A stretch of 64,000 nt of DNA from an uncultured Pelagibacteraceae bacterium (GTDB lineage: Bacteria > Pseudomonadota > Alphaproteobacteria > Pelagibacterales > Pelagibacteraceae): positions 171,001-235,000 of the forward strand of contig CABXZD010000002.1 of the NCBI GenBank assembly GCA_902516465.1. Direction: 5' to 3'. The translations under genes and the position numbers were made by a program. The notes under the pieces were generated by a model, which ran no database searches, was not told where the DNA came from, and was given only the letters and a program-made list of their open reading frames with translations. Below, piece after piece: positions 1 through 64,000 of the stretch. Each line of letters starts with the position of its first letter. Within the stretch, counting starts at the first letter, position 1.

Positions 1-661
1 TAGCTTTTTCTATAAATGGAGTTTTTAAATTCAATATTTTAGAAATATTCTTATTTAAATAATTATAGAAACTTACGTTTGAAATTAATGAATGTTTTAA
101 GATTTCACCATATCCACAAATAATCTCTCTTTTTGGTAGAGACAATAAAAAATTACTGTCGCTTAAAACAAGTTTTGGTTGATAAAAATTTCCAATTAAG
201 TTTTTTCCGTACTGTGTATTTATTCCAGTTTTACCCCCAATAGATGAGTCAACTTGTGACAAAAGAGTTGTGGGTATATTAATGAATTGAAGTCCTCTTT
301 TAAAAATACTAGCTGCAAAACCTGTTACGTCGCCAGTTATACCCCCACCCACACATATTAAGCAATCTTGTCTAGAAAAATTTTTATTGAGTAAAATTTG
401 TAGAATTATATCAATACTTTTTTGGTTTTTATTAATCTCATTTGCATAGAAAGTATGAAAATAAACTTTTTTACCCTTCAAGTTATTCTTTATTATACTC
501 ATCTTTTTTTTTGGGACGTTTTTATCGAAAACAACTAAACATTTATTAAATTTAATTGAATTTTTTTTAATTATCTTTCCCAAACTATAAATTAGGTTAG
601 AGCCAATAATTACAGGATATTTTTCTGTATTTGTTTTAATTATTAGTTTTATTTCTTTCAT
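1..661 (-). CDS. aroB: 3-dehydroquinate synthase, C-terminus truncated by window edge
   Basis: Reverse-strand reading from ATG at 661 gives MKEIKLIIKTNTEKYPVIIGSNLIYSLGK...; metal/NAD-binding CVGGGITGDVTGFAA-like region visible; sits directly after aroK. Confidence 0.85.
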   Translation of the reverse strand, partial: MKEIKLIIKTNTEKYPVIIGSNLIYSLGKIIKKNSIKFNKCLVVFDKNVPKKKMSIIKNNLKGKKVYFHTFYANEINKNQKSIDIILQILLNKNFSRQDCLICVGGGITGDVTGFAASIFKRGLQFINIPTTLLSQVDSSIGGKTGINTQYGKNLIGNFYQPKLVLSDSNFLLSLPKREIICGYGEILKHSLISNVSFYNYLNKNISKILNLKTPFIEKA

Positions 662-1160
662 ATATATTTAAAATATCACTGACTATTTCTTTTTTAGATA
701 AATTATCACAATCCATCTTATATAATGCTTTTGAATAAATTTTAGAACGATTTTTTATAAGTTGAACCAAATCTTCTTTAGTGGAATTGAATGCAATAGG
801 TCTTTTTGGGTTATATTTTATCCTACTTATTAATTTATGAGCACTTAGTTTTAACCAAAATGATAAATGATCCTTCAATATTATTTTTCTTATATTTTTA
901 TTTAAAAATGTTCCACCACCAAGAGAAATAACACTATTTTTTTTCTTTAAAATATCCAAAGAAACTTTTTCCTCAAAAACTCTAAAATATTTTTCACCCT
1001 TAGTATTAAAAATTTCTGAAATTTTCATTTTTAATTCTTTTTCTATTTGTTGATCAATATCAAAAAAATCTAAATTCAATTTTTTAGAAACTAAATAGCC
1101 TATTGAGCTCTTGCCTGAGCCCATCATACCTAAAAAAACAATATTTTTTTTTGATTTCAT
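636..1160 (-). CDS. aroK: Shikimate kinase
   Basis: P-loop GMMGSGKSSIG, DIDQQIE, SLGGGTF motifs; aroK-aroB order. Confidence 0.95.
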   Translation of the reverse strand: MKSKKNIVFLGMMGSGKSSIGYLVSKKLNLDFFDIDQQIEKELKMKISEIFNTKGEKYFRVFEEKVSLDILKKKNSVISLGGGTFLNKNIRKIILKDHLSFWLKLSAHKLISRIKYNPKRPIAFNSTKEDLVQLIKNRSKIYSKALYKMDCDNLSKKEIVSDILNIYERNKTNN

Positions 1161-1216
1161 AAGTTTCTTTATTGAAAAAACACAAATATGTCTTAATTTG
1201 AAATTATCTAACTTAT

Positions 1217-1396
1217 ATGCAATTTATCAAAAAAACAAGTTCGCGCGTTAGTATATTAGGATTAATTATAAAAATTACTTTAGTTTTATTAATTATTCTA
1301 GGCTCAATCTTTTTACTTAATAAAATTGATTTCCCTAGTCCAAAAAAAGACATTGAAAAATTAGTTCCGAATGAAAATTTCAAAATTGTTAAATAA
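1217..1396 (+). CDS. Small single-TM protein (59 aa), not in ORF track
   Basis: ATG at 1217: MQFIKKTSSRVSILGLIIKITLVLLIILGSIFLLNKIDFPSPKKDIEKLVPNENFKIVK*; hydrophobic helix; overlaps the next CDS start by 26 nt. Confidence 0.6.
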   Translation: MQFIKKTSSRVSILGLIIKITLVLLIILGSIFLLNKIDFPSPKKDIEKLVPNENFKIVK

Positions 1397-3149
1397 AAAA
1401 TATTTTCCGATTATATTTACTTTACTTTTAGGACTAGAGTCTTATGCAGATGATCAAGATAAATTAATTGATATATGGAATATCAATAACAATGAGAAAG
1501 ATGAATCAAAGACTAAAGAGGTTATTTTCGAAAAAGAAAAAAAAATTGAGAAAGTATTTGACTCTAATATATACAATATGCAACTTGAAAAAAACTTAAA
1601 TGAAATAGAGTTTGAAAAAAATTTTCTTTCTAGAGATATTAAAATTATTGGTTTATATGATCCAGAAGATTTTGGTTTAGATATAAATATGTGGTCAAAT
1701 TCTGATGGTGATCAGCTTAAAAAAATTTTTTCAAAATTAAACAAAGTAGAATTATCAAATGATGCATCAGAAATTATGAATATATCAATGCTTACTAATG
1801 CTTATTATCCAAAAAAAAATATAACAGAAAAAGAATTTTTAAAATATAGGTCGGATTGGTTAATTAAAAATTCAAATATAGAACTAATTGAAGAATATTT
1901 AATCAAGAATCAAGTATTTGATATTCATCCAGAATTAGTAAGATACATAGTCGATTGGTACCTCTCATTATCAAAGGTTGATAAATCATGTGAAATATTT
2001 TCAAAAAATCAGAAGCCAGTTGAAGACGTTTATTTGTCCAAATTTAATATTTATTGTTTAATAAGTTCCGGTAAAAAGGAGGAAGCACAAATTATTTTTG
2101 ACCTAAAAAAAGAACTAGGTTTTAGAGATTTATATTTTGAGAAAAAAATTAATTATTTACTTGGATATGATACAAATATTGATGAAACGATATCTGAAAA
2201 ATCTATTCTAGATTTTCATTTAGCTCACCAGACAAATCCTAATTTTAACTTTGAACCAAAAGAAACAACCTCAAAAATAATTTGGAAATATCTCTCCTCA
2301 TCTAATTTATTAAAATCATTTAAAGATATTCAAGTATCTCAGCTAGAAAAAATTTCTATAGTTGAAAAAGCCGTTCATAACAAAAATTATCCAGAAAGAG
2401 ACTTGCTCGATTTGTATAAAAGATTTCAATTTAATATAAATCAACTTTTAAATGTAAAAGGTTCTTATAAATTATTGACTAATATTGAGGCTAGAGCTTT
2501 AATTTATCAAAAAATTTTACTTGAGTCCGAAATGATTGAAAGACTTAAATTACTTAAAATTTTAAAAAATTCATTTGAGAATGACAATATAGGCGGTGCT
2601 TTTGATCTAGAATTAAAAAATTTCTTAGAGGAGATTAATCCAATGGATATCCCCGATAATTTGACTAGTTTTTATTATACAAACATAGAAATAGCTAAAG
2701 AAACGAGAAAAAAAATAAAATATAATAACGAAATTTTACATCAATCTAAGTTGGTAAATTATTTTAATGGAGATTTTTCAAATTCTAAAATTGAAAAAGA
2801 TATCAATAATTTTCTAAAAAAAATAAAAAAAAATAAGAAGTATTTTTTATCCAAAAAAGATATTATTTTAATTGAATCTTTAAAATCTGATGGAGTAAAG
2901 ATAGAAAAAAAGTATGATAATTTATATGAAATAAATGACTCTGAAATTCCAACTGATATTCAGATAATGATTAATAATAAGGAGAAAGGTGCTGCTTTAC
3001 TGAGAATAACAGAGGTAATTGGTCAAGATAATCTTGAAAGAATTGATGAAGACACCATGTATTTTATAATAAGTACATTAAATCAACTAAATATAGATTT
3101 AATTAGGAATAAAATTATTTTGGAAGTTCTTCCTTTAAAAGTTTCTTAA
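1371..3149 (+). CDS. Hypothetical exported protein (592 aa)
   Basis: Long ORF with N-terminal signal-like segment (KYFPIIFTLLLGLESYA); no family recognised. Confidence 0.8.
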   Translation: MKISKLLNKKYFPIIFTLLLGLESYADDQDKLIDIWNINNNEKDESKTKEVIFEKEKKIEKVFDSNIYNMQLEKNLNEIEFEKNFLSRDIKIIGLYDPEDFGLDINMWSNSDGDQLKKIFSKLNKVELSNDASEIMNISMLTNAYYPKKNITEKEFLKYRSDWLIKNSNIELIEEYLIKNQVFDIHPELVRYIVDWYLSLSKVDKSCEIFSKNQKPVEDVYLSKFNIYCLISSGKKEEAQIIFDLKKELGFRDLYFEKKINYLLGYDTNIDETISEKSILDFHLAHQTNPNFNFEPKETTSKIIWKYLSSSNLLKSFKDIQVSQLEKISIVEKAVHNKNYPERDLLDLYKRFQFNINQLLNVKGSYKLLTNIEARALIYQKILLESEMIERLKLLKILKNSFENDNIGGAFDLELKNFLEEINPMDIPDNLTSFYYTNIEIAKETRKKIKYNNEILHQSKLVNYFNGDFSNSKIEKDINNFLKKIKKNKKYFLSKKDIILIESLKSDGVKIEKKYDNLYEINDSEIPTDIQIMINNKEKGAALLRITEVIGQDNLERIDEDTMYFIISTLNQLNIDLIRNKIILEVLPLKVS

Positions 3150-3168
3150 TTATATTAATATCAAAATT

Positions 3169-3687
3169 ATGACAATTAAAACAATAATAACTGAACCAAA
3201 CAAAATATTAAGACAAGTATCAAAACCAGTCGAAAAAGTTGGTAAAGAAGAACAACAATTGATGGATGATATGCTTGAAACTATGTACTCAGCTAATGGA
3301 ATTGGTTTAGCTGCTATTCAAATAGGTGTCCCTAAAAGAATTATAGTTATGGATATAAATCAAGATAAAAATAAAAAAAAACCGATGTATTTGGTTAATC
3401 CAGTTATCAAAAATAAGGATAATTTAAAATCTACCTATGAAGAGGGGTGTTTGTCTGTCCCAAATCAATTTGCAGAGGTAGATAGACCAAAGAATTGTGA
3501 TATAGAATATTTAGATTATGAGGGAGAGAAGAAATTTTTAAAAGCTGAGGGATTATTAGCAACATGTATTCAACATGAGATGGATCATCTCGAGGGAATA
3601 CTTTTTATTGACTACCTATCTAAATTAAAAAAATCTATGATTGTTAAAAAACTATCAAAAATGAAATCTTCTAGAATAGTTGTTTAA
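3169..3687 (+). CDS. def: Peptide deformylase
   Basis: GIGLAAIQIG, EGCLSVP and QHEMDHLEG motifs. Confidence 0.97.
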   Translation: MTIKTIITEPNKILRQVSKPVEKVGKEEQQLMDDMLETMYSANGIGLAAIQIGVPKRIIVMDINQDKNKKKPMYLVNPVIKNKDNLKSTYEEGCLSVPNQFAEVDRPKNCDIEYLDYEGEKKFLKAEGLLATCIQHEMDHLEGILFIDYLSKLKKSMIVKKLSKMKSSRIVV

Positions 3688-3690
3688 CAA

Positions 3691-4623
3691 ATGTCCAAAA
3701 AAATTATTTTCATGGGTACTCCATTATTTGCAGTACCAATTTTGAAATCTTTGCATCAAAATGGTTTCCCAATATCAATAGTTTATACTCAGGCTCCAAA
3801 AAAATCTCAAAGAGGTCAGAAAATCAATATATCTCCAATTCAAAATATTTCAGAAAATTTAAATATAGAATTAAGAACTCCACTAAAATTAAAAGGCAAC
3901 GAGAAAGAATACAAATTTCTAAAGAAATTAAATGCAGACCTTGCAATTGTAGTCGCCTACGGACAAATAATCCCTAAAAACTTTTTAACTTTAGTAAAAA
4001 AAGGCTTTATTAATATTCATGCATCTATTCTTCCTAAATGGAGAGGAGCTGCACCAATTCAAAGATCAATTATGAATTTAGATGAAGAGACTGGAATAAG
4101 TATTATGAAAATAACAGAGGAACTAGATAGTGGACCAGTCAGTAATATTTATAAAACTAAATTAAAGCAGAATGATAATGCAGAAGAAGTTTTAAAAAAA
4201 TTAGCACTTCTAGCAGCGAAAAAAATTTTGGATAACGTAAATGATATTTTAAATGATAGAGTCAAATTTATTGAACAAGATAATTCAAAAGCTACATACG
4301 CGAAAAAAATCAAAAAATCTGAGGGTAATATAAGTTGGAATGATGAGCCCATAAAAATTATTGGAAAGATAAATGGATTATTTCCTAGTCCTGGAGCCTT
4401 CTTTAATTTTAAGGGCGAAAGATATAAAGTCTTAAAAGCTGAAATTGGGAGTGGTGGAGGAAAAATTGGAGAAGTTTTGAATGATAAGTTAGAAATTGCT
4501 TGTGTAAAAAATCAAACTATTAAAATTCTAGAAATTCAAAGACAAGGAAAGAAGCCACAAAAAATTCAAGAATTCATGTTAGGATCTCAAATTAAAAAAG
4601 GTTCTGTGTTATCCAATGCATAG
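3691..4623 (+). CDS. fmt: Methionyl-tRNA formyltransferase
   Basis: IIFMGTPLFAVPIL N-terminus, INIHASILPKWRGAAPIQRSI motif; follows def. Confidence 0.97.
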   Translation: MSKKIIFMGTPLFAVPILKSLHQNGFPISIVYTQAPKKSQRGQKINISPIQNISENLNIELRTPLKLKGNEKEYKFLKKLNADLAIVVAYGQIIPKNFLTLVKKGFINIHASILPKWRGAAPIQRSIMNLDEETGISIMKITEELDSGPVSNIYKTKLKQNDNAEEVLKKLALLAAKKILDNVNDILNDRVKFIEQDNSKATYAKKIKKSEGNISWNDEPIKIIGKINGLFPSPGAFFNFKGERYKVLKAEIGSGGGKIGEVLNDKLEIACVKNQTIKILEIQRQGKKPQKIQEFMLGSQIKKGSVLSNA

Positions 4624-5356
4624 ATATCAGATGCTCATAGAGTATGAGGGAACAAATTTCAGAGGATGGCAGGTTCAAAAAAAGGGGAAAACTATTCAAG
4701 GACTTATTCAAGAAAAGGTATCACAAATTTTAAAAGAAAAGATAATTTTATTTGGATCGGGAAGAACAGACTCTGGAGTACATGCGATAGAACAATCAGC
4801 TCACTTTGATATTAAAAATAAAATTAATCAGAAAGAAAGATTTTTAAAATCTATAAATCATTTCTTAAACAGACAAGGGATCACAATTTTAGATATAAAA
4901 AAAAAAAAATATAATTTTCATGCCAGGTACTCAGCTAAAATGAGAATTTATAAATATATCATTATTAATCGTTCAAGTAGACCAGTTTTAGAAAAAAATA
5001 GAGGTTGGCATATTACAAAAAAACTTGACTTATCAATTATGAAAAAAGGGGCCAAAAAGCTTGAAGGAACAAATGATTTTTCTACCTTTAGGGCCTCTAG
5101 TTGTAGAGCAAAAAGTCCCATAAAAACTCTAAAGCTGGTTAAAATTAAATCTATAAAAAATAAAATTGAAATAGAATTTAGATCTAAATCCTTTTTACAA
5201 CAACAAGTCCGTTCAATGGTAGGGTGCTTAAAATATCTTGGTGAAAAAAAATGGTCTTTAAAAAATTTTGATAGCGTAATGCGATCAAAAAAAAGAACTT
5301 TATGTGCTCCTCCTGCCCCATCTGAAGGACTTTATTTATTTAGAATTATTTACTAA
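4616..5356 (+). CDS. truA: tRNA pseudouridine(38-40) synthase
   Basis: YEGTNFRGWQ, GSGRTDSGVHA motifs. Confidence 0.96.
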   Translation: MHRYQMLIEYEGTNFRGWQVQKKGKTIQGLIQEKVSQILKEKIILFGSGRTDSGVHAIEQSAHFDIKNKINQKERFLKSINHFLNRQGITILDIKKKKYNFHARYSAKMRIYKYIIINRSSRPVLEKNRGWHITKKLDLSIMKKGAKKLEGTNDFSTFRASSCRAKSPIKTLKLVKIKSIKNKIEIEFRSKSFLQQQVRSMVGCLKYLGEKKWSLKNFDSVMRSKKRTLCAPPAPSEGLYLFRIIY

Positions 5357-5842
5357 TTTTTTTTTATTTTTCATTGCAAATTTTTTATTGATCCGCCATC
5401 TTGACTCTTCTCGAACTATATAACCACAGCAATTTTTAGCACGACATTTACAAGGAAATTGTTTGTAATCTTTATCAAAACCAAAACCATAGTCACATGT
5501 AATTTCTTCACCTTTTTTAATATCTTTTATTGCAGTTATCCAAATTTTAAGTCCTATGCCATCGTATTGAGAATTAGGGTCGCAACTATGATTAATTAAA
5601 CCTGCTGTATTCCAAGAAAAGTCACCGTCCATTGTATATTTTTTATTTAATGTAAATAAATAGATAGGTTTTCCATTATCGTACTTATCAGATTCATCAA
5701 CCTGCTTATTAGTGATAATCTTTCCAATATAATTGATTATTTTTGACCCCTCTTTTATATCTTTTGAGGCATAAAGACCTCGACCTTTATTATCAATTTT
5801 AGATTTTTTAATTTTGTATAGTTTCATTAATGGTATTGCCAA
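5336..5842 (-). CDS. SET-domain protein (putative protein lysine methyltransferase)
   Basis: KGRGLYASKDIKEG, NHSCDPN, EITCDYGF and post-SET CKCRAKNCCG Cys cluster. Confidence 0.88.
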   Translation of the reverse strand: MAIPLMKLYKIKKSKIDNKGRGLYASKDIKEGSKIINYIGKIITNKQVDESDKYDNGKPIYLFTLNKKYTMDGDFSWNTAGLINHSCDPNSQYDGIGLKIWITAIKDIKKGEEITCDYGFGFDKDYKQFPCKCRAKNCCGYIVREESRWRINKKFAMKNKKKLVNNSK

Positions 5843-5857
5843 TTAGCTAGAAGTTAA

Positions 5858-6781
5858 TCAATTAAATTCAATAAGAGCGTTAACATGTTCATTAGCACTA
5901 TCGGCTAAAGCTTTCAAATCATATCCACCCTCAAGTATTGAAACAACTTTTCCATGAGTGAACTCCTTAGTGGCATTCAAGGTTCTTTTGGTTATTTCGT
6001 AGAAGTCTTTTGAACATAATTGAAATTGAGCTAATGGATCATCTTTATGTGCATCAAAACCTGCTGAGAATAAAAGAAAATCAGGTTTATATTGTACTAA
6101 TCTTTCTAGGACTCTATCAAAAGCATTGAAATATTGTTCAGAGTTTGTACCAGCAGGTAAAGGAATATTTAAAGAGTTGTTATAGTTTCCCTTATCTTTA
6201 TTGGTTCCTCCTCCTGGGTAAAAAGGATATTGATGAGTAGAGATATACAGTGAATTTTTATTATCACGCATGACATCATAATTTCCGTTACCCCAGTGAA
6301 CATCAAAATCTACACAAGCGACTCTTTTATATTTGTATTTATTAATTAAATAGTTTGTTGCGACACCAGCATTTGATATACAGCAAAATCCCATTGCTTT
6401 ATTTTTTTCTGCATGATGTCCAGGAGGTCTCGCTAAACAAAATGCGTTTTTAAATTGATTATTTTCTATTCCATCTATTGCTCTTATTGTTGAACCTGCA
6501 GCGTCAAATACTGCTTTTTTACTATCTGGTGACACGATAGTATCCCCATCTAGAAATTTAAGACCTTTTTTTGGAAAAGAGTTATTTAAATTATTTATAT
6601 ATTCTTTTGAGTGTGTCATTGCTAAAATATCATTGGGTACAGTAACAGGTGTTTCCCAAATTAAATCGTTTCTTTTTTTTAATTTTTCTTTAATAGCAAT
6701 TACTCTTTTAGGCTGTTCGGGGTGACCATCACCTGTATCATGTTTTTCATAAGAATCAGAATTTATTATTGCAGTTTTCAT
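5858..6781 (-). CDS. Histone deacetylase / acetylpolyamine amidohydrolase family protein
   Basis: RPPGHHAEKNKAMGFC, VDFDVHWGNG, SAGFDAHKDDPL motifs. Confidence 0.92.
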   Translation of the reverse strand: MKTAIINSDSYEKHDTGDGHPEQPKRVIAIKEKLKKRNDLIWETPVTVPNDILAMTHSKEYINNLNNSFPKKGLKFLDGDTIVSPDSKKAVFDAAGSTIRAIDGIENNQFKNAFCLARPPGHHAEKNKAMGFCCISNAGVATNYLINKYKYKRVACVDFDVHWGNGNYDVMRDNKNSLYISTHQYPFYPGGGTNKDKGNYNNSLNIPLPAGTNSEQYFNAFDRVLERLVQYKPDFLLFSAGFDAHKDDPLAQFQLCSKDFYEITKRTLNATKEFTHGKVVSILEGGYDLKALADSANEHVNALIEFN

Positions 6782-7935
6782 TTAAAATAATTTTGCAAAA
6801 CATTTTCGTAAATTTTTGTAAGATCCTTTAAATCTTTTAAAGATACTGCTTCGTCAACCTTATGCATAGTTTTTCCTACTAAACCAAACTCTAGACCAGG
6901 TGATATTTTTCTTATAAATCTCAAATCTGATGTTCCACCTGTCGTGGATAGTTTTGGTTTCAACTTGGTAATTTTTTTAATGATATTTTGTATCATATAT
7001 GTCGTTTTGTTTGGTTTGGTTAAAAAAGCCTCACCAGAAACCTTATAATTAATTTTAAACTTAGTTTTGTTTTTTTTAGTAACAATTTTGAAAATTTGAT
7101 TGAGTTTTTTTTTAATAGAATTTGAGGAATGTTTATTATTAAATCTTATGTTAAAAGTAGCTTCAGCTGATCCAGGAATAATGTTATCAGCATCATTTTC
7201 TATATTTATTTTAGTAACTTCCAAATTAGTCGGTTGGAAGTGTTTATTTCCATTATCAAATTTAATATCTTTTATATCTTTGAGAATTTGAACTAATGTT
7301 GTTGAGGGATTATTTCCTCTATGTTGATAAGCAACGTGACACTGTTCACCTATAACTTTAATTTTACCAGTTATGCTACCTCTACGACCAATTTTAATCA
7401 TCTCACCCAATTTATTTGGATTTGTTGGCTCACCAACAAGGCAAAAATTAATCCTCTCTCTCTTTTTTTTTAAATATTCTACAACTTTTTTTGTACCATT
7501 TACTGCATCACCTTCCTCATCACCTGTAATTAATAAGCTAATTGATCCAACAAATTTTTTATTTTTTAACAAAAAAGTGCTTACCGCCGAAATAAAAGCT
7601 GCAACAGAACTTTTCATATCATTAGCACCTCTTCCAATTAAATAGCCATTTTTAATAGATGGTTTGAATGGATTTGTTGTCCAATCTTTTATATTTCCTG
7701 GAGGCACGATATCAACGTGTCCAGCAAACATAAAATTTGGCGTCTTAGATCCCAATCTTGCATACAAATTTTTTACAGGCTGAGAACCTTTTTCTTTGAA
7801 CTCTAGTATTTTTGTTTTAAAACCGAGTGTTCTTAATTTTTTCTCTAAAAACTTCATCACGCCAGCATCAATTGGAGTGACAGAGGGAAATCTGATTAGC
7901 TCTTTAGCTAATTTTAACTCATTCAACTTTTTCAT
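6778..7935 (-). CDS. dapE: Succinyl-diaminopimelate desuccinylase
   Basis: M20 peptidase fold: FAGHVDIVPPG, GRGANDMKS, GDEEGDA; adjacent to dapD. Confidence 0.94.
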   Translation of the reverse strand: MKKLNELKLAKELIRFPSVTPIDAGVMKFLEKKLRTLGFKTKILEFKEKGSQPVKNLYARLGSKTPNFMFAGHVDIVPPGNIKDWTTNPFKPSIKNGYLIGRGANDMKSSVAAFISAVSTFLLKNKKFVGSISLLITGDEEGDAVNGTKKVVEYLKKKRERINFCLVGEPTNPNKLGEMIKIGRRGSITGKIKVIGEQCHVAYQHRGNNPSTTLVQILKDIKDIKFDNGNKHFQPTNLEVTKINIENDADNIIPGSAEATFNIRFNNKHSSNSIKKKLNQIFKIVTKKNKTKFKINYKVSGEAFLTKPNKTTYMIQNIIKKITKLKPKLSTTGGTSDLRFIRKISPGLEFGLVGKTMHKVDEAVSLKDLKDLTKIYENVLQNYFK

Positions 7936-7937
7936 AA

Positions 7938-8744
7938 TTAGTCTCTTAGAAGATCGTTAATTGATGTCTTTGACCTGGTTGAAGAGTCCACAGTTTTAAT
8001 TATATGAACAGCGTAAAGATCTTTATATGTGCCTGGCACAACTACTGAATAAGGAGGTATACGACCTTTTGTGATTTCTCCATTTGATCTATTAATGATT
8101 TTAGTGCTTTGACCTATATAGCACCCCATTGAAAGAACGCTTCCTTCCTCAACAATTACTCCCTCAACAACTTCTGACATGGCTCCAACAAAGACGTTAT
8201 CCTCAATGATTGTAGGTAATGCTTGAGCAGGCTCTAACACTCCACCGATACCAGAACCGGCAGATATATGGCAACTTTCACCAATTTGACAACAACTACC
8301 CGCACGGCTAAATGTATCCATCATAGTTTTAGCACCAATGTATGCACCAATGTTTACATAACATGGCATAAGAACAGCATCTTTTCCAATGAATGATCCT
8401 TTTCTTACAGGCGAATTTGGAACCATTCTAAAGCCTGCTTTGTCAAATTCTTCTTTTGTCCATCCAGCAGTTTTACCTTTCAATAAATTTTGACGGTCTC
8501 GCCATACCGAATATGGCCCAGAAAGAATATCGTTTTCATAAACCCTAAAGCTTAGCATAATAGCTTTTTTAAGGTGTTGGTGAGTTTTCCATTCACCACC
8601 AATCTTTTCTGCAACTCTAGACTTACCACTATCTAAATCACCGATTACTTGATTTATTGCATCTTTCAAAGATTGATCCGAATTAGGATTTACTTGATCT
8701 TTGTTTTCCCAGGCTTTGTTAATAATATTTTCTAAATTATTCAT
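7938..8744 (-). CDS. dapD: 2,3,4,5-tetrahydropyridine-2,6-dicarboxylate N-succinyltransferase
   Basis: Left-handed beta-helix hexapeptide repeats, RKGSFIGKDAVLMPCYVNIGAYIG. Confidence 0.96.
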   Translation of the reverse strand: MNNLENIINKAWENKDQVNPNSDQSLKDAINQVIGDLDSGKSRVAEKIGGEWKTHQHLKKAIMLSFRVYENDILSGPYSVWRDRQNLLKGKTAGWTKEEFDKAGFRMVPNSPVRKGSFIGKDAVLMPCYVNIGAYIGAKTMMDTFSRAGSCCQIGESCHISAGSGIGGVLEPAQALPTIIEDNVFVGAMSEVVEGVIVEEGSVLSMGCYIGQSTKIINRSNGEITKGRIPPYSVVVPGTYKDLYAVHIIKTVDSSTRSKTSINDLLRD

Positions 8745-8758
8745 AAAATTTTTTGACT

Positions 8759-9430
8759 TTAATTGTCTCTTAATACATTAATTTTTTGAAGAAAAGAAGG
8801 CAAGTTATCAATCTTGTAATCAATGTAAGGCTTGTCAGCATCTTTTTTTGCAAAAGTCTCATCATTTTCGAGCCAACACGTTTTCATCCCTAAATTTTTA
8901 GCTTGCTCCAAGTTATGGGCGATGTCCTCAATTAGTATAGATTGCTTTGGATCTAATCTAAATTTTTCAATTAGTTTTCTGTAAGGCTCTAAACGAGGCT
9001 TAGGAACAAAATCTGCATCTGTTATATCAAATGCACCATCAAATAAATCACTAATACCCAATTGATTTGTTACATTTTTAATATGAGCATGTGACCCATT
9101 AGAAAATATGTATTTCTTTTCTTTGATTTTAACCAATTCTTCTCTTAAAAGTTCATCTTTTGGAAGCCAAGATATATCAATATCATGAACGAATTCTAAA
9201 AACTCATTAGGATTTACATTTTTTTTTTTCATTAACCCAGATAAAGTTGTGCCATATTCATAAAAATACTCTTTTTGAATTTTTTTAGCTTCAACAAGAT
9301 CAACATTAAATTTTTCAGATATAAAAGAAGACATCTTTTTATCAACTTCTGAAAATACCTTAGTTTGACCGCTATAAAGTGTATTATCCAGGTCAAAAAT
9401 CCAATATTTGATTTCAGTTAACTCTTTCAT
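8759..9430 (-). CDS. HAD-superfamily hydrolase, pyrimidine 5'-nucleotidase type
   Basis: WIFDLDNTLYSG and IEDIAHNLEQAKNLGM motifs. Confidence 0.88.
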   Translation of the reverse strand: MKELTEIKYWIFDLDNTLYSGQTKVFSEVDKKMSSFISEKFNVDLVEAKKIQKEYFYEYGTTLSGLMKKKNVNPNEFLEFVHDIDISWLPKDELLREELVKIKEKKYIFSNGSHAHIKNVTNQLGISDLFDGAFDITDADFVPKPRLEPYRKLIEKFRLDPKQSILIEDIAHNLEQAKNLGMKTCWLENDETFAKKDADKPYIDYKIDNLPSFLQKINVLRDN

Positions 9431-10275
9431 TTTCTTATCAATGTTCCAGAACCTTTATCAGAGAATATTTCAAACAATAACGAGTGTTTTTCTCTACCAT
9501 CTATAATTCCGACTGCAGCAACTCCATTATTTACTGCATCTAAGCAAGTATTTATTTTTGGTATCATTCCTTCCGTAATAATTTCGTTTTTAATCATTTC
9601 CAAAACTTCCGAGGCAGAAATTTCTTCTATAAGTTTTTTTTCTTTATTCAAAACTCCCTTGACATTTGTCATTAAAAGTAACCTTCTAGATTTTAGGGAT
9701 TTAGCAATTGACCCTGCTGCAGTATCTCCATTTATATTGTAGGTTTGTTTATTATTATCTAAACCTAGTGGAGATATAATCGGAATAATATTTTTTTTAA
9801 CTATATCATTTAAAATATCTATATTGACTTTATTTGGTATTCCAACAAAACCAAGCTCCACTTCCTCTGGGATGACTTCAATTACATTATTTTGTTTAGT
9901 ATTTATCGAAATAGCTCGGGTACCAATTTTTTTCAAAGAAAAGACAATATCTTCATTAAATTCAATTAAAACTTTCTCAACTATATTAATAATTTTTTCA
10001 TCAGTAACTCTTAATCCTCTTATAAATTTTGATTGAATATTAAATTTATCTAACTCTCTTTTAATTCTTGGCCCACCGCCATGAACAACCACAATAGAAA
10101 TTCCTAACTTATTTAAAACACTGATATCTGATATAAAGTTATTAAAAATATTTCTATCTATAAAAACATTACCACCATATTTTATTACAATTAAATCATT
10201 TTTATATTTTTCGATATATTTTGATACTTCTTCTATCGGAGGGCCATTTTCAGGTAAAATTTTTTTTAAATCCAT
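9427..10275 (-). CDS. argB: Acetylglutamate kinase
   Basis: VIKYGGNVF, VVVHGGGPRIKREL, NINGDTAAGSIA motifs. Confidence 0.96.
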   Translation of the reverse strand: MDLKKILPENGPPIEEVSKYIEKYKNDLIVIKYGGNVFIDRNIFNNFISDISVLNKLGISIVVVHGGGPRIKRELDKFNIQSKFIRGLRVTDEKIINIVEKVLIEFNEDIVFSLKKIGTRAISINTKQNNVIEVIPEEVELGFVGIPNKVNIDILNDIVKKNIIPIISPLGLDNNKQTYNINGDTAAGSIAKSLKSRRLLLMTNVKGVLNKEKKLIEEISASEVLEMIKNEIITEGMIPKINTCLDAVNNGVAAVGIIDGREKHSLLFEIFSDKGSGTLIRK

Positions 10276-10298
10276 TAAATTTTGTGAAGTTACTATCT

Positions 10299-11978
10299 CT
10301 AAGTTACAGTTTTAACAGTAGTTCTTTTCATTATGAAAACTTGCTGCGCCATAGTTAAAATATTATTCACTGTCCAATAAATTACTAGTCCACTTGGAAA
10401 AGGCGCGAGTATTATTGTTAAAAAAAGAGGAAAGAACATAAATATTTTTGCTTGCATAGCATCTGTAGGTGCTGGATTTAGTTTTTGCTGTATCCACATA
10501 GAAACTCCCATTGCTACCGGCCAAGCGCCAATGATTAAAAAAGATGGTACATCATAAGGTAATAGTCCGAATAAATTAAAAAGACTTGTAGGGTCACGTT
10601 CACTTAGATCTTGTATCCACCCATAAAATGGCATTTGTCTCATCTCAATAGTTACAAATAAAACTTTATATAATGCGAAAAAAACAGGAATTTGAACTAG
10701 TATTGGAAAGCATCCAGACATAGGATTAACTTTTTCTTTTTTGTAAAGAGCCATCATTGCTTGTTGTAATTTCATCTTATCGTCTTTGTGAAGTTCTTTA
10801 AGTCTAACCATTTCAGGTTGAAGTGCTTTCATTTTTGCCATACTTCTGAATGAAAAATTAGCAAGCGGAAAAAAGGCTAATCGAATACAAATTGTGATTG
10901 CTATAATAGCCAAACCATAATTTCCCAGTAATTTAAAAAAATAATCGATCCCAAAGAAAAGAGGTTTTGTAATAAAGTACAAAAATCCCCAATCTATTAC
11001 TAAATCAAATTTATCTATATTTAATGATTTTGAGTAACCGTCAATAATATCTACTCTTTTTGCTGCCACAATTATTTGTATTTTTTCATCAACTCTATTT
11101 TTACCTTTTAATTCTAAAGGCTCTGTAGCTATAAAGTTTACTCTAAATTTTTTTTTGTAATCGAACGTTGTTTTAAATTCTTTATTTCTTGGCGGTATAA
11201 GTGAAGTTATCCAATATTTATCACCAATTCCTAACCAGCCTTTTTGTGAAGTTCTTGAAAACTTCTTTTCTTGAATATCGTCATAGTCTTCCTCTATCAA
11301 CTCGTCATCTAAATTTGCTATCAAACCTTCATGTAAAATATAAAAATTTGATATTTCAGGAATTTTATTTCTTATGATTTGACCGTAAGAATAAAAATCA
11401 TACTGACTGTCTGTAGAATTAATTACGCTCTGTTTAATAGTAAATAAGTATTTGTTATCCAGTGAAATTTCTTTTTCAAAAACAATCCCCTGTTCGTTGG
11501 CCCAGGATAATCTTATTGGAGATTTATCTGTTAACTTATTGTTGCCAACTATTGACCAAACAGTATCTGAATTTGGAATATCAATATTTTTATCAGATGT
11601 TACAAAACCACTTTCAATAAAATATCCATTTTCAATATTTCTTGGTCCTAAAAGAGTAACTTTTTCATTATTTTGTAAAGAAGTATTATAATCTTTAAAA
11701 GTCAAATCATCTATAGCTGCACCCTTCAAGGATATTGATCCAATGATACTTTGATTTTCAAACTGAATTCTTTCCGTTTGTTCCAAAGCATCTTCTCTTG
11801 AGATTTTTGTTATTGTTTCATTTTGATCTAAAGTTGGTGTATCAGTATTTTGTTCTATTTTATCTTTTTCAATTATATTTTTATTTGTTGTTGTTTTTTC
11901 TGGAATAAAAAATAGCGAATACAGAACTATTACTGCTGAAGATAAAGCAATCGCTGCTATTACATTTTTAGAGTCCAT
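10299..11978 (-). CDS. yidC: Membrane protein insertase YidC
   Basis: Oxa1/YidC TM region (FFPLANFSFRSMAKMKALQPEM), periplasmic domain; follows yidD-rnpA-rpmH. Confidence 0.96.
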   Translation of the reverse strand: MDSKNVIAAIALSSAVIVLYSLFFIPEKTTTNKNIIEKDKIEQNTDTPTLDQNETITKISREDALEQTERIQFENQSIIGSISLKGAAIDDLTFKDYNTSLQNNEKVTLLGPRNIENGYFIESGFVTSDKNIDIPNSDTVWSIVGNNKLTDKSPIRLSWANEQGIVFEKEISLDNKYLFTIKQSVINSTDSQYDFYSYGQIIRNKIPEISNFYILHEGLIANLDDELIEEDYDDIQEKKFSRTSQKGWLGIGDKYWITSLIPPRNKEFKTTFDYKKKFRVNFIATEPLELKGKNRVDEKIQIIVAAKRVDIIDGYSKSLNIDKFDLVIDWGFLYFITKPLFFGIDYFFKLLGNYGLAIIAITICIRLAFFPLANFSFRSMAKMKALQPEMVRLKELHKDDKMKLQQAMMALYKKEKVNPMSGCFPILVQIPVFFALYKVLFVTIEMRQMPFYGWIQDLSERDPTSLFNLFGLLPYDVPSFLIIGAWPVAMGVSMWIQQKLNPAPTDAMQAKIFMFFPLFLTIILAPFPSGLVIYWTVNNILTMAQQVFIMKRTTVKTVT

Positions 11979-12229
11979 TATTTCTTAACATTCCAATCTT
12001 TATTAACTGGGTCAAAACCTTCTCCACCCCCTAAAAATTTTATTGGATGACAAGAAAAAATTCTTTTTAAACTAAGGTAAGAGCCTTTTAAAAAACCAAA
12101 AGTCTTTAACGATTCAATACTGTACTCAGAGCAGGTAGGTAAGTACCTCCAAGAATTTCCTAGTAACGGGCTTATTAAAAATTTATAAGCTTTAATTAGT
12201 TTAATCAAAATATTAGTAAAAATTTTCAT
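11978..12229 (-). CDS. yidD: Membrane protein insertion efficiency factor YidD
   Basis: YKFLISPLLGNSWRYLPTCSEYSIESLKTFG motif; genomic position. Confidence 0.95.
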   Translation of the reverse strand: MKIFTNILIKLIKAYKFLISPLLGNSWRYLPTCSEYSIESLKTFGFLKGSYLSLKRIFSCHPIKFLGGGEGFDPVNKDWNVKK

Positions 12230-12570
12230 TATTTAATTTTTTTAAAACTTTGAAATAGGGTTTCTTTTATATTTGTATATTCATTATTTAGCATAGTTGG
12301 CTTAGCAATAACAAGATATGAATAGTTTAATTTTATTGAGATTTTCTTAACCACATCATCAATAATATTTCTTAATCGTCTTTTAATTTTGTTTCTTTTG
12401 ACAGCATTGCCAATTTTTTTCTTAGTTACAAAACTTATATTCAATTTTTTACTATTTTTATTATCTAAAACTCCAAAAAAGATTATGACATATTTATTTG
12501 ATAATCTCTTTTTTTTTAGCAGATTTTTAAAATCTTCGTTTTTGGAAAGAGCAAGGATTTTGCTTTTCAT
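12229..12570 (-). CDS. rnpA: Ribonuclease P protein component
   Basis: KKKIGNAVKRNKIKRRLRNI motif; between rpmH and yidD. Confidence 0.95.
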   Translation of the reverse strand: MKSKILALSKNEDFKNLLKKKRLSNKYVIIFFGVLDNKNSKKLNISFVTKKKIGNAVKRNKIKRRLRNIIDDVVKKISIKLNYSYLVIAKPTMLNNEYTNIKETLFQSFKKIK

Positions 12571-12581
12571 CTATATAATAT

Positions 12582-12722
12582 TTAAACGGATACGGTTAAT
12601 GACTTACGTCCTCTAGCACGTCTTCTAGCTAAAAGTTTTTTACCACCTTTAGTTTTCATTTTTGATCTAAAACCGTGTTTTCTAGCTCTTTTGATTTTAG
12701 ACGGTTGATATGTTCTCTTCAT
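12582..12722 (-). CDS. rpmH: 50S ribosomal protein L34 (not in ORF track)
   Basis: Reverse strand ATG at 12722: [46 protein letters not shown]. Confidence 0.97.
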
Positions 12723-12814
12723 AAAAGTAATTAAATATTTATTAATTTTGGCTCTTTATAGTAATTAAATATATAAATAGCAAATAGAAGATTTTATAAT
12801 TATCATTACAATTA

Positions 12815-13534
12815 ATGGAAAAAGCTAAAAAATTTAAATTATTTATAGGATTATTTTATCTTGTCTTAGTTGGATTATTTTTGTATTTTTTTTTTTCAAA
12901 ATTTAGCTTCCAAGAAATAACAAGCTATGATTTTATAAAAAATAATAGAAATTATTTTTTTGAACTGAAAAAAACCAATTTTTTTTTACTTACATTTTTA
13001 TTTTTTATTTTTGTTATAGTTTGGGTCTTAGCAGCAGGATTTGTCTCTCCTCTAGCTTTATTTTCTGGATTTATTTTTGGCAAATGGCTTGGGTCTTTCT
13101 ATTTAATATTTGGTATCTCGATTGGAGCTACAGTTCTTTACCTGTTTGCTAATTATTTTTTAAAGGATTTGATTAGAGATCGTTTTTTGAGAAAATTTCA
13201 GGGACTTGAAATAAAATTTAAAAAATCAGAATTCATTTATTTACTTGTTTATAGATTTATTGGTGGAATTCCTTTTGCAGTTTCTAATGTGCTACCTTGT
13301 ATTTTTAATGTTAAAGCACATAATTTTTTTTGGGCAACATTAATAGGAGTTTCTCCCCAAATCTTTTTAATGTGTGCATTGGGTAGTGGATTAGAAAAAG
13401 TTATAGATCAAAATGTGGAAGCACCAAGTTTATTTGAGCTAATCTTTTTACCCGATATTTATATTCCGTTAGTAATCTTTGCTTGTTTAGTAATTATGAC
13501 AATTTTTTTAAGAAAATTGTTTTATAAAAAGTAG
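12815..13534 (+). CDS. TVP38/TMEM64 (VTT-domain, DedA-like) membrane protein
   Basis: SPLALFSGFIFGKWLGSFYLIFGISIGATVLYLFANYFL and RFIGGIPFAVSNVLPCIFNV. Confidence 0.85.
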   Translation: MEKAKKFKLFIGLFYLVLVGLFLYFFFSKFSFQEITSYDFIKNNRNYFFELKKTNFFLLTFLFFIFVIVWVLAAGFVSPLALFSGFIFGKWLGSFYLIFGISIGATVLYLFANYFLKDLIRDRFLRKFQGLEIKFKKSEFIYLLVYRFIGGIPFAVSNVLPCIFNVKAHNFFWATLIGVSPQIFLMCALGSGLEKVIDQNVEAPSLFELIFLPDIYIPLVIFACLVIMTIFLRKLFYKK

Positions 13535-13541
13535 ATAAAAA

Positions 13542-13615
13542 TGGTGCTCCCACCCTGTACTGACCAGGGAACTAGTCCTTACCAAGGACTTGTTATGCCA
13601 TTTAACTACAGGAGC
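13542..13615 (-). tRNA. tRNA-Thr(GGT), CCA encoded, atypical T-loop
   Basis: Cloverleaf GCTCCTG-TA-GTTA..TAAC-A-AGTCC TTGGTAA GGACT-AGTT-CCCTG GTCAGTA CAGGG-TGGGAGC-A-CCA. Confidence 0.85.
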
Positions 13616-13714
13616 AATTATTACTAATTGTATTTTATTGAGAATAAAGCATTTTTTTCAAATTATTGCCTTAATTTTTTTAAAATTATGATTTATACCT
13701 ATCTAAAAGAATTT

Positions 13715-13915
13715 ATGGGCATTCATTACGATTATAAATCTACCAAAAGCGCAAAGCTAATGGAAAAACAAGCTAAAAGAGAAAAAAAGCTTGCTGAAAA
13801 AAAAGCAAAACGATTAGCAAAAGAAGGTTCTAACAAAGATGATAATAAAGAGAAAGTTTTAGACGCTTCAAAACCAATCACATTAGATTTTCTTACAAAT
13901 CCAAATAAAGAATGA
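13715..13915 (+). CDS. Small charged hypothetical protein (ORF track start 13628 lies further upstream)
   Basis: Likely start MGIHYDYKSTKSAKLMEKQAKREKKLAEKKAKRLAKEG...; Lys/Glu-rich. Confidence 0.6.
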   Translation: MGIHYDYKSTKSAKLMEKQAKREKKLAEKKAKRLAKEGSNKDDNKEKVLDASKPITLDFLTNPNKE

Positions 13916-14022
13916 TTTTAAAAAGTAAAAATGAGCGTTTAAGTTTAGCGCTCAGAAAAAATTTAAAAAAAAGAAAAATTTTCCAAAAAAAAAAACAAAA
14001 GAAAAATGATACTAAACGATAA
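13912..14022 (+). CDS. Possible 36-aa basic micro-protein
   Basis: MILKSKNERLSLALRKNLKKRKIFQKKKQKKNDTKR*; ATGA overlap with upstream CDS, 17-nt overlap with dcd. Confidence 0.5.
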   Translation: MILKSKNERLSLALRKNLKKRKIFQKKKQKKNDTKR

Positions 14023-14557
14023 GCAAATAAAAGAATTAGCCGAAGGGCAAGAAATGATTAGTCCATTTGTTGGTGAAAGCATTTCTAAGGGTATTAGTCA
14101 TGGGTTAAATTCATTTGGATATGACCTTCGTTGTGGATCTGAATTTAAAATATTTACCAATATAAAAGGTGCTACTGCTGATCCAAAAAATTTTAGTGAG
14201 GATAATTTTATTACAGTGAAAAATGAAGAATCAATCCTAATTCCTCCAAATTCTTTTGCGTTAGCCTCTAGTCTTGAGTATTTTAAAATGCCAAGGAATG
14301 TTACAGGCCTTGTTACAGCGAAATCAACATACGCAAGGTGTGGATTAGGTGTTCCACCTACAGTTCTTGAGGGGGGTTGGAATGGTGTGTTAGTTCTCGA
14401 GTTTTCTAACCACACAAGTAATTCAATAAGGTTGTATGCTAATAGTGGGGCAGCACAAATTCTTTTTTTCCAAGGAGAACAGCCAGAGGTTTCCTATGCC
14501 GATAGAAATGGAAAATATCAAAATCAAACTGGTATTACTTTAGCAAAATCAAAATAA
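14006..14557 (+). CDS. dcd: dCTP deaminase
   Basis: SYDLR-like GYDLRCG, KSTYARCGL, PPTVLEGGWNGVLVLEFSN. Confidence 0.96.
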   Translation: MILNDKQIKELAEGQEMISPFVGESISKGISHGLNSFGYDLRCGSEFKIFTNIKGATADPKNFSEDNFITVKNEESILIPPNSFALASSLEYFKMPRNVTGLVTAKSTYARCGLGVPPTVLEGGWNGVLVLEFSNHTSNSIRLYANSGAAQILFFQGEQPEVSYADRNGKYQNQTGITLAKSK

Positions 14558-14562
14558 GTTAA

Positions 14563-15825
14563 ATGGATAAATTTTTGATTCATGGTCCTTGTAAAATTAA
14601 GGGTAAAGTTTCGATCTCAGGTTCAAAAAATGCATCGTTACCAATTCTTGCAGCAACTTTGTTGTTTGACAAACCAGTAATTATTAAAAACTTACCAAGA
14701 GTGAGAGATATAAATACTATGCTTAATTTATTAAGATCTCTTGGATCAAAAATAATTTTATCTAAAGACAGAAAAACTGCGAAAATCATTAATAAAAAAA
14801 ATATGAATACTTTTGCAAGTTATTCACTTGTAAAAACAATGAGAGGTTCAATCCTAGTTTTAGGACCATTAATTTCAAAATTTCATAAAGCTAAAATATC
14901 TTTACCCGGGGGGTGTCTTATAGGTGCAAGACCTGTGAATTACCATTTAGCAGCATTAAAAAAATTGGGCATGAAATATGTAATTAAGGATGGATATATT
15001 TTAGCAAAATCTAATGGAAGGCTTAAGGGGGAAACAATAAAGTTCCCAAAAATTAGTGTTGGCGCAACTGAAAATTCAATAATTGCCGCATGTTTAGCTA
15101 AAGGTAAAAGTACAAAGCTAATGAATTGTGCTTGTGAACCTGAAATTAAAGATTTAACAAAATTTTTAAATAAAGCTGGTGCAAATATAAAATGGTCAGG
15201 AAGGACTTGTACAATTGTAGGAGTTAATTCTCTAGCTCAAACTAATCACATAGTAATGGCCGATAGAATAGAAGCAGGTACTTTTTGTGTAGCAGCAACA
15301 CTTGCTAAAGGTAATCTAGAAATAAAAAATTTAGCCCCTAAAATTATAAATACTGAGTTAGAATTATTAAAAAAAGTAGGAGCAAAAATTAAGACAACTA
15401 ATAACAAAATCTTTATAAAGGGACCTGATAAAATTAAATCTATAAAAAATATAAAAACTAAAGAGTTTCCAGGTATACCTACAGATCTTCAAGCTCAATT
15501 AATGGTATTAATGTGTAAGAGTATTGGACAAAGTTCTATTACTGAAAGTATTTTTGAGAATAGATTTATGCATGTTGCAGAGCTGCAAAGATTAGGCGCA
15601 AAAATAGATATAAAGAATAATAAAGCTTTTATTGAGGGAAACACTAAGTTTATTGGCGCTGAACTAATGTCAAGTGACCTAAGAGCTAGTGTTGCTTTGG
15701 TATTAGCCGCAATTGTTGCGAATGGAAAAAGTATTGTCGGACGGGTCTATCATTTAGAAAGAGGATATGAAAATATTGAAAATAAATTACAAAAAATTGG
15801 TGTTAGAATTAAAAGATTAAAATAA
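14563..15825 (+). CDS. murA: UDP-N-acetylglucosamine 1-carboxyvinyltransferase
   Basis: ISGSKNASLPILAATLL, LPGGCLIGARPVNYHL (PEP-site Cys), FPTDLQAQ-like region. Confidence 0.97.
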   Translation: MDKFLIHGPCKIKGKVSISGSKNASLPILAATLLFDKPVIIKNLPRVRDINTMLNLLRSLGSKIILSKDRKTAKIINKKNMNTFASYSLVKTMRGSILVLGPLISKFHKAKISLPGGCLIGARPVNYHLAALKKLGMKYVIKDGYILAKSNGRLKGETIKFPKISVGATENSIIAACLAKGKSTKLMNCACEPEIKDLTKFLNKAGANIKWSGRTCTIVGVNSLAQTNHIVMADRIEAGTFCVAATLAKGNLEIKNLAPKIINTELELLKKVGAKIKTTNNKIFIKGPDKIKSIKNIKTKEFPGIPTDLQAQLMVLMCKSIGQSSITESIFENRFMHVAELQRLGAKIDIKNNKAFIEGNTKFIGAELMSSDLRASVALVLAAIVANGKSIVGRVYHLERGYENIENKLQKIGVRIKRLK

Positions 15826-16218
15826 ATGAACAAATATCAGGCAAATATAATTGCAAGTGACCAAGAGGGATTACAAATGATTTCTACTTGTAGCTCAGGT
15901 GCAAAAGTCAAAGTTAAGGATATTAAGTACCTTGCATCCAATAAGGTTTTTTTATTGTCAATTGAAAGAATTAAAATTGAAACTAACCAAGATGGTAAGA
16001 AAATCAATAGTATTTGTCGCTTTGACTTTGTTGATAAAGTTAGATCAAAAAACATTAATCAATCAAACAAAGATTTAGTTTTAGAATTAATTGGAATTGA
16101 TTATTTGAAAAATAATGATGATTATGAAATAAATCTTATTTTTAATAATAATGCTTACATAGCTTTAACAACTGAGACTATTGATGTACGACTTGAGGAT
16201 CAAAATGAAATTAAGTAA
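15826..16218 (+). CDS. DUF2948 family protein
   Basis: Position between murA and hisD, as in many alphaproteobacteria; sequence ASDQEGLQMISTCSSGAKVKVKDI.. Confidence 0.7.
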   Translation: MNKYQANIIASDQEGLQMISTCSSGAKVKVKDIKYLASNKVFLLSIERIKIETNQDGKKINSICRFDFVDKVRSKNINQSNKDLVLELIGIDYLKNNDDYEINLIFNNNAYIALTTETIDVRLEDQNEIK

Positions 16219-16220
16219 TT

Positions 16221-17504
16221 ATGAGATTATTAAATAGCAAAAGTAAGAATTTTGATAAAAATTTGGATTATCTTCTTTTTAAAAGAAGAAAAAATATAAA
16301 ATCTGATAAAGTTTCAGTAGTTAATATTATTACTGACGTAAAAAAAAACGGTGATAAAGCACTAATCAAATATGAAAAAAGATTTAATCGAAATACCAAC
16401 ATTATTCCTAGTTCAACAAAAATTACCAAATTAATAAGATCTTTAAATCCTAAGGTTAAGAAAGCAATCGACACAGCATATAATCGAATTTACAAATTCC
16501 ATTCTTTGCAAAAATTTAAAGATATTTCTTATACAGATAAATTTAAAAATAAACTTGAGTATAAATATTTACCCTTAGAGTCTGTAGCAATTTATGTTCC
16601 AGGTTCGTTGGTATCTTATCCATCAACCGTACTTATGAATGCTATACCAGCAATTGTTGCAGGAGTTCCAAGAGTTGTAATGATAAACCCAGGTTTTAAA
16701 GGAAATCAAAATCCTGCTGTCTTATATGCTGCACGAAAATGCAAAATTAAAGAAATTTATTCTATTGGTGGTCCATCTGCTATTGCAGCAGTTTCTTATG
16801 GAACTAAAAAGATTAAAAGAGTTGATAAAATAGTGGGACCAGGGAATTCATACGTAACGGCCGCAAAGAAAGAGGTTTTCGGAGATGTTGGGATCGAAGG
16901 TATGACTGCTGGACCTTCTGAAATAACTATTGTTTGTGACAAATTTTCAAATCCTGAGTGGGTTGCTAGTGATTTAATTGGTCAAGCAGAACATGATCCT
17001 AAAGCACAATGTATTTTGATTTCAAAAGATAAAAACTTAATAAATAAAATTCAGATAGAAATTTCAAAACAATTAAAGAGTATTCCAAGAGAGTCAGTAG
17101 CAAGAAAAAGTTTAAAGACTAATGGAATTTTAATGTACGTGGCTAAAGACAATCAAATAATTAATATTGTAAATAAAATTGCTCCTGAACACCTAGAGTT
17201 AAATGTAAAGAACTATAAATTTTTTGTACCAAGAATTAAAAATTCTGGATCAATATGTCTAGGGAAATACGCCGTTATGGCAATGACCGATTATAATGTT
17301 GGATCAAATCATATATTACCAACTAGTGGTTCTGCGAAATATTCAAGTGGAATAAGTGTTAATGAATTTTATAAAAGAATTTCTTACATAAACTTATCAA
17401 AAAAGGGTATTGAAAGTCTTGGGCCATCAGTTATAACTCTTGCAAATTATGAGGGTTTGGCTGGACATGCCCAATCTGTGAATAAAAGAATTAGGAGAAA
17501 ATAA
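16221..17504 (+). CDS. hisD: Histidinol dehydrogenase
   Basis: [66 protein letters not shown]. Confidence 0.97.
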
Positions 17505-17506
17505 AT

Positions 17507-17722
17507 TTGTCAAAACAAGACTTACTTGAATTCAAAGGCAAGGTAACCGATTTGCTTCCAAACGCCATGTTCAGAGTTCAATTAGAAAACGGTCATATGG
17601 TTACAGCTCACACCGCTGGCAAGTTGAGAAAGAATAGAATTAGAGTATTACAAGGTGATAATGTTACTGTTGAAATGACACCTTATGACCTTACTAAGGG
17701 CAGAATAATCTTTAGGGGTTGA
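17507..17722 (+). CDS. infA: Translation initiation factor IF-1 (TTG start)
   Basis: [57 protein letters not shown]. Confidence 0.97.
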
Positions 17723-17728
17723 TCTTTT

Positions 17729-17803
17729 GCCTCGGTAGCTCAGGAGTAGAGCAGAGCCCTGAAAAGGCTTGTGTCGGAGGTGCGAATCCTTCCCGAGGCA
17801 CCA
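17729..17803 (+). tRNA. tRNA-Phe(GAA)
   Basis: GCCTCGG acceptor pairs CCGAGGC; anticodon loop CTGAAAA; CCA encoded; T-loop TGCGAAT. Confidence 0.95.
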
Positions 17804-17878
17804 TCAAAATATCTTGAAAATTTTTATAATAAAAATTAACATCGTAAGATAATAATAACAAAAGGACTAAGAAATAAG

Positions 17879-18091
17879 ATGAGTACATTAAAAGGAACAG
17901 TTAAATGGTTCAATGGCAAGAAAGGCTTTGGATTCATTGAAAGAGAAGATAAAGAAAAAGACGCTTTTGTCCATGCGAGCGCAGTGAAAGCAGCTGGTAT
18001 GAGATACCTTAATGAAGGTGATAAAATAGAATTTACTCTTGAAGATGGTCCAAAAGGCCCATCCGCGGTAAATTTAAAAAAATTAGACTAA
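17879..18091 (+). CDS. Cold-shock domain protein
   Basis: GTVKWFNGKKGFGFIEREDKEKDAFVHASAV. Confidence 0.96.
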   Translation: MSTLKGTVKWFNGKKGFGFIEREDKEKDAFVHASAVKAAGMRYLNEGDKIEFTLEDGPKGPSAVNLKKLD

Positions 18092-18104
18092 TACTAAAAT
18101 TTTT

Positions 18105-18145
18105 AAAGGACGTTTTTCTCAGAAATAGATTAACGTCCTTTTCTT
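18105..18145 (+). terminator. Rho-independent terminator after cold-shock gene
   Basis: 10-bp stem AAAGGACGTT / AACGTCCTTT followed by TTCTTTT. Confidence 0.75.
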
Positions 18146-18314
18146 TTAAGGGTTGAATAATTTAAATATTTGTCATAAAAGACCCGCATGATTATAAATA
18201 ATACATTGATGATAACTTCAAACAGTTCTCACAAAAACTGTTTCCATAGCCTATAGGCTATTTATTTATAATATAATTTTAAATCCACACAAAAATAATA
18301 TAAAAACAAGGAAT

Positions 18315-18389
18315 GCCTGGGTGGTGTAACGGTTAGCACGAAAGTTTGTGGAACTTTAAGTTTGAGTTCGATTCTCAGCCCGGGTACCA
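18315..18389 (+). tRNA. tRNA-His(GTG), no encoded G-1, A73
   Basis: Anticodon loop TTGTGGA; acceptor GCCTGGG/CCCGGGT with G1:U72; base -1 is T; discriminator A. Confidence 0.93.
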
Positions 18390-18393
18390 AAAA

Positions 18394-19788
18394 ATGAATA
18401 AAGAAAATAAACTAGTTCCTGGATTACCTCCAGGATTTGAAGATCGTTGGGATAAAAAAATTCTTCTCAAAAAAAAGCTTTTAGAAGCTATTGAGAATAA
18501 TTTTATAAAATTCGGAGCTGAAGCTCTTGAAACGCCCTCGTTCGAAATCGCAGAAAATATAGGATCTTTTTTGGCAGAAGATGAAGCTAATCCTATGTCT
18601 GATGTATTCTCATTTAAGGATGGAGACAAGAATATAACTCTTCGTTACGATCTCTCAAGTCCCCTTGCAAGATTTTATGCCCAAAACAACCAAGAACTTC
18701 CATCAATCTTCAAGCGATATCAAATTCAAAATGTATTCAGAAATGAAAAAGCCGGAAATGGTCGATACAGAGAATTTATGCAAGCAGATTTTGATATTGT
18801 TGGAAATGTTAATCCTGCACAAGCAAATGCAGAGCTTTGTAATTTAATATCAAGCACACTAGCAGATTGTGGATTAAAAAAAGATCAATTTACAATTAAT
18901 GTGAGTAACAGAAAAATAGTTCAGGGTTTAATTGATGATTTAAAAATTTCTGAGGAAAAACAAACAAAAGTTATTAGAGCAATTGATAAACTCGATAAGC
19001 CTGGTTTTGGATTAAAGGGAGTTGAAGACTTACTTAAAAAAGAGAGAAAAGATCAAAGTGGAGCTATCACTAAAGGAGCTGATTTAAGCAATGAACAGGC
19101 AGCACAAATATTAAATTTTCTAAAAATAAAAGATTTAAAAAAATTAAAAGAAACTTTAAAAAATCCATTATCTCAAGAAGGAATTCAAGAATTAGAGAAT
19201 GTATTTCAATTACTTGGATATGGTGCAAATTTAAATCAAGTTAAAACAAACTTTACGATTGTGAGAGGGCTCTCGTACTATGATTCATTTATAGTCGAAA
19301 CAAATTTAAATTTCAAAGTGACTAATAACAAAGGTAAGGAAATTGAGCTAGGTAGTATCTGCTCAGGAGGATCGTACGCTAAACTTATTTCAAGGTTTAG
19401 AGGTGTTGATGTTCCTGGGACTGGAATTAGTTTTGGTGTTGACAGGTTGTTATTCGCATTAATTCAGTTAAACCAAATTCAAGTACAAGATCAAAAACCA
19501 GTTTTAGTTTGTGTCATGGATGAAAAATACTTAAAGAATTATTATGAAATTGTTGATCAATTAAGAGATAATAATATTAATGCCGAAGTTTTTTTAAACA
19601 CTAAAAAAAATCTTGGTAAACAACTCGATTTAGCAAACAAGCGTGAATTAACAGTAGCAATTATTTGTGGGGAAAATGAGTTTAATGATAATACTGTGAC
19701 CATTAAAAACCTTAGAGGTGTTAAGGGTGAAAATAACCAAACAATCCCAAAATCAAATTTAATAAATGAAATCAAAAAACTTATCTGA
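18394..19788 (+). CDS. hisS: Histidyl-tRNA synthetase (ORF track start 18346 lies inside tRNA-His)
   Basis: RYDLSSPLARFYA, FRNEKAGNGRYREFMQADFDIVG, RGLSYYDSF. Confidence 0.94.
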   Translation: MNKENKLVPGLPPGFEDRWDKKILLKKKLLEAIENNFIKFGAEALETPSFEIAENIGSFLAEDEANPMSDVFSFKDGDKNITLRYDLSSPLARFYAQNNQELPSIFKRYQIQNVFRNEKAGNGRYREFMQADFDIVGNVNPAQANAELCNLISSTLADCGLKKDQFTINVSNRKIVQGLIDDLKISEEKQTKVIRAIDKLDKPGFGLKGVEDLLKKERKDQSGAITKGADLSNEQAAQILNFLKIKDLKKLKETLKNPLSQEGIQELENVFQLLGYGANLNQVKTNFTIVRGLSYYDSFIVETNLNFKVTNNKGKEIELGSICSGGSYAKLISRFRGVDVPGTGISFGVDRLLFALIQLNQIQVQDQKPVLVCVMDEKYLKNYYEIVDQLRDNNINAEVFLNTKKNLGKQLDLANKRELTVAIICGENEFNDNTVTIKNLRGVKGENNQTIPKSNLINEIKKLI

Positions 19789-20818
19789 AAAAATCCTAAA
19801 GTCTGTTAAAGCCAAGGGATTTAAATATATTGAATTACCCTCAGTAATTGAAACTAATCATATTGTTCAAAGATCTGGTGAAAATTTTAGAAAATTTATT
19901 TTTTCATTTATTGATCAAAATGGGAATGAGCTATGTTTACGTCCAGATTTAACAATAGTTTCTTGCCTAAGATATTTAGAAAGTAACTTAAGAGGTAAAG
20001 AAAAAATATTTTATAGTGGTCAAGCCTATAGGAAATCTCAAAATAGAAAAGACTCTATAATTAGAAATCAAATTGGATTTGAAATCATTGGTTCTAAAGA
20101 TGAAAAAAATGATGATAAAGAAATTATTAACACTTCTTTAAATTCTTTAAAAAATTTAAAATATACCTCGGGCACTTTAACATTAGGAAATGTTGAAATA
20201 TTTAAACTTTTAATATCTAAACTGGATATTCCAATTAGATGGAAATTAAGATTATCAAGACATTTTTGGAGAGAAGACTATTTTAATGATTTATTAAAAA
20301 GGTTGGAAACAAACTCTGATGTTGATCCAACTATAGTTGAGATAGATAAAAAACGTTATCTAAAAATGCTCAAAGATGACAAGAACTCAATCGTTGCTGA
20401 AAGATCAATTGAAGAAATTTTAAAGCGTTTTGATAAAAAGATAAAAGATCCAAGACGTACGAGTAAAGGAAGAAATGTATCAAAAATTATTAAAGAGTTT
20501 TTAAAGATTAAATGTCCAATCAATAAAGCAGCAGATGTATTAAACAAATTCTTTAAGAAATATCAAATAAACTTAGTGGTAGATCAAAGATACTTTCCAA
20601 CCTCGGTTAACAGAACTTCAAAACTAAATGTAGTTTTTTCAACCTCATTTGGAAGACAACTTGAATATTACACAGGTATGGTTTTTAAAATTGATATCAA
20701 ATTAAATAATAAGATTAAAAATATAATTAATGGTGGAAGGTATGATCAATTAATTTCTGACCTTGGATCTAAAAAACAAATATCGGCGGTAGGGGCTGCT
20801 TTAAATTTAAATTATTAA
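19766..20818 (+). CDS. hisZ: ATP phosphoribosyltransferase regulatory subunit
   Basis: HisRS-like core (LCLRPDLTIVSCLRYLE, FYSGQAYR) lacking anticodon-binding part; between hisS and hisG. Confidence 0.88.
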   Translation: MKSKNLSEKILKSVKAKGFKYIELPSVIETNHIVQRSGENFRKFIFSFIDQNGNELCLRPDLTIVSCLRYLESNLRGKEKIFYSGQAYRKSQNRKDSIIRNQIGFEIIGSKDEKNDDKEIINTSLNSLKNLKYTSGTLTLGNVEIFKLLISKLDIPIRWKLRLSRHFWREDYFNDLLKRLETNSDVDPTIVEIDKKRYLKMLKDDKNSIVAERSIEEILKRFDKKIKDPRRTSKGRNVSKIIKEFLKIKCPINKAADVLNKFFKKYQINLVVDQRYFPTSVNRTSKLNVVFSTSFGRQLEYYTGMVFKIDIKLNNKIKNIINGGRYDQLISDLGSKKQISAVGAALNLNY

Positions 20819-20819
20819 A

Positions 20820-21506
20820 ATGAAAAATATAATCAATATAGGAATTCCAAGTAAAGGCAGGCTTAGAAAAGACGTTTTAAACATTTTTAAAAAGAAAAAT
20901 TTAAAACTAGTTTCTGAAAGAGGTGAGAGGGACTTAATTGGTTCTATTAAAAATAAATCAAACATTAAAATTCTTTATTTGCATGCAAGAGAAATTATTC
21001 AAAGACTAGGAGATGGTTCTTTAGATATAGGTTTTTCAGGCTTTGATTTACTTAAAGAAGGAGAAATTAATATCCAAAAAAAAATTAACTTAGTCAAAAA
21101 GTATGAGTTTGGAAAAGCAACTCTAGTTGTTGCTATTCCAGATCCGTGGATTGATGTGCAAACAGTAGCTGATTTGGAAGAAATTGCTTTTGAATTTAGA
21201 GATAAAAAGAAAAAAAAATTAAGAGTTGCAACCAAGTATCCAAACTTAACTAAAGAATTTTTATTCTCAAAGGGTGTAACACAATTTCAATTAGTTGAAA
21301 GTTTGGGCGCTACCGAGGCCTATCCTTTTATAGGTTCTGCAAATTTGATTACTGATATCAGTTCCACTGGTGAGACTATAAAAAGTAATAATCTACGTAT
21401 TTTAAAAGATGGTGAGATTTTAAAATCACAAGCATGTATTTTTACTTCAAAGAAAAACTTTAAAAAAAAAGGTTTAAAAGCTTTAGTTAAATTACTTACC
21501 AAATAA
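20820..21506 (+). CDS. hisG: ATP phosphoribosyltransferase catalytic subunit (short form)
   Basis: GIPSKGRLRKDV, DIGFSGFDLL, VATKYPNLTKEF. Confidence 0.94.
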   Translation: MKNIINIGIPSKGRLRKDVLNIFKKKNLKLVSERGERDLIGSIKNKSNIKILYLHAREIIQRLGDGSLDIGFSGFDLLKEGEINIQKKINLVKKYEFGKATLVVAIPDPWIDVQTVADLEEIAFEFRDKKKKKLRVATKYPNLTKEFLFSKGVTQFQLVESLGATEAYPFIGSANLITDISSTGETIKSNNLRILKDGEILKSQACIFTSKKNFKKKGLKALVKLLTK

Positions 21507-21623
21507 TTTATCTTTGAAATAAATAAGGATTATTTTGATAATATCTAAATTTCTAAATATAGCGTAAAGAGCTATCAAAATGGCTATTATAAATATAATT
21601 TTCAAAATAAAATATAATTCCAT
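21492..21623 (-). CDS. Possible 43-aa single-TM protein, not in ORF track
   Basis: Reverse strand ATG at 21623: MELYFILKIIFIIAILIALYAIFRNLDIIKIILIYFKDKLFGK*. Confidence 0.45.
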   Translation of the reverse strand: MELYFILKIIFIIAILIALYAIFRNLDIIKIILIYFKDKLFGK

Positions 21624-21653
21624 TAAAAACCATTATAATACAAGTTACGAATC

Positions 21654-22745
21654 ATGGACACAATTTTATTAATTATTTTAGTTTCTTTGTTAGGCACAAC
21701 ATTAGCTATTTTGTATTTGAATATCAGATCTAAACCCAAGTCAGAAAGTAAAGAGTCGGAAGAAATAGCCAACTTAAAAACTGAAATAGTTACATTAAAA
21801 GATACATTAAATAATACTATCAATACTTCACTTGGTACCATGTCGACTTCCTTCAATGCATTATCAACTGGGGTTACAAAAGATATGACTGAAGCTTTAA
21901 CAAAAGTTGATGAGAAGGTTGGTAATTTTAATCAACAGGTACAATTACTAAATCAAAGCCAGGAGGGTATTACTAAAATTTTAGCAGGTGTTAAAAAATA
22001 TGGAACCTTAGCAGAGTATTCTCTTGATGCTCTAATTAAAGATTTATTGCCTGCATCTCAATTCATGACAAATGTTAAAATGAAAGAAGATACGAGTGAA
22101 AATGTAGAATTTGCAATTAAACTTCAAGGAGATGTTCTAGTTCCAGTAGACTCTCATTTTCCTGTAGAAAAATTTAAAGCAATTACAGATGCATATGAAG
22201 CTGATAATAAAAAAGAAGTAGCAGATGCAAGGACAAAACTAGCTAGTGCATTTAAAGCTAAAGCTAAAAATGTAATGGAAAAATATATTGTACCACCTAA
22301 ATCAACAGATTTTGCAATAGTGTACGCTCCAACAGAAAGTCTTTATAAAGAATTAACTGAATATCAAGATCCAAGTACTAAAGAATTGTTAACTCAAGAA
22401 TTAATGAAAAAATATAAAATTGTGATTTGTGGCCCTAATACTCTTTCAGCTTATTTACAATCTTTACATATGGGATTTCAATCATTGAAAGTACAAAAAG
22501 GAGCTACGGAAATATACAATCATCTTAAAACTATCACTACTAGATTTGGAAAACATTTTGATAATATTATCATTCTAAGAAAGAAATTAGAGGAAGCCAT
22601 GATTGTGGTAGATAAATTTGGAACAGACGCAAGATCAATCAGTAGAACTTTAGAAAATATAAAAGATCCCGAGCAGGTTGAGAAAGCTGTTCAAACAGAA
22701 AATGTAGAAAAATTTGTTGAAAGAAATAAACTACACAAAAATTAA
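21654..22745 (+). CDS. rmuC: DNA recombination protein RmuC
   Basis: N-terminal TM helix plus coiled coil; PVDSHFPVEKF, KYIVPPKSTDFAIVYAPTESLY, ICGPNTLSAYLQSLHMGFQ. Confidence 0.92.
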   Translation: MDTILLIILVSLLGTTLAILYLNIRSKPKSESKESEEIANLKTEIVTLKDTLNNTINTSLGTMSTSFNALSTGVTKDMTEALTKVDEKVGNFNQQVQLLNQSQEGITKILAGVKKYGTLAEYSLDALIKDLLPASQFMTNVKMKEDTSENVEFAIKLQGDVLVPVDSHFPVEKFKAITDAYEADNKKEVADARTKLASAFKAKAKNVMEKYIVPPKSTDFAIVYAPTESLYKELTEYQDPSTKELLTQELMKKYKIVICGPNTLSAYLQSLHMGFQSLKVQKGATEIYNHLKTITTRFGKHFDNIIILRKKLEEAMIVVDKFGTDARSISRTLENIKDPEQVEKAVQTENVEKFVERNKLHKN

Positions 22746-22782
22746 TTTCTTTTTTCCTTTAATACCGATTATAAGAAGTCTC

Positions 22783-23469
22783 ATGCAGTGGAATAATAAA
22801 TTTATTTATCCTAAATCTATAAGATCAATCATCCAAGGCTCTAGACACTATGCTGTAAATAAGGAAAATCTTCCTTCAGTAACAACAATATTGAGAGCAA
22901 CAGAGTCTGAAGAAAAAAAAGCTAAATTGGCAGCATGGAAAGAAAGAGTTGGTTACAAGCAAGCAGAAATTATTTCAAGAGAAGCAACAACTCGTGGTAG
23001 TTATATGCACAACTATTTAGAAAAATTTTTACTTGGAAAATTAAATATGGATTTACTTGGAGATAATACCCGTGAAAAAAAGATGGCAGACCAAATAATT
23101 GAAAACGGGTTAAGAAATAAATTAAATGAGATATGGGGATGTGAAGCGACTTTATATTATCCAGGTAAATATGCTGGTTCAGCAGATTGTGTTGGTATAT
23201 ATGAAAACAAACAAACTATTATTGATTTTAAGAACAGTGCTAAACCCAAAAAAGATGAATGGATTGATGACTACTATTTACAATGTGCAGCATATTCATT
23301 AGCTCATAATAAAGTCTATGGTTCAAACATTTCACAAGCAGCAATCTTATTATGTACTAAAGATAATATTTTTCAAAGATTTATAATTGGCGGAGAAAGA
23401 TTAATAAGCTATCAAAACCAATTTATGGAAAAAGTAGAACAATTTTATTCACAAAGGATAAAAAATTGA
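22783..23469 (+). CDS. PD-(D/E)XK exonuclease, MGME1-like (ORF track start 22714 probably too far upstream)
   Basis: GSYMHNYLE, YAGSADCVGIYENKQTIIDFKNSAKPKK, YLQCAAYSLAHN. Confidence 0.7.
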   Translation: MQWNNKFIYPKSIRSIIQGSRHYAVNKENLPSVTTILRATESEEKKAKLAAWKERVGYKQAEIISREATTRGSYMHNYLEKFLLGKLNMDLLGDNTREKKMADQIIENGLRNKLNEIWGCEATLYYPGKYAGSADCVGIYENKQTIIDFKNSAKPKKDEWIDDYYLQCAAYSLAHNKVYGSNISQAAILLCTKDNIFQRFIIGGERLISYQNQFMEKVEQFYSQRIKN

Positions 23470-24914
23470 ATTACGTAATTTGGGATATTGAAACAGATTC
23501 AGCGCAACTAGATTGGGCCACTATGATTGAAATTGGTGCAATCTTCTTAGACGAAAATTTTAATGAAAAAGAGAGATATACTGCAAGATGTAGGATGCCT
23601 CAAGATAGAGTTCCATCCGCAACTGCACTGTGCATTAATAAATCAAATGTTGATTTGATTACCAAAGGTAATTTAAGCCATTATCAAATGATTGCTCAAG
23701 TAGAAAAAAAATTTCGAGAATGGTCACCTGCAACATTCATGGGATTCTCGAGTGTAGGGTTTGATGATGAAATTCTTAGGAGAGAGTTTTTTAAATCATT
23801 ACGAAAACCTTATCTTATCAATACAGAGGGCAACGCGAGACATGATGCCTTAAATATGATCAAAGCTGCATTTGCTATAGATGAAAATGTTTTAAAAACA
23901 GAGCTTAATCCTAAAGGAAATAAATCAATGAAATTAGAGTCTCTTGCGAGATTAAATGGATTTGACTCAAAACACGCGCATTCCGCTTTATTTGATACAG
24001 AATTAACTGTAAAAGTTTTAGGTTTATTAAAAGATAAACAGCCTGATTTATGGCACGAATATCTAAAGACAAAAAGCAAAGTTGTAGTTGAAAACCTAAT
24101 CAAACAAGAAAAAATGTTTACAATAAATGAAAACTTTTTTGGTAAAAATTATTTGTTTTTAGTTGCTCCATTACATCCCAATTCGTGGATGCATCCAATT
24201 TATAAATGGGGACAAGTAGTAAATTTATCAGCAAATATAGAAGAACTCCAAAAACTTAATTATCAAGATTTAAAAAAAGAAATGAAAAAATCACCTCGTT
24301 TTTATAAAACAATAAAATCTAATAAAGCTCCCATAATTTTAGACAAAAATTTAAGTTTAAAGGTAGATCCGTATAAAAAAATTGGAATTAATTTATTAAA
24401 TAAAAGAGCAGAGTTAATGAAGTCTAATGAAAAATTTTCTCAAGATATTTGTAATATCTTGAAAGAAGTTGCAGAAGAAAAATTTGAAACAGCTTCGCAA
24501 GAAGATGTTGAACCTGAGGAGACAATTTATTCAGGAGGATTTGATACCTTTAATAAAGATGTTCCATTATTTGATAAATTTCACTCTTTAGATTGGAAAG
24601 ATAGATTGAACTTATTGGATAAATTTAAAGATGATAGACTAATAACTTTTGGCCATAGTTTAATGTACAACGAGGCTCCTGAAATTCTACCAAAAGATAT
24701 TTATAAAAAGATAAAAAGAAAAATTGCATCTAGAATTTTAAGCACCAATAAGGAAAAATGGTGGACTGTTTCAGCTTTTTATTCAGAGTGTGATGAAATC
24801 AGAGAAAATGAGGATAAAATGTTTTCATTCAAAACTGTAGATGAAAAACTTAAATTTTTGGATGGAATTAACGATTATGTGATGAATTTGGAGCAAAAAT
24901 ATTTAGATGCATAA
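23466..24914 (+). CDS. sbcB: Exodeoxyribonuclease I
   Basis: DEDDh exonuclease: IWDIETDSAQLDWATMIEIGAIFLD, GFSSVGFDDEILR, HSALFDTELT. Confidence 0.88.
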   Translation: MNYVIWDIETDSAQLDWATMIEIGAIFLDENFNEKERYTARCRMPQDRVPSATALCINKSNVDLITKGNLSHYQMIAQVEKKFREWSPATFMGFSSVGFDDEILRREFFKSLRKPYLINTEGNARHDALNMIKAAFAIDENVLKTELNPKGNKSMKLESLARLNGFDSKHAHSALFDTELTVKVLGLLKDKQPDLWHEYLKTKSKVVVENLIKQEKMFTINENFFGKNYLFLVAPLHPNSWMHPIYKWGQVVNLSANIEELQKLNYQDLKKEMKKSPRFYKTIKSNKAPIILDKNLSLKVDPYKKIGINLLNKRAELMKSNEKFSQDICNILKEVAEEKFETASQEDVEPEETIYSGGFDTFNKDVPLFDKFHSLDWKDRLNLLDKFKDDRLITFGHSLMYNEAPEILPKDIYKKIKRKIASRILSTNKEKWWTVSAFYSECDEIRENEDKMFSFKTVDEKLKFLDGINDYVMNLEQKYLDA

Positions 24915-24983
24915 TTTTATAAGTTTAAAAAAGTTTTTTTTGACCATTGAAAATTACTCTGAATCAATTATATCAAAACACAT

Positions 24984-25301
24984 ATGATGAATGATTTCAA
25001 AGATGAAGATTTTGATAGTAAGATAAAGAACGAAGATGTTTCAGTTGTACAATTCTCAGCATCTTGGTGCATGCCTTGCAAGAATCTAATTCCTATAATG
25101 AATAAGTTTTCAGATGAATATAAAGATAAGGCAAACTTTTATTATGCAGATATTGAAGAAGGTGGGATAAATACTGGAAGTGCAGCGGGAATTAGAGGTG
25201 TGCCGACTGTAATTATTTACAAAAAAGGAATTGAAATTTCAAGAAAGGTTGGTGGCGTTCCCGAGAGCAATATGAAAGAATTTTTAGAAGAAAATATTTA
25301 A
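24984..25301 (+). CDS. Thioredoxin-like protein with WCMPC active site
   Basis: VVQFSASWCMPCKNLIPIM, GVPTVIIYKKG. Confidence 0.92.
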   Translation: MMNDFKDEDFDSKIKNEDVSVVQFSASWCMPCKNLIPIMNKFSDEYKDKANFYYADIEEGGINTGSAAGIRGVPTVIIYKKGIEISRKVGGVPESNMKEFLEENI

Positions 25302-26563
25302 TTTAAATTTAAGACCTCAGCACATAGATATAAAGATCCAGTGATCAATAATAAATCTCCATCAGCTATTGGCACCGATTTAATTGCCTTCTCAATAGTT
25401 GGTTGATATTGGACATTAGGTATACTTTTAAATTTTTTTTTTAATTCTTCTCCAGTGATTGAATTAGCTTGATTAGGTATATTTGTTGTAGTTATTGAAG
25501 AAATATCTTTCAAATAACTAATATATTTTTCATGTTCCTTGTTTGCCATCATACCTATTATTATATGTTTTTTACAATCTAAACTTTTAAGATAATTATT
25601 TAATACTCTCGCTCCATCCTCGTTATGATCTCCGGAAATCAAAAACAAATTATTTTTAACTAATTTTTTTAATTTTCCAGAATTAATTTCTTGAAGTCTT
25701 GCTAAATTGTTAATCTTTTGTATTCCTCTTTTGATGTGTTCATCTTTAATACCCAAATTTAGAATCCTAAGGGTTGCTATAGCTGTTGAGATATTTTCAA
25801 GTTGAAATTGACCTCGAACATTTGGGTTTGGTAATTTTAATCCACCAAGCTTATCCTTAAAATAAAAAAAATTATCTTCTCTCTTTGAGTAAGAAAAATG
25901 TTCATTGTAAAAAAATTTATGTGATCGATTTTTATCAATATTTTTTTTAATAGAGTCCATTGTGCTTTTTTTATTTTGGTTCGCCACAATAATATTTGAA
26001 TTTAAAAGAGATGAGGTCTTTTCTAATATAATTTTTTCAATAGTCTTTTCATTTTCAGGTAACCAGTCTAAATGATCTTTACTAATAGAAGTAACAATGC
26101 TAGCTAAGTTTTTTTTTAATATATTAGTAGCGTCAAATCTAAAAAATAACCCAGCCTCGATTAGATTAATATTCTTTGGATACTCTGCAGCTTTATAAAA
26201 ATAACATGCTGTTAAAATCTCAAAAAAGGTAATTGGTAAATTGTCATTTATTTTTTCTACGGTTTCAAAAAGGTCTGCTAACTCATCATCTTTTAATTCT
26301 TGATTGTTAAAAATAAATCTTTCATTTATTTTTTGTATGTGGGGGCTGGTATAAACATTACATTTAATATTTGCTTCTTTTAAAATTGAATAGCATGCTT
26401 GAATAGTTGAATTTTTCCCATTTGTGCCAACTACATTTATAGCTTTAATCTTATTTTGTGGATTTCCAAGTTTTTTGCAAAGAATTAAAACTCGATCAAG
26501 GCTAAGATCAATTTCCTTAGGATGCAACTTGTGAAAGCGACTGAGAATTTTCTGTAATTTCAT
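25298..26563 (-). CDS. folC: Folylpolyglutamate/dihydrofolate synthase
   Basis: NVVGTNGKNST, LHPKEIDLSLDRV; downstream of accD. Confidence 0.93.
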   Translation of the reverse strand: MKLQKILSRFHKLHPKEIDLSLDRVLILCKKLGNPQNKIKAINVVGTNGKNSTIQACYSILKEANIKCNVYTSPHIQKINERFIFNNQELKDDELADLFETVEKINDNLPITFFEILTACYFYKAAEYPKNINLIEAGLFFRFDATNILKKNLASIVTSISKDHLDWLPENEKTIEKIILEKTSSLLNSNIIVANQNKKSTMDSIKKNIDKNRSHKFFYNEHFSYSKREDNFFYFKDKLGGLKLPNPNVRGQFQLENISTAIATLRILNLGIKDEHIKRGIQKINNLARLQEINSGKLKKLVKNNLFLISGDHNEDGARVLNNYLKSLDCKKHIIIGMMANKEHEKYISYLKDISSITTTNIPNQANSITGEELKKKFKSIPNVQYQPTIEKAIKSVPIADGDLLLITGSLYLCAEVLNLN

Positions 26564-27446
26564 TTTCTTCAGTGCTTATAGCAGAATTTTTCTTTAACAA
26601 TATTGATAATAAAGTTCCAATTTTTTCAGCAAGATTTTTTCTCTCAATAATTATGTCTACAAAACCAGTTTTTTCAACATATTCACTTTTCTGAAAATCC
26701 TCAGGAAGCTCCTCTTTGACCGTGCCCTGAATTACTCTTGCACCAGCAAAAGCGATTAGGGCTCCTGGTTCAGCAATATGAATGTCACCTAGCATAGCAT
26801 ATGAGGCAGTAATACCACCTGCAGTTGGATCTGTAATACATACCAAGTAAGGAAGATTATGATTCTTAAGTTCATTAATTGCAAGAGTTGTTCTAGTCAT
26901 TTGAGATAATGAAATTAAACTTTCCATCATCCTCATTCCACCACCAGCACTAATGCATAAAAATGGAGTTTTATTTTCGATAGCATGTTGAATACCATAT
27001 AAAAAAGCTTCTCCTTCGGCAGCAGCCATTGAAGCTCCTAAAAAATCGAAGTCGGACGCCACAGCAGTAATTTTGATATTGTTAATTGATCCACTTACCA
27101 CCATCATTCCACAATCCATTCCAGTTTTTTTTCTTGCACTCTTCAATCTATCTTTATACGGTTTTGAGTCAGTCCATTTCAAAGGATCGTCTTTTGGAAC
27201 AGGTGTTTTAAAAATCTCATAATTATTTTTTCCAAATAAAATATCAAATCTTTGTCTTGGTTTTATGCGATGATGTTTATTGCAGTCGGGACATACCCAA
27301 AGGTTTTCCTCTAAATCCTTTTTTAAGATTGGTCCTTTACAACAAGATGTCCAATCACTATTAGCTATATCTTCTTTTGAGGCTCTTTTATGTATAGCAG
27401 TTTTAATTTTCTCACCTGCTTTTATAATTTTAGTAATCCAATTCAT
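26517..27446 (-). CDS. accD: Acetyl-CoA carboxylase carboxyltransferase subunit beta
   Basis: CC..CP.C zinc motif, CISAGGGMRMMESLISLSQM, TDPTAGGITASYAMLGDIHIAEPGALIAFAGARVI. Confidence 0.97.
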   Translation of the reverse strand: MNWITKIIKAGEKIKTAIHKRASKEDIANSDWTSCCKGPILKKDLEENLWVCPDCNKHHRIKPRQRFDILFGKNNYEIFKTPVPKDDPLKWTDSKPYKDRLKSARKKTGMDCGMMVVSGSINNIKITAVASDFDFLGASMAAAEGEAFLYGIQHAIENKTPFLCISAGGGMRMMESLISLSQMTRTTLAINELKNHNLPYLVCITDPTAGGITASYAMLGDIHIAEPGALIAFAGARVIQGTVKEELPEDFQKSEYVEKTGFVDIIIERKNLAEKIGTLLSILLKKNSAISTEENEITENSQSLSQVAS

Positions 27447-28246
27447 TTAATTTTATTTTTTAATCTCTTTACTACATTAGTAACATTTGTGACAACATTT
27501 TGTCTCTTTTTAATTGATCTTGTAATTTCTTTGCAAATAGCACTTCCAACAACTAATCCATCGGCTTTTTTTAATAATTTTATTGTTTTTTGTGTTATAC
27601 CGAATCCAATTACCACATTCTTTGATTTATTTTGATTTTTAATATTTTGGTATTCCTGAATTATTTTTTTTGGAGAAACTTTTAGTTTTCCTCCAGTAGT
27701 GGATAACATACTTATGTAGTAAATCATATCATGAGAGTCATTAATAATTTTTTTTTGTCTTATTTTTGAAGTTGTAGGTGAAATAAGCTGAATAAAACTA
27801 ATTTTATTTTTTTTACATTTTGATGCAAAAATTTTATTTTCTGGATAAGGTAAATCAACTACTATCAGACCATCAACTTTTGATTTCTTGCATTTTGTAA
27901 TAAATTTATTTTCGTTATATTGGTAGATCATATTATAATAGCCCATTAATATGACTGGCTTATTTTTTCTTAATTTTTTAAATTTACTTACAATAGAAAA
28001 TACATCATTTATTTTAATTCCATTTTTTATCGCTCTATAAGCACTTGTTTGAATTTGACCTCCATCTGCAATTGGAGTGTTATGTGGAAATCCCAGCTCA
28101 CAAATATCTGCATATTTTGAAATTGATTTTAAAATTTCTAATGATTTTTTTTTGGTGCTGTCACCCGCCACAGTGTAAGTAAGAAGAGCCGGTCTATTCT
28201 CTCTTTTCGATATTATAAAAGATTGGTTAATTAAAGAATTGTTCAT
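27443..28246 (-). CDS. trpA: Tryptophan synthase alpha subunit
   Basis: ELGFPHNTPIADGGQIQ, GLIVVDLPYPE, GFGITQK. Confidence 0.96.
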   Translation of the reverse strand: MNNSLINQSFIISKRENRPALLTYTVAGDSTKKKSLEILKSISKYADICELGFPHNTPIADGGQIQTSAYRAIKNGIKINDVFSIVSKFKKLRKNKPVILMGYYNMIYQYNENKFITKCKKSKVDGLIVVDLPYPENKIFASKCKKNKISFIQLISPTTSKIRQKKIINDSHDMIYYISMLSTTGGKLKVSPKKIIQEYQNIKNQNKSKNVVIGFGITQKTIKLLKKADGLVVGSAICKEITRSIKKRQNVVTNVTNVVKRLKNKIK

Positions 28247-29478
28247 TAATATTTACCTAATCTTTGTCTCAAAATATCTCTATCTTTTTTGGCATCACCA
28301 CAAGAATTAACAACTAAAATTGTATCCTTACTTAATTTTGGCGCAATTTTTATGGCTTCAGCAAAAGCATGACATGGTTCTAAACTTGGATTAAGTTTTT
28401 CAAATTTTGTTACCATCTTGAACGCATCCAAGGCTTCCTCGTCTGTTGCGTAAGTATATTTAGCTCTTTTAGTATCTTTTAAAAAACAATGGATAGGACT
28501 AACTCCAGGATAATCTAATCCAGCACTAATAGACTCAGTTTCATGGATCTGACCCTCATTATTTTGACAAACATAAGAAGCTGCACCATGTAAAATTCCA
28601 ATTTTAGCATTTCTACTTAAAGGAGCAGCATGTAATTTTGATTTTTTTGGACCACCAGCTTCTACCCCTATTAATTCAATTTGTTTTTTATCATAATTAA
28701 TAAATTCACTCCAAAAGCCATAGGCTGAACTTCCACCCCCAACACAGTTGATAAGTTTTAATTTTTTTGGAATTTTTTTAAATTCTTTTTTTATTTGACT
28801 TTTAAGCTCTCTTGAGATTTGGGCAGTTGACCATCCACAGATTTTAACAAAAATATTTGGACCGACAGTCGACCCTACACACATATGGGTATTATCGCAG
28901 TTCGAAACCCAATATCTCATACATTCACTCACCGCATCAACTAAAGTTTGGCTTCCAGAATATACCGGAATAATTTCTGCACCATTTTTTCTCATTGCAT
29001 CACAATTTGGTTTTTGTCTTTTAATATCTTTTGCCCCCATAAAAATTTTACATTTTAAACCAAATTTTTTTGCTGCCATACTGAGCATCTTTCCTGCATA
29101 TCCAGCACCAGTATCGCCTACAATAAATTTTTTCCCCATTGCTTTACAAATTAAGGCGTGAACAGTTGCATTATATATTTTATGAGCTCCACCATTTGCC
29201 TCAGAAACAACCTTGGCCCAAATCTGGCCCCCACCCAAATGATTAGACAAATTATCTAATTTGATAAATGACGTAGGAGATCCTACGTAATTTTTAAAAT
29301 AAAAGTCTCTCTTTGTTAAAAATTTTTTGTTCTTTCTTAGTTTTTGAAATTCTTTTGTTAGATCTTCTACAGGTTTTTTAAGAGTTTCAGGAATAAAACT
29401 TCCACCAAATTTCCCTCCCCAAAATCCATATCGATCGTGCTGATCGATCAATGGGATATTTTTTTTAAGTTTCATCAT
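28246..29478 (-). CDS. trpB: Tryptophan synthase beta subunit
   Basis: NGGAHKIYNATVHALICKAMGKKFIVGDTGAGYAGKMLSMAA, CVGGGSSAYGFWSEFI. Confidence 0.92.
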   Translation of the reverse strand: MMKLKKNIPLIDQHDRYGFWGGKFGGSFIPETLKKPVEDLTKEFQKLRKNKKFLTKRDFYFKNYVGSPTSFIKLDNLSNHLGGGQIWAKVVSEANGGAHKIYNATVHALICKAMGKKFIVGDTGAGYAGKMLSMAAKKFGLKCKIFMGAKDIKRQKPNCDAMRKNGAEIIPVYSGSQTLVDAVSECMRYWVSNCDNTHMCVGSTVGPNIFVKICGWSTAQISRELKSQIKKEFKKIPKKLKLINCVGGGSSAYGFWSEFINYDKKQIELIGVEAGGPKKSKLHAAPLSRNAKIGILHGAASYVCQNNEGQIHETESISAGLDYPGVSPIHCFLKDTKRAKYTYATDEEALDAFKMVTKFEKLNPSLEPCHAFAEAIKIAPKLSKDTILVVNSCGDAKKDRDILRQRLGKY

Positions 29479-30094
29479 TTAAATTTTTTAATTTATTCAA
29501 GAAAATTTCTATTTTGGAAACATCTTTTAATCCAGAAGTTTCTAATCCTCCAGATATATCAATAATATCAGCTATTTTTTTGTAATTTTCAAGATCATCA
29601 TCAACCTGAATATTCCCTGCCAACATTACATCTTTATCAATTTTTATATTTTCAATCAATCTGTGATCGAATGACATACTTTTCTCATACCCTTTACTAT
29701 CAAATAGATAAATATCAGTCACATCTTTGTATAAATTATGATTTTTTAGATCTTCAAAATCTTTTATTGTAAAAACAGTTATAATCTTTTTTTTATACTT
29801 ATTTTTTATCGATTTAATTTTATCAACACTACAGTCGTAAAGTTGATAATAGTCAAAAGGTAAATCTTTAATTTCTTCTAGGATATCATTTTTTGGATTT
29901 ACTAGGACCGCGACGTATAAAGTTTTTTTTTTATTAATTTTAAAAAGTTCTTTGAGTTTTTTTATTTCAATATATCTTCTTGATTTTGGGTAATTTACAA
30001 TAAAGCCTACAAAATTTGGAGGATTTTTGTGATTAACAATATAATTTAATATTTTAAGGTCAGAGACACCGCAGATTTTTGATTTTAGGATCAT
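29465..30094 (-). CDS. trpF: Phosphoribosylanthranilate isomerase
   Basis: KICGVSDLKIL start, FVGFIVNYPKSRRYI, DISGGLETSGLKDVSKI; upstream of trpB. Confidence 0.9.
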   Translation of the reverse strand: MILKSKICGVSDLKILNYIVNHKNPPNFVGFIVNYPKSRRYIEIKKLKELFKINKKKTLYVAVLVNPKNDILEEIKDLPFDYYQLYDCSVDKIKSIKNKYKKKIITVFTIKDFEDLKNHNLYKDVTDIYLFDSKGYEKSMSFDHRLIENIKIDKDVMLAGNIQVDDDLENYKKIADIIDISGGLETSGLKDVSKIEIFLNKLKNLNDET

Positions 30095-30765
30095 TGGTTT
30101 AAATGATTAACTAATGACAAAATATTCTTTTTAATATTTCCTTTAGTTATAGGTCGACCAATTACTAACCAATCACTTCCATTTTTATACGCTTGTTTTG
30201 GAGTTAAAACTCTTTTTTGGTCATTTATTTTTTTATCGAATCTGATTCCAGGAGTAATTATCTCTTTCTTAAATACTTTTTTAACTATACTTAACTCTTG
30301 AGCACTACACACAATAGCGTCAAGTTTTGCTCGATTTGCTAATTTTGCTTGGTGATAAACTAATTTCTTAACATCTTTATTAAAACCAATCTCTTTTAAT
30401 GCTTTGTTATCTAAGGAAGTTAAAATTGTTACACCAACTAATTTAATTTTTCCAGAAACTCTTTTACTAGACTTGAGGGCTTCTAAACCTGAACTTATAT
30501 GTATAGTTAAATAATTCACGTTAAGGTCTCTTATGGCTTTAATAGCAGATACACATGTATTTGGAATATCATTAAGCTTTAGGTCAGCAAATGTAATCTT
30601 ATTTTTTAAATTACATAAAAAATTTCTACCGTTTTTTGAGTTCAGAAATTCTAATCCGAATTTATACCCAATTTTTAATTTGGGACTCTGTGCCCTCTTA
30701 ATAATTTTTTTCACTTTAAAGATATTAGTGCTGTCGCAAGCGACAAATATTTTATTCTTTTTCAT
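30091..30765 (-). CDS. pyrF: Orotidine 5'-phosphate decarboxylase
   Basis: FADLKLNDIPNTC (DxKxxD), ITPGIRF, WLVIGRPIT. Confidence 0.94.
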   Translation of the reverse strand: MKKNKIFVACDSTNIFKVKKIIKRAQSPKLKIGYKFGLEFLNSKNGRNFLCNLKNKITFADLKLNDIPNTCVSAIKAIRDLNVNYLTIHISSGLEALKSSKRVSGKIKLVGVTILTSLDNKALKEIGFNKDVKKLVYHQAKLANRAKLDAIVCSAQELSIVKKVFKKEIITPGIRFDKKINDQKRVLTPKQAYKNGSDWLVIGRPITKGNIKKNILSLVNHLNQ

Positions 30766-31045
30766 TATTCAATTTTTTAAACAGATCTTTTGCCATTTTG
30801 AAGTGAATAGTTTTTTTTTCTGGTGTATTTACTTTCTCACCAGTCTTTGGGTTTCTCGAAATTCTTGCTTTTTGAGTATTTGTTGAAAATACCCCAAAAC
30901 CTCTTAATTCAACCCTTTCATTTCTTTTAAGCGTTTGTTTTATTTCGTGCAAAATTATTTGAGTAACTTTTTCTAAATCTTTTCTTAAAAAATTTGGATA
31001 GTTTTTTGAGAGTTGTTTTAAAAGTTTTGATTTTACAATAGCCAA
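30752..31045 (-). CDS. HU/IHF family DNA-binding protein, IHF-beta-like
   Basis: RVELRGFGVFSTNTQKARISRNPKTGEKV; follows rpsA. Confidence 0.93.
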   Translation of the reverse strand: MAIVKSKLLKQLSKNYPNFLRKDLEKVTQIILHEIKQTLKRNERVELRGFGVFSTNTQKARISRNPKTGEKVNTPEKKTIHFKMAKDLFKKLNNEKE

Positions 31046-31067
31046 AACTTAAGTCTTATTAATTTTA

Positions 31068-32792
31068 TTATTTTTTATCATCTTTTTTCTTTAGATCCTC
31101 TGATAATGACGAAAATGGTAAATTTTTACCTGATCCTTCTGAACCATATTTTTCTAAAGCTTCTTTTTTTTCAATTTCTTCTAATAGTTTAATACTTAAA
31201 ACTACTTTTCTTTTATTCAAATCTAACTCTGAAATAGCACAGTCAATTCTTTCCCCACCAGTAAATCTTGACGTACGTGCATCTTGGGCCGAGATAGCTA
31301 TAGCGGATTTCTTGATATTGAAGTCCATTTCACAACCCTCTGGTCTAACTGTTAAACCTTTATTATCTTTTGAGATTATTTTAACAGTAATTGCTTGGTT
31401 AATTTTTTTATTTTTAAACCAATCTAAAGGGTCAGATTTGGTTTGTCTAAAGCCAACTCTAATTTTTTGCTCGGATGTTTTGATTTCTAAAACTTTTATT
31501 TTAATTTTATCTCCTTTTTTATATTTAGATAATTCTTCTTCGCCATTATTTAAGTATGTTAAATCATTACAATGTAAAAAAGCATCAACATCTAGACCAC
31601 CAACATTTACAAACAATGAGTATTCGTTTTTGTTAACTACTTCTCCATCTGTAACAGTTCCAACTGGATAATTTTTCTCAAAAATTTCAAAAGGATTATC
31701 CTGAGATAGTCTATGAGAAATTGCCACTCGTCTTTTATCTTTATCAATCTCTGTAATTACGCAGCTTATTTCATCTCCGACTTTAAACATTTTTTTTGCG
31801 GAAACATTTTTTTTAGTCCAGCTGAGCTCACTTGAATGTAATAAAGTAGTTAAACCTGGCTCGAGTTCACAAAATGCCCCAAAGTCCATAATTTTAACTA
31901 CTTTTGCTTTGTAAACTTTGTTCAGCTCATAATTCTCTATATGCTCAAATGGATCCGGAGACAATTGTTTAACCGAACAACCAACTTGCAACTTTTCCTT
32001 ATCAACTGAAATTACTTTAAGATCATGTTTTTCTCCAATGTTAAAAACTTCATCTGGATGGTTTACACGAGAATAAGAAATTTCTTGCAAGTGAACTAGC
32101 ACGTCAAGTTCGCCGTTTACATTGAAAAAACAACCAAATGAACTGTAACCTTTAACCTCTGCATTCTTAATAATATCACCTACTTTATATTTTTCTATAA
32201 TCTTGGCTTTATCCTCTTTTTTAAATGATGAAATAATTTCTCTTCGAGAGACACATGCATTTCCTCTCACTTTATCAAGTTTAATTAAAGCAAATTTTTG
32301 AGGCTCATTCATTAAGTGAGAAATATCTTTCAAAGGCTTATCACTAATCTGTGATCCTGGTAAAAACATCAAAGAACCGGTATCAATGTGTTCTACTATA
32401 CAGCCACCTTTACACTTTGATGTAATTTTACCCATTATAGGTTCATTATTTTCGTAAGCTTTTACAAGTTTATCCCACCCTTTAATTTTTTGGGCTTTGC
32501 TTGCTGAAACTAGAACTTCTCCATTCCTGTCCTCAATTTTTTCAAGCAAAACAGGTATTGTTTCTCCAATTTTAATTTTTTCAGATAAACCCATACTTTT
32601 TAATTCGTTGACATCTAATACAGGCTCACTTTTTAATCCCTCAACAAAAAGAAATACAAATTTGTCGGTTATTTTATTTATTTTCCCTTCAATTATTTTA
32701 CCCTCTTCAATATTAATTTTTGATAATTGACTGTTTAATAATTTTTCAAACTCTTGAGATGCGGGGTTTTTTAAATCTTTGTATATATCCAT
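31068..32792 (-). CDS. rpsA: 30S ribosomal protein S1
   Basis: Multiple S1 repeats (MDFGAFCELEPGLTTLLHSSELSW, HPDEVFNIG). Confidence 0.97.
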   Translation of the reverse strand: MDIYKDLKNPASQEFEKLLNSQLSKINIEEGKIIEGKINKITDKFVFLFVEGLKSEPVLDVNELKSMGLSEKIKIGETIPVLLEKIEDRNGEVLVSASKAQKIKGWDKLVKAYENNEPIMGKITSKCKGGCIVEHIDTGSLMFLPGSQISDKPLKDISHLMNEPQKFALIKLDKVRGNACVSRREIISSFKKEDKAKIIEKYKVGDIIKNAEVKGYSSFGCFFNVNGELDVLVHLQEISYSRVNHPDEVFNIGEKHDLKVISVDKEKLQVGCSVKQLSPDPFEHIENYELNKVYKAKVVKIMDFGAFCELEPGLTTLLHSSELSWTKKNVSAKKMFKVGDEISCVITEIDKDKRRVAISHRLSQDNPFEIFEKNYPVGTVTDGEVVNKNEYSLFVNVGGLDVDAFLHCNDLTYLNNGEEELSKYKKGDKIKIKVLEIKTSEQKIRVGFRQTKSDPLDWFKNKKINQAITVKIISKDNKGLTVRPEGCEMDFNIKKSAIAISAQDARTSRFTGGERIDCAISELDLNKRKVVLSIKLLEEIEKKEALEKYGSEGSGKNLPFSSLSEDLKKKDDKK

Positions 32793-32914
32793 TAATAGTT
32801 ATTCTATTTTATTAAAAACTCACGATCTATAAATAAATTTGAGGTTTTAATCAACTAAGAATTTAAATTAAAGATTTCCGTAAAATTCAAGTTATTAAGG
32901 GTTTTAGTGAGTTT

Positions 32915-34240
32915 TTAGTAAATTTTTGCTCCTAAAAATCTAACTTTTTCGAGGAATGATGGGAAAGAAGTATTTATTGCATCCTTATCAAAAATTTTCC
33001 AATTTCCTCCAAAACATAAGGCAGCAATTACACTTGACATAAAAACCCTGTGGTCTTTTAAAAAATTTTTAATTATTATTTTTTTTTTTATTTGAAAATT
33101 TGGATCACCGTATATTTTAATACTGTTACTATCGATCTTATTTTTTATTCCAATTTTATTTAAAATTTTGGATCCCCATATTAACCTAGGGCTCTCTTTT
33201 TGATTAAGTTCTGAGAGATTTTTAAAGTAAGATACGCCACTTGCTCTGGCAGCAACAAGAAAAATTAATAGAAATTCATCTATTGCCTCACTATTAAACC
33301 TAATTGGGCACTTTATAGGTTTAATATCTTTTTTACTTTTTATGATAATGTCAGCAATTTTTTCTCCTTTATAGTCTCTTTTGTTTTTAAGTTGAATATC
33401 TACACCCATTAATTTTAATATTTTTAAAATTCCAGATCTAGTAGGGTTTACATTCACATCTTTTATTTTCAATTTAGAATTTTTAGATAAGGCTGTAAGT
33501 ACTATGAAAAAAGCACTAGAACTAATATCGGATGGAATCTTATAATTAAATGCTTTGATATTTTTTTTTCCTTTAATCTTAATTAGATCAAATTTTTTGT
33601 TTTTTTTAATTTTAATAGGTAATTTCAAATATTTAAAAAATAATTCTGTATGATCACGAGATTTTTTTGCCTTAATAATAGTATTACCTTTTGTATTAAG
33701 TGCTGCTAACATTATACTACTTTTACTTTGTGCTGACCCTTTGTTTTCATAAAATTTGATAGGCTTTGGATCGCTCGTTCCCTTTATAAATATAGGCAAT
33801 TTTCCTGATTTACTCTTAAAATTTGCTCCAAACTTAGTCAAAGGTTTTGTGACTCTTAAAAAATCTCTTTTTGATAAACTTTTGTCTCCTGTTAACTTTA
33901 TTTTAGATTGAGAATGAACTAAAAGCCCAAGAATAAGTCTACTTAAAGTACCAGAATTTCCAGCATTTAAAGTAATTTTTTTTTTATAATTGAAACTATT
34001 TAAGCCTTTACTATTTATCTCACAATAATCTTTTTTCTGTTTTATTTTAACACCCATTTTTTTTAGACACTTCAAAGTATTTAGTACGTCTTCCGATTTA
34101 AGTAGGTTAGAAGCTCTTGATTTACCATAAGCCTGAGAAGCTAATAGTGCCCATCTTATTGAAAGACTTTTATCTCCCTCAATTTTAATCGATCTATTAA
34201 ATGGTTTAATTTTTTTGAAAATAACTACACTATTATTCAT
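32915..34240 (-). CDS. aroA: 3-phosphoshikimate 1-carboxyvinyltransferase
   Basis: GDKSLSIRWALLA, LNAGNSGTLSRL, GSAQSKSSIMLAAL, RDHTELFF. Confidence 0.95.
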   Translation of the reverse strand: MNNSVVIFKKIKPFNRSIKIEGDKSLSIRWALLASQAYGKSRASNLLKSEDVLNTLKCLKKMGVKIKQKKDYCEINSKGLNSFNYKKKITLNAGNSGTLSRLILGLLVHSQSKIKLTGDKSLSKRDFLRVTKPLTKFGANFKSKSGKLPIFIKGTSDPKPIKFYENKGSAQSKSSIMLAALNTKGNTIIKAKKSRDHTELFFKYLKLPIKIKKNKKFDLIKIKGKKNIKAFNYKIPSDISSSAFFIVLTALSKNSKLKIKDVNVNPTRSGILKILKLMGVDIQLKNKRDYKGEKIADIIIKSKKDIKPIKCPIRFNSEAIDEFLLIFLVAARASGVSYFKNLSELNQKESPRLIWGSKILNKIGIKNKIDSNSIKIYGDPNFQIKKKIIIKNFLKDHRVFMSSVIAALCFGGNWKIFDKDAINTSFPSFLEKVRFLGAKIY

Positions 34241-34264
34241 TTATTCATTTATTCATTTATTCAT
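34233..34264. repeat. Perfect tandem repeat (TTATTCAT)x4 covering the aroA start codon
   Basis: CAT triplets at 34238, 34246, 34254, 34262 with exact 8-bp period. Confidence 0.98.
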
Positions 34265-34275
34265 TGTTTCTAAAT

Positions 34276-35052
34276 TTAGCTAATTTTGAAAGATTCTCCA
34301 AAATAAGCGTTTTTTGCGTCAATATTCGTGATTAAATTTGAGGGTGTTCCTTGGGCTACAACTTTTCCATTGCTTATTATTGCTGCTGAGTCAACACAAG
34401 CTAGTAGATCTCTAGCTTGATGATCACATAATACTATAGAAATATTGTTATTACTTTGTAAGTTTACTATTATTTCTTGTAAAGTTTTAATTGTCATAAC
34501 ATCAAGAGCTGCAAAGGGTTCATCTAAAAGTAAAATCTTTGGGTCAGATATTAACGCAATAGCTATAACAAGTTTTTTTTTTTGACCACCTGATAAAAAA
34601 TCTGCTTTAATATCTCTTATTGAGTCTAATTCAAATTTTGAGATTAACGAATTAATTTTTTCATCTCTAATATTTGAATTATTTATTGCAATTTCTGAAA
34701 TAGCTTTTAAGTTTTCATAAACTGTTAAATCATGAAAAAATCCGCCATATTGGGGCACAAAACCAATTTTAAATTTTAAAGTTCTTTCATATATTGGAAA
34801 TCCATTGACCTTCTCTGAGTTGATGAAAATTGTTCCGAAATCTGGAGAGATTAAACCGGTAATGAGATTGAAGATTGTGGTTTTTCCAACTCCATTGGGG
34901 CCTAAAAGTCCCAATATCTGACCGTTATTAAGTTGTAAATTGAAATTATCTAAAATAATTTTTCTACCATATTTAAGAGATACTTTTTCTAAATTAAGAA
35001 TAGATTTTGTTTTTTTGAAAGATTTGATCCTAAATTTTTTTATATTTGACAT
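34276..35052 (-). CDS. lptB: LPS export ABC transporter ATP-binding protein
   Basis: LLGPNGVGKTTIFNLITGL, LSGGQKKKLVIAIAL, LLLDEPFAALD; adjacent to LptC-like gene. Confidence 0.9.
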   Translation of the reverse strand: MSNIKKFRIKSFKKTKSILNLEKVSLKYGRKIILDNFNLQLNNGQILGLLGPNGVGKTTIFNLITGLISPDFGTIFINSEKVNGFPIYERTLKFKIGFVPQYGGFFHDLTVYENLKAISEIAINNSNIRDEKINSLISKFELDSIRDIKADFLSGGQKKKLVIAIALISDPKILLLDEPFAALDVMTIKTLQEIIVNLQSNNNISIVLCDHQARDLLACVDSAAIISNGKVVAQGTPSNLITNIDAKNAYFGESFKIS

Positions 35053-35054
35053 AA

Positions 35055-35636
35055 TTAGTTTTTAAATGAACCTTTAACTTTTTTTGTTAAATTATTCATA
35101 AAAATTTCTGTATTTTTTGTTATAAGATTAATTTTTACATTATCTGTTTTCAATAAACCCTGCACCCCTTCATACACAACATCATTATATATTGTAACCA
35201 TATTTTCAGTAAAATCTAAATCTAAATTTTCTGAAAATATTCTATCATCTTTGTATTTTACTATAACATTGTCATTAAAATTTGTATTATATGACACGCT
35301 ATTAAAAAGTGCTTTATCGGCATTAATTATTAACTCATTGTTGTCTTTATCAATAAATTTTGCTGTCACATTAATCATTTTTACTAATTCAACATCTGAC
35401 TCGTACAAAAGTTCGCTTTCCTCTGCAAATATTACATATTTACTTTTATCTTGAAGATCTAAATTGTAACTTAAATTTTTTATAAGATTACTTTTGTAAT
35501 TTATATTATCATTATTTTCTTTATTTGAAGAGACTTTTAATTGAGGTGCATCTTGAGATGAAAAATATTTATTATAAAAAATTAGGGTTATGACTATTAA
35601 TATTAGAAGAAGAAATATTTGTAAAATTTTTTTCAT
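35055..35636 (-). CDS. LptC-like LPS export protein
   Basis: N-terminal TM anchor then beta-jellyroll-like pattern; between kdsD and lptB. Confidence 0.65.
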   Translation of the reverse strand: MKKILQIFLLLILIVITLIFYNKYFSSQDAPQLKVSSNKENNDNINYKSNLIKNLSYNLDLQDKSKYVIFAEESELLYESDVELVKMINVTAKFIDKDNNELIINADKALFNSVSYNTNFNDNVIVKYKDDRIFSENLDLDFTENMVTIYNDVVYEGVQGLLKTDNVKINLITKNTEIFMNNLTKKVKGSFKN

Positions 35637-35640
35637 CCAT

Positions 35641-36606
35641 TTAGCTAAGATTATTTAATAAGTTATGAATATGTATTACACCAATAGTTTTTTTTTTATT
35701 ATTTTTTTTATAAACACACACATTCGTAATTTTTTTCCTGTTCATTTGATGCAAAACATCTGATGCTAACATTTCTTCTTCGACAACGTATGGGCTTCTT
35801 GTCATAAAAGATTTAATCTTCAAATTTTCAATATTTCTTTTTTTTTGCATTAATCTTTTTAAGTCTCCATCAGTAAAAATACCTGTAGTTAGACCTTCAT
35901 TGTTAATTGCTACCAAAAAACCTAAACGTTTAATATTGATAATTTTTAGAGCATTTCTGATAACTTGATTTTCATTTATAAATGGTATCTTTCCTTTAGT
36001 TAACATTAAATCACCTGCAGTTTTTAATTTATTTCCAAGGCTACCAGATGGATGAAATTTTTTAAAATCCAATTTTCCAAATCTATTTTTATTCATTACA
36101 GCGATCGCTAAAGCATCCCCAATAGATAATTGGTTAGTTGTACTAGATGTTGGTACAATTCCAAGGCCAGACTCTTTTACTTTCGGTAATAATAATTTTA
36201 TATTTGATGATTTGTATAAAACGGAATCTTTATTAGACACTATTCCTATAAGTTTTACTTTAGTTGATTTTGCGTACTTAATTATGTTTCTCAATTCAGA
36301 GGTATTACCTGAATAGCTTATTAAAATTAGCAAGTCATTTTTTGTTATTCTACCTAAATCACCATGAGAACAATCACTTGCAGAAATTGGAAATGAGGGT
36401 GTACCAACAGAGGAAAGCGTAGCTGAAATTTTTGATGCGATGATTCCACTTTTACCTACTCCACAAATAATTACTTTTGATTTACATTTAAAAATAGCAT
36501 TAACGGCATCATTAAAAGATTTATTAATTGAATTTTTGAGTTTTTTTAAACCTTTAATTTGTAAATCTATAACATCTACTCCTATATTTTTTATTTCATT
36601 TTTCAT
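35641..36606 (-). CDS. kdsD: Arabinose-5-phosphate isomerase (KpsF/GutQ); ORF track start at 36621
   Basis: SIS domain CGVGKSGIIASKISATLSSVGTPSFPISASDCSHGDLG plus CBS domains. Confidence 0.95.
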   Translation of the reverse strand: MKNEIKNIGVDVIDLQIKGLKKLKNSINKSFNDAVNAIFKCKSKVIICGVGKSGIIASKISATLSSVGTPSFPISASDCSHGDLGRITKNDLLILISYSGNTSELRNIIKYAKSTKVKLIGIVSNKDSVLYKSSNIKLLLPKVKESGLGIVPTSSTTNQLSIGDALAIAVMNKNRFGKLDFKKFHPSGSLGNKLKTAGDLMLTKGKIPFINENQVIRNALKIINIKRLGFLVAINNEGLTTGIFTDGDLKRLMQKKRNIENLKIKSFMTRSPYVVEEEMLASDVLHQMNRKKITNVCVYKKNNKKKTIGVIHIHNLLNNLS

Positions 36607-36608
36607 AT

Positions 36609-37220
36609 TTAGTGAGACCAAATATCATCCTTAAACAAGGCAAGGTCAAGATCAACTCTTGTTTTCAGAAACTTAAGACAATCATTGTATAAATCTAATC
36701 TTTTCTCTCTCTCCAAAATTTTATTAAGTCCCTCATGGATTTTATGTAAATAAATTACATCGTTGGCACAATATTTTAATTGTGCTGGAGACAACTCTCC
36801 TCCAAAGTCAGAATTTTGAAATTGTTTACTAATATCAATATTTAAAAATTCTTTAATCAATATTTTTAATGAGTGATTATCAGAATAAGATCTGGCTAAT
36901 TTTGATGCAATTTTAGTATCAAGAACATTTTTTGTCTCAGTCTTGAGATAATATTTTATGTGAGCTATGTCAGCTCTGCCATAATGAAAAATTTTCACAA
37001 CATTATTATCAGACAAAATTCTTGATAAATTCGGCGCTTTATAGGTTGATCTGTCTAGTTGAACTATATGAGCGTCATTTTTACCAGAAGATATTTGAAT
37101 TAGACATAAAGGATCTCTTTTTACATTAAGACCCATAAATTCCCCATCGATTGCTAATATATTGCCTAAGATTAGATCATCTGGTAAATCTTTTTTGTGA
37201 AGTTTAATATCAATATTCAT
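36609..37220 (-). CDS. rnd: Ribonuclease D family 3'-5' exonuclease
   Basis: AIDGEFMGL, HYGRADIAHI, DTKIASKLARSYSDNHSLK, YCANDVIYL. Confidence 0.88.
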   Translation of the reverse strand: MNIDIKLHKKDLPDDLILGNILAIDGEFMGLNVKRDPLCLIQISSGKNDAHIVQLDRSTYKAPNLSRILSDNNVVKIFHYGRADIAHIKYYLKTETKNVLDTKIASKLARSYSDNHSLKILIKEFLNIDISKQFQNSDFGGELSPAQLKYCANDVIYLHKIHEGLNKILEREKRLDLYNDCLKFLKTRVDLDLALFKDDIWSH

Positions 37221-37236
37221 TTTTAAACATATATAT

Positions 37237-38199
37237 ATGAAAGAAAAAAATTGTCTAATATTTGGCGGAAGTGGACAAATTGGTAGGAATTTAATTAGAA
37301 AGTTAACTAAAAATGGATACAGAATAACTGTTGTAACTAGAAATATTCATCAAAAAAGCTATATAATCAAAACACAGGCAAACTTTGGATATATTGATAT
37401 AATTGAATCTAGTATTTTTGATGAAGATAAAATTAGAAAACTTTTTCAAAATGCTGAAATATGCATTAATTTGGTCGGTATACTTTTTGAAAAAAAAAGA
37501 GGAAATACTTTCAACAATATACATTCAATCTTTCCATCTTTATTATCAAAATTAAGTAAAGAGTATAAACTGAAAAAATTTATTCACATATCAGCCTTAG
37601 GTATAGACTCGGCTATTGACTCCGATTACGCAAAAAGTAAATTACAGGGAGAAAAAAATATTCTAAAAAATTTTCCTTTAGCTACTATTTTAAGACCATC
37701 AGTTGTTTATTCTGTTGATGACAATTTCACAACAAATTTAATGACTTTATTAAGTAGATTACCGATATTTCCAATATACTATTCAGGAAAAACAAAGTTT
37801 ATGCCAATTCATTGCTCAGACTTGACTGATATTATTTTTCAAGTTATTTGTAAAAATGTAAATTCACATACCATTGAATGTGTTGGCCCTGAGGTAATTA
37901 CGTTCAAGGAAGTTTTAGAGAGGCTATTGGTTTTGATGGAAAAAAAAAGGATATTATTACCATTCCCATTGACAGCAGCTAATTTAATGGCCAAATTTTT
38001 TCAATTGATGCCCAAACCTCTATTAACTCAAGATCAGCTTAGACTTTTAAAATATGATAATACAGTCTCTGGAAAATATAAAACTAACAATGATATTGGT
38101 GTCCCAAGTACTCGTTTTTTTAATAAGGAGGTAAAAAATTATTGCTATATGTGGAAGGAGGGAGGTCAATTTTCTACAGATAAATACAGAAATAATTAA
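37237..38199 (+). CDS. NAD(P)-binding epimerase-like protein, complex I NDUFA9 type
   Basis: IFGGSGQIGRNLIRKLTKNGYRITVVTRN; LRPSVVYSVDDNF; FMPIHCSDLTDII. Confidence 0.8.
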   Translation: MKEKNCLIFGGSGQIGRNLIRKLTKNGYRITVVTRNIHQKSYIIKTQANFGYIDIIESSIFDEDKIRKLFQNAEICINLVGILFEKKRGNTFNNIHSIFPSLLSKLSKEYKLKKFIHISALGIDSAIDSDYAKSKLQGEKNILKNFPLATILRPSVVYSVDDNFTTNLMTLLSRLPIFPIYYSGKTKFMPIHCSDLTDIIFQVICKNVNSHTIECVGPEVITFKEVLERLLVLMEKKRILLPFPLTAANLMAKFFQLMPKPLLTQDQLRLLKYDNTVSGKYKTNNDIGVPSTRFFNKEVKNYCYMWKEGGQFSTDKYRNN

Positions 38200-38208
38200 A
38201 ATGATAAT

Positions 38209-38703
38209 TTATGCTGAATGGACTTTTTTTCCAATAAATGATGGGACTTCATCTTTATCAACGATCTCTTCTTTTTTACCTTTAGGCTGATATGCGTAAA
38301 GAAGATGTAGTTTGCAATAAGAGAAATCTTTAAGCGAGGTTCTGCCACAAAAATAAAAGTTGCTTTCATTTGGGTGTCCTAAGGGCCACTTACATGAATT
38401 CTCATCGAGTTCTTCCAGTTGCTTTGGGTTTTCTGGTTCAAAATCTTTTTCAATAATTAGCGATTTGAATCTGTTTTTTTTTATCCTTTTACTTTTATTA
38501 TTCTTATCGGCGATTGAATTTTCAAAGCTTTGATTACTTGCTGCAGTCCTAGTCTTTATTTTCGCTGAAAGATTTAATCTATGTGCTTTACCTATTACTG
38601 CGTTCCTGCTCACTCCTCCGATAATCTCCGCAATTTGACTTGCAGTATTTTCTTTGCCCCAAAGTTCTTTTAATTTTTCTACTTTTTCTTCTGTCCAACT
38701 CAT
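38209..38703 (-). CDS. gcrA: GcrA-family cell cycle regulator
   Basis: N-terminus SWTEEKVEKLKELWGKENTASQIAEIIGGVSRNAVIGKAHRLNLS. Confidence 0.92.
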   Translation of the reverse strand: MSWTEEKVEKLKELWGKENTASQIAEIIGGVSRNAVIGKAHRLNLSAKIKTRTAASNQSFENSIADKNNKSKRIKKNRFKSLIIEKDFEPENPKQLEELDENSCKWPLGHPNESNFYFCGRTSLKDFSYCKLHLLYAYQPKGKKEEIVDKDEVPSFIGKKVHSA

Positions 38704-38871
38704 TTTACTACATATTGTGTTAGATTATCATTAGAATACAATATAATGAAATATACTTAAAATAAACAAGAAACTTTTTATAGTTATCAACAAAAATATC
38801 TATTATTTGATAGGAAATATATTCAATCTCAACTTGTATCTAATTATTTTAATTATAAAAGAATTTAAATT

Positions 38872-40041
38872 ATGAGTTATCTTGTAAAAAATTATAACAG
38901 AAAAAATTTATCTTTTACTAAAGGTGCTGGGAGTTTTTTATACTCAACCAATGGAACCAAATATTTAGACTTTGTTCAAGGCATCGCTGTTAATTCTTTA
39001 GGTCATGCACATCCAGAATTAGTGAAAACAATTAATAAACAAGCGAAAAAACTTTGGCATATTTCCAACGCTTTTCAGATACCTGAAGGTGAGGAATTAG
39101 CAAAAAAATTAGTAAAAAAAACTTTTGCTGATTATGTGATGTTTCAAAATAGTGGTACCGAGGCTACGGAGGCAGCTATAAAAATTGCAAGAAGATACTT
39201 TTACTCAATAAAAAAACCATATAAGAATAGAATAATTTGTATTAAAAATTCTTTTCATGGAAGAACACTTGCATCAATTTATGCTAGTGGTTCTAAAAAA
39301 ATGACAGAAGGATTTGGTCCAAAAGTAAATGGATTTGATCATTTTAAATTTGGAGACCATAAAAAATTAAAAAAATTGATTAATAAGAAAACTGCTGCAA
39401 TAATGGTCGAAACGATAATGGGAGAAGGTGGAATTAAAGTGATACCCAATTGGTGTCTTAATGGATTAAGACAATTATGTAATAAGAAGAAAATATTATT
39501 AATTTTAGATGAGGTTCAATGTGGAGTAGGCAGAACAGGAAATTTTTTTGCATTTGAAGAATCAAAAGTAAAACCAGATATAGTTCCAATTGCAAAAGGA
39601 ATAGGAGGTGGTTTTCCTATAGGTGCAGTTTTAATGAATAAAAAAGTTGCTTCCGCGATGGTAGCAGGGACTCATGGATCAACTTTTGGGGGGAATCCTT
39701 TAGCTATGAAAATAGGAAAAAGTGTTCTAGATATTATTTCCAATAAAGATTTTTTAAAAAAAGTAAAAAAAAATTCACAATATTTTCACTTTGAATTGAA
39801 TAGAATAAAAGATCAATTTCCCAAAATAATAAAAGAAATAAGAGGTAAAGGTTTTTTAATAGGAATACAGCTTCATGAAGATCAATCACGTTTTATAAAA
39901 TCTTTAATGACAAATAAATTATTAACAATTAAAGCTTCAGAAAATGTGGTGAGAATTTTACCTCCACTAAATGTTAAACGAAACGAGATAAATCTAGCAT
40001 TAAAAATAATAAAAAAAGTTTGTGTAAGTTATAATAGATGA
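38872..40041 (+). CDS. argD: Acetylornithine / succinyldiaminopimelate aminotransferase
   Basis: FQNSGTEATEAAIKIARRY, LDEVQCGVGRTG, KGIGGGFPIGAVL. Confidence 0.94.
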   Translation: MSYLVKNYNRKNLSFTKGAGSFLYSTNGTKYLDFVQGIAVNSLGHAHPELVKTINKQAKKLWHISNAFQIPEGEELAKKLVKKTFADYVMFQNSGTEATEAAIKIARRYFYSIKKPYKNRIICIKNSFHGRTLASIYASGSKKMTEGFGPKVNGFDHFKFGDHKKLKKLINKKTAAIMVETIMGEGGIKVIPNWCLNGLRQLCNKKKILLILDEVQCGVGRTGNFFAFEESKVKPDIVPIAKGIGGGFPIGAVLMNKKVASAMVAGTHGSTFGGNPLAMKIGKSVLDIISNKDFLKKVKKNSQYFHFELNRIKDQFPKIIKEIRGKGFLIGIQLHEDQSRFIKSLMTNKLLTIKASENVVRILPPLNVKRNEINLALKIIKKVCVSYNR

Positions 40042-40967
40042 AACATTTCATTAATCTTAAAGATATTTCATATCAAAATTTACGAAAAATTTTAATTGAT
40101 GCAAAAAATAGAAAAAATAAGAGAAAAAAACTTGATACACTTGAAACTGATAAGGGAGCTCCTTTGAAAGGAAAATTATTAATACAAATGTTTGAAAAAT
40201 CCAGTTTAAGAACAAGATTAAGTTTTTATTTAGCTATAAAACAACTGGGGGGTGGTACTTTGACTTTAAGATCTAATGAACTTCATTTAGGAAGTGGTGG
40301 AGAGTCATTAGAGGATACTGCAAAAATTTTATCTACTTATGGTGATGGTTTCATGCTTAGAACTGATAGTGACAAAAAAATCAAGAGTTTCAGTGATTAT
40401 TTGTCCATACCATTAGTTAATGGCCTAAGCCCTTCCTCTCACCCAACTCAAGTTTTGTCTGATATCTTTACTGTTGAGGAAATTAAAAAAAAATCAATTT
40501 CTAAACTTAATATTACTTGGATAGGTGATTCTAATAATGTCTTAAATAGTTTAATCGCCGCGTCAGTTAAATTTGATTTTAAATTAAATATAGGCTGTCC
40601 TAAAAAATACACTCCAAATAAAGATTTATTAAATTGGGCGAAAAAAATAAATAAAAAGATTTATGTTGTTAACGATGCAAAAAAAGCTGCAATAAATGCT
40701 GATGTAATATTTTCTGACAAAGTTTTATCATTAAATGATAAAGTAAATAAAAAAAAAAAATTGTCTCACTTTAAAAACTTTAAGGTAACCCAAAAATTAA
40801 TGAGAAAAGCAAAAAAAAGTTGTATTTTTTTACATTGTTTGCCGAGAGGTTCAGAAGTGGAGGAAAAAGTTTTCTCTAGTAATCAATCAAAAGTTTGGCA
40901 ACAGGCTCTTAATAGAGTCCACGTTCAAAAAAGTATTTTGTTATATTGTTTCGGAAAACTAAGGTAA
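40038..40967 (+). CDS. argF: Ornithine carbamoyltransferase
   Basis: FEKSSLRTRLSF, HPTQVLSDIFT, HCLPR motif. Confidence 0.95.
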   Translation: MKHFINLKDISYQNLRKILIDAKNRKNKRKKLDTLETDKGAPLKGKLLIQMFEKSSLRTRLSFYLAIKQLGGGTLTLRSNELHLGSGGESLEDTAKILSTYGDGFMLRTDSDKKIKSFSDYLSIPLVNGLSPSSHPTQVLSDIFTVEEIKKKSISKLNITWIGDSNNVLNSLIAASVKFDFKLNIGCPKKYTPNKDLLNWAKKINKKIYVVNDAKKAAINADVIFSDKVLSLNDKVNKKKKLSHFKNFKVTQKLMRKAKKSCIFLHCLPRGSEVEEKVFSSNQSKVWQQALNRVHVQKSILLYCFGKLR

Positions 40968-41498
40968 TGGTAAAGGACTATCTGAGTTTTGGTTCAGATA
41001 TTTAATTACAGAAGCTCTATCTTTTTCTTTTCTTAATCCAGCGAAAGCCATCTTTGTTCCTTTGATCCATTTTGCGGGTTTGATTAGATAACCGTTAAGC
41101 TCCTCAAGAGTCCACTCTTTATCATAAGATGCCAAAGCTTTTGAATATTTGTAATCTTCAACTGCACCAACTTCTCTTCCAACCACATTGTATAAAGCAG
41201 GACCAATATTATTTTTTCCACCTTTAACAATCGAATGACAAGCGGCACATTTTTTGAAAATTTTCTCTCCACTTGCTATATCTCCTAAAGACATCAATTT
41301 AGCAATATCTACTTTTTCTTCTGTCGCTTCAGTTGATGAACTTGTGATATTAGCAACTTGCTCAACATCGACTTTATATCCAGGTGTTTCTGGCTTTTCA
41401 ACATAGAAGACGATATTTGAAACTTTACCAATACCAATTACTAAAAGGACTACCAATAGAATAGCTGCAATTATTTTGTTTATTTCAAAAGAATCCAT
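40959..41498 (-). CDS. Membrane-anchored class I cytochrome c
   Basis: N-terminal TM helix; CAACH heme motif; TKMAFAGL Met ligand. Confidence 0.93.
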   Translation of the reverse strand: MDSFEINKIIAAILLVVLLVIGIGKVSNIVFYVEKPETPGYKVDVEQVANITSSSTEATEEKVDIAKLMSLGDIASGEKIFKKCAACHSIVKGGKNNIGPALYNVVGREVGAVEDYKYSKALASYDKEWTLEELNGYLIKPAKWIKGTKMAFAGLRKEKDRASVIKYLNQNSDSPLPLP

Positions 41499-41604
41499 TT
41501 TATAAAAATTAATTTTGAACGTATAACATTATAATTTAAAAATTGCTTACATTTTAATGTACAATTTTGCCTCTGCTTATAATGTAATCAGGATTAAAAA
41601 AATA

Positions 41605-42339
41605 ATGAAAACATTAATTATAATTCCTTCTAGAATGTCGGCAACTAGATTGCCAGGAAAACCGCTGATTAAAATTAATGGTTTATCAATGATTTCACAC
41701 GTTTTTAAAAAGGCAGAACAAGCAAATATTGGAGAAGTTTATGTTGCTACTGAAGATCAGGAGATAATTGATGATGTAAAACAAAACGGAGGTCAAGCAG
41801 TTATGACCAGCAATATGCATAAAAGTGGGACAGACAGGATCTATGAAGCCCTAAAAATTTTGGGAAAACTAGAAGTTGATTTGGTAATCAATCTTCAAGG
41901 AGATGAGCCATTGATGAGTATAAATGATATAAGGAATCTTCACAAACGTATGGTCAAATCAAATTCTGAAATTGGAACTTTAGCGGCAAATATTTTGAAT
42001 AAGAATTTGTACCAAGATCAAAGCGTTGTGAAGGTAATAACTGACCTAGACCTTAATAAAGCCGAATTTCCAGAAGCAGTAAATTTTTCAAGAAAAATAT
42101 CTCATGAAAATAAAAATATTTATCACCATTTAGGTATTTATTGTTATAAATTAGAAACTCTTAAAAAATTTATTTCTTTCAATCAATCTCAGAATGAAAT
42201 TCAAAATAAACTTGAGCAATTAAGAGCTTTAGATAATAATATTAAAATAAACGTAGCCCTTGCAGAGCAATCTCCAGTTGGAGTTGATACCAAGGAGGAT
42301 TTAGTGGCTATAAAAAAAATTATGGAATATAAGTCTTGA
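41605..42339 (+). CDS. kdsB: 3-deoxy-manno-octulosonate cytidylyltransferase (ORF track start 41557)
   Basis: IIPSRMSATRLPGKPL, INLQGDEPL, HHLGIYCY. Confidence 0.95.
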   Translation: MKTLIIIPSRMSATRLPGKPLIKINGLSMISHVFKKAEQANIGEVYVATEDQEIIDDVKQNGGQAVMTSNMHKSGTDRIYEALKILGKLEVDLVINLQGDEPLMSINDIRNLHKRMVKSNSEIGTLAANILNKNLYQDQSVVKVITDLDLNKAEFPEAVNFSRKISHENKNIYHHLGIYCYKLETLKKFISFNQSQNEIQNKLEQLRALDNNIKINVALAEQSPVGVDTKEDLVAIKKIMEYKS

Positions 42340-43169
42340 TGAACAAAATCTATTTTCAAGGAAGCTATGGAGCATACTCCCATCTTGCAGCTTTATCTAT
42401 TGATAAAGATGCAGAAATACTTCCATGTAAAACTTTTGATGAGTGTTTTTTAAAAGCCTCAAAGGACCATGGCTCAAAAATTATAATACCTGAGTCAAAC
42501 AGAATTACTGGGAATATAGGTATCGAATATTTGATATTCCAATATAGATTAAACATTTATTGTGAGTATTTCCAAAAAGTAGAACATAATTTACTTGGCA
42601 TTCCTGGTACTAAAATTTCCGATATAAAAGAAGTATATTCCCATGGTCAGGCTTTATCTCAATGTTCTAAATTTATAAAAGCAAATAATTTCTCTGAACA
42701 AGTAAGAGCAGATACAGCTGGATCTGCTGAAATGATTTCGATCAATCAAGATAAATCAAAAGCAGCCATAGCATCCTCGTTAAGTGCCACTACTTATAAT
42801 TTAGAGATTGTAAAAAAAAATATAGAAAATGATAAGGGTAATTATACAAGATTTTTGTTAATGGGAAAAAATATTTCCCAACCCGAATTTGGCAAAAAAA
42901 AATATATTACTTCTTTTTTATTTAAGCTTAAAAGTAAACCTGCAGCCCTTTATCAATCTTTAGGAGGATTTGCTATTAATGGAGTTAATCTTACAAAATT
43001 GCAAAGTTATCCTGAAAAAAATACTTTCAACTCTTTTTTCTTTTTATGTGACCTTGACGGACATATAGAGGATCTTAAGGTTCAAAAATCTTTAGAAGAA
43101 TTAGGATTACACTGTCAAGATTTTCACGTTCTGGGTGTTTTTGAGGCAGACAAACAAAGGGAAAAATAA
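42336..43169 (+). CDS. pheA: Prephenate dehydratase (probable start 42339)
   Basis: YFQGSYGAYSHLAA, TRFLLMGK, C-terminal ACT (KSKPAALYQSLGGFAINGVNLTKLQSYP). Confidence 0.93.
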   Translation: MMNKIYFQGSYGAYSHLAALSIDKDAEILPCKTFDECFLKASKDHGSKIIIPESNRITGNIGIEYLIFQYRLNIYCEYFQKVEHNLLGIPGTKISDIKEVYSHGQALSQCSKFIKANNFSEQVRADTAGSAEMISINQDKSKAAIASSLSATTYNLEIVKKNIENDKGNYTRFLLMGKNISQPEFGKKKYITSFLFKLKSKPAALYQSLGGFAINGVNLTKLQSYPEKNTFNSFFFLCDLDGHIEDLKVQKSLEELGLHCQDFHVLGVFEADKQREK

Positions 43170-43218
43170 ATCTTAATCTTTTCTTGTGGATTAGAAATCA
43201 TTACTGTTATAATACTTG

Positions 43219-43304
43219 TGGAGGCTAGAGGTGGGTGCTGCTTGAACCCGACCAGATCTTAACGGAAGCAGTCGTAGAGACAGTTATTCAGGTTCTAGTC
43301 TCCT
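43219..43304 (+). ncRNA. ffs: Signal recognition particle RNA, small type
   Basis: Terminal stem GGAGGCTAGA / TCTAGTCTCC and domain IV signature ACCAGATCTTAACGGAAGCAGT; immediately upstream of dnaX. Confidence 0.88.
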
Positions 43305-43315
43305 AGGGATTATAA

Positions 43316-44977
43316 ATGAACAAAAATTCTAAAGTTTTAGCATTAAAATACAGACCAAAAAACTTTGATGATTTAATTGGACAGGATGTTGTAGCTGAGA
43401 CGATTATTAATTCAATTAAAAATAACAAAGTACCTAATGCTTATTTATTTACTGGGATAAGAGGAGTTGGCAAAACCACTATTGCTAGAATAGTAGCAAA
43501 ATCTTTAAACTGTTCAAATGGAATAGAAAATTTATGTAAGGACAATTTTTGTGAAAATTGTAATGCAATAACTAATTCTAGTCATATAGATGTCTTGGAA
43601 ATGGATGCCGCCAGCAAAACAGGCGTGGATGATGTTAGAGATTTAATTGAATTTTCTAGGTATGGACCAACTTCTGCTAAGTATAAAATATTTATAATAG
43701 ATGAAGTTCATATGCTAAGTAAGCAGGCTTTCAATGCACTACTTAAAACTTTAGAAGAACCACCACAATACGAAAGTGGAGGAGGATTAAAATTTATATT
43801 TGCGACTACTGAAATTAAGAAAATACCGATCACCGTCGTGTCGAGGTGTCAAAGATTTGATTTATCAAGAATTAAATCTACAGAATTATTTGAGTTTATA
43901 AAAAAAATAAAAGATACTGAGAATGGTAAAGTGACTGACGATGCTTTAAAATTAATTGTGAAAATATCTGAGGGCTCAGTCAGGGATGCTTTATCTTTGT
44001 TAGACAGGGGAATGTTGTCAGTTGAGGATTCAGAAGAATTAAATTTGACTAAAGCATTAAAAATCTTCGGATATTTTGACAGATCTCAATTAATTAATTT
44101 ATTTCAATTAATTTTAGAGGGTGAAGAGAATAAAGTTATTGAAATTTACAGGAAAATTTACGACCAAGGCGTAGAACCAAAAATTTTTATAAACGATTTT
44201 TTAGAGTTGATCTATTATTTTAAAAATATAAATTTTTTAACACCAGAGAGCACAAATTTTTCATTAAACGATGAAGAGTTTTCAAAAATTAAAGAGACAT
44301 CTAATAATATAGACAATGAAATATTGATATTGTTTTGGCAATTTACCATTAGAACTCTTGGGGAATTAGATATTGTCTCAAATCAAAATTTATCAATTGA
44401 GATGCTTTTACTCAGACTAATGTATATTAGCTCTTCGAAAATTAATAATCAAAATATTATAAAAAGAGACTCGATAAAATCAGATGAAAAAGAAGGATCT
44501 ACATTAGACTCTAAAAAAGAACCAATTAATCAGATCAAAAATATTTCCCAAGAAAAAAAAAATAAACCTGAGATACAAACAGATATTAAAGCTGAAGAAA
44601 AACTATTAATCGAGTCATTTGAAAAATTGATAGAAGTTTGCACAAATAATAAAGAAATGAAACTTAAATTCGATTTAGAAAAAAATGTAAATCTTGTAAG
44701 TTTTGAGAGAAAAAGAATAGAGATATCCTTCAATGATAATATTGATAAAAATTTTGTAAAAGATCTATCTTTAAAACTTTTTGAGTGGACAGGTCAGAGA
44801 TGGATAATTACATTTAGTAAAACGAAAGGTGCACAATCAGTAAAAGAAAAAGAGCAAAATAGAAAAGATGAACTTCTTGAAAAATCAAAAAATTCAGACA
44901 TATATAAGACTGTTTTAGAAAAATTTCCTGATGCAAATTTAATTGAGACAATTCAAAAAAAAAATGAGGAAGAATAA
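43316..44977 (+). CDS. dnaX: DNA polymerase III subunit gamma/tau
   Basis: YRPKNFDDLIGQDVV, GIRGVGKTTIARI, Cys zinc module, DEVHMLSKQAFNALLKTLEEPP. Confidence 0.96.
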   Translation: MNKNSKVLALKYRPKNFDDLIGQDVVAETIINSIKNNKVPNAYLFTGIRGVGKTTIARIVAKSLNCSNGIENLCKDNFCENCNAITNSSHIDVLEMDAASKTGVDDVRDLIEFSRYGPTSAKYKIFIIDEVHMLSKQAFNALLKTLEEPPQYESGGGLKFIFATTEIKKIPITVVSRCQRFDLSRIKSTELFEFIKKIKDTENGKVTDDALKLIVKISEGSVRDALSLLDRGMLSVEDSEELNLTKALKIFGYFDRSQLINLFQLILEGEENKVIEIYRKIYDQGVEPKIFINDFLELIYYFKNINFLTPESTNFSLNDEEFSKIKETSNNIDNEILILFWQFTIRTLGELDIVSNQNLSIEMLLLRLMYISSSKINNQNIIKRDSIKSDEKEGSTLDSKKEPINQIKNISQEKKNKPEIQTDIKAEEKLLIESFEKLIEVCTNNKEMKLKFDLEKNVNLVSFERKRIEISFNDNIDKNFVKDLSLKLFEWTGQRWIITFSKTKGAQSVKEKEQNRKDELLEKSKNSDIYKTVLEKFPDANLIETIQKKNEEE

Positions 44978-45295
44978 TTGACTGATTTTAATAAAATTTT
45001 AGACAAAGCAAAAGAGCTTGAGGCTAAAATGAAGCAAAGCCAAGAAAATATTAAAAAAATAAGAGTGGAAGGAGTTTCTGGATCTAACTCGGTAAAAGTG
45101 ACTTTAGATGGAGAGGGTGAAATGCAAAAAATTGAAATTTCAGATGAAATGTTAAAAGAGGACAAAACTATTCTTGAGGATCTAATTGTAGCGGCTCATA
45201 ATAATGCTAAGGCTCAACTTAAAAATAAAACAAATGAGGAAATTTCTAAAGCAACTGGAGGTTTAGGAATTCCAGGATTTAAATGGCCCCTTTAG
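44978..45295 (+). CDS. YbaB/EbfC nucleoid-associated protein (TTG start)
   Basis: Position dnaX-ybaB-recR; C-terminus GGLGIPGFKWPL. Confidence 0.93.
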   Translation: MTDFNKILDKAKELEAKMKQSQENIKKIRVEGVSGSNSVKVTLDGEGEMQKIEISDEMLKEDKTILEDLIVAAHNNAKAQLKNKTNEEISKATGGLGIPGFKWPL

Positions 45296-45298
45296 ATA

Positions 45299-45904
45299 AT
45301 GAAAAAGATAGAGGAAATTGAGGATTTAATTAAGCTAATTTCTAAGCTTCCAGGATTAGGTCCGAAATCAGCAAAAAGAATAGTTTTAAAATTGATAAAT
45401 AATAGAAATGAAATTGTTAAGCCAATGGCCAATATATTAGCTAAAGTTTATAAAAATGTTATTAGGTGTAATTTGTGCGGATCTTTAAAATCAAATTTAG
45501 AAGGTTGTATGAATTGTGAACATACAAATGGAAAATTTAATAAAATTTGTGTTGTAGAGGATATTGCAGATCAATGGTCAATAGAAAGCTCAAATATTTT
45601 TCAAGGATATTTCCACATTTTAGGTGGCACTTTATCCTCAGCAGGACAAAGAAAAGAGGATTTATTAATTAACTCTTTAGTAGAAAGAGTGAAAAGAGAT
45701 AAAATTGAAGAAGTAATTTTAGCTACAAGTGCTACTGTCGAAGGTCAAACAACTGCTTACTATATACAGGATAGTCTAAAAAATTCAAAGACAAAGATTA
45801 CAAAACTAGCCCAGGGTCTTCCTGTTGGAGGTGAAATCGAAAGTCTTGATGATGGTACTTTGTTTTCAGCTTTTAAGAATAGATCTAAACTTAATTCTAG
45901 TTAA
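45299..45904 (+). CDS. recR: Recombination protein RecR
   Basis: LPGLGPKSAKRI, CNLCGSL..CMNC, TYYIQ-like Toprim, LAQGLPVGGEIESLDDGTL. Confidence 0.96.
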   Translation: MKKIEEIEDLIKLISKLPGLGPKSAKRIVLKLINNRNEIVKPMANILAKVYKNVIRCNLCGSLKSNLEGCMNCEHTNGKFNKICVVEDIADQWSIESSNIFQGYFHILGGTLSSAGQRKEDLLINSLVERVKRDKIEEVILATSATVEGQTTAYYIQDSLKNSKTKITKLAQGLPVGGEIESLDDGTLFSAFKNRSKLNSS

Positions 45905-48050
45905 GTTTTTTTTTTAATCTATTTAGATGCAAAAGGGGTTCAGTATAACCCGATGGTTGATCTTTACCTTTAAAAATTAGATCACACGCAGTTTGAAAAG
46001 CCAGAGAATTTTCATAACCTTCGCTCATTTTTATATATCCTTTATCATTTGAATTTTGTTTATCAACAATTTTTGCCATTTCTCTCATTATTTCCATTAC
46101 TTGAATTTTTGTAGTTATTCCATGATGAATCCAATTTGCAATGTGTTGAGATGAAATTCTCAAAGTAGCACGATCCTCCATGAGTCCAACATTGTTTATG
46201 TCTGGAACTTTTGAACAACCTATACCCTGATCAATCCATCTTACAACGTATCCTAATAGTGTCTGAGCTGAGTTCGATATTTCAGAATTAATTTCATCAA
46301 CTGACCAGTTAGTTCTGTTTGCTATTGGAATGGTTAAAAGATCGTTTAATTTAGCTTTTTCGCGATTTAAAATCTTTTTCTGTTCGTTAAAAATATCTAT
46401 CTCATGATAGTGTAGGGCATGTAAGGAGGCGGCTGTAGGGGAAGGCACCCATGCGCAATTAGCACCAGCTTTTAGATGGTTAATTTTTTCGTTTAACATT
46501 TCTTTCATTTTATCTGGCATTGCCCACATACCTTTACCAATTTGTGCTTTACCAGAGAAACCACATTTTAAACCTATATCTACATTGTTATTTTCGTAAG
46601 CTGAAATCCATTTTGACTTTTTCATATCTCCTTTTTTAATCATTGGCCCAGCTTCCATTGAAGTATGCATCTCATCTCCCGTTCTATCTAAAAAACCGGT
46701 ATTAATAAAAAAAACTCTATTTTTCAAAGTTCTTATACATTCTTTTAAATTTGCTGAAGTTCTTCTTTCTTCATCCATAATTCCAATTTTGCATGTATAT
46801 TTTTTTAAATCGAAGAGCTCCTCAACCTTTGAAAAAATTAAATCTGTAAATTCAGTTTCTTCTGGACCATGCATTTTAGGTTTCACAATATAGATAGATC
46901 CCTTCTTGGAATTTCTTTTTTTTTTTAAGTCGTGAAGTGCCGCTGCAGTTGTGAAAAATGCATCCATAATTCCCTCAGGTACTTCGCTTCCATCTTTTAA
47001 AATAATTGAGGGATTTGTCATTAGGTGGCCTACGTTTCTAATTAGTAAAAGACTTCTACCATGCAATTTTAAATTTTTACCATCTCTAGAGATATAACTT
47101 CTATCTGGATTTAATTTTCTTTCTAGATTTTTACCATTTTTCTCAAATTGAACTTTTAAATCACCTTTCATTAATCCGAGCCAGTTTCTGTAGCACACAA
47201 CTTTATCTTCAGAATCAACTGCAGCTACACTGTCTTCATTATCACAAATTGTTGATACAGCTGACTCTGCGATCACATCACTTATTCCTGCTATATCGTG
47301 AGCAGCACTAAAAGCTCTCGGATTTATTATTATTTCAAAATGAAGATTATTATTTTTAAGAATTACTGCACTAGGTTTGTTTGCATCTCCACGATAACCT
47401 ACAAATTTATTCATATCTTTTAGTTTATATTCATAATCATCTTTTAAAATAATTAAGTCTTTATTTACAATTTTTAAGCCAGCAATATTTTTCCAACTTG
47501 TTCCTTCGACAGGAATATATTTATCAAAAAATTCTCTTACATATTTTATAACTTCTTGTCCTCTTAGAGGATCATATCTTTCACTACCACCTTCATCTGA
47601 CTCAATTATGTTAGTTCCGTACAAACTATCATATAAACTTACCCATCTCGCATTAGCAGCATTTAGAGAGTATCTTGCATTCATAATTGGTACCACTAAT
47701 TGTGGCCCTGCAATTTGGGCAATTTCTTCATCAACATCTTTGGTTTCAATTTTAAAATCCTCTCCCTCATCCGTTAAGTAGTTTATGTTTTTTAAAAATT
47801 TTTTATATTCCTCAATTTTAATTTCTGCTCCTTTATTTTTAATATGCCAATTATCAATTTTTGTTTGTAAATCTTTTCTTATTTTTATTAAATTTTTATT
47901 TTTTTCAGCTAAATCATGAATTACACTATCAAATCCCGACCAGAATTTTTCGGGGGTAATATTTAAATCTTCCAATAATTCATCCCTTACAAAAGATACT
48001 AAATTTTCTGCAACTTTTAACGTATTTATAGTTGTATATTTAATTTGCAT
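45897..48050 (-). CDS. glcB: Malate synthase G
   Basis: NARYSLNAANARWVSLYDSLYGT, GIMDEERRTSANLKECI, GKGMWAMPDKM. Confidence 0.96.
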   Translation of the reverse strand: MQIKYTTINTLKVAENLVSFVRDELLEDLNITPEKFWSGFDSVIHDLAEKNKNLIKIRKDLQTKIDNWHIKNKGAEIKIEEYKKFLKNINYLTDEGEDFKIETKDVDEEIAQIAGPQLVVPIMNARYSLNAANARWVSLYDSLYGTNIIESDEGGSERYDPLRGQEVIKYVREFFDKYIPVEGTSWKNIAGLKIVNKDLIILKDDYEYKLKDMNKFVGYRGDANKPSAVILKNNNLHFEIIINPRAFSAAHDIAGISDVIAESAVSTICDNEDSVAAVDSEDKVVCYRNWLGLMKGDLKVQFEKNGKNLERKLNPDRSYISRDGKNLKLHGRSLLLIRNVGHLMTNPSIILKDGSEVPEGIMDAFFTTAAALHDLKKKRNSKKGSIYIVKPKMHGPEETEFTDLIFSKVEELFDLKKYTCKIGIMDEERRTSANLKECIRTLKNRVFFINTGFLDRTGDEMHTSMEAGPMIKKGDMKKSKWISAYENNNVDIGLKCGFSGKAQIGKGMWAMPDKMKEMLNEKINHLKAGANCAWVPSPTAASLHALHYHEIDIFNEQKKILNREKAKLNDLLTIPIANRTNWSVDEINSEISNSAQTLLGYVVRWIDQGIGCSKVPDINNVGLMEDRATLRISSQHIANWIHHGITTKIQVMEIMREMAKIVDKQNSNDKGYIKMSEGYENSLAFQTACDLIFKGKDQPSGYTEPLLHLNRLKKKLN

Positions 48051-48148
48051 TTGCTTTATCTAAAACTCTAGCATATTGAAGTCAAATAGTTAATAGTAGC
48101 AATGACATTTTATTGTCATTTTTTTAACTATGTAATAATTTATTTTAA

Positions 48149-49245
48149 ATGAAAAACTATTTAAATTTTGAGTCTGAAATAAAAGATTTAGAAACTGAAA
48201 TAGACAAACTCAAAGATCCATTTAATCAAGAGGGAATATCAGAAGTTGATACCCAAAAATTTTAAAGATGCAAAATGAATTAGATCAAAAATTAAAGTCG
48301 ATATATTCCAAATTAGATCCTTGGCAAACAACCTTAGTTGCAAGACATGAGGATAGACCTAAATCAAAATTTTTTATTGATGGATTATTTGAAGATTTTA
48401 TATCATTATCAGGTGATAGAAACTACGGTGAGGATAAATCAGTCATAGCGGGTTTTGCTAGATTTAATAATCAATCAATTTTAGTAATTGGCCAAGAAAA
48501 AGGGGAAGATTTAGAAAGTAGAATAGATCGTAACTTTGGAATGATGAGACCTGAGGGATATAGGAAAACTATTCGATTAATGAAAATTGCAGATAAGTTC
48601 AATATTCCTGTAATTTCATTTATTGACACCCCAGGAGCTTACCCAGGGGTTGGAGCAGAGGAAAGAGGTCAAGCTGAGGCAATAGCTAAGTCTATTGAAT
48701 GTTGCATGCAATTAAAAGTTCCAACTTTAGCTATTATAATTGGAGAGGGTGGATCAGGAGGAGCGATTGCTTTAGCATCTTCTAGTAAAGTTTTAATGTT
48801 CGAAAACGCAATTTATTCAGTTATATCCCCTGAGGGTTGCGCTACTATCTTATGGAGAGATCCAAAAAAGATGTTAGATGCCGCTAAAGCAATGAAGCTA
48901 TCTGCAAAAGACTTATTAGAAATTAAAATTATTGATGAAATTATTAAAGAACCAATTGGTGGAGCTCATAGGGATAGAAATATAGTTTTGAGTAATTTAA
49001 AAAATTCAATTATTAAAAATTTAAATCATTTTAAAACAATGAGTCCCCAAGAAATTTTAAATGAAAGAAAAAACAAGTTTTTAAGAATTGGAAGAGACAA
49101 AGGGTTTATAAATAACTTAAATGATTTAAGTTCATTAGAGTCAAAAACAAACCGTATAGATAAGATTTTTAAATCTAAGTCTTCTTATATAGCTTTAATA
49201 ATTTTGTTTTTAATAATATTAATTTCACTAATAATTATTTTATAA
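48149..49245 (+). CDS. accA: Acetyl-CoA carboxylase carboxyltransferase subunit alpha, interrupted by apparent 1-nt frameshift near 48255-48263
   Basis: 48149-48265 encodes AccA-like N-terminus MKNYLNFESEIKDLETEIDKLKDPFNQEGISEVDTQKF*; from 48268 in another frame MQNELDQKLKSIYSKLDPWQTTLVARHEDRPKSKFF... continues the family; GEGGSGGAIALASS motif. Confidence 0.85.
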
Positions 49246-51786
49246 AGCCCCACAACATCGTTTATACTTTTTTCCAGATCCACAAAAACAGGGTTCATTT
49301 CTGCTCATTTTCTTGCCAATATACTTTGGATCTATTTTTACTGGCTTAATATCCCTTGTTTTTTCTTTTGGTGCTTCTACTACTTTTAGATTCAATAACA
49401 ATGTTATAAAATCGAATTTTAATTTGTTTAATAAGTTTTCAAATAAACTAAAAGCTTCTTTTTTATACTCTACCAGAGGGTCTCTTTGTCCATAAGACCT
49501 TAATCCGATTACTTGTCTCAATTGTTCTAAATATTGTATGTGAGATTTCCAGTTCATATCAATAGTTTGTAAAAAAATTCTTTTTTCAATTTCTTTTGAT
49601 TGGTTTTCACCCAATAGTTTTATTCTTTCATTTCGTGACTCATTAAATTTTTCAATTATTTTTTCTTTAAATTGATTGTTATCTAATGAAATGAGACCCT
49701 CAAAATCTGCTTCAAAAAAGTTTTTTCCTAAAATAGATTTTAGTTTAATATCAAAATTATTATTTTTGGGATTTGATAATTTAATATTCTTAAGTTCAAT
49801 TAATTCATCAATTATTTCCACTAAAAAGTCCTCAGAATACTTGAATATTTCCTCATTATTCATAGCATTTTTCCTCTGAGAAAAAATTACATGTCTCTGG
49901 TCATTTAAAACATTATCAAATTTTATTAAAGTTTTTCTAATATCAAAATTTCTTGCTTCAACTTTTTGTTGAGCTCTTTCCAAAGCTTTATTTATCCATG
50001 GATGATCAATACTCTCACCATCTTTAAGGCCTAATTTTTGTAACATACTGTTCATTGACTCAGACCCAAATATTCTCATTAAGTCGTCTTCAAGACTGAC
50101 ATAGAAAATTGAACATCCTTGATCACCTTGTCGTCCAGCTCTTCCTCTTGCTTGGTTATCAACTCTTCTGGACTCCATCCTTTCGGTACCTATTACAAAT
50201 AGCCCACCCAAAGATTTTACTTTATCTTTATTGATTATGATCTCCTTATTAGAAATGAAATCTTTTTTTCCTCCAAGTTGAATATCAACACCTCTTCCAG
50301 ATATACTTGTTGTAATAATTACAGATTTTTCTTTTCCAGCGTTTGCAATAATTTCAGCTTCATTTTCATGATTTTTGGCATTTAAAACTAAATGCTTGAT
50401 ATTTTTTTTTTTTAAAAGATTTGAATAAATTTCAGACTTATTAACGCTGGATGTAAAAATTAATAATGGTTGACCTATTTTATGACGTTCTAAAATTTTT
50501 AAAATTATAGCATTATTTTTTTCGTTTTCAGTTCTAAAAATTTGATCATTAAAATCTTCTCGAATCATTTTTTTGTTTGTAGGGACTACAACTACTGGTA
50601 AATTATAAATCTCAAAAAATTCTGTAGATTCAGTTAAAGCAGTTCCGGTACAACCACAAATTTTTTTGTAAAGTTTGAAATAATTTTGATATGTTATTGA
50701 TGCCAATGTCTGATTTTCAACTTGCACCTCAATCTTTTCTTTAGCCTCCAAAGCTTGATGAAGTCCATCTCCGAACCTCCTTCCTTCAAGAATTCTTCCA
50801 GTAAGCTCATCTATAATTTTTAATGTATCATTTTGAATAATATAATCCCTACCTTTTTGGAATAAATGATTAGCTCTAAGAGCTTGATTTACATGATGAA
50901 CTAGGCTTAAGTTCTCTGGGTCGTAAAAATTATTATTTTTGAGTATACCAGCATTTGAGAAAATTTTTTCAACATTGTTTATACCTTCATTAGTTAAAAG
51001 AACATTTTTATCTTTTTCATCTATTTCATAATCTTTTTTTTTTAAATTTTTTATCAAACTATCAATAGCAAGATATTGATTTGTCTTTTCCTCTGCAGCT
51101 CCAGAAATAACTAATGGAGTACGCGCTTCATCTATCAAACAAGAGTCAATTTCATCTACTATAGAAAAAAAATGTTCCCTCTGAACCATTTCCTCTTGAG
51201 AGTATTTCATATTATCTCTAAGATAATCAAACCCAAGTTCACTGTTAGTGGCATAAGTAATATCACAGTTATAATTTTTTTTTCTTTCGACATCACTTTG
51301 ATCATTATTGATAAAACCCGATGTAAGACCTAAGAAATTATATATTACACCCATGTCTTGAGAGTCCCTTTTCGCTAAATAGTCGTTTACTGTAACAATG
51401 TGCACTCCTTTTTCATGAAGAGCGTTTAGGTATGCTGCTAGAGTTATTGTCAATGTTTTACCTTCGCCGGTTCTCATCTCAGCAATTTTTGCCTCATGCA
51501 GAACAATTCCACCTATCAACTGAACATCAAAATGACGTTCACTCCTGGTTCTTGCTGATGCCTCTCTTACTAATGCAAAAGCCTCTGGAAGAATTTCATC
51601 TAAAGATTTTCCAGTCTTTATTTTTTTCTTAAGCTCAAGGGTTTTTTTCGGAAAATCCTCATTTTCAATTTTCTTAATTATTTCCTCCAAAGAATTAATT
51701 TTTTTCACAATTTTATCTATTCGCTCCAACTCTCTTTGATTGGTAGATTTAATGAATTTTGAGATAAAGCTTAAAGGATTTATCAT
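49240..51786 (-). CDS. secA: Preprotein translocase ATPase SecA
   Basis: MRTGEGKTL, VDEIDSCLIDEARTPLVISG, GRAGRQGDQG, C-terminal CFCGSGKKYKRCCG zinc motif. Confidence 0.98.
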   Translation of the reverse strand: MINPLSFISKFIKSTNQRELERIDKIVKKINSLEEIIKKIENEDFPKKTLELKKKIKTGKSLDEILPEAFALVREASARTRSERHFDVQLIGGIVLHEAKIAEMRTGEGKTLTITLAAYLNALHEKGVHIVTVNDYLAKRDSQDMGVIYNFLGLTSGFINNDQSDVERKKNYNCDITYATNSELGFDYLRDNMKYSQEEMVQREHFFSIVDEIDSCLIDEARTPLVISGAAEEKTNQYLAIDSLIKNLKKKDYEIDEKDKNVLLTNEGINNVEKIFSNAGILKNNNFYDPENLSLVHHVNQALRANHLFQKGRDYIIQNDTLKIIDELTGRILEGRRFGDGLHQALEAKEKIEVQVENQTLASITYQNYFKLYKKICGCTGTALTESTEFFEIYNLPVVVVPTNKKMIREDFNDQIFRTENEKNNAIILKILERHKIGQPLLIFTSSVNKSEIYSNLLKKKNIKHLVLNAKNHENEAEIIANAGKEKSVIITTSISGRGVDIQLGGKKDFISNKEIIINKDKVKSLGGLFVIGTERMESRRVDNQARGRAGRQGDQGCSIFYVSLEDDLMRIFGSESMNSMLQKLGLKDGESIDHPWINKALERAQQKVEARNFDIRKTLIKFDNVLNDQRHVIFSQRKNAMNNEEIFKYSEDFLVEIIDELIELKNIKLSNPKNNNFDIKLKSILGKNFFEADFEGLISLDNNQFKEKIIEKFNESRNERIKLLGENQSKEIEKRIFLQTIDMNWKSHIQYLEQLRQVIGLRSYGQRDPLVEYKKEAFSLFENLLNKLKFDFITLLLNLKVVEAPKEKTRDIKPVKIDPKYIGKKMSRNEPCFCGSGKKYKRCCGAL

Positions 51787-51851
51787 TAGTTTTTGATATA
51801 TTATTTACTTATAACCTTTAATATAATTATTAAATAACTATTTTAAACACT

Positions 51852-53153
51852 ATGGGTATAAATTTTACAAATTTTTTAACATCTAAATCGAAAAATAAGA
51901 GAATGATGGAATTTCAAGATTTAGATCACATTGATGGAGTATCTATTTCTTCGGTAAGTGCAAATTTATACAACAATCAAAGGGATGACTTAGTGATGTT
52001 TTATTTTAGGGATGGTGCAAATCACGCATCTGTTTATACCCAATCTAAAATTGTATCTGAAAATATTAAATGGAATTTAAACCAAAAATCAAAAAAAATA
52101 TTTTCACTTCTTGTGAATTCAAGAAATGCAAACTGTTTTACAGGGAAGCGTGGATATAGAAGTTTAGAAAAAATTGCTGAATTAATTTCTGAAAAACTTT
52201 CTGCAAAACAAAAAAATGATGATATTCAGCCAATAAAAATTAAGCCTAAAGAAATAATTTTTGGGTGCACTGGCACTATAGGAGAAGATTTTCCAGAAGA
52301 AAAAATTAAAAAAAAAATACCTAGTTTGATAGAAAAAATTAAATATACGCAGAATAAATATGTTTGGATGAAAGCTGCATTGGGTATTATGACCACTGAT
52401 ACCCAACCAAAAATGGCAATGGAAAGTTGTTTTATCGGCAACAGTGAAATTAAGATATTTGGAATTGCCAAAGGCTCAGGCATGATACAGCCAAATATGG
52501 CTACAACTCTAGGATATTTATTTACTGACGCAGATTTACCAAATGAGTTACTTAAAAAACTTTTAAAAAAAAATATTCAAACAACATTTAATGCAATAAC
52601 TTGTGATGGGGACACAAGTACAAATGATATGGTATCGATTTTCTCGACAGGAAAAATCAAACATTCAAAAATAAATAATATTAATGATCAAAAAATTAAA
52701 GAATTTGAACAAGCTTTAAATAAAGTTTTATTGAATTTAGCAAAAAGAGTTGTTGCAGATGGAGAAGGAGCAACTAAATTTATTACAATACATGTCCAAA
52801 ATTGTAAAACAGAGAATGATGCGAAAAAAATTGCTTTTTCAATTGCTAACTCTCCATTAGTAAAGACTGCTATCTCTGGTGAAGACCCTAACTGGGGAAG
52901 AGTTATTATGGCTTTAGGAAAATCAGACTCTCAAATTAATTTCAATAAACTATCTATAAAATTTGGAAACATAACCATTGTTCAAAATGGAAAGTTAAGC
53001 AATAATTATAATGATCAAGAGGCCTCAAGTTATATGAAGAGTGAAACCATAGATATTCATGTTGATGTTTCAAGTGGTTCCAAAAACTTCAAAGTTTATA
53101 CAATGGATTTAACTAAAAAATACATTGAAATTAATTCTGATTACAGAAGCTAA
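51852..53153 (+). CDS. argJ: Glutamate N-acetyltransferase / amino-acid N-acetyltransferase
   Basis: NSRNANCFTG, KGSGMIQPNMATTLGYLFTDA, CDGDTSTND, SGEDPNWGRVIMALGKS. Confidence 0.95.
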   Translation: MGINFTNFLTSKSKNKRMMEFQDLDHIDGVSISSVSANLYNNQRDDLVMFYFRDGANHASVYTQSKIVSENIKWNLNQKSKKIFSLLVNSRNANCFTGKRGYRSLEKIAELISEKLSAKQKNDDIQPIKIKPKEIIFGCTGTIGEDFPEEKIKKKIPSLIEKIKYTQNKYVWMKAALGIMTTDTQPKMAMESCFIGNSEIKIFGIAKGSGMIQPNMATTLGYLFTDADLPNELLKKLLKKNIQTTFNAITCDGDTSTNDMVSIFSTGKIKHSKINNINDQKIKEFEQALNKVLLNLAKRVVADGEGATKFITIHVQNCKTENDAKKIAFSIANSPLVKTAISGEDPNWGRVIMALGKSDSQINFNKLSIKFGNITIVQNGKLSNNYNDQEASSYMKSETIDIHVDVSSGSKNFKVYTMDLTKKYIEINSDYRS

Positions 53154-53195
53154 CCAACATTGAATTTTTCAAAATTACTATTAAATATATAATAT

Positions 53196-53624
53196 ATGAT
53201 TAAATATAAGCTAATTTGTAAAAAGTGTGATTTATCATTTGATAGTTGGTTTGCTTCTTCTAAAGAATATGAAAAACTTAAAAATAAAAATTTTTTAAAT
53301 TGTCATAAATGTGGATCAAAAAAAATTGAAAAATCTTTGATGGCACCGCAATTTATTAATAAGTTTAAGAGGAATGAAACTAAAAAAGAAGAAATAAAAC
53401 TTAGAAAAATAAATAATAAACTTTTAGAGTATCAAAAATTTATAAAAAATAATTTTGACTATGTCGGAAAAAATTTTGCATATGAAGCACGATCTTTGCA
53501 TTATAATGGTAAAAAAAAAGCCAAAGGGATTTATGGCATTGCTTCTAAGGATGAAATAAATGAATTAAGAGAAGAAGGTATAAGTGCGAACACTATACCG
53601 TGGATAATTGATAAAAATAATTAG
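53196..53624 (+). CDS. DUF1178 family protein
   Basis: CxxC zinc pairs; FDSWFASSKEYEKL; GIYGIASKDEINELREEGI. Confidence 0.88.
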   Translation: MIKYKLICKKCDLSFDSWFASSKEYEKLKNKNFLNCHKCGSKKIEKSLMAPQFINKFKRNETKKEEIKLRKINNKLLEYQKFIKNNFDYVGKNFAYEARSLHYNGKKKAKGIYGIASKDEINELREEGISANTIPWIIDKNN

Positions 53625-54349
53625 CTTTTAATAAACTTACCAATATAATTAACTGACTTATCTTTACTGAGGTTCCATTCGTTACTCACTAAGTTTAATT
53701 TCATACCATCTATAGCATCTAACTTTAAATTATATTTTTTTTGAATATTAATTAAGTCATTTGGCTTAACAAATTTTTCCCATTCATGAGTTCCTATGGG
53801 TAGCCATTTCAAAATATATTCCGCTCCTATTATTGCAAATAGATATGATTTTAATGTTTTATTGAGTGTGGCTACAAACATTAGGCCATTTTTTTTTAAA
53901 AGTTTTGAACATGACTCTAGAAAAAAATCTAAGTTTTCAACATGCTCAACAATTTCCATATTTAAAATAACATCAAATTTTTTTTTAGTTTTAAAATTTT
54001 CTGGAGAAGCACAAAAATATTTGATATTTAAATTATCTTTAATACTATGAATTTTAGCAACTTTTATGTTTTTCTCTGAGGCATCTATTCCCACAACATC
54101 TGCACCCAATCTGTGCATAGGCTCGCAAAGCAATCCACCACCGCATCCTATGTCCAAGATTTTTACATTTTTCAGTGGTTTGTTTTTATTATTAAGTTTT
54201 AAGGTTTTGACTATATTATCTCTAATGTAAGCAATCCTAATAGGATTAAACTTGTGGAGTGGTTTAAATTTACCATTTGGATCCCACCATTCATCAGCAA
54301 TTTTAGAAAATTTTTCTATTTCTTTTTTATTAATTGTGTTACTTTTCAT
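53621..54349 (-). CDS. ubiG: Ubiquinone biosynthesis O-methyltransferase
   Basis: WWDPNGKFKPLHKFNPIRIAYI, ILDIGCGGGLLCEPMHRLGADVVGID. Confidence 0.95.
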   Translation of the reverse strand: MKSNTINKKEIEKFSKIADEWWDPNGKFKPLHKFNPIRIAYIRDNIVKTLKLNNKNKPLKNVKILDIGCGGGLLCEPMHRLGADVVGIDASEKNIKVAKIHSIKDNLNIKYFCASPENFKTKKKFDVILNMEIVEHVENLDFFLESCSKLLKKNGLMFVATLNKTLKSYLFAIIGAEYILKWLPIGTHEWEKFVKPNDLINIQKKYNLKLDAIDGMKLNLVSNEWNLSKDKSVNYIGKFIKS

Positions 54350-54417
54350 ATTTATGTGAACTTTATATTCAACATGTATTTTATCAATATATATTAATTT
54401 ATTTAATTATTTTTATC

Positions 54418-55629
54418 ATGAAAATCGTAGTATTAAAATTTGGTGGAACGTCAGTTGGCACAATAGAAAAAATAAAAAATGTCGTAAAAATAATTAGAAA
54501 TTATAAAAAAAAGAAATATCAAGTGATAGTTGTTTCCTCAGCAATGAGCGGTGTGACAAATAGTTTAATTAATAAATCAAAACAAATTTCTGAAAATTTT
54601 TCTGATGAGGAATATGATGTATTAGTCTCCTCTGGTGAACAAGCAGCATGTTCTTTAATAGCAGGAAGATTGATACATTTTGGTTTAAAATCTAGATCTT
54701 GGATGGCTTGGCAAATACCAATAATAACTAGTGGAAAACATAAAAACTCAAGAATAAATAAAATTAATAGATCTAAAATTATTGAATATTTGGAGGGTGG
54801 AGGAATACCTGTAATTTCTGGGTTTCAAGGCATAAATAGATATTTAAGAATAACTACTATAGGTAGAGGAGGTTCAGATGCGAGTGCAATTATGTTAGCA
54901 AAATTTTTTAAAGCAGAAAAATGTGTCATCTATACAGATGTTGAGGGTGTTTATACAACAGATCCAAACAAATTTAATAAGGCAAAAAAAATAAAAATAA
55001 TTTCATATGAGGAAATGTTAGAAATGGCCTCTTTAGGGGCGAAGGTAATGCAACCAGTTTCAATTCAAGACGCAAGACTTAATAGAATTGATATAGAGGT
55101 AAAATCTTCTTTTAAAAATAAACCAGGAACTCTAATCACTAAAAGATCAAATATAAAAAATAATAAAGTTATAACTGGAATTTCTTCTACTCAAAATGAC
55201 TCAAAAGTTACTCTTGTAGGAGTTAAGGATAAACCAGGTGTTGCAGCTTCTATTTTTAAACCATTATCTAAAAATTTAATTAACGTTGACATGGTAGTCC
55301 AGAATATTTCAGCAAATGGAAAGGAGACAGATTTAACTTTTACAATCAAAAGTGAGGATCTTGTTAAAACTAAAAAAATTCTTTTATCAAATAGACAAAT
55401 TAAATTAAGAAGATTATTATTTAATAAAGGTGTATCAAAAATTTCTATAATAGGGGTAGGAATGATTTCAACACCAGGTGTAACCTTTAGGATGTTTCAA
55501 ACTTTGGCAAACAAGAAAATTAACATACAAGTAATTTCAACCTCCGAAATAAAGATTTCCGTATTAATAATGAAAAAAGATACAAATAAAGCTTTGATGG
55601 CACTACATAAAGAATTTGATTTAGATTAA
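54418..55629 (+). CDS. lysC: Aspartate kinase (ORF track start 54334)
   Basis: VVLKFGGTSVG, TIGRGGSDASAI, two ACT domains. Confidence 0.96.
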   Translation: MKIVVLKFGGTSVGTIEKIKNVVKIIRNYKKKKYQVIVVSSAMSGVTNSLINKSKQISENFSDEEYDVLVSSGEQAACSLIAGRLIHFGLKSRSWMAWQIPIITSGKHKNSRINKINRSKIIEYLEGGGIPVISGFQGINRYLRITTIGRGGSDASAIMLAKFFKAEKCVIYTDVEGVYTTDPNKFNKAKKIKIISYEEMLEMASLGAKVMQPVSIQDARLNRIDIEVKSSFKNKPGTLITKRSNIKNNKVITGISSTQNDSKVTLVGVKDKPGVAASIFKPLSKNLINVDMVVQNISANGKETDLTFTIKSEDLVKTKKILLSNRQIKLRRLLFNKGVSKISIIGVGMISTPGVTFRMFQTLANKKINIQVISTSEIKISVLIMKKDTNKALMALHKEFDLD

Positions 55630-55635
55630 TATAAA

Positions 55636-56748
55636 ATGAGCATTAGACCCTTTAGAGATATAAAAAGAAAAAAAACTAAAATAATAAGTGTTGGAAGTTT
55701 AAAAATTGGGGGAACAAATCCGATTTCGGTACAATCAATGACCAATACGTTAACAAAAGACGTGAAGTCAACTGTTGAGCAAATTAATCAAATTATGGAG
55801 GCAGGTGCTGATTTAGTAAGAGTTTCTTGTCCAGATGAGGAGTCTACCAGTGCTTTAAAAAAAATAATTCAATCAGTGAATATCCCAGTAGTTGCAGATA
55901 TTCATTTTCATTATAAAAGAGCTATTGAAGCAGCTAAAAATGGAGCTAATTGTCTAAGAATTAATCCTGGAAACATTGGAGATAAAAAAAAAATCAAAGA
56001 GATAATTAGAGCGGCAAAAGATAACAATTGCTCTATGAGAGTTGGTGTAAATGCTGGTTCTTTAGAAAAAGATATTTTAGAAAAATTTAAAGAACCATGT
56101 CCTGAGGCACTTGTTGAAAGTGCAATTAGAAATATAAAGATTTTAGAGGATGAGGATTTTTTGAATTTAAAAGTTAGTGTTAAATCCTCTGATGTATTCC
56201 TTTCTATAGCTGCATACAGACAGTTATCTGATAAAATTAATTATCCTCTTCATATAGGTATTACTGAGGCAGGAACTTTTCTACCTGGAACGATAAAATC
56301 ATCAATTGGATTTGGAGCCCTATTACTTGATGGAATTGGAGATACAATAAGAGTTTCTTTATCAGACGATCCAGTTGAAGAAGTAAAAGTTGGAAATGAG
56401 ATATTAAAATCCCTAAATTTGCGACACAGAGGAGTAAAAATTATTTCTTGTCCATCATGTGCTAGACAAGGATTTCAAGTTATAGAAACAGTTAAAATTC
56501 TTGAGGAAAAGCTTTCTCACATAAAAACTCCTATAACACTCTCTATTATTGGATGTGTGGTTAATGGTCCAGGTGAGGCTGCTTTAACAGATATTGGAAT
56601 AACAGGGGGAGGAAAAGGAAATAACATGCTTTACTTATCTGGATTGCAAACTGAAAAAGTACCAACAGATAATATCATTGATAAAGTTATAGAAGAAGTT
56701 CAAAAAAAAATTTCTGAAATAGAAAAGAAACAAAATGATCCCCGTTAA
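55636..56748 (+). CDS. ispG: 4-hydroxy-3-methylbut-2-en-1-yl diphosphate synthase
   Basis: [39 protein letters not shown]. Confidence 0.97.
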
Positions 56749-57805
56749 GACAATTGAAGATTTAATTTTTAAGCACTCAGTTTTAGAAAAAGACTTGTCA
56801 TCTGGAAACCTAGATAAAAAATTGTTTGCTGAGAAGTCAAAAGAATATTCCGATTTAAATGATGTTATTGACGATGCAAAAAATTATATATTATTTGAAA
56901 AAAATAGATCAGAGTTGGAAAAGATTTTTCAAGATAATAAAGCAGATGAGGAATTAAAGAAAATGGCAGAAATAGAATTAAAAGATCTTAAAGATCAAAA
57001 TGAGAAAAATGAAAAAAAATTAAAATTATTTTTGCTTCCCAAAGATGAAGCAGACAAAAAAAATGCAATAATTGAAATAAGAGCTGGAACAGGTGGGTTA
57101 GAGGCAAGTTTATTTGCTAGTGATCTTTTTAAAATGTATGAAAAAGTTTGCCAAAAAAAAAAGTGGACATTAGAGCTAATATCTATATCTAAAAGCGATG
57201 CTGGAGGTCTTAAAGAAGTAATAGCAATAATTAAAGGCACAAATATTTACTCTACATTAAAGTATGAAAGTGGAGTACACAGAGTCCAGAGGGTTCCAGA
57301 TACAGAAACTCAGGGTAGAGTTCATACATCAGCAGCTACAGTAGCTGTTCTTCCAGAGGCTGAGGAAATAGACCTGAAGATTAGTGAGTCCGATTTACGG
57401 ATTGATGTATTTAGAGCAGGAGGCCCTGGTGGTCAGTCAGTAAACACTACTGATAGTGCCGTGAGGATTACTCACATCCCCACTGGATTATCGGTCTCTC
57501 AACAAGATGAAAAATCACAACACAAAAATAAATCTAAAGGAATGAAAATTTTAAGAGCACGGCTTTATGAATTAGAGAGATCTAGAATTAATCAAGAAAG
57601 ATCCCTTCAAAGAAAAAGTAAGATTGGAACAGGTGATAGATCTGAAAGAATTAGGACTTATAATTTCCCCCAAGGGAGAGTTACAGATCATAGAATTAAT
57701 TTGACACTACATAAGCTAGAGGAATTTTTAGAAGGTGAAGTTTTTGACGAGATAATAGAATCTTTGACTTTACAGTCTCAAGAAGAAAGTCTTAAAAGTA
57801 TTTGA
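56735..57805 (+). CDS. prfA: Peptide chain release factor 1
   Basis: [57 protein letters not shown] (GGQ). Confidence 0.97.
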
Positions 57806-57809
57806 GTTT

Positions 57810-58652
57810 ATGAAAATACAAAACTTAATTAAAGAAGGAAGTGAATATTTAAAGGATAATAATATTTCCTCTCATATTTTAGATAGTGAAATTTTAATGT
57901 CTAAAATAATAAGAAAGAATAGAGAATATATTATTCTCAATCCAAATTATAAATTAAATATTAATCAGTTAAAAAGTTTTAAAAAACTTTTACATACCAG
58001 ATCTTATGGAAAACCTATCGCATATATATTAGGAAAAAAAGATTTCTGGAATTACGAATTTGAAATTTCCAAAGATGTTTTAATACCAAGGCCTGATACA
58101 GAGATAATTGTAGAGCAAGTTTTAAAAATTACTAAAAATAAATCTAGATGTTCTGTATTGGATATTGGCACTGGTTCCGGTTGTATAATTTTGTCTATAT
58201 TGAAGGAGAAACCTTTTTTTTACGGAACTGCCATTGATATTAGTAAAAAATGCATAAATATCAGTATAATAAATGCTTTGAAACTTTCAGTAAAAAATAG
58301 AGTAAAATTCTTTAAATCAGATATTGACAATTTTAATTATGGCAAATATGATTTAGTTATATCAAATCCTCCTTATATTAGTAAATTGAGTTTAAAATAT
58401 TTGGATAGAGATGTAGTTAATTTTGAGCCGTTTAATGCTCTTTACGGAGGCTTAGACGGACTATCAGAAATCAGAAAAGTAATAAAAAAATCATCTGAAC
58501 TGATAAAGAGAAATGGAAAACTTATTTTAGAAATTGCTTTTGATCAAAAATTAAAAGTTGAACAATTGTTAAAAGATAAAGGATTTTATGTAGATTGTGT
58601 TTTAAAGGATTATGCTAAAAATGATAGATGCATAGTGAGCACAAAAATTTAA
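57810..58652 (+). CDS. prmC: Release factor glutamine methyltransferase
   Basis: VLIPRPDTE, VLDIGTGSGCI, VISNPPYI (NPPY). Confidence 0.96.
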   Translation: MKIQNLIKEGSEYLKDNNISSHILDSEILMSKIIRKNREYIILNPNYKLNINQLKSFKKLLHTRSYGKPIAYILGKKDFWNYEFEISKDVLIPRPDTEIIVEQVLKITKNKSRCSVLDIGTGSGCIILSILKEKPFFYGTAIDISKKCINISIINALKLSVKNRVKFFKSDIDNFNYGKYDLVISNPPYISKLSLKYLDRDVVNFEPFNALYGGLDGLSEIRKVIKKSSELIKRNGKLILEIAFDQKLKVEQLLKDKGFYVDCVLKDYAKNDRCIVSTKI

Positions 58653-58664
58653 TTATATACGATT

Positions 58665-59054
58665 ATGGTAACTTTTAGAAATAATAACGGAAGAAGAAAT
58701 AATTTTAGACGTGGAGAAAGAAGTTTTAAGTCTAATGGGGATAGAGGTAAATTTAATTCAAATTTTTCAAATACAGATAATTTTCAAAGAAAAATACCTA
58801 ACAGAAATAATCATAATGCTCCAAAATTAATTGAGAAATATAATAATTTAGCAAGAGAAGCTTTGTCTAGTGGCGATAAGATATTATCTGAGAATTATTT
58901 CCAATATGCAGATCATTTTACAAGAATTTCTAATGAACAAGAAAATTTAAAAAGAAATAAGCCTGATAATAACCAAGTTGTAAACCCAGTTAAAGATCAA
59001 CAAAAAAATAAAGAATTAGAAAAATCTGAAAAAATTAAACAAGAAGTCAATTAA
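58665..59054 (+). CDS. DUF4167-type RNA-associated protein
   Basis: RNNxxRR-rich N-terminus and KYNNLAREALSSGDKILSENYFQYADHF; position after prmC. Confidence 0.8.
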   Translation: MVTFRNNNGRRNNFRRGERSFKSNGDRGKFNSNFSNTDNFQRKIPNRNNHNAPKLIEKYNNLAREALSSGDKILSENYFQYADHFTRISNEQENLKRNKPDNNQVVNPVKDQQKNKELEKSEKIKQEVN

Positions 59055-60364
59055 TTTAACCCAATTATTTTTTCTGACTTCATTACATCAAATTTAATTT
59101 TTTTTGTCTCAAAAAGTTTTCTTTCTTTGCCCTTTAAAATTTTGCCAGAGGGCAACTTAAGTTTTTGAGAATTTACTTTTTTTCCATTAACTATCACTTC
59201 ATAATGTAAGTGAGGACCTGTGGATTTTCCAGTAGATCCAACATAACCAATTGTCTGACCTTGTTTGACTCTAATTCCACTTCTAATTCCACTAGCGAAT
59301 TTTGACATGTGAGCATAAACAGTTTGATAAGTTGAGTTATGTTTTATTACTATACAATTACCTCCACCTCCACACCATCCTGCTTTTTTAATTAAGCCAT
59401 CACCTGAAGCCATAATCGGTGTACCTGTAGGAGCTGCAAAATCAGTTCCACGATGCATTTTGTTAAAACCATCTATCGGATGTTTCCTCATCCCAAATGG
59501 CGAAGATAGTCTTGCACCATTAATAGGAGTTTTCATGAGAGCTTTTTTAACACTTTTACCGTTTTTATCATAATGTCCTTTGCTACCTTCTTTATCAAAG
59601 AAATATAGGGAATTTTCTTCACCACTAAGTTTAAGATTGGCAAAAAGAATATTTCCCGTCTCCACAACTTTTTTGTCATCATCAATAAAAGCCTCATACA
59701 TAATCTGAAAACTATCTTTTTTTCTTATATCTCTTTGAAAATCAACTTGGAAACCGTAAATTCTTGCAAATTCTATGATTACATTTACTGGTATTTTTTT
59801 GTCTAAAGCTGACTTGTATAAACTATCTAGAATTAAATTTTCCTTATATATAATACTTTTGTTAAGTTTAGTAATTATAATTTTTTGATTAAAATCTTTA
59901 ATGTTTGTATTTCTTGATAAGTAAATCCTTTTTACAGCAGAAGGCTGAAATATAAATTCTTTAACAAAATTATTTGATTGATCTATTGTAAATTTTATTC
60001 TTTGATTTTTTTTTAATTTATTTAAGTTTACCTCTTTTGAAAGGGCCTGCTTAATTTTGCTTATCTCAGTCTTCTCAATTGAATAATTTTCCAAAATATT
60101 ATCGAAGGTTTCTCCAATAGAAATACTATGATCAATTTTCTTATATTTTGGTTCTAACGAATTTAGAAAGTGAGTAACAGTTTTTTTAAGATAAACATTG
60201 TTAACTATATCTTTATAATTGTTGTAAATTTTCTTTTTATTTTCGTTATAATAGGTTGTTGATATGATCGTGATTAAAATGAGCATACCAAGAGCGAAAA
60301 TTTCGGTATTTTTTTTTATTTTTATTTTAAATTTGTTAAACATTAGATATATTTTGAATTGCAA
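59051..60364 (-). CDS. M23 family metallopeptidase, membrane-anchored
   Basis: HRGTDFAAPTGTPIMASGDG, YAHMSKFASGIRSGIRVKQGQTIGYVGSTGKSTGPHLHYEV. Confidence 0.94.
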   Translation of the reverse strand: MQFKIYLMFNKFKIKIKKNTEIFALGMLILITIISTTYYNENKKKIYNNYKDIVNNVYLKKTVTHFLNSLEPKYKKIDHSISIGETFDNILENYSIEKTEISKIKQALSKEVNLNKLKKNQRIKFTIDQSNNFVKEFIFQPSAVKRIYLSRNTNIKDFNQKIIITKLNKSIIYKENLILDSLYKSALDKKIPVNVIIEFARIYGFQVDFQRDIRKKDSFQIMYEAFIDDDKKVVETGNILFANLKLSGEENSLYFFDKEGSKGHYDKNGKSVKKALMKTPINGARLSSPFGMRKHPIDGFNKMHRGTDFAAPTGTPIMASGDGLIKKAGWCGGGGNCIVIKHNSTYQTVYAHMSKFASGIRSGIRVKQGQTIGYVGSTGKSTGPHLHYEVIVNGKKVNSQKLKLPSGKILKGKERKLFETKKIKFDVMKSEKIIGLN

Positions 60365-60567
60365 TTAATAGTTTAGCTTAAAGAAAAAATCAAAAAAAAC
60401 CCTCTAAAATGCTATATTTTTGTTTGATTTTTTAACGTTAAATACTTGATTTCCTATAATTTTAGCCTATAAGCAACAAACTTTCTCACGAAAACATTGT
60501 AAGTACAATTTTATAGTGAGTTTATTGTGCTTGAATGCACAATTAGCTATTTAAAAAGTAAATATTT

Positions 60568-60588
60568 AAGAAGAGAAGTGTGGACGGT
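60568..60588 (+). promoter_or_regulatory. 5' half of 16S processing stalk
   Basis: AAGAAGAGAAGTGTGGACGGT is complementary to 62208-62228 over 21 nt with one G:U and one mismatch. Confidence 0.75.
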
Positions 60589-60677
60589 TAAGGTTACCAA
60601 AATTTGTCGTACACACTTCAACTATTATATAAATTTTATTCTTAGAATTTATATAGAAGCTAGTGTGCGCCGTTTTT

Positions 60678-62154
<1,477 letters not shown>

Positions 62155-62207
62155 AAGGATGAGTAAAAGTAAAATTTTACTCTAAATAATATACATAGGT
62201 AATGTTG

Positions 62208-62228
62208 ACCGTCCTCATTTCTCTTCTT
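62208..62228 (+). promoter_or_regulatory. 3' half of 16S processing stalk
   Basis: ACCGTCCTCATTTCTCTTCTT complementary to leader 60568-60588. Confidence 0.75.
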
Positions 62229-62252
62229 ATTTATAGTGTTTCTCTTGCATGG

Positions 62253-62329
62253 GGGCCGGTAGCTCAGTTGGTTAGAGCACACCCTTGATAAGGGTGGGGT
62301 CGAAAGTTCGAGTCTTTCTCGGCCCACCA
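62253..62329 (+). tRNA. tRNA-Ile(GAT)
   Basis: Cloverleaf GGGCCGG...TTGATAA...TTCGAGT...TCGGCCC-A-CCA in 16S-23S spacer. Confidence 0.97.
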
Positions 62330-62340
62330 TTAAAGATCAA

Positions 62341-62416
62341 GGGGGATTAGCTCAGCTGGGAGAGCGCCTGATTTGCATTCAGGAGGTCAGCGGTTCGATC
62401 CCGCTATCCTCCACCA
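62341..62416 (+). tRNA. tRNA-Ala(TGC)
   Basis: Cloverleaf GGGGGAT...TTTGCAT...TTCGATC...ATCCTCC-A-CCA. Confidence 0.97.
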
Positions 62417-62546
62417 AAACACTTAGATATAAAAAATCGTAAATATTAAAATTAATATCAATATCTATATCCGAACATTAATAATGTTATTAGTTAATGT
62501 TCAAAATAAAAATTTGATTCAACACAGAATTTTTTTCTGTGCATAA

Positions 62547-64000
<1,454 letters not shown>

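Follow-up and report, generated by a model that had tools for sequence, protein, structure and literature searches.

What does it mean for a biosynthetic gene to begin in the last copy of a tandem repeat, every unit of which carries a start codon of its own, and is such an arrangement a means of control or an accident that the gene tolerates? The question is raised by the start of aroA in the window, by which we mean the whole stretch of 64,000 nucleotides analysed here. A perfect tandem array, (ATGAATAA)x4, occupies positions 34264..34233 of the minus strand in the context AACA-ATGAATAA-ATGAATAA-ATGAATAA-ATGAATAATAGTGTAG, and its units are all identical. TRF places it at 34233-34265 (period 8, 4.1 copies, 100% match), base 34265 also matching the repeat, one position beyond the four full units; its score of 66 is the highest within the 64-kb window. 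The ATGs of the array lie at 34264, 34256, 34248 and 34240 (minus strand), and the first three each open a mini-ORF that reads ATG AAT AAA TGA and encodes MNK*. The first (ATGAATAAATGA; 34253..34264, minus) is in the frame of aroA and terminates ahead of it; the second (34245..34256, minus) shares ATGA overlaps with the first and the third; and the TGA of the third (34237..34248, minus) overlaps the ATG of aroA. These stop-start overlaps, of -4 nt each, are located at 34256, 34248 and 34240. The fourth ATG opens aroA (32915..34240, minus), whose 441-aa product, EPSP synthase, matches PF00275 with an E-value of 2.3e-74 and has full-length homologues in about 100 genomes of the same genus. The first-pass annotation had reported a perfect fourfold octamer at 34233-34264, which sequence and TRF confirm to the base; it had also read three MNK* mini-ORFs, each with a TGA overlapping the next ATG, and had taken the fourth ATG as the aroA start, and both readings are correct, the latter in view of the 441-aa ORF and its PF00275 match.

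The gene directly upstream (34276..35052, minus) encodes an ABC-transporter ATPase, recognised from the ORF list and a profile match; it was named lptB because it is placed behind an lptC-like gene (PF06835; 35055..35636, minus), which lies upstream within one gene run with lptB and aroA. The lptB stop is separated from the first ATG by a spacer of 11 nt (ATTTAGAAACA; 34265..34275, minus), in which no Shine-Dalgarno-like core was found, and the stop-to-start distance is +11 nt at this first ATG and then -4, -4 and -4 along the array. A promoter of its own was considered for aroA and rejected: promoter-like matches in the region (29) are not above those in shuffles (29.9), so that no promoter is indicated near the gene. 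Structure in the RNA around the aroA start is below that of shuffles (z 1.73; centroid 0 kcal/mol), that is, folding revealed no stable structure there, and the array region had no match in Rfam. On the other side of aroA, about 120 bp (window 32793-32914) are followed by a 574-aa S1-like ORF, rpsA by appearance. In Alphaproteobacteria cmk commonly sits between aroA and rpsA; it is absent between aroA and the S1-like ORF.

The repeat length of 8 bp, not a multiple of three, had been thought to matter. This invokes the wrong mechanism: each unit contains its own ATG and the last unit is always joined to AATAATAGTGTA and AroA, so that the last unit sets the frame, and AroA would be in frame at any copy number. 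Gain or loss of units would change how many MNK* ORFs there are and how far aroA lies from the lptB stop, and nothing else. Moreover, the array runs through a 24-nt cycle (ATG AAT AAA TGA ATA AAT GAA TAA) with stops in all three forward frames, and therefore, with four units, no upstream frame continues into AroA. With an ATG in every unit and all three forward frames closed, frame-switching phase variation is ruled out.

The array is not a product of chance, because an order-3 Markov null of 6 x 400 kb (2.4 Mb) gave zero arrays of period 5-15 with at least 3.5 copies. In the genome that bears it (about 1 Mb, GC 28.6%, both of which agree with the putative SAR11 label), perfect arrays of at least four copies and period 5-15 number two in 789 kb, the aroA octamer and a pentamer at pnp; of two complete relatives, each sampled over 200 kb, one had none and the other a single 9-mer array of 3.6 copies. 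Short tandem arrays are therefore rare in these genomes, yet present. Both arrays of the own genome occupy intercistronic gaps immediately ahead of a start codon, and in a gene-dense genome such gaps would be nearly the sole refuge for repeats with a length not divisible by three. Among the 654 ORFs of at least 150 aa in this genome, three ATGA-joined mini-ORFs precede the start of aroA alone (1/654); 626 ORFs have none, 26 have one and a single ORF has two. The two-unit pattern, ATGAATAAATGAATAA, has no further site in the own genome, where its presence at aroA only rules out a genome-dispersed repeat family.

The pnp array consists of 5.4 copies of the pentamer AACGA in the rpsO-pnp gap (G000:C2:101317-101343; L157:1317-1343), 10 nt upstream of the pnp ATG, and had no match in Rfam. 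Six other species of the genus have at least three units in this position, the copy number ranging from about 3 to 5.4. Of 30 pnp junctions compared, the majority have a related, purine-rich leader (GAAACGAACGAAACGAAATGGAAATGAAATG) in which additional ATGs lie at -11 and -5. Being conserved in position and differing in copy number between species, the pnp array is a stronger candidate than the aroA array for a repeat that functions at a start codon. A perfect 12-bp repeat, GCTAAGAAAAAA, of 2.8 copies was also seen outside the listed ORFs of at least 60 aa (G000:C2:128130-128163; L158:8130-8163), and may be part of a short lysine-rich protein.

The history of the array was approached through the lptB-aroA junction of relatives, sampled as one genome per species. 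AroA was detected in 171 of 200 relatives, and 98 junctions of the same genus were compared. In all 98 the ATPase gene lies directly upstream of aroA, with a gap of -1 to 24 nt (median 7); the stop-start spacing is short or overlapping throughout, a conserved feature as in coupled gene pairs. None of the 98 junctions has the array, an extra ATG inside the gap (each has a single start) or a Shine-Dalgarno-like core ahead of aroA, and two units at aroA were found in none of the 398 other same-genus genomes searched (399 including the own one). A clade-conserved element is thereby ruled out. The gap of the window is 35 nt when measured to the aroA ATG, beyond all 98 relatives, and 11 nt when measured to the first ATG, within their range; collapse of the array to one unit would leave a gap of 11 nt, not 35. 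Near-identical single units open aroA in two relatives, L009 (ATGAATAATGTT, gap 12) and L073 (ATGAATAAAGTT, gap 13). Since the relatives are single-start and array-free and the one-unit gap of 11 nt falls in their range, the simplest account would be a lineage-specific expansion of an original single start; its age is only loosely bounded, because the nearest AroA in the sample is only about 72% identical.

Outside this locus, the two-unit pattern occurs once more in the 399 same-genus genomes, at an unrelated site (G268, L151) that was rejected as an aroA case, being on the opposite strand in the 5' part of a 422-aa histidine kinase-like ORF. At least three units were found in 36 genome contigs and one viral contig, in most of which no long ORF begins at the array. 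The clear exception is Intestinirhabdus alba L123, where (ATGAATAA)x3 is located on the minus strand at 2438-2461 and the last ATG opens a 310-aa winged-helix regulator of the Trans_reg_C family (PF00486); the region had no match in E. coli genomes. As this unrelated gene shows the same layout, a chain of mini-ORFs can arise independently.

Several known systems resemble the array in part; a literature search turned up no paper dealing directly with repeats in SAR11 or with octanucleotide repeats at gene starts. For mycobacterial interspersed repetitive units (MIRU), it has been argued that insertion takes place at start codons, with an ORF of the element placed at -4 nt to the gene, and has little effect (PMC12548453). 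Like them, the aroA array is a repeat at a start codon, with a small ORF of its own that ends in an ATGA overlap (-4 nt) with the gene start, so that coupling to upstream translation would be retained; however, MIRUs are dispersed at many loci and apparently mobile, whereas the array is built from an 8-bp unit of the gene's own start at one locus. The TAACTGA heptamers of marine Beggiatoaceae also form two to six direct repeats just upstream of starts, mostly without Shine-Dalgarno sequences and with forward stops, but they come in about 169 sets per genome and have no ATG in the unit (PMC4679880), while the aroA array is single and its unit holds the start codon. With the SSR contingency loci of Haemophilus and Neisseria it has in common a short, perfect tandem repeat that exceeds chance expectation and lies at the 5' end of a gene, where slippage is possible in principle; in contrast to them, copy number here cannot switch the frame, and no promoter is indicated whose spacing it might alter. 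Finally, minigenes such as lambda bar are translated and able to alter downstream translation. In the case of the axe-txe minigene mg2, an upstream ORF of two or three codons can change the translation of a gene (PMC8708949), but that is a single minigene and not a chain of three joined by ATGA.

We consider the array to be most probably (at roughly 0.6) a tolerated, frame-proof slippage expansion, with the gene reached by a ribosome relay or by local initiation, rather than an on/off switch; slippage as its origin, the relay and near-neutrality are what we infer. The ancestral state would be one start segment of aroA (ATGAATAATAG...) that followed the lptB stop at about 11 nt, and in this lineage slipped-strand replication may have multiplied it to four units. 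The result is frame-proof because the unit consists of an ATG and a stop overlapping the next ATG, and the last ATG leads into AroA. Ribosomes ending lptB would probably initiate at the first ATG (+11 nt) and could then pass from one mini-ORF to the next, at a spacing of -4, until they reach aroA; alternatively, since the RNA there is unstructured, and AU-rich, fresh initiation may take place at the fourth ATG. Either route would give a sufficient supply of AroA, with at most a modest loss of yield for each extra unit. In E. coli reporters reinitiation is almost abolished at a gap of +38 nt (PMC10666635), so that a plain insertion of 24 nt would be expected to weaken coupling to lptB. As its sequence reads, the array is unlike such an insertion in that it presents a putative landing ATG at +11 nt followed by three steps of -4, and -4 and -1 overlaps are the most frequent spacings of neighbouring genes (PMC12548453). 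The two-codon minigene of axe-txe, a single case, raised downstream translation, with distance as a key parameter (PMC8708949). Against a tolerated expansion, the main doubt is that termination and reinitiation may be inefficient on an ORF of only three codons; the output of AroA could also fall through peptidyl-tRNA drop-off or decoy initiation, and absence of the array from other species is no proof of neutrality within its own.

Of the alternatives, the one that survives best, though we think it unlikely, is a copy-number tuner, in which slippage makes members of the population differ in their count of MNK* mini-ORFs, thereby adjusting aroA translation as a rheostat and not as a frame switch. 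The array is a genuine perfect repeat located at a start codon, and mini-ORFs and their spacing can alter downstream translation in E. coli, as with mg2 (PMC8708949). The earlier suggestion that the array may tune initiation or reinitiation holds insofar as the chain of mini-ORFs is real and its geometry suits termination-reinitiation; yet no relative shares the array (0/98 junctions, 0/398 other genomes), and the frame is unaffected by copy number; tuning would call for selection or for variation within the population. Furthermore, aroA serves biosynthesis through the shikimate pathway, whereas contingency genes typically concern surface structures, and four octamer copies make a short array, at the low end of the length for instability.

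It is quite improbable that the array acts as a decoy or poison leader, whose tandem minigenes would trap initiating ribosomes, release MNK peptidyl-tRNA and repress aroA, with a mildly deleterious or a regulatory outcome. With three codons, the ORFs are of a length at which peptidyl-tRNA drop-off can occur, a process described as common early in translation (PMC10192219), and the aroA start has been shifted to +35 nt from lptB, further than in any relative. However, stop-over-start overlaps are the arrangement that favours reinitiation, and selection in a large population would be expected to remove anything that strongly represses a core gene. To a similarly small degree we would credit a relay made from a microsatellite, in which three-codon ORFs, one per 8-bp slippage step, would ferry lptB ribosomes over the gap and provide a graded, frame-safe control of aroA. 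An assembly or consensus artefact is highly improbable: although the array is present in one genome only, a draft of 20 contigs that is 87% complete, it measures 33 bp, shorter than common read lengths, has unique flanks and an intact AroA, and is interior to a 268-kb contig.

The aroA array illustrates a kind of repeat that a start codon can safely accommodate, because its copy number cannot break the reading frame. Published reinitiation studies disagree on whether ribosomes step through successive short ORFs; if the relay works, this locus would be a minimal natural test of post-termination ribosomes stepping through successive three-codon ORFs at -4 spacing. If the array is neutral, it would be a clean example of slippage tolerated in a gene-dense genome.
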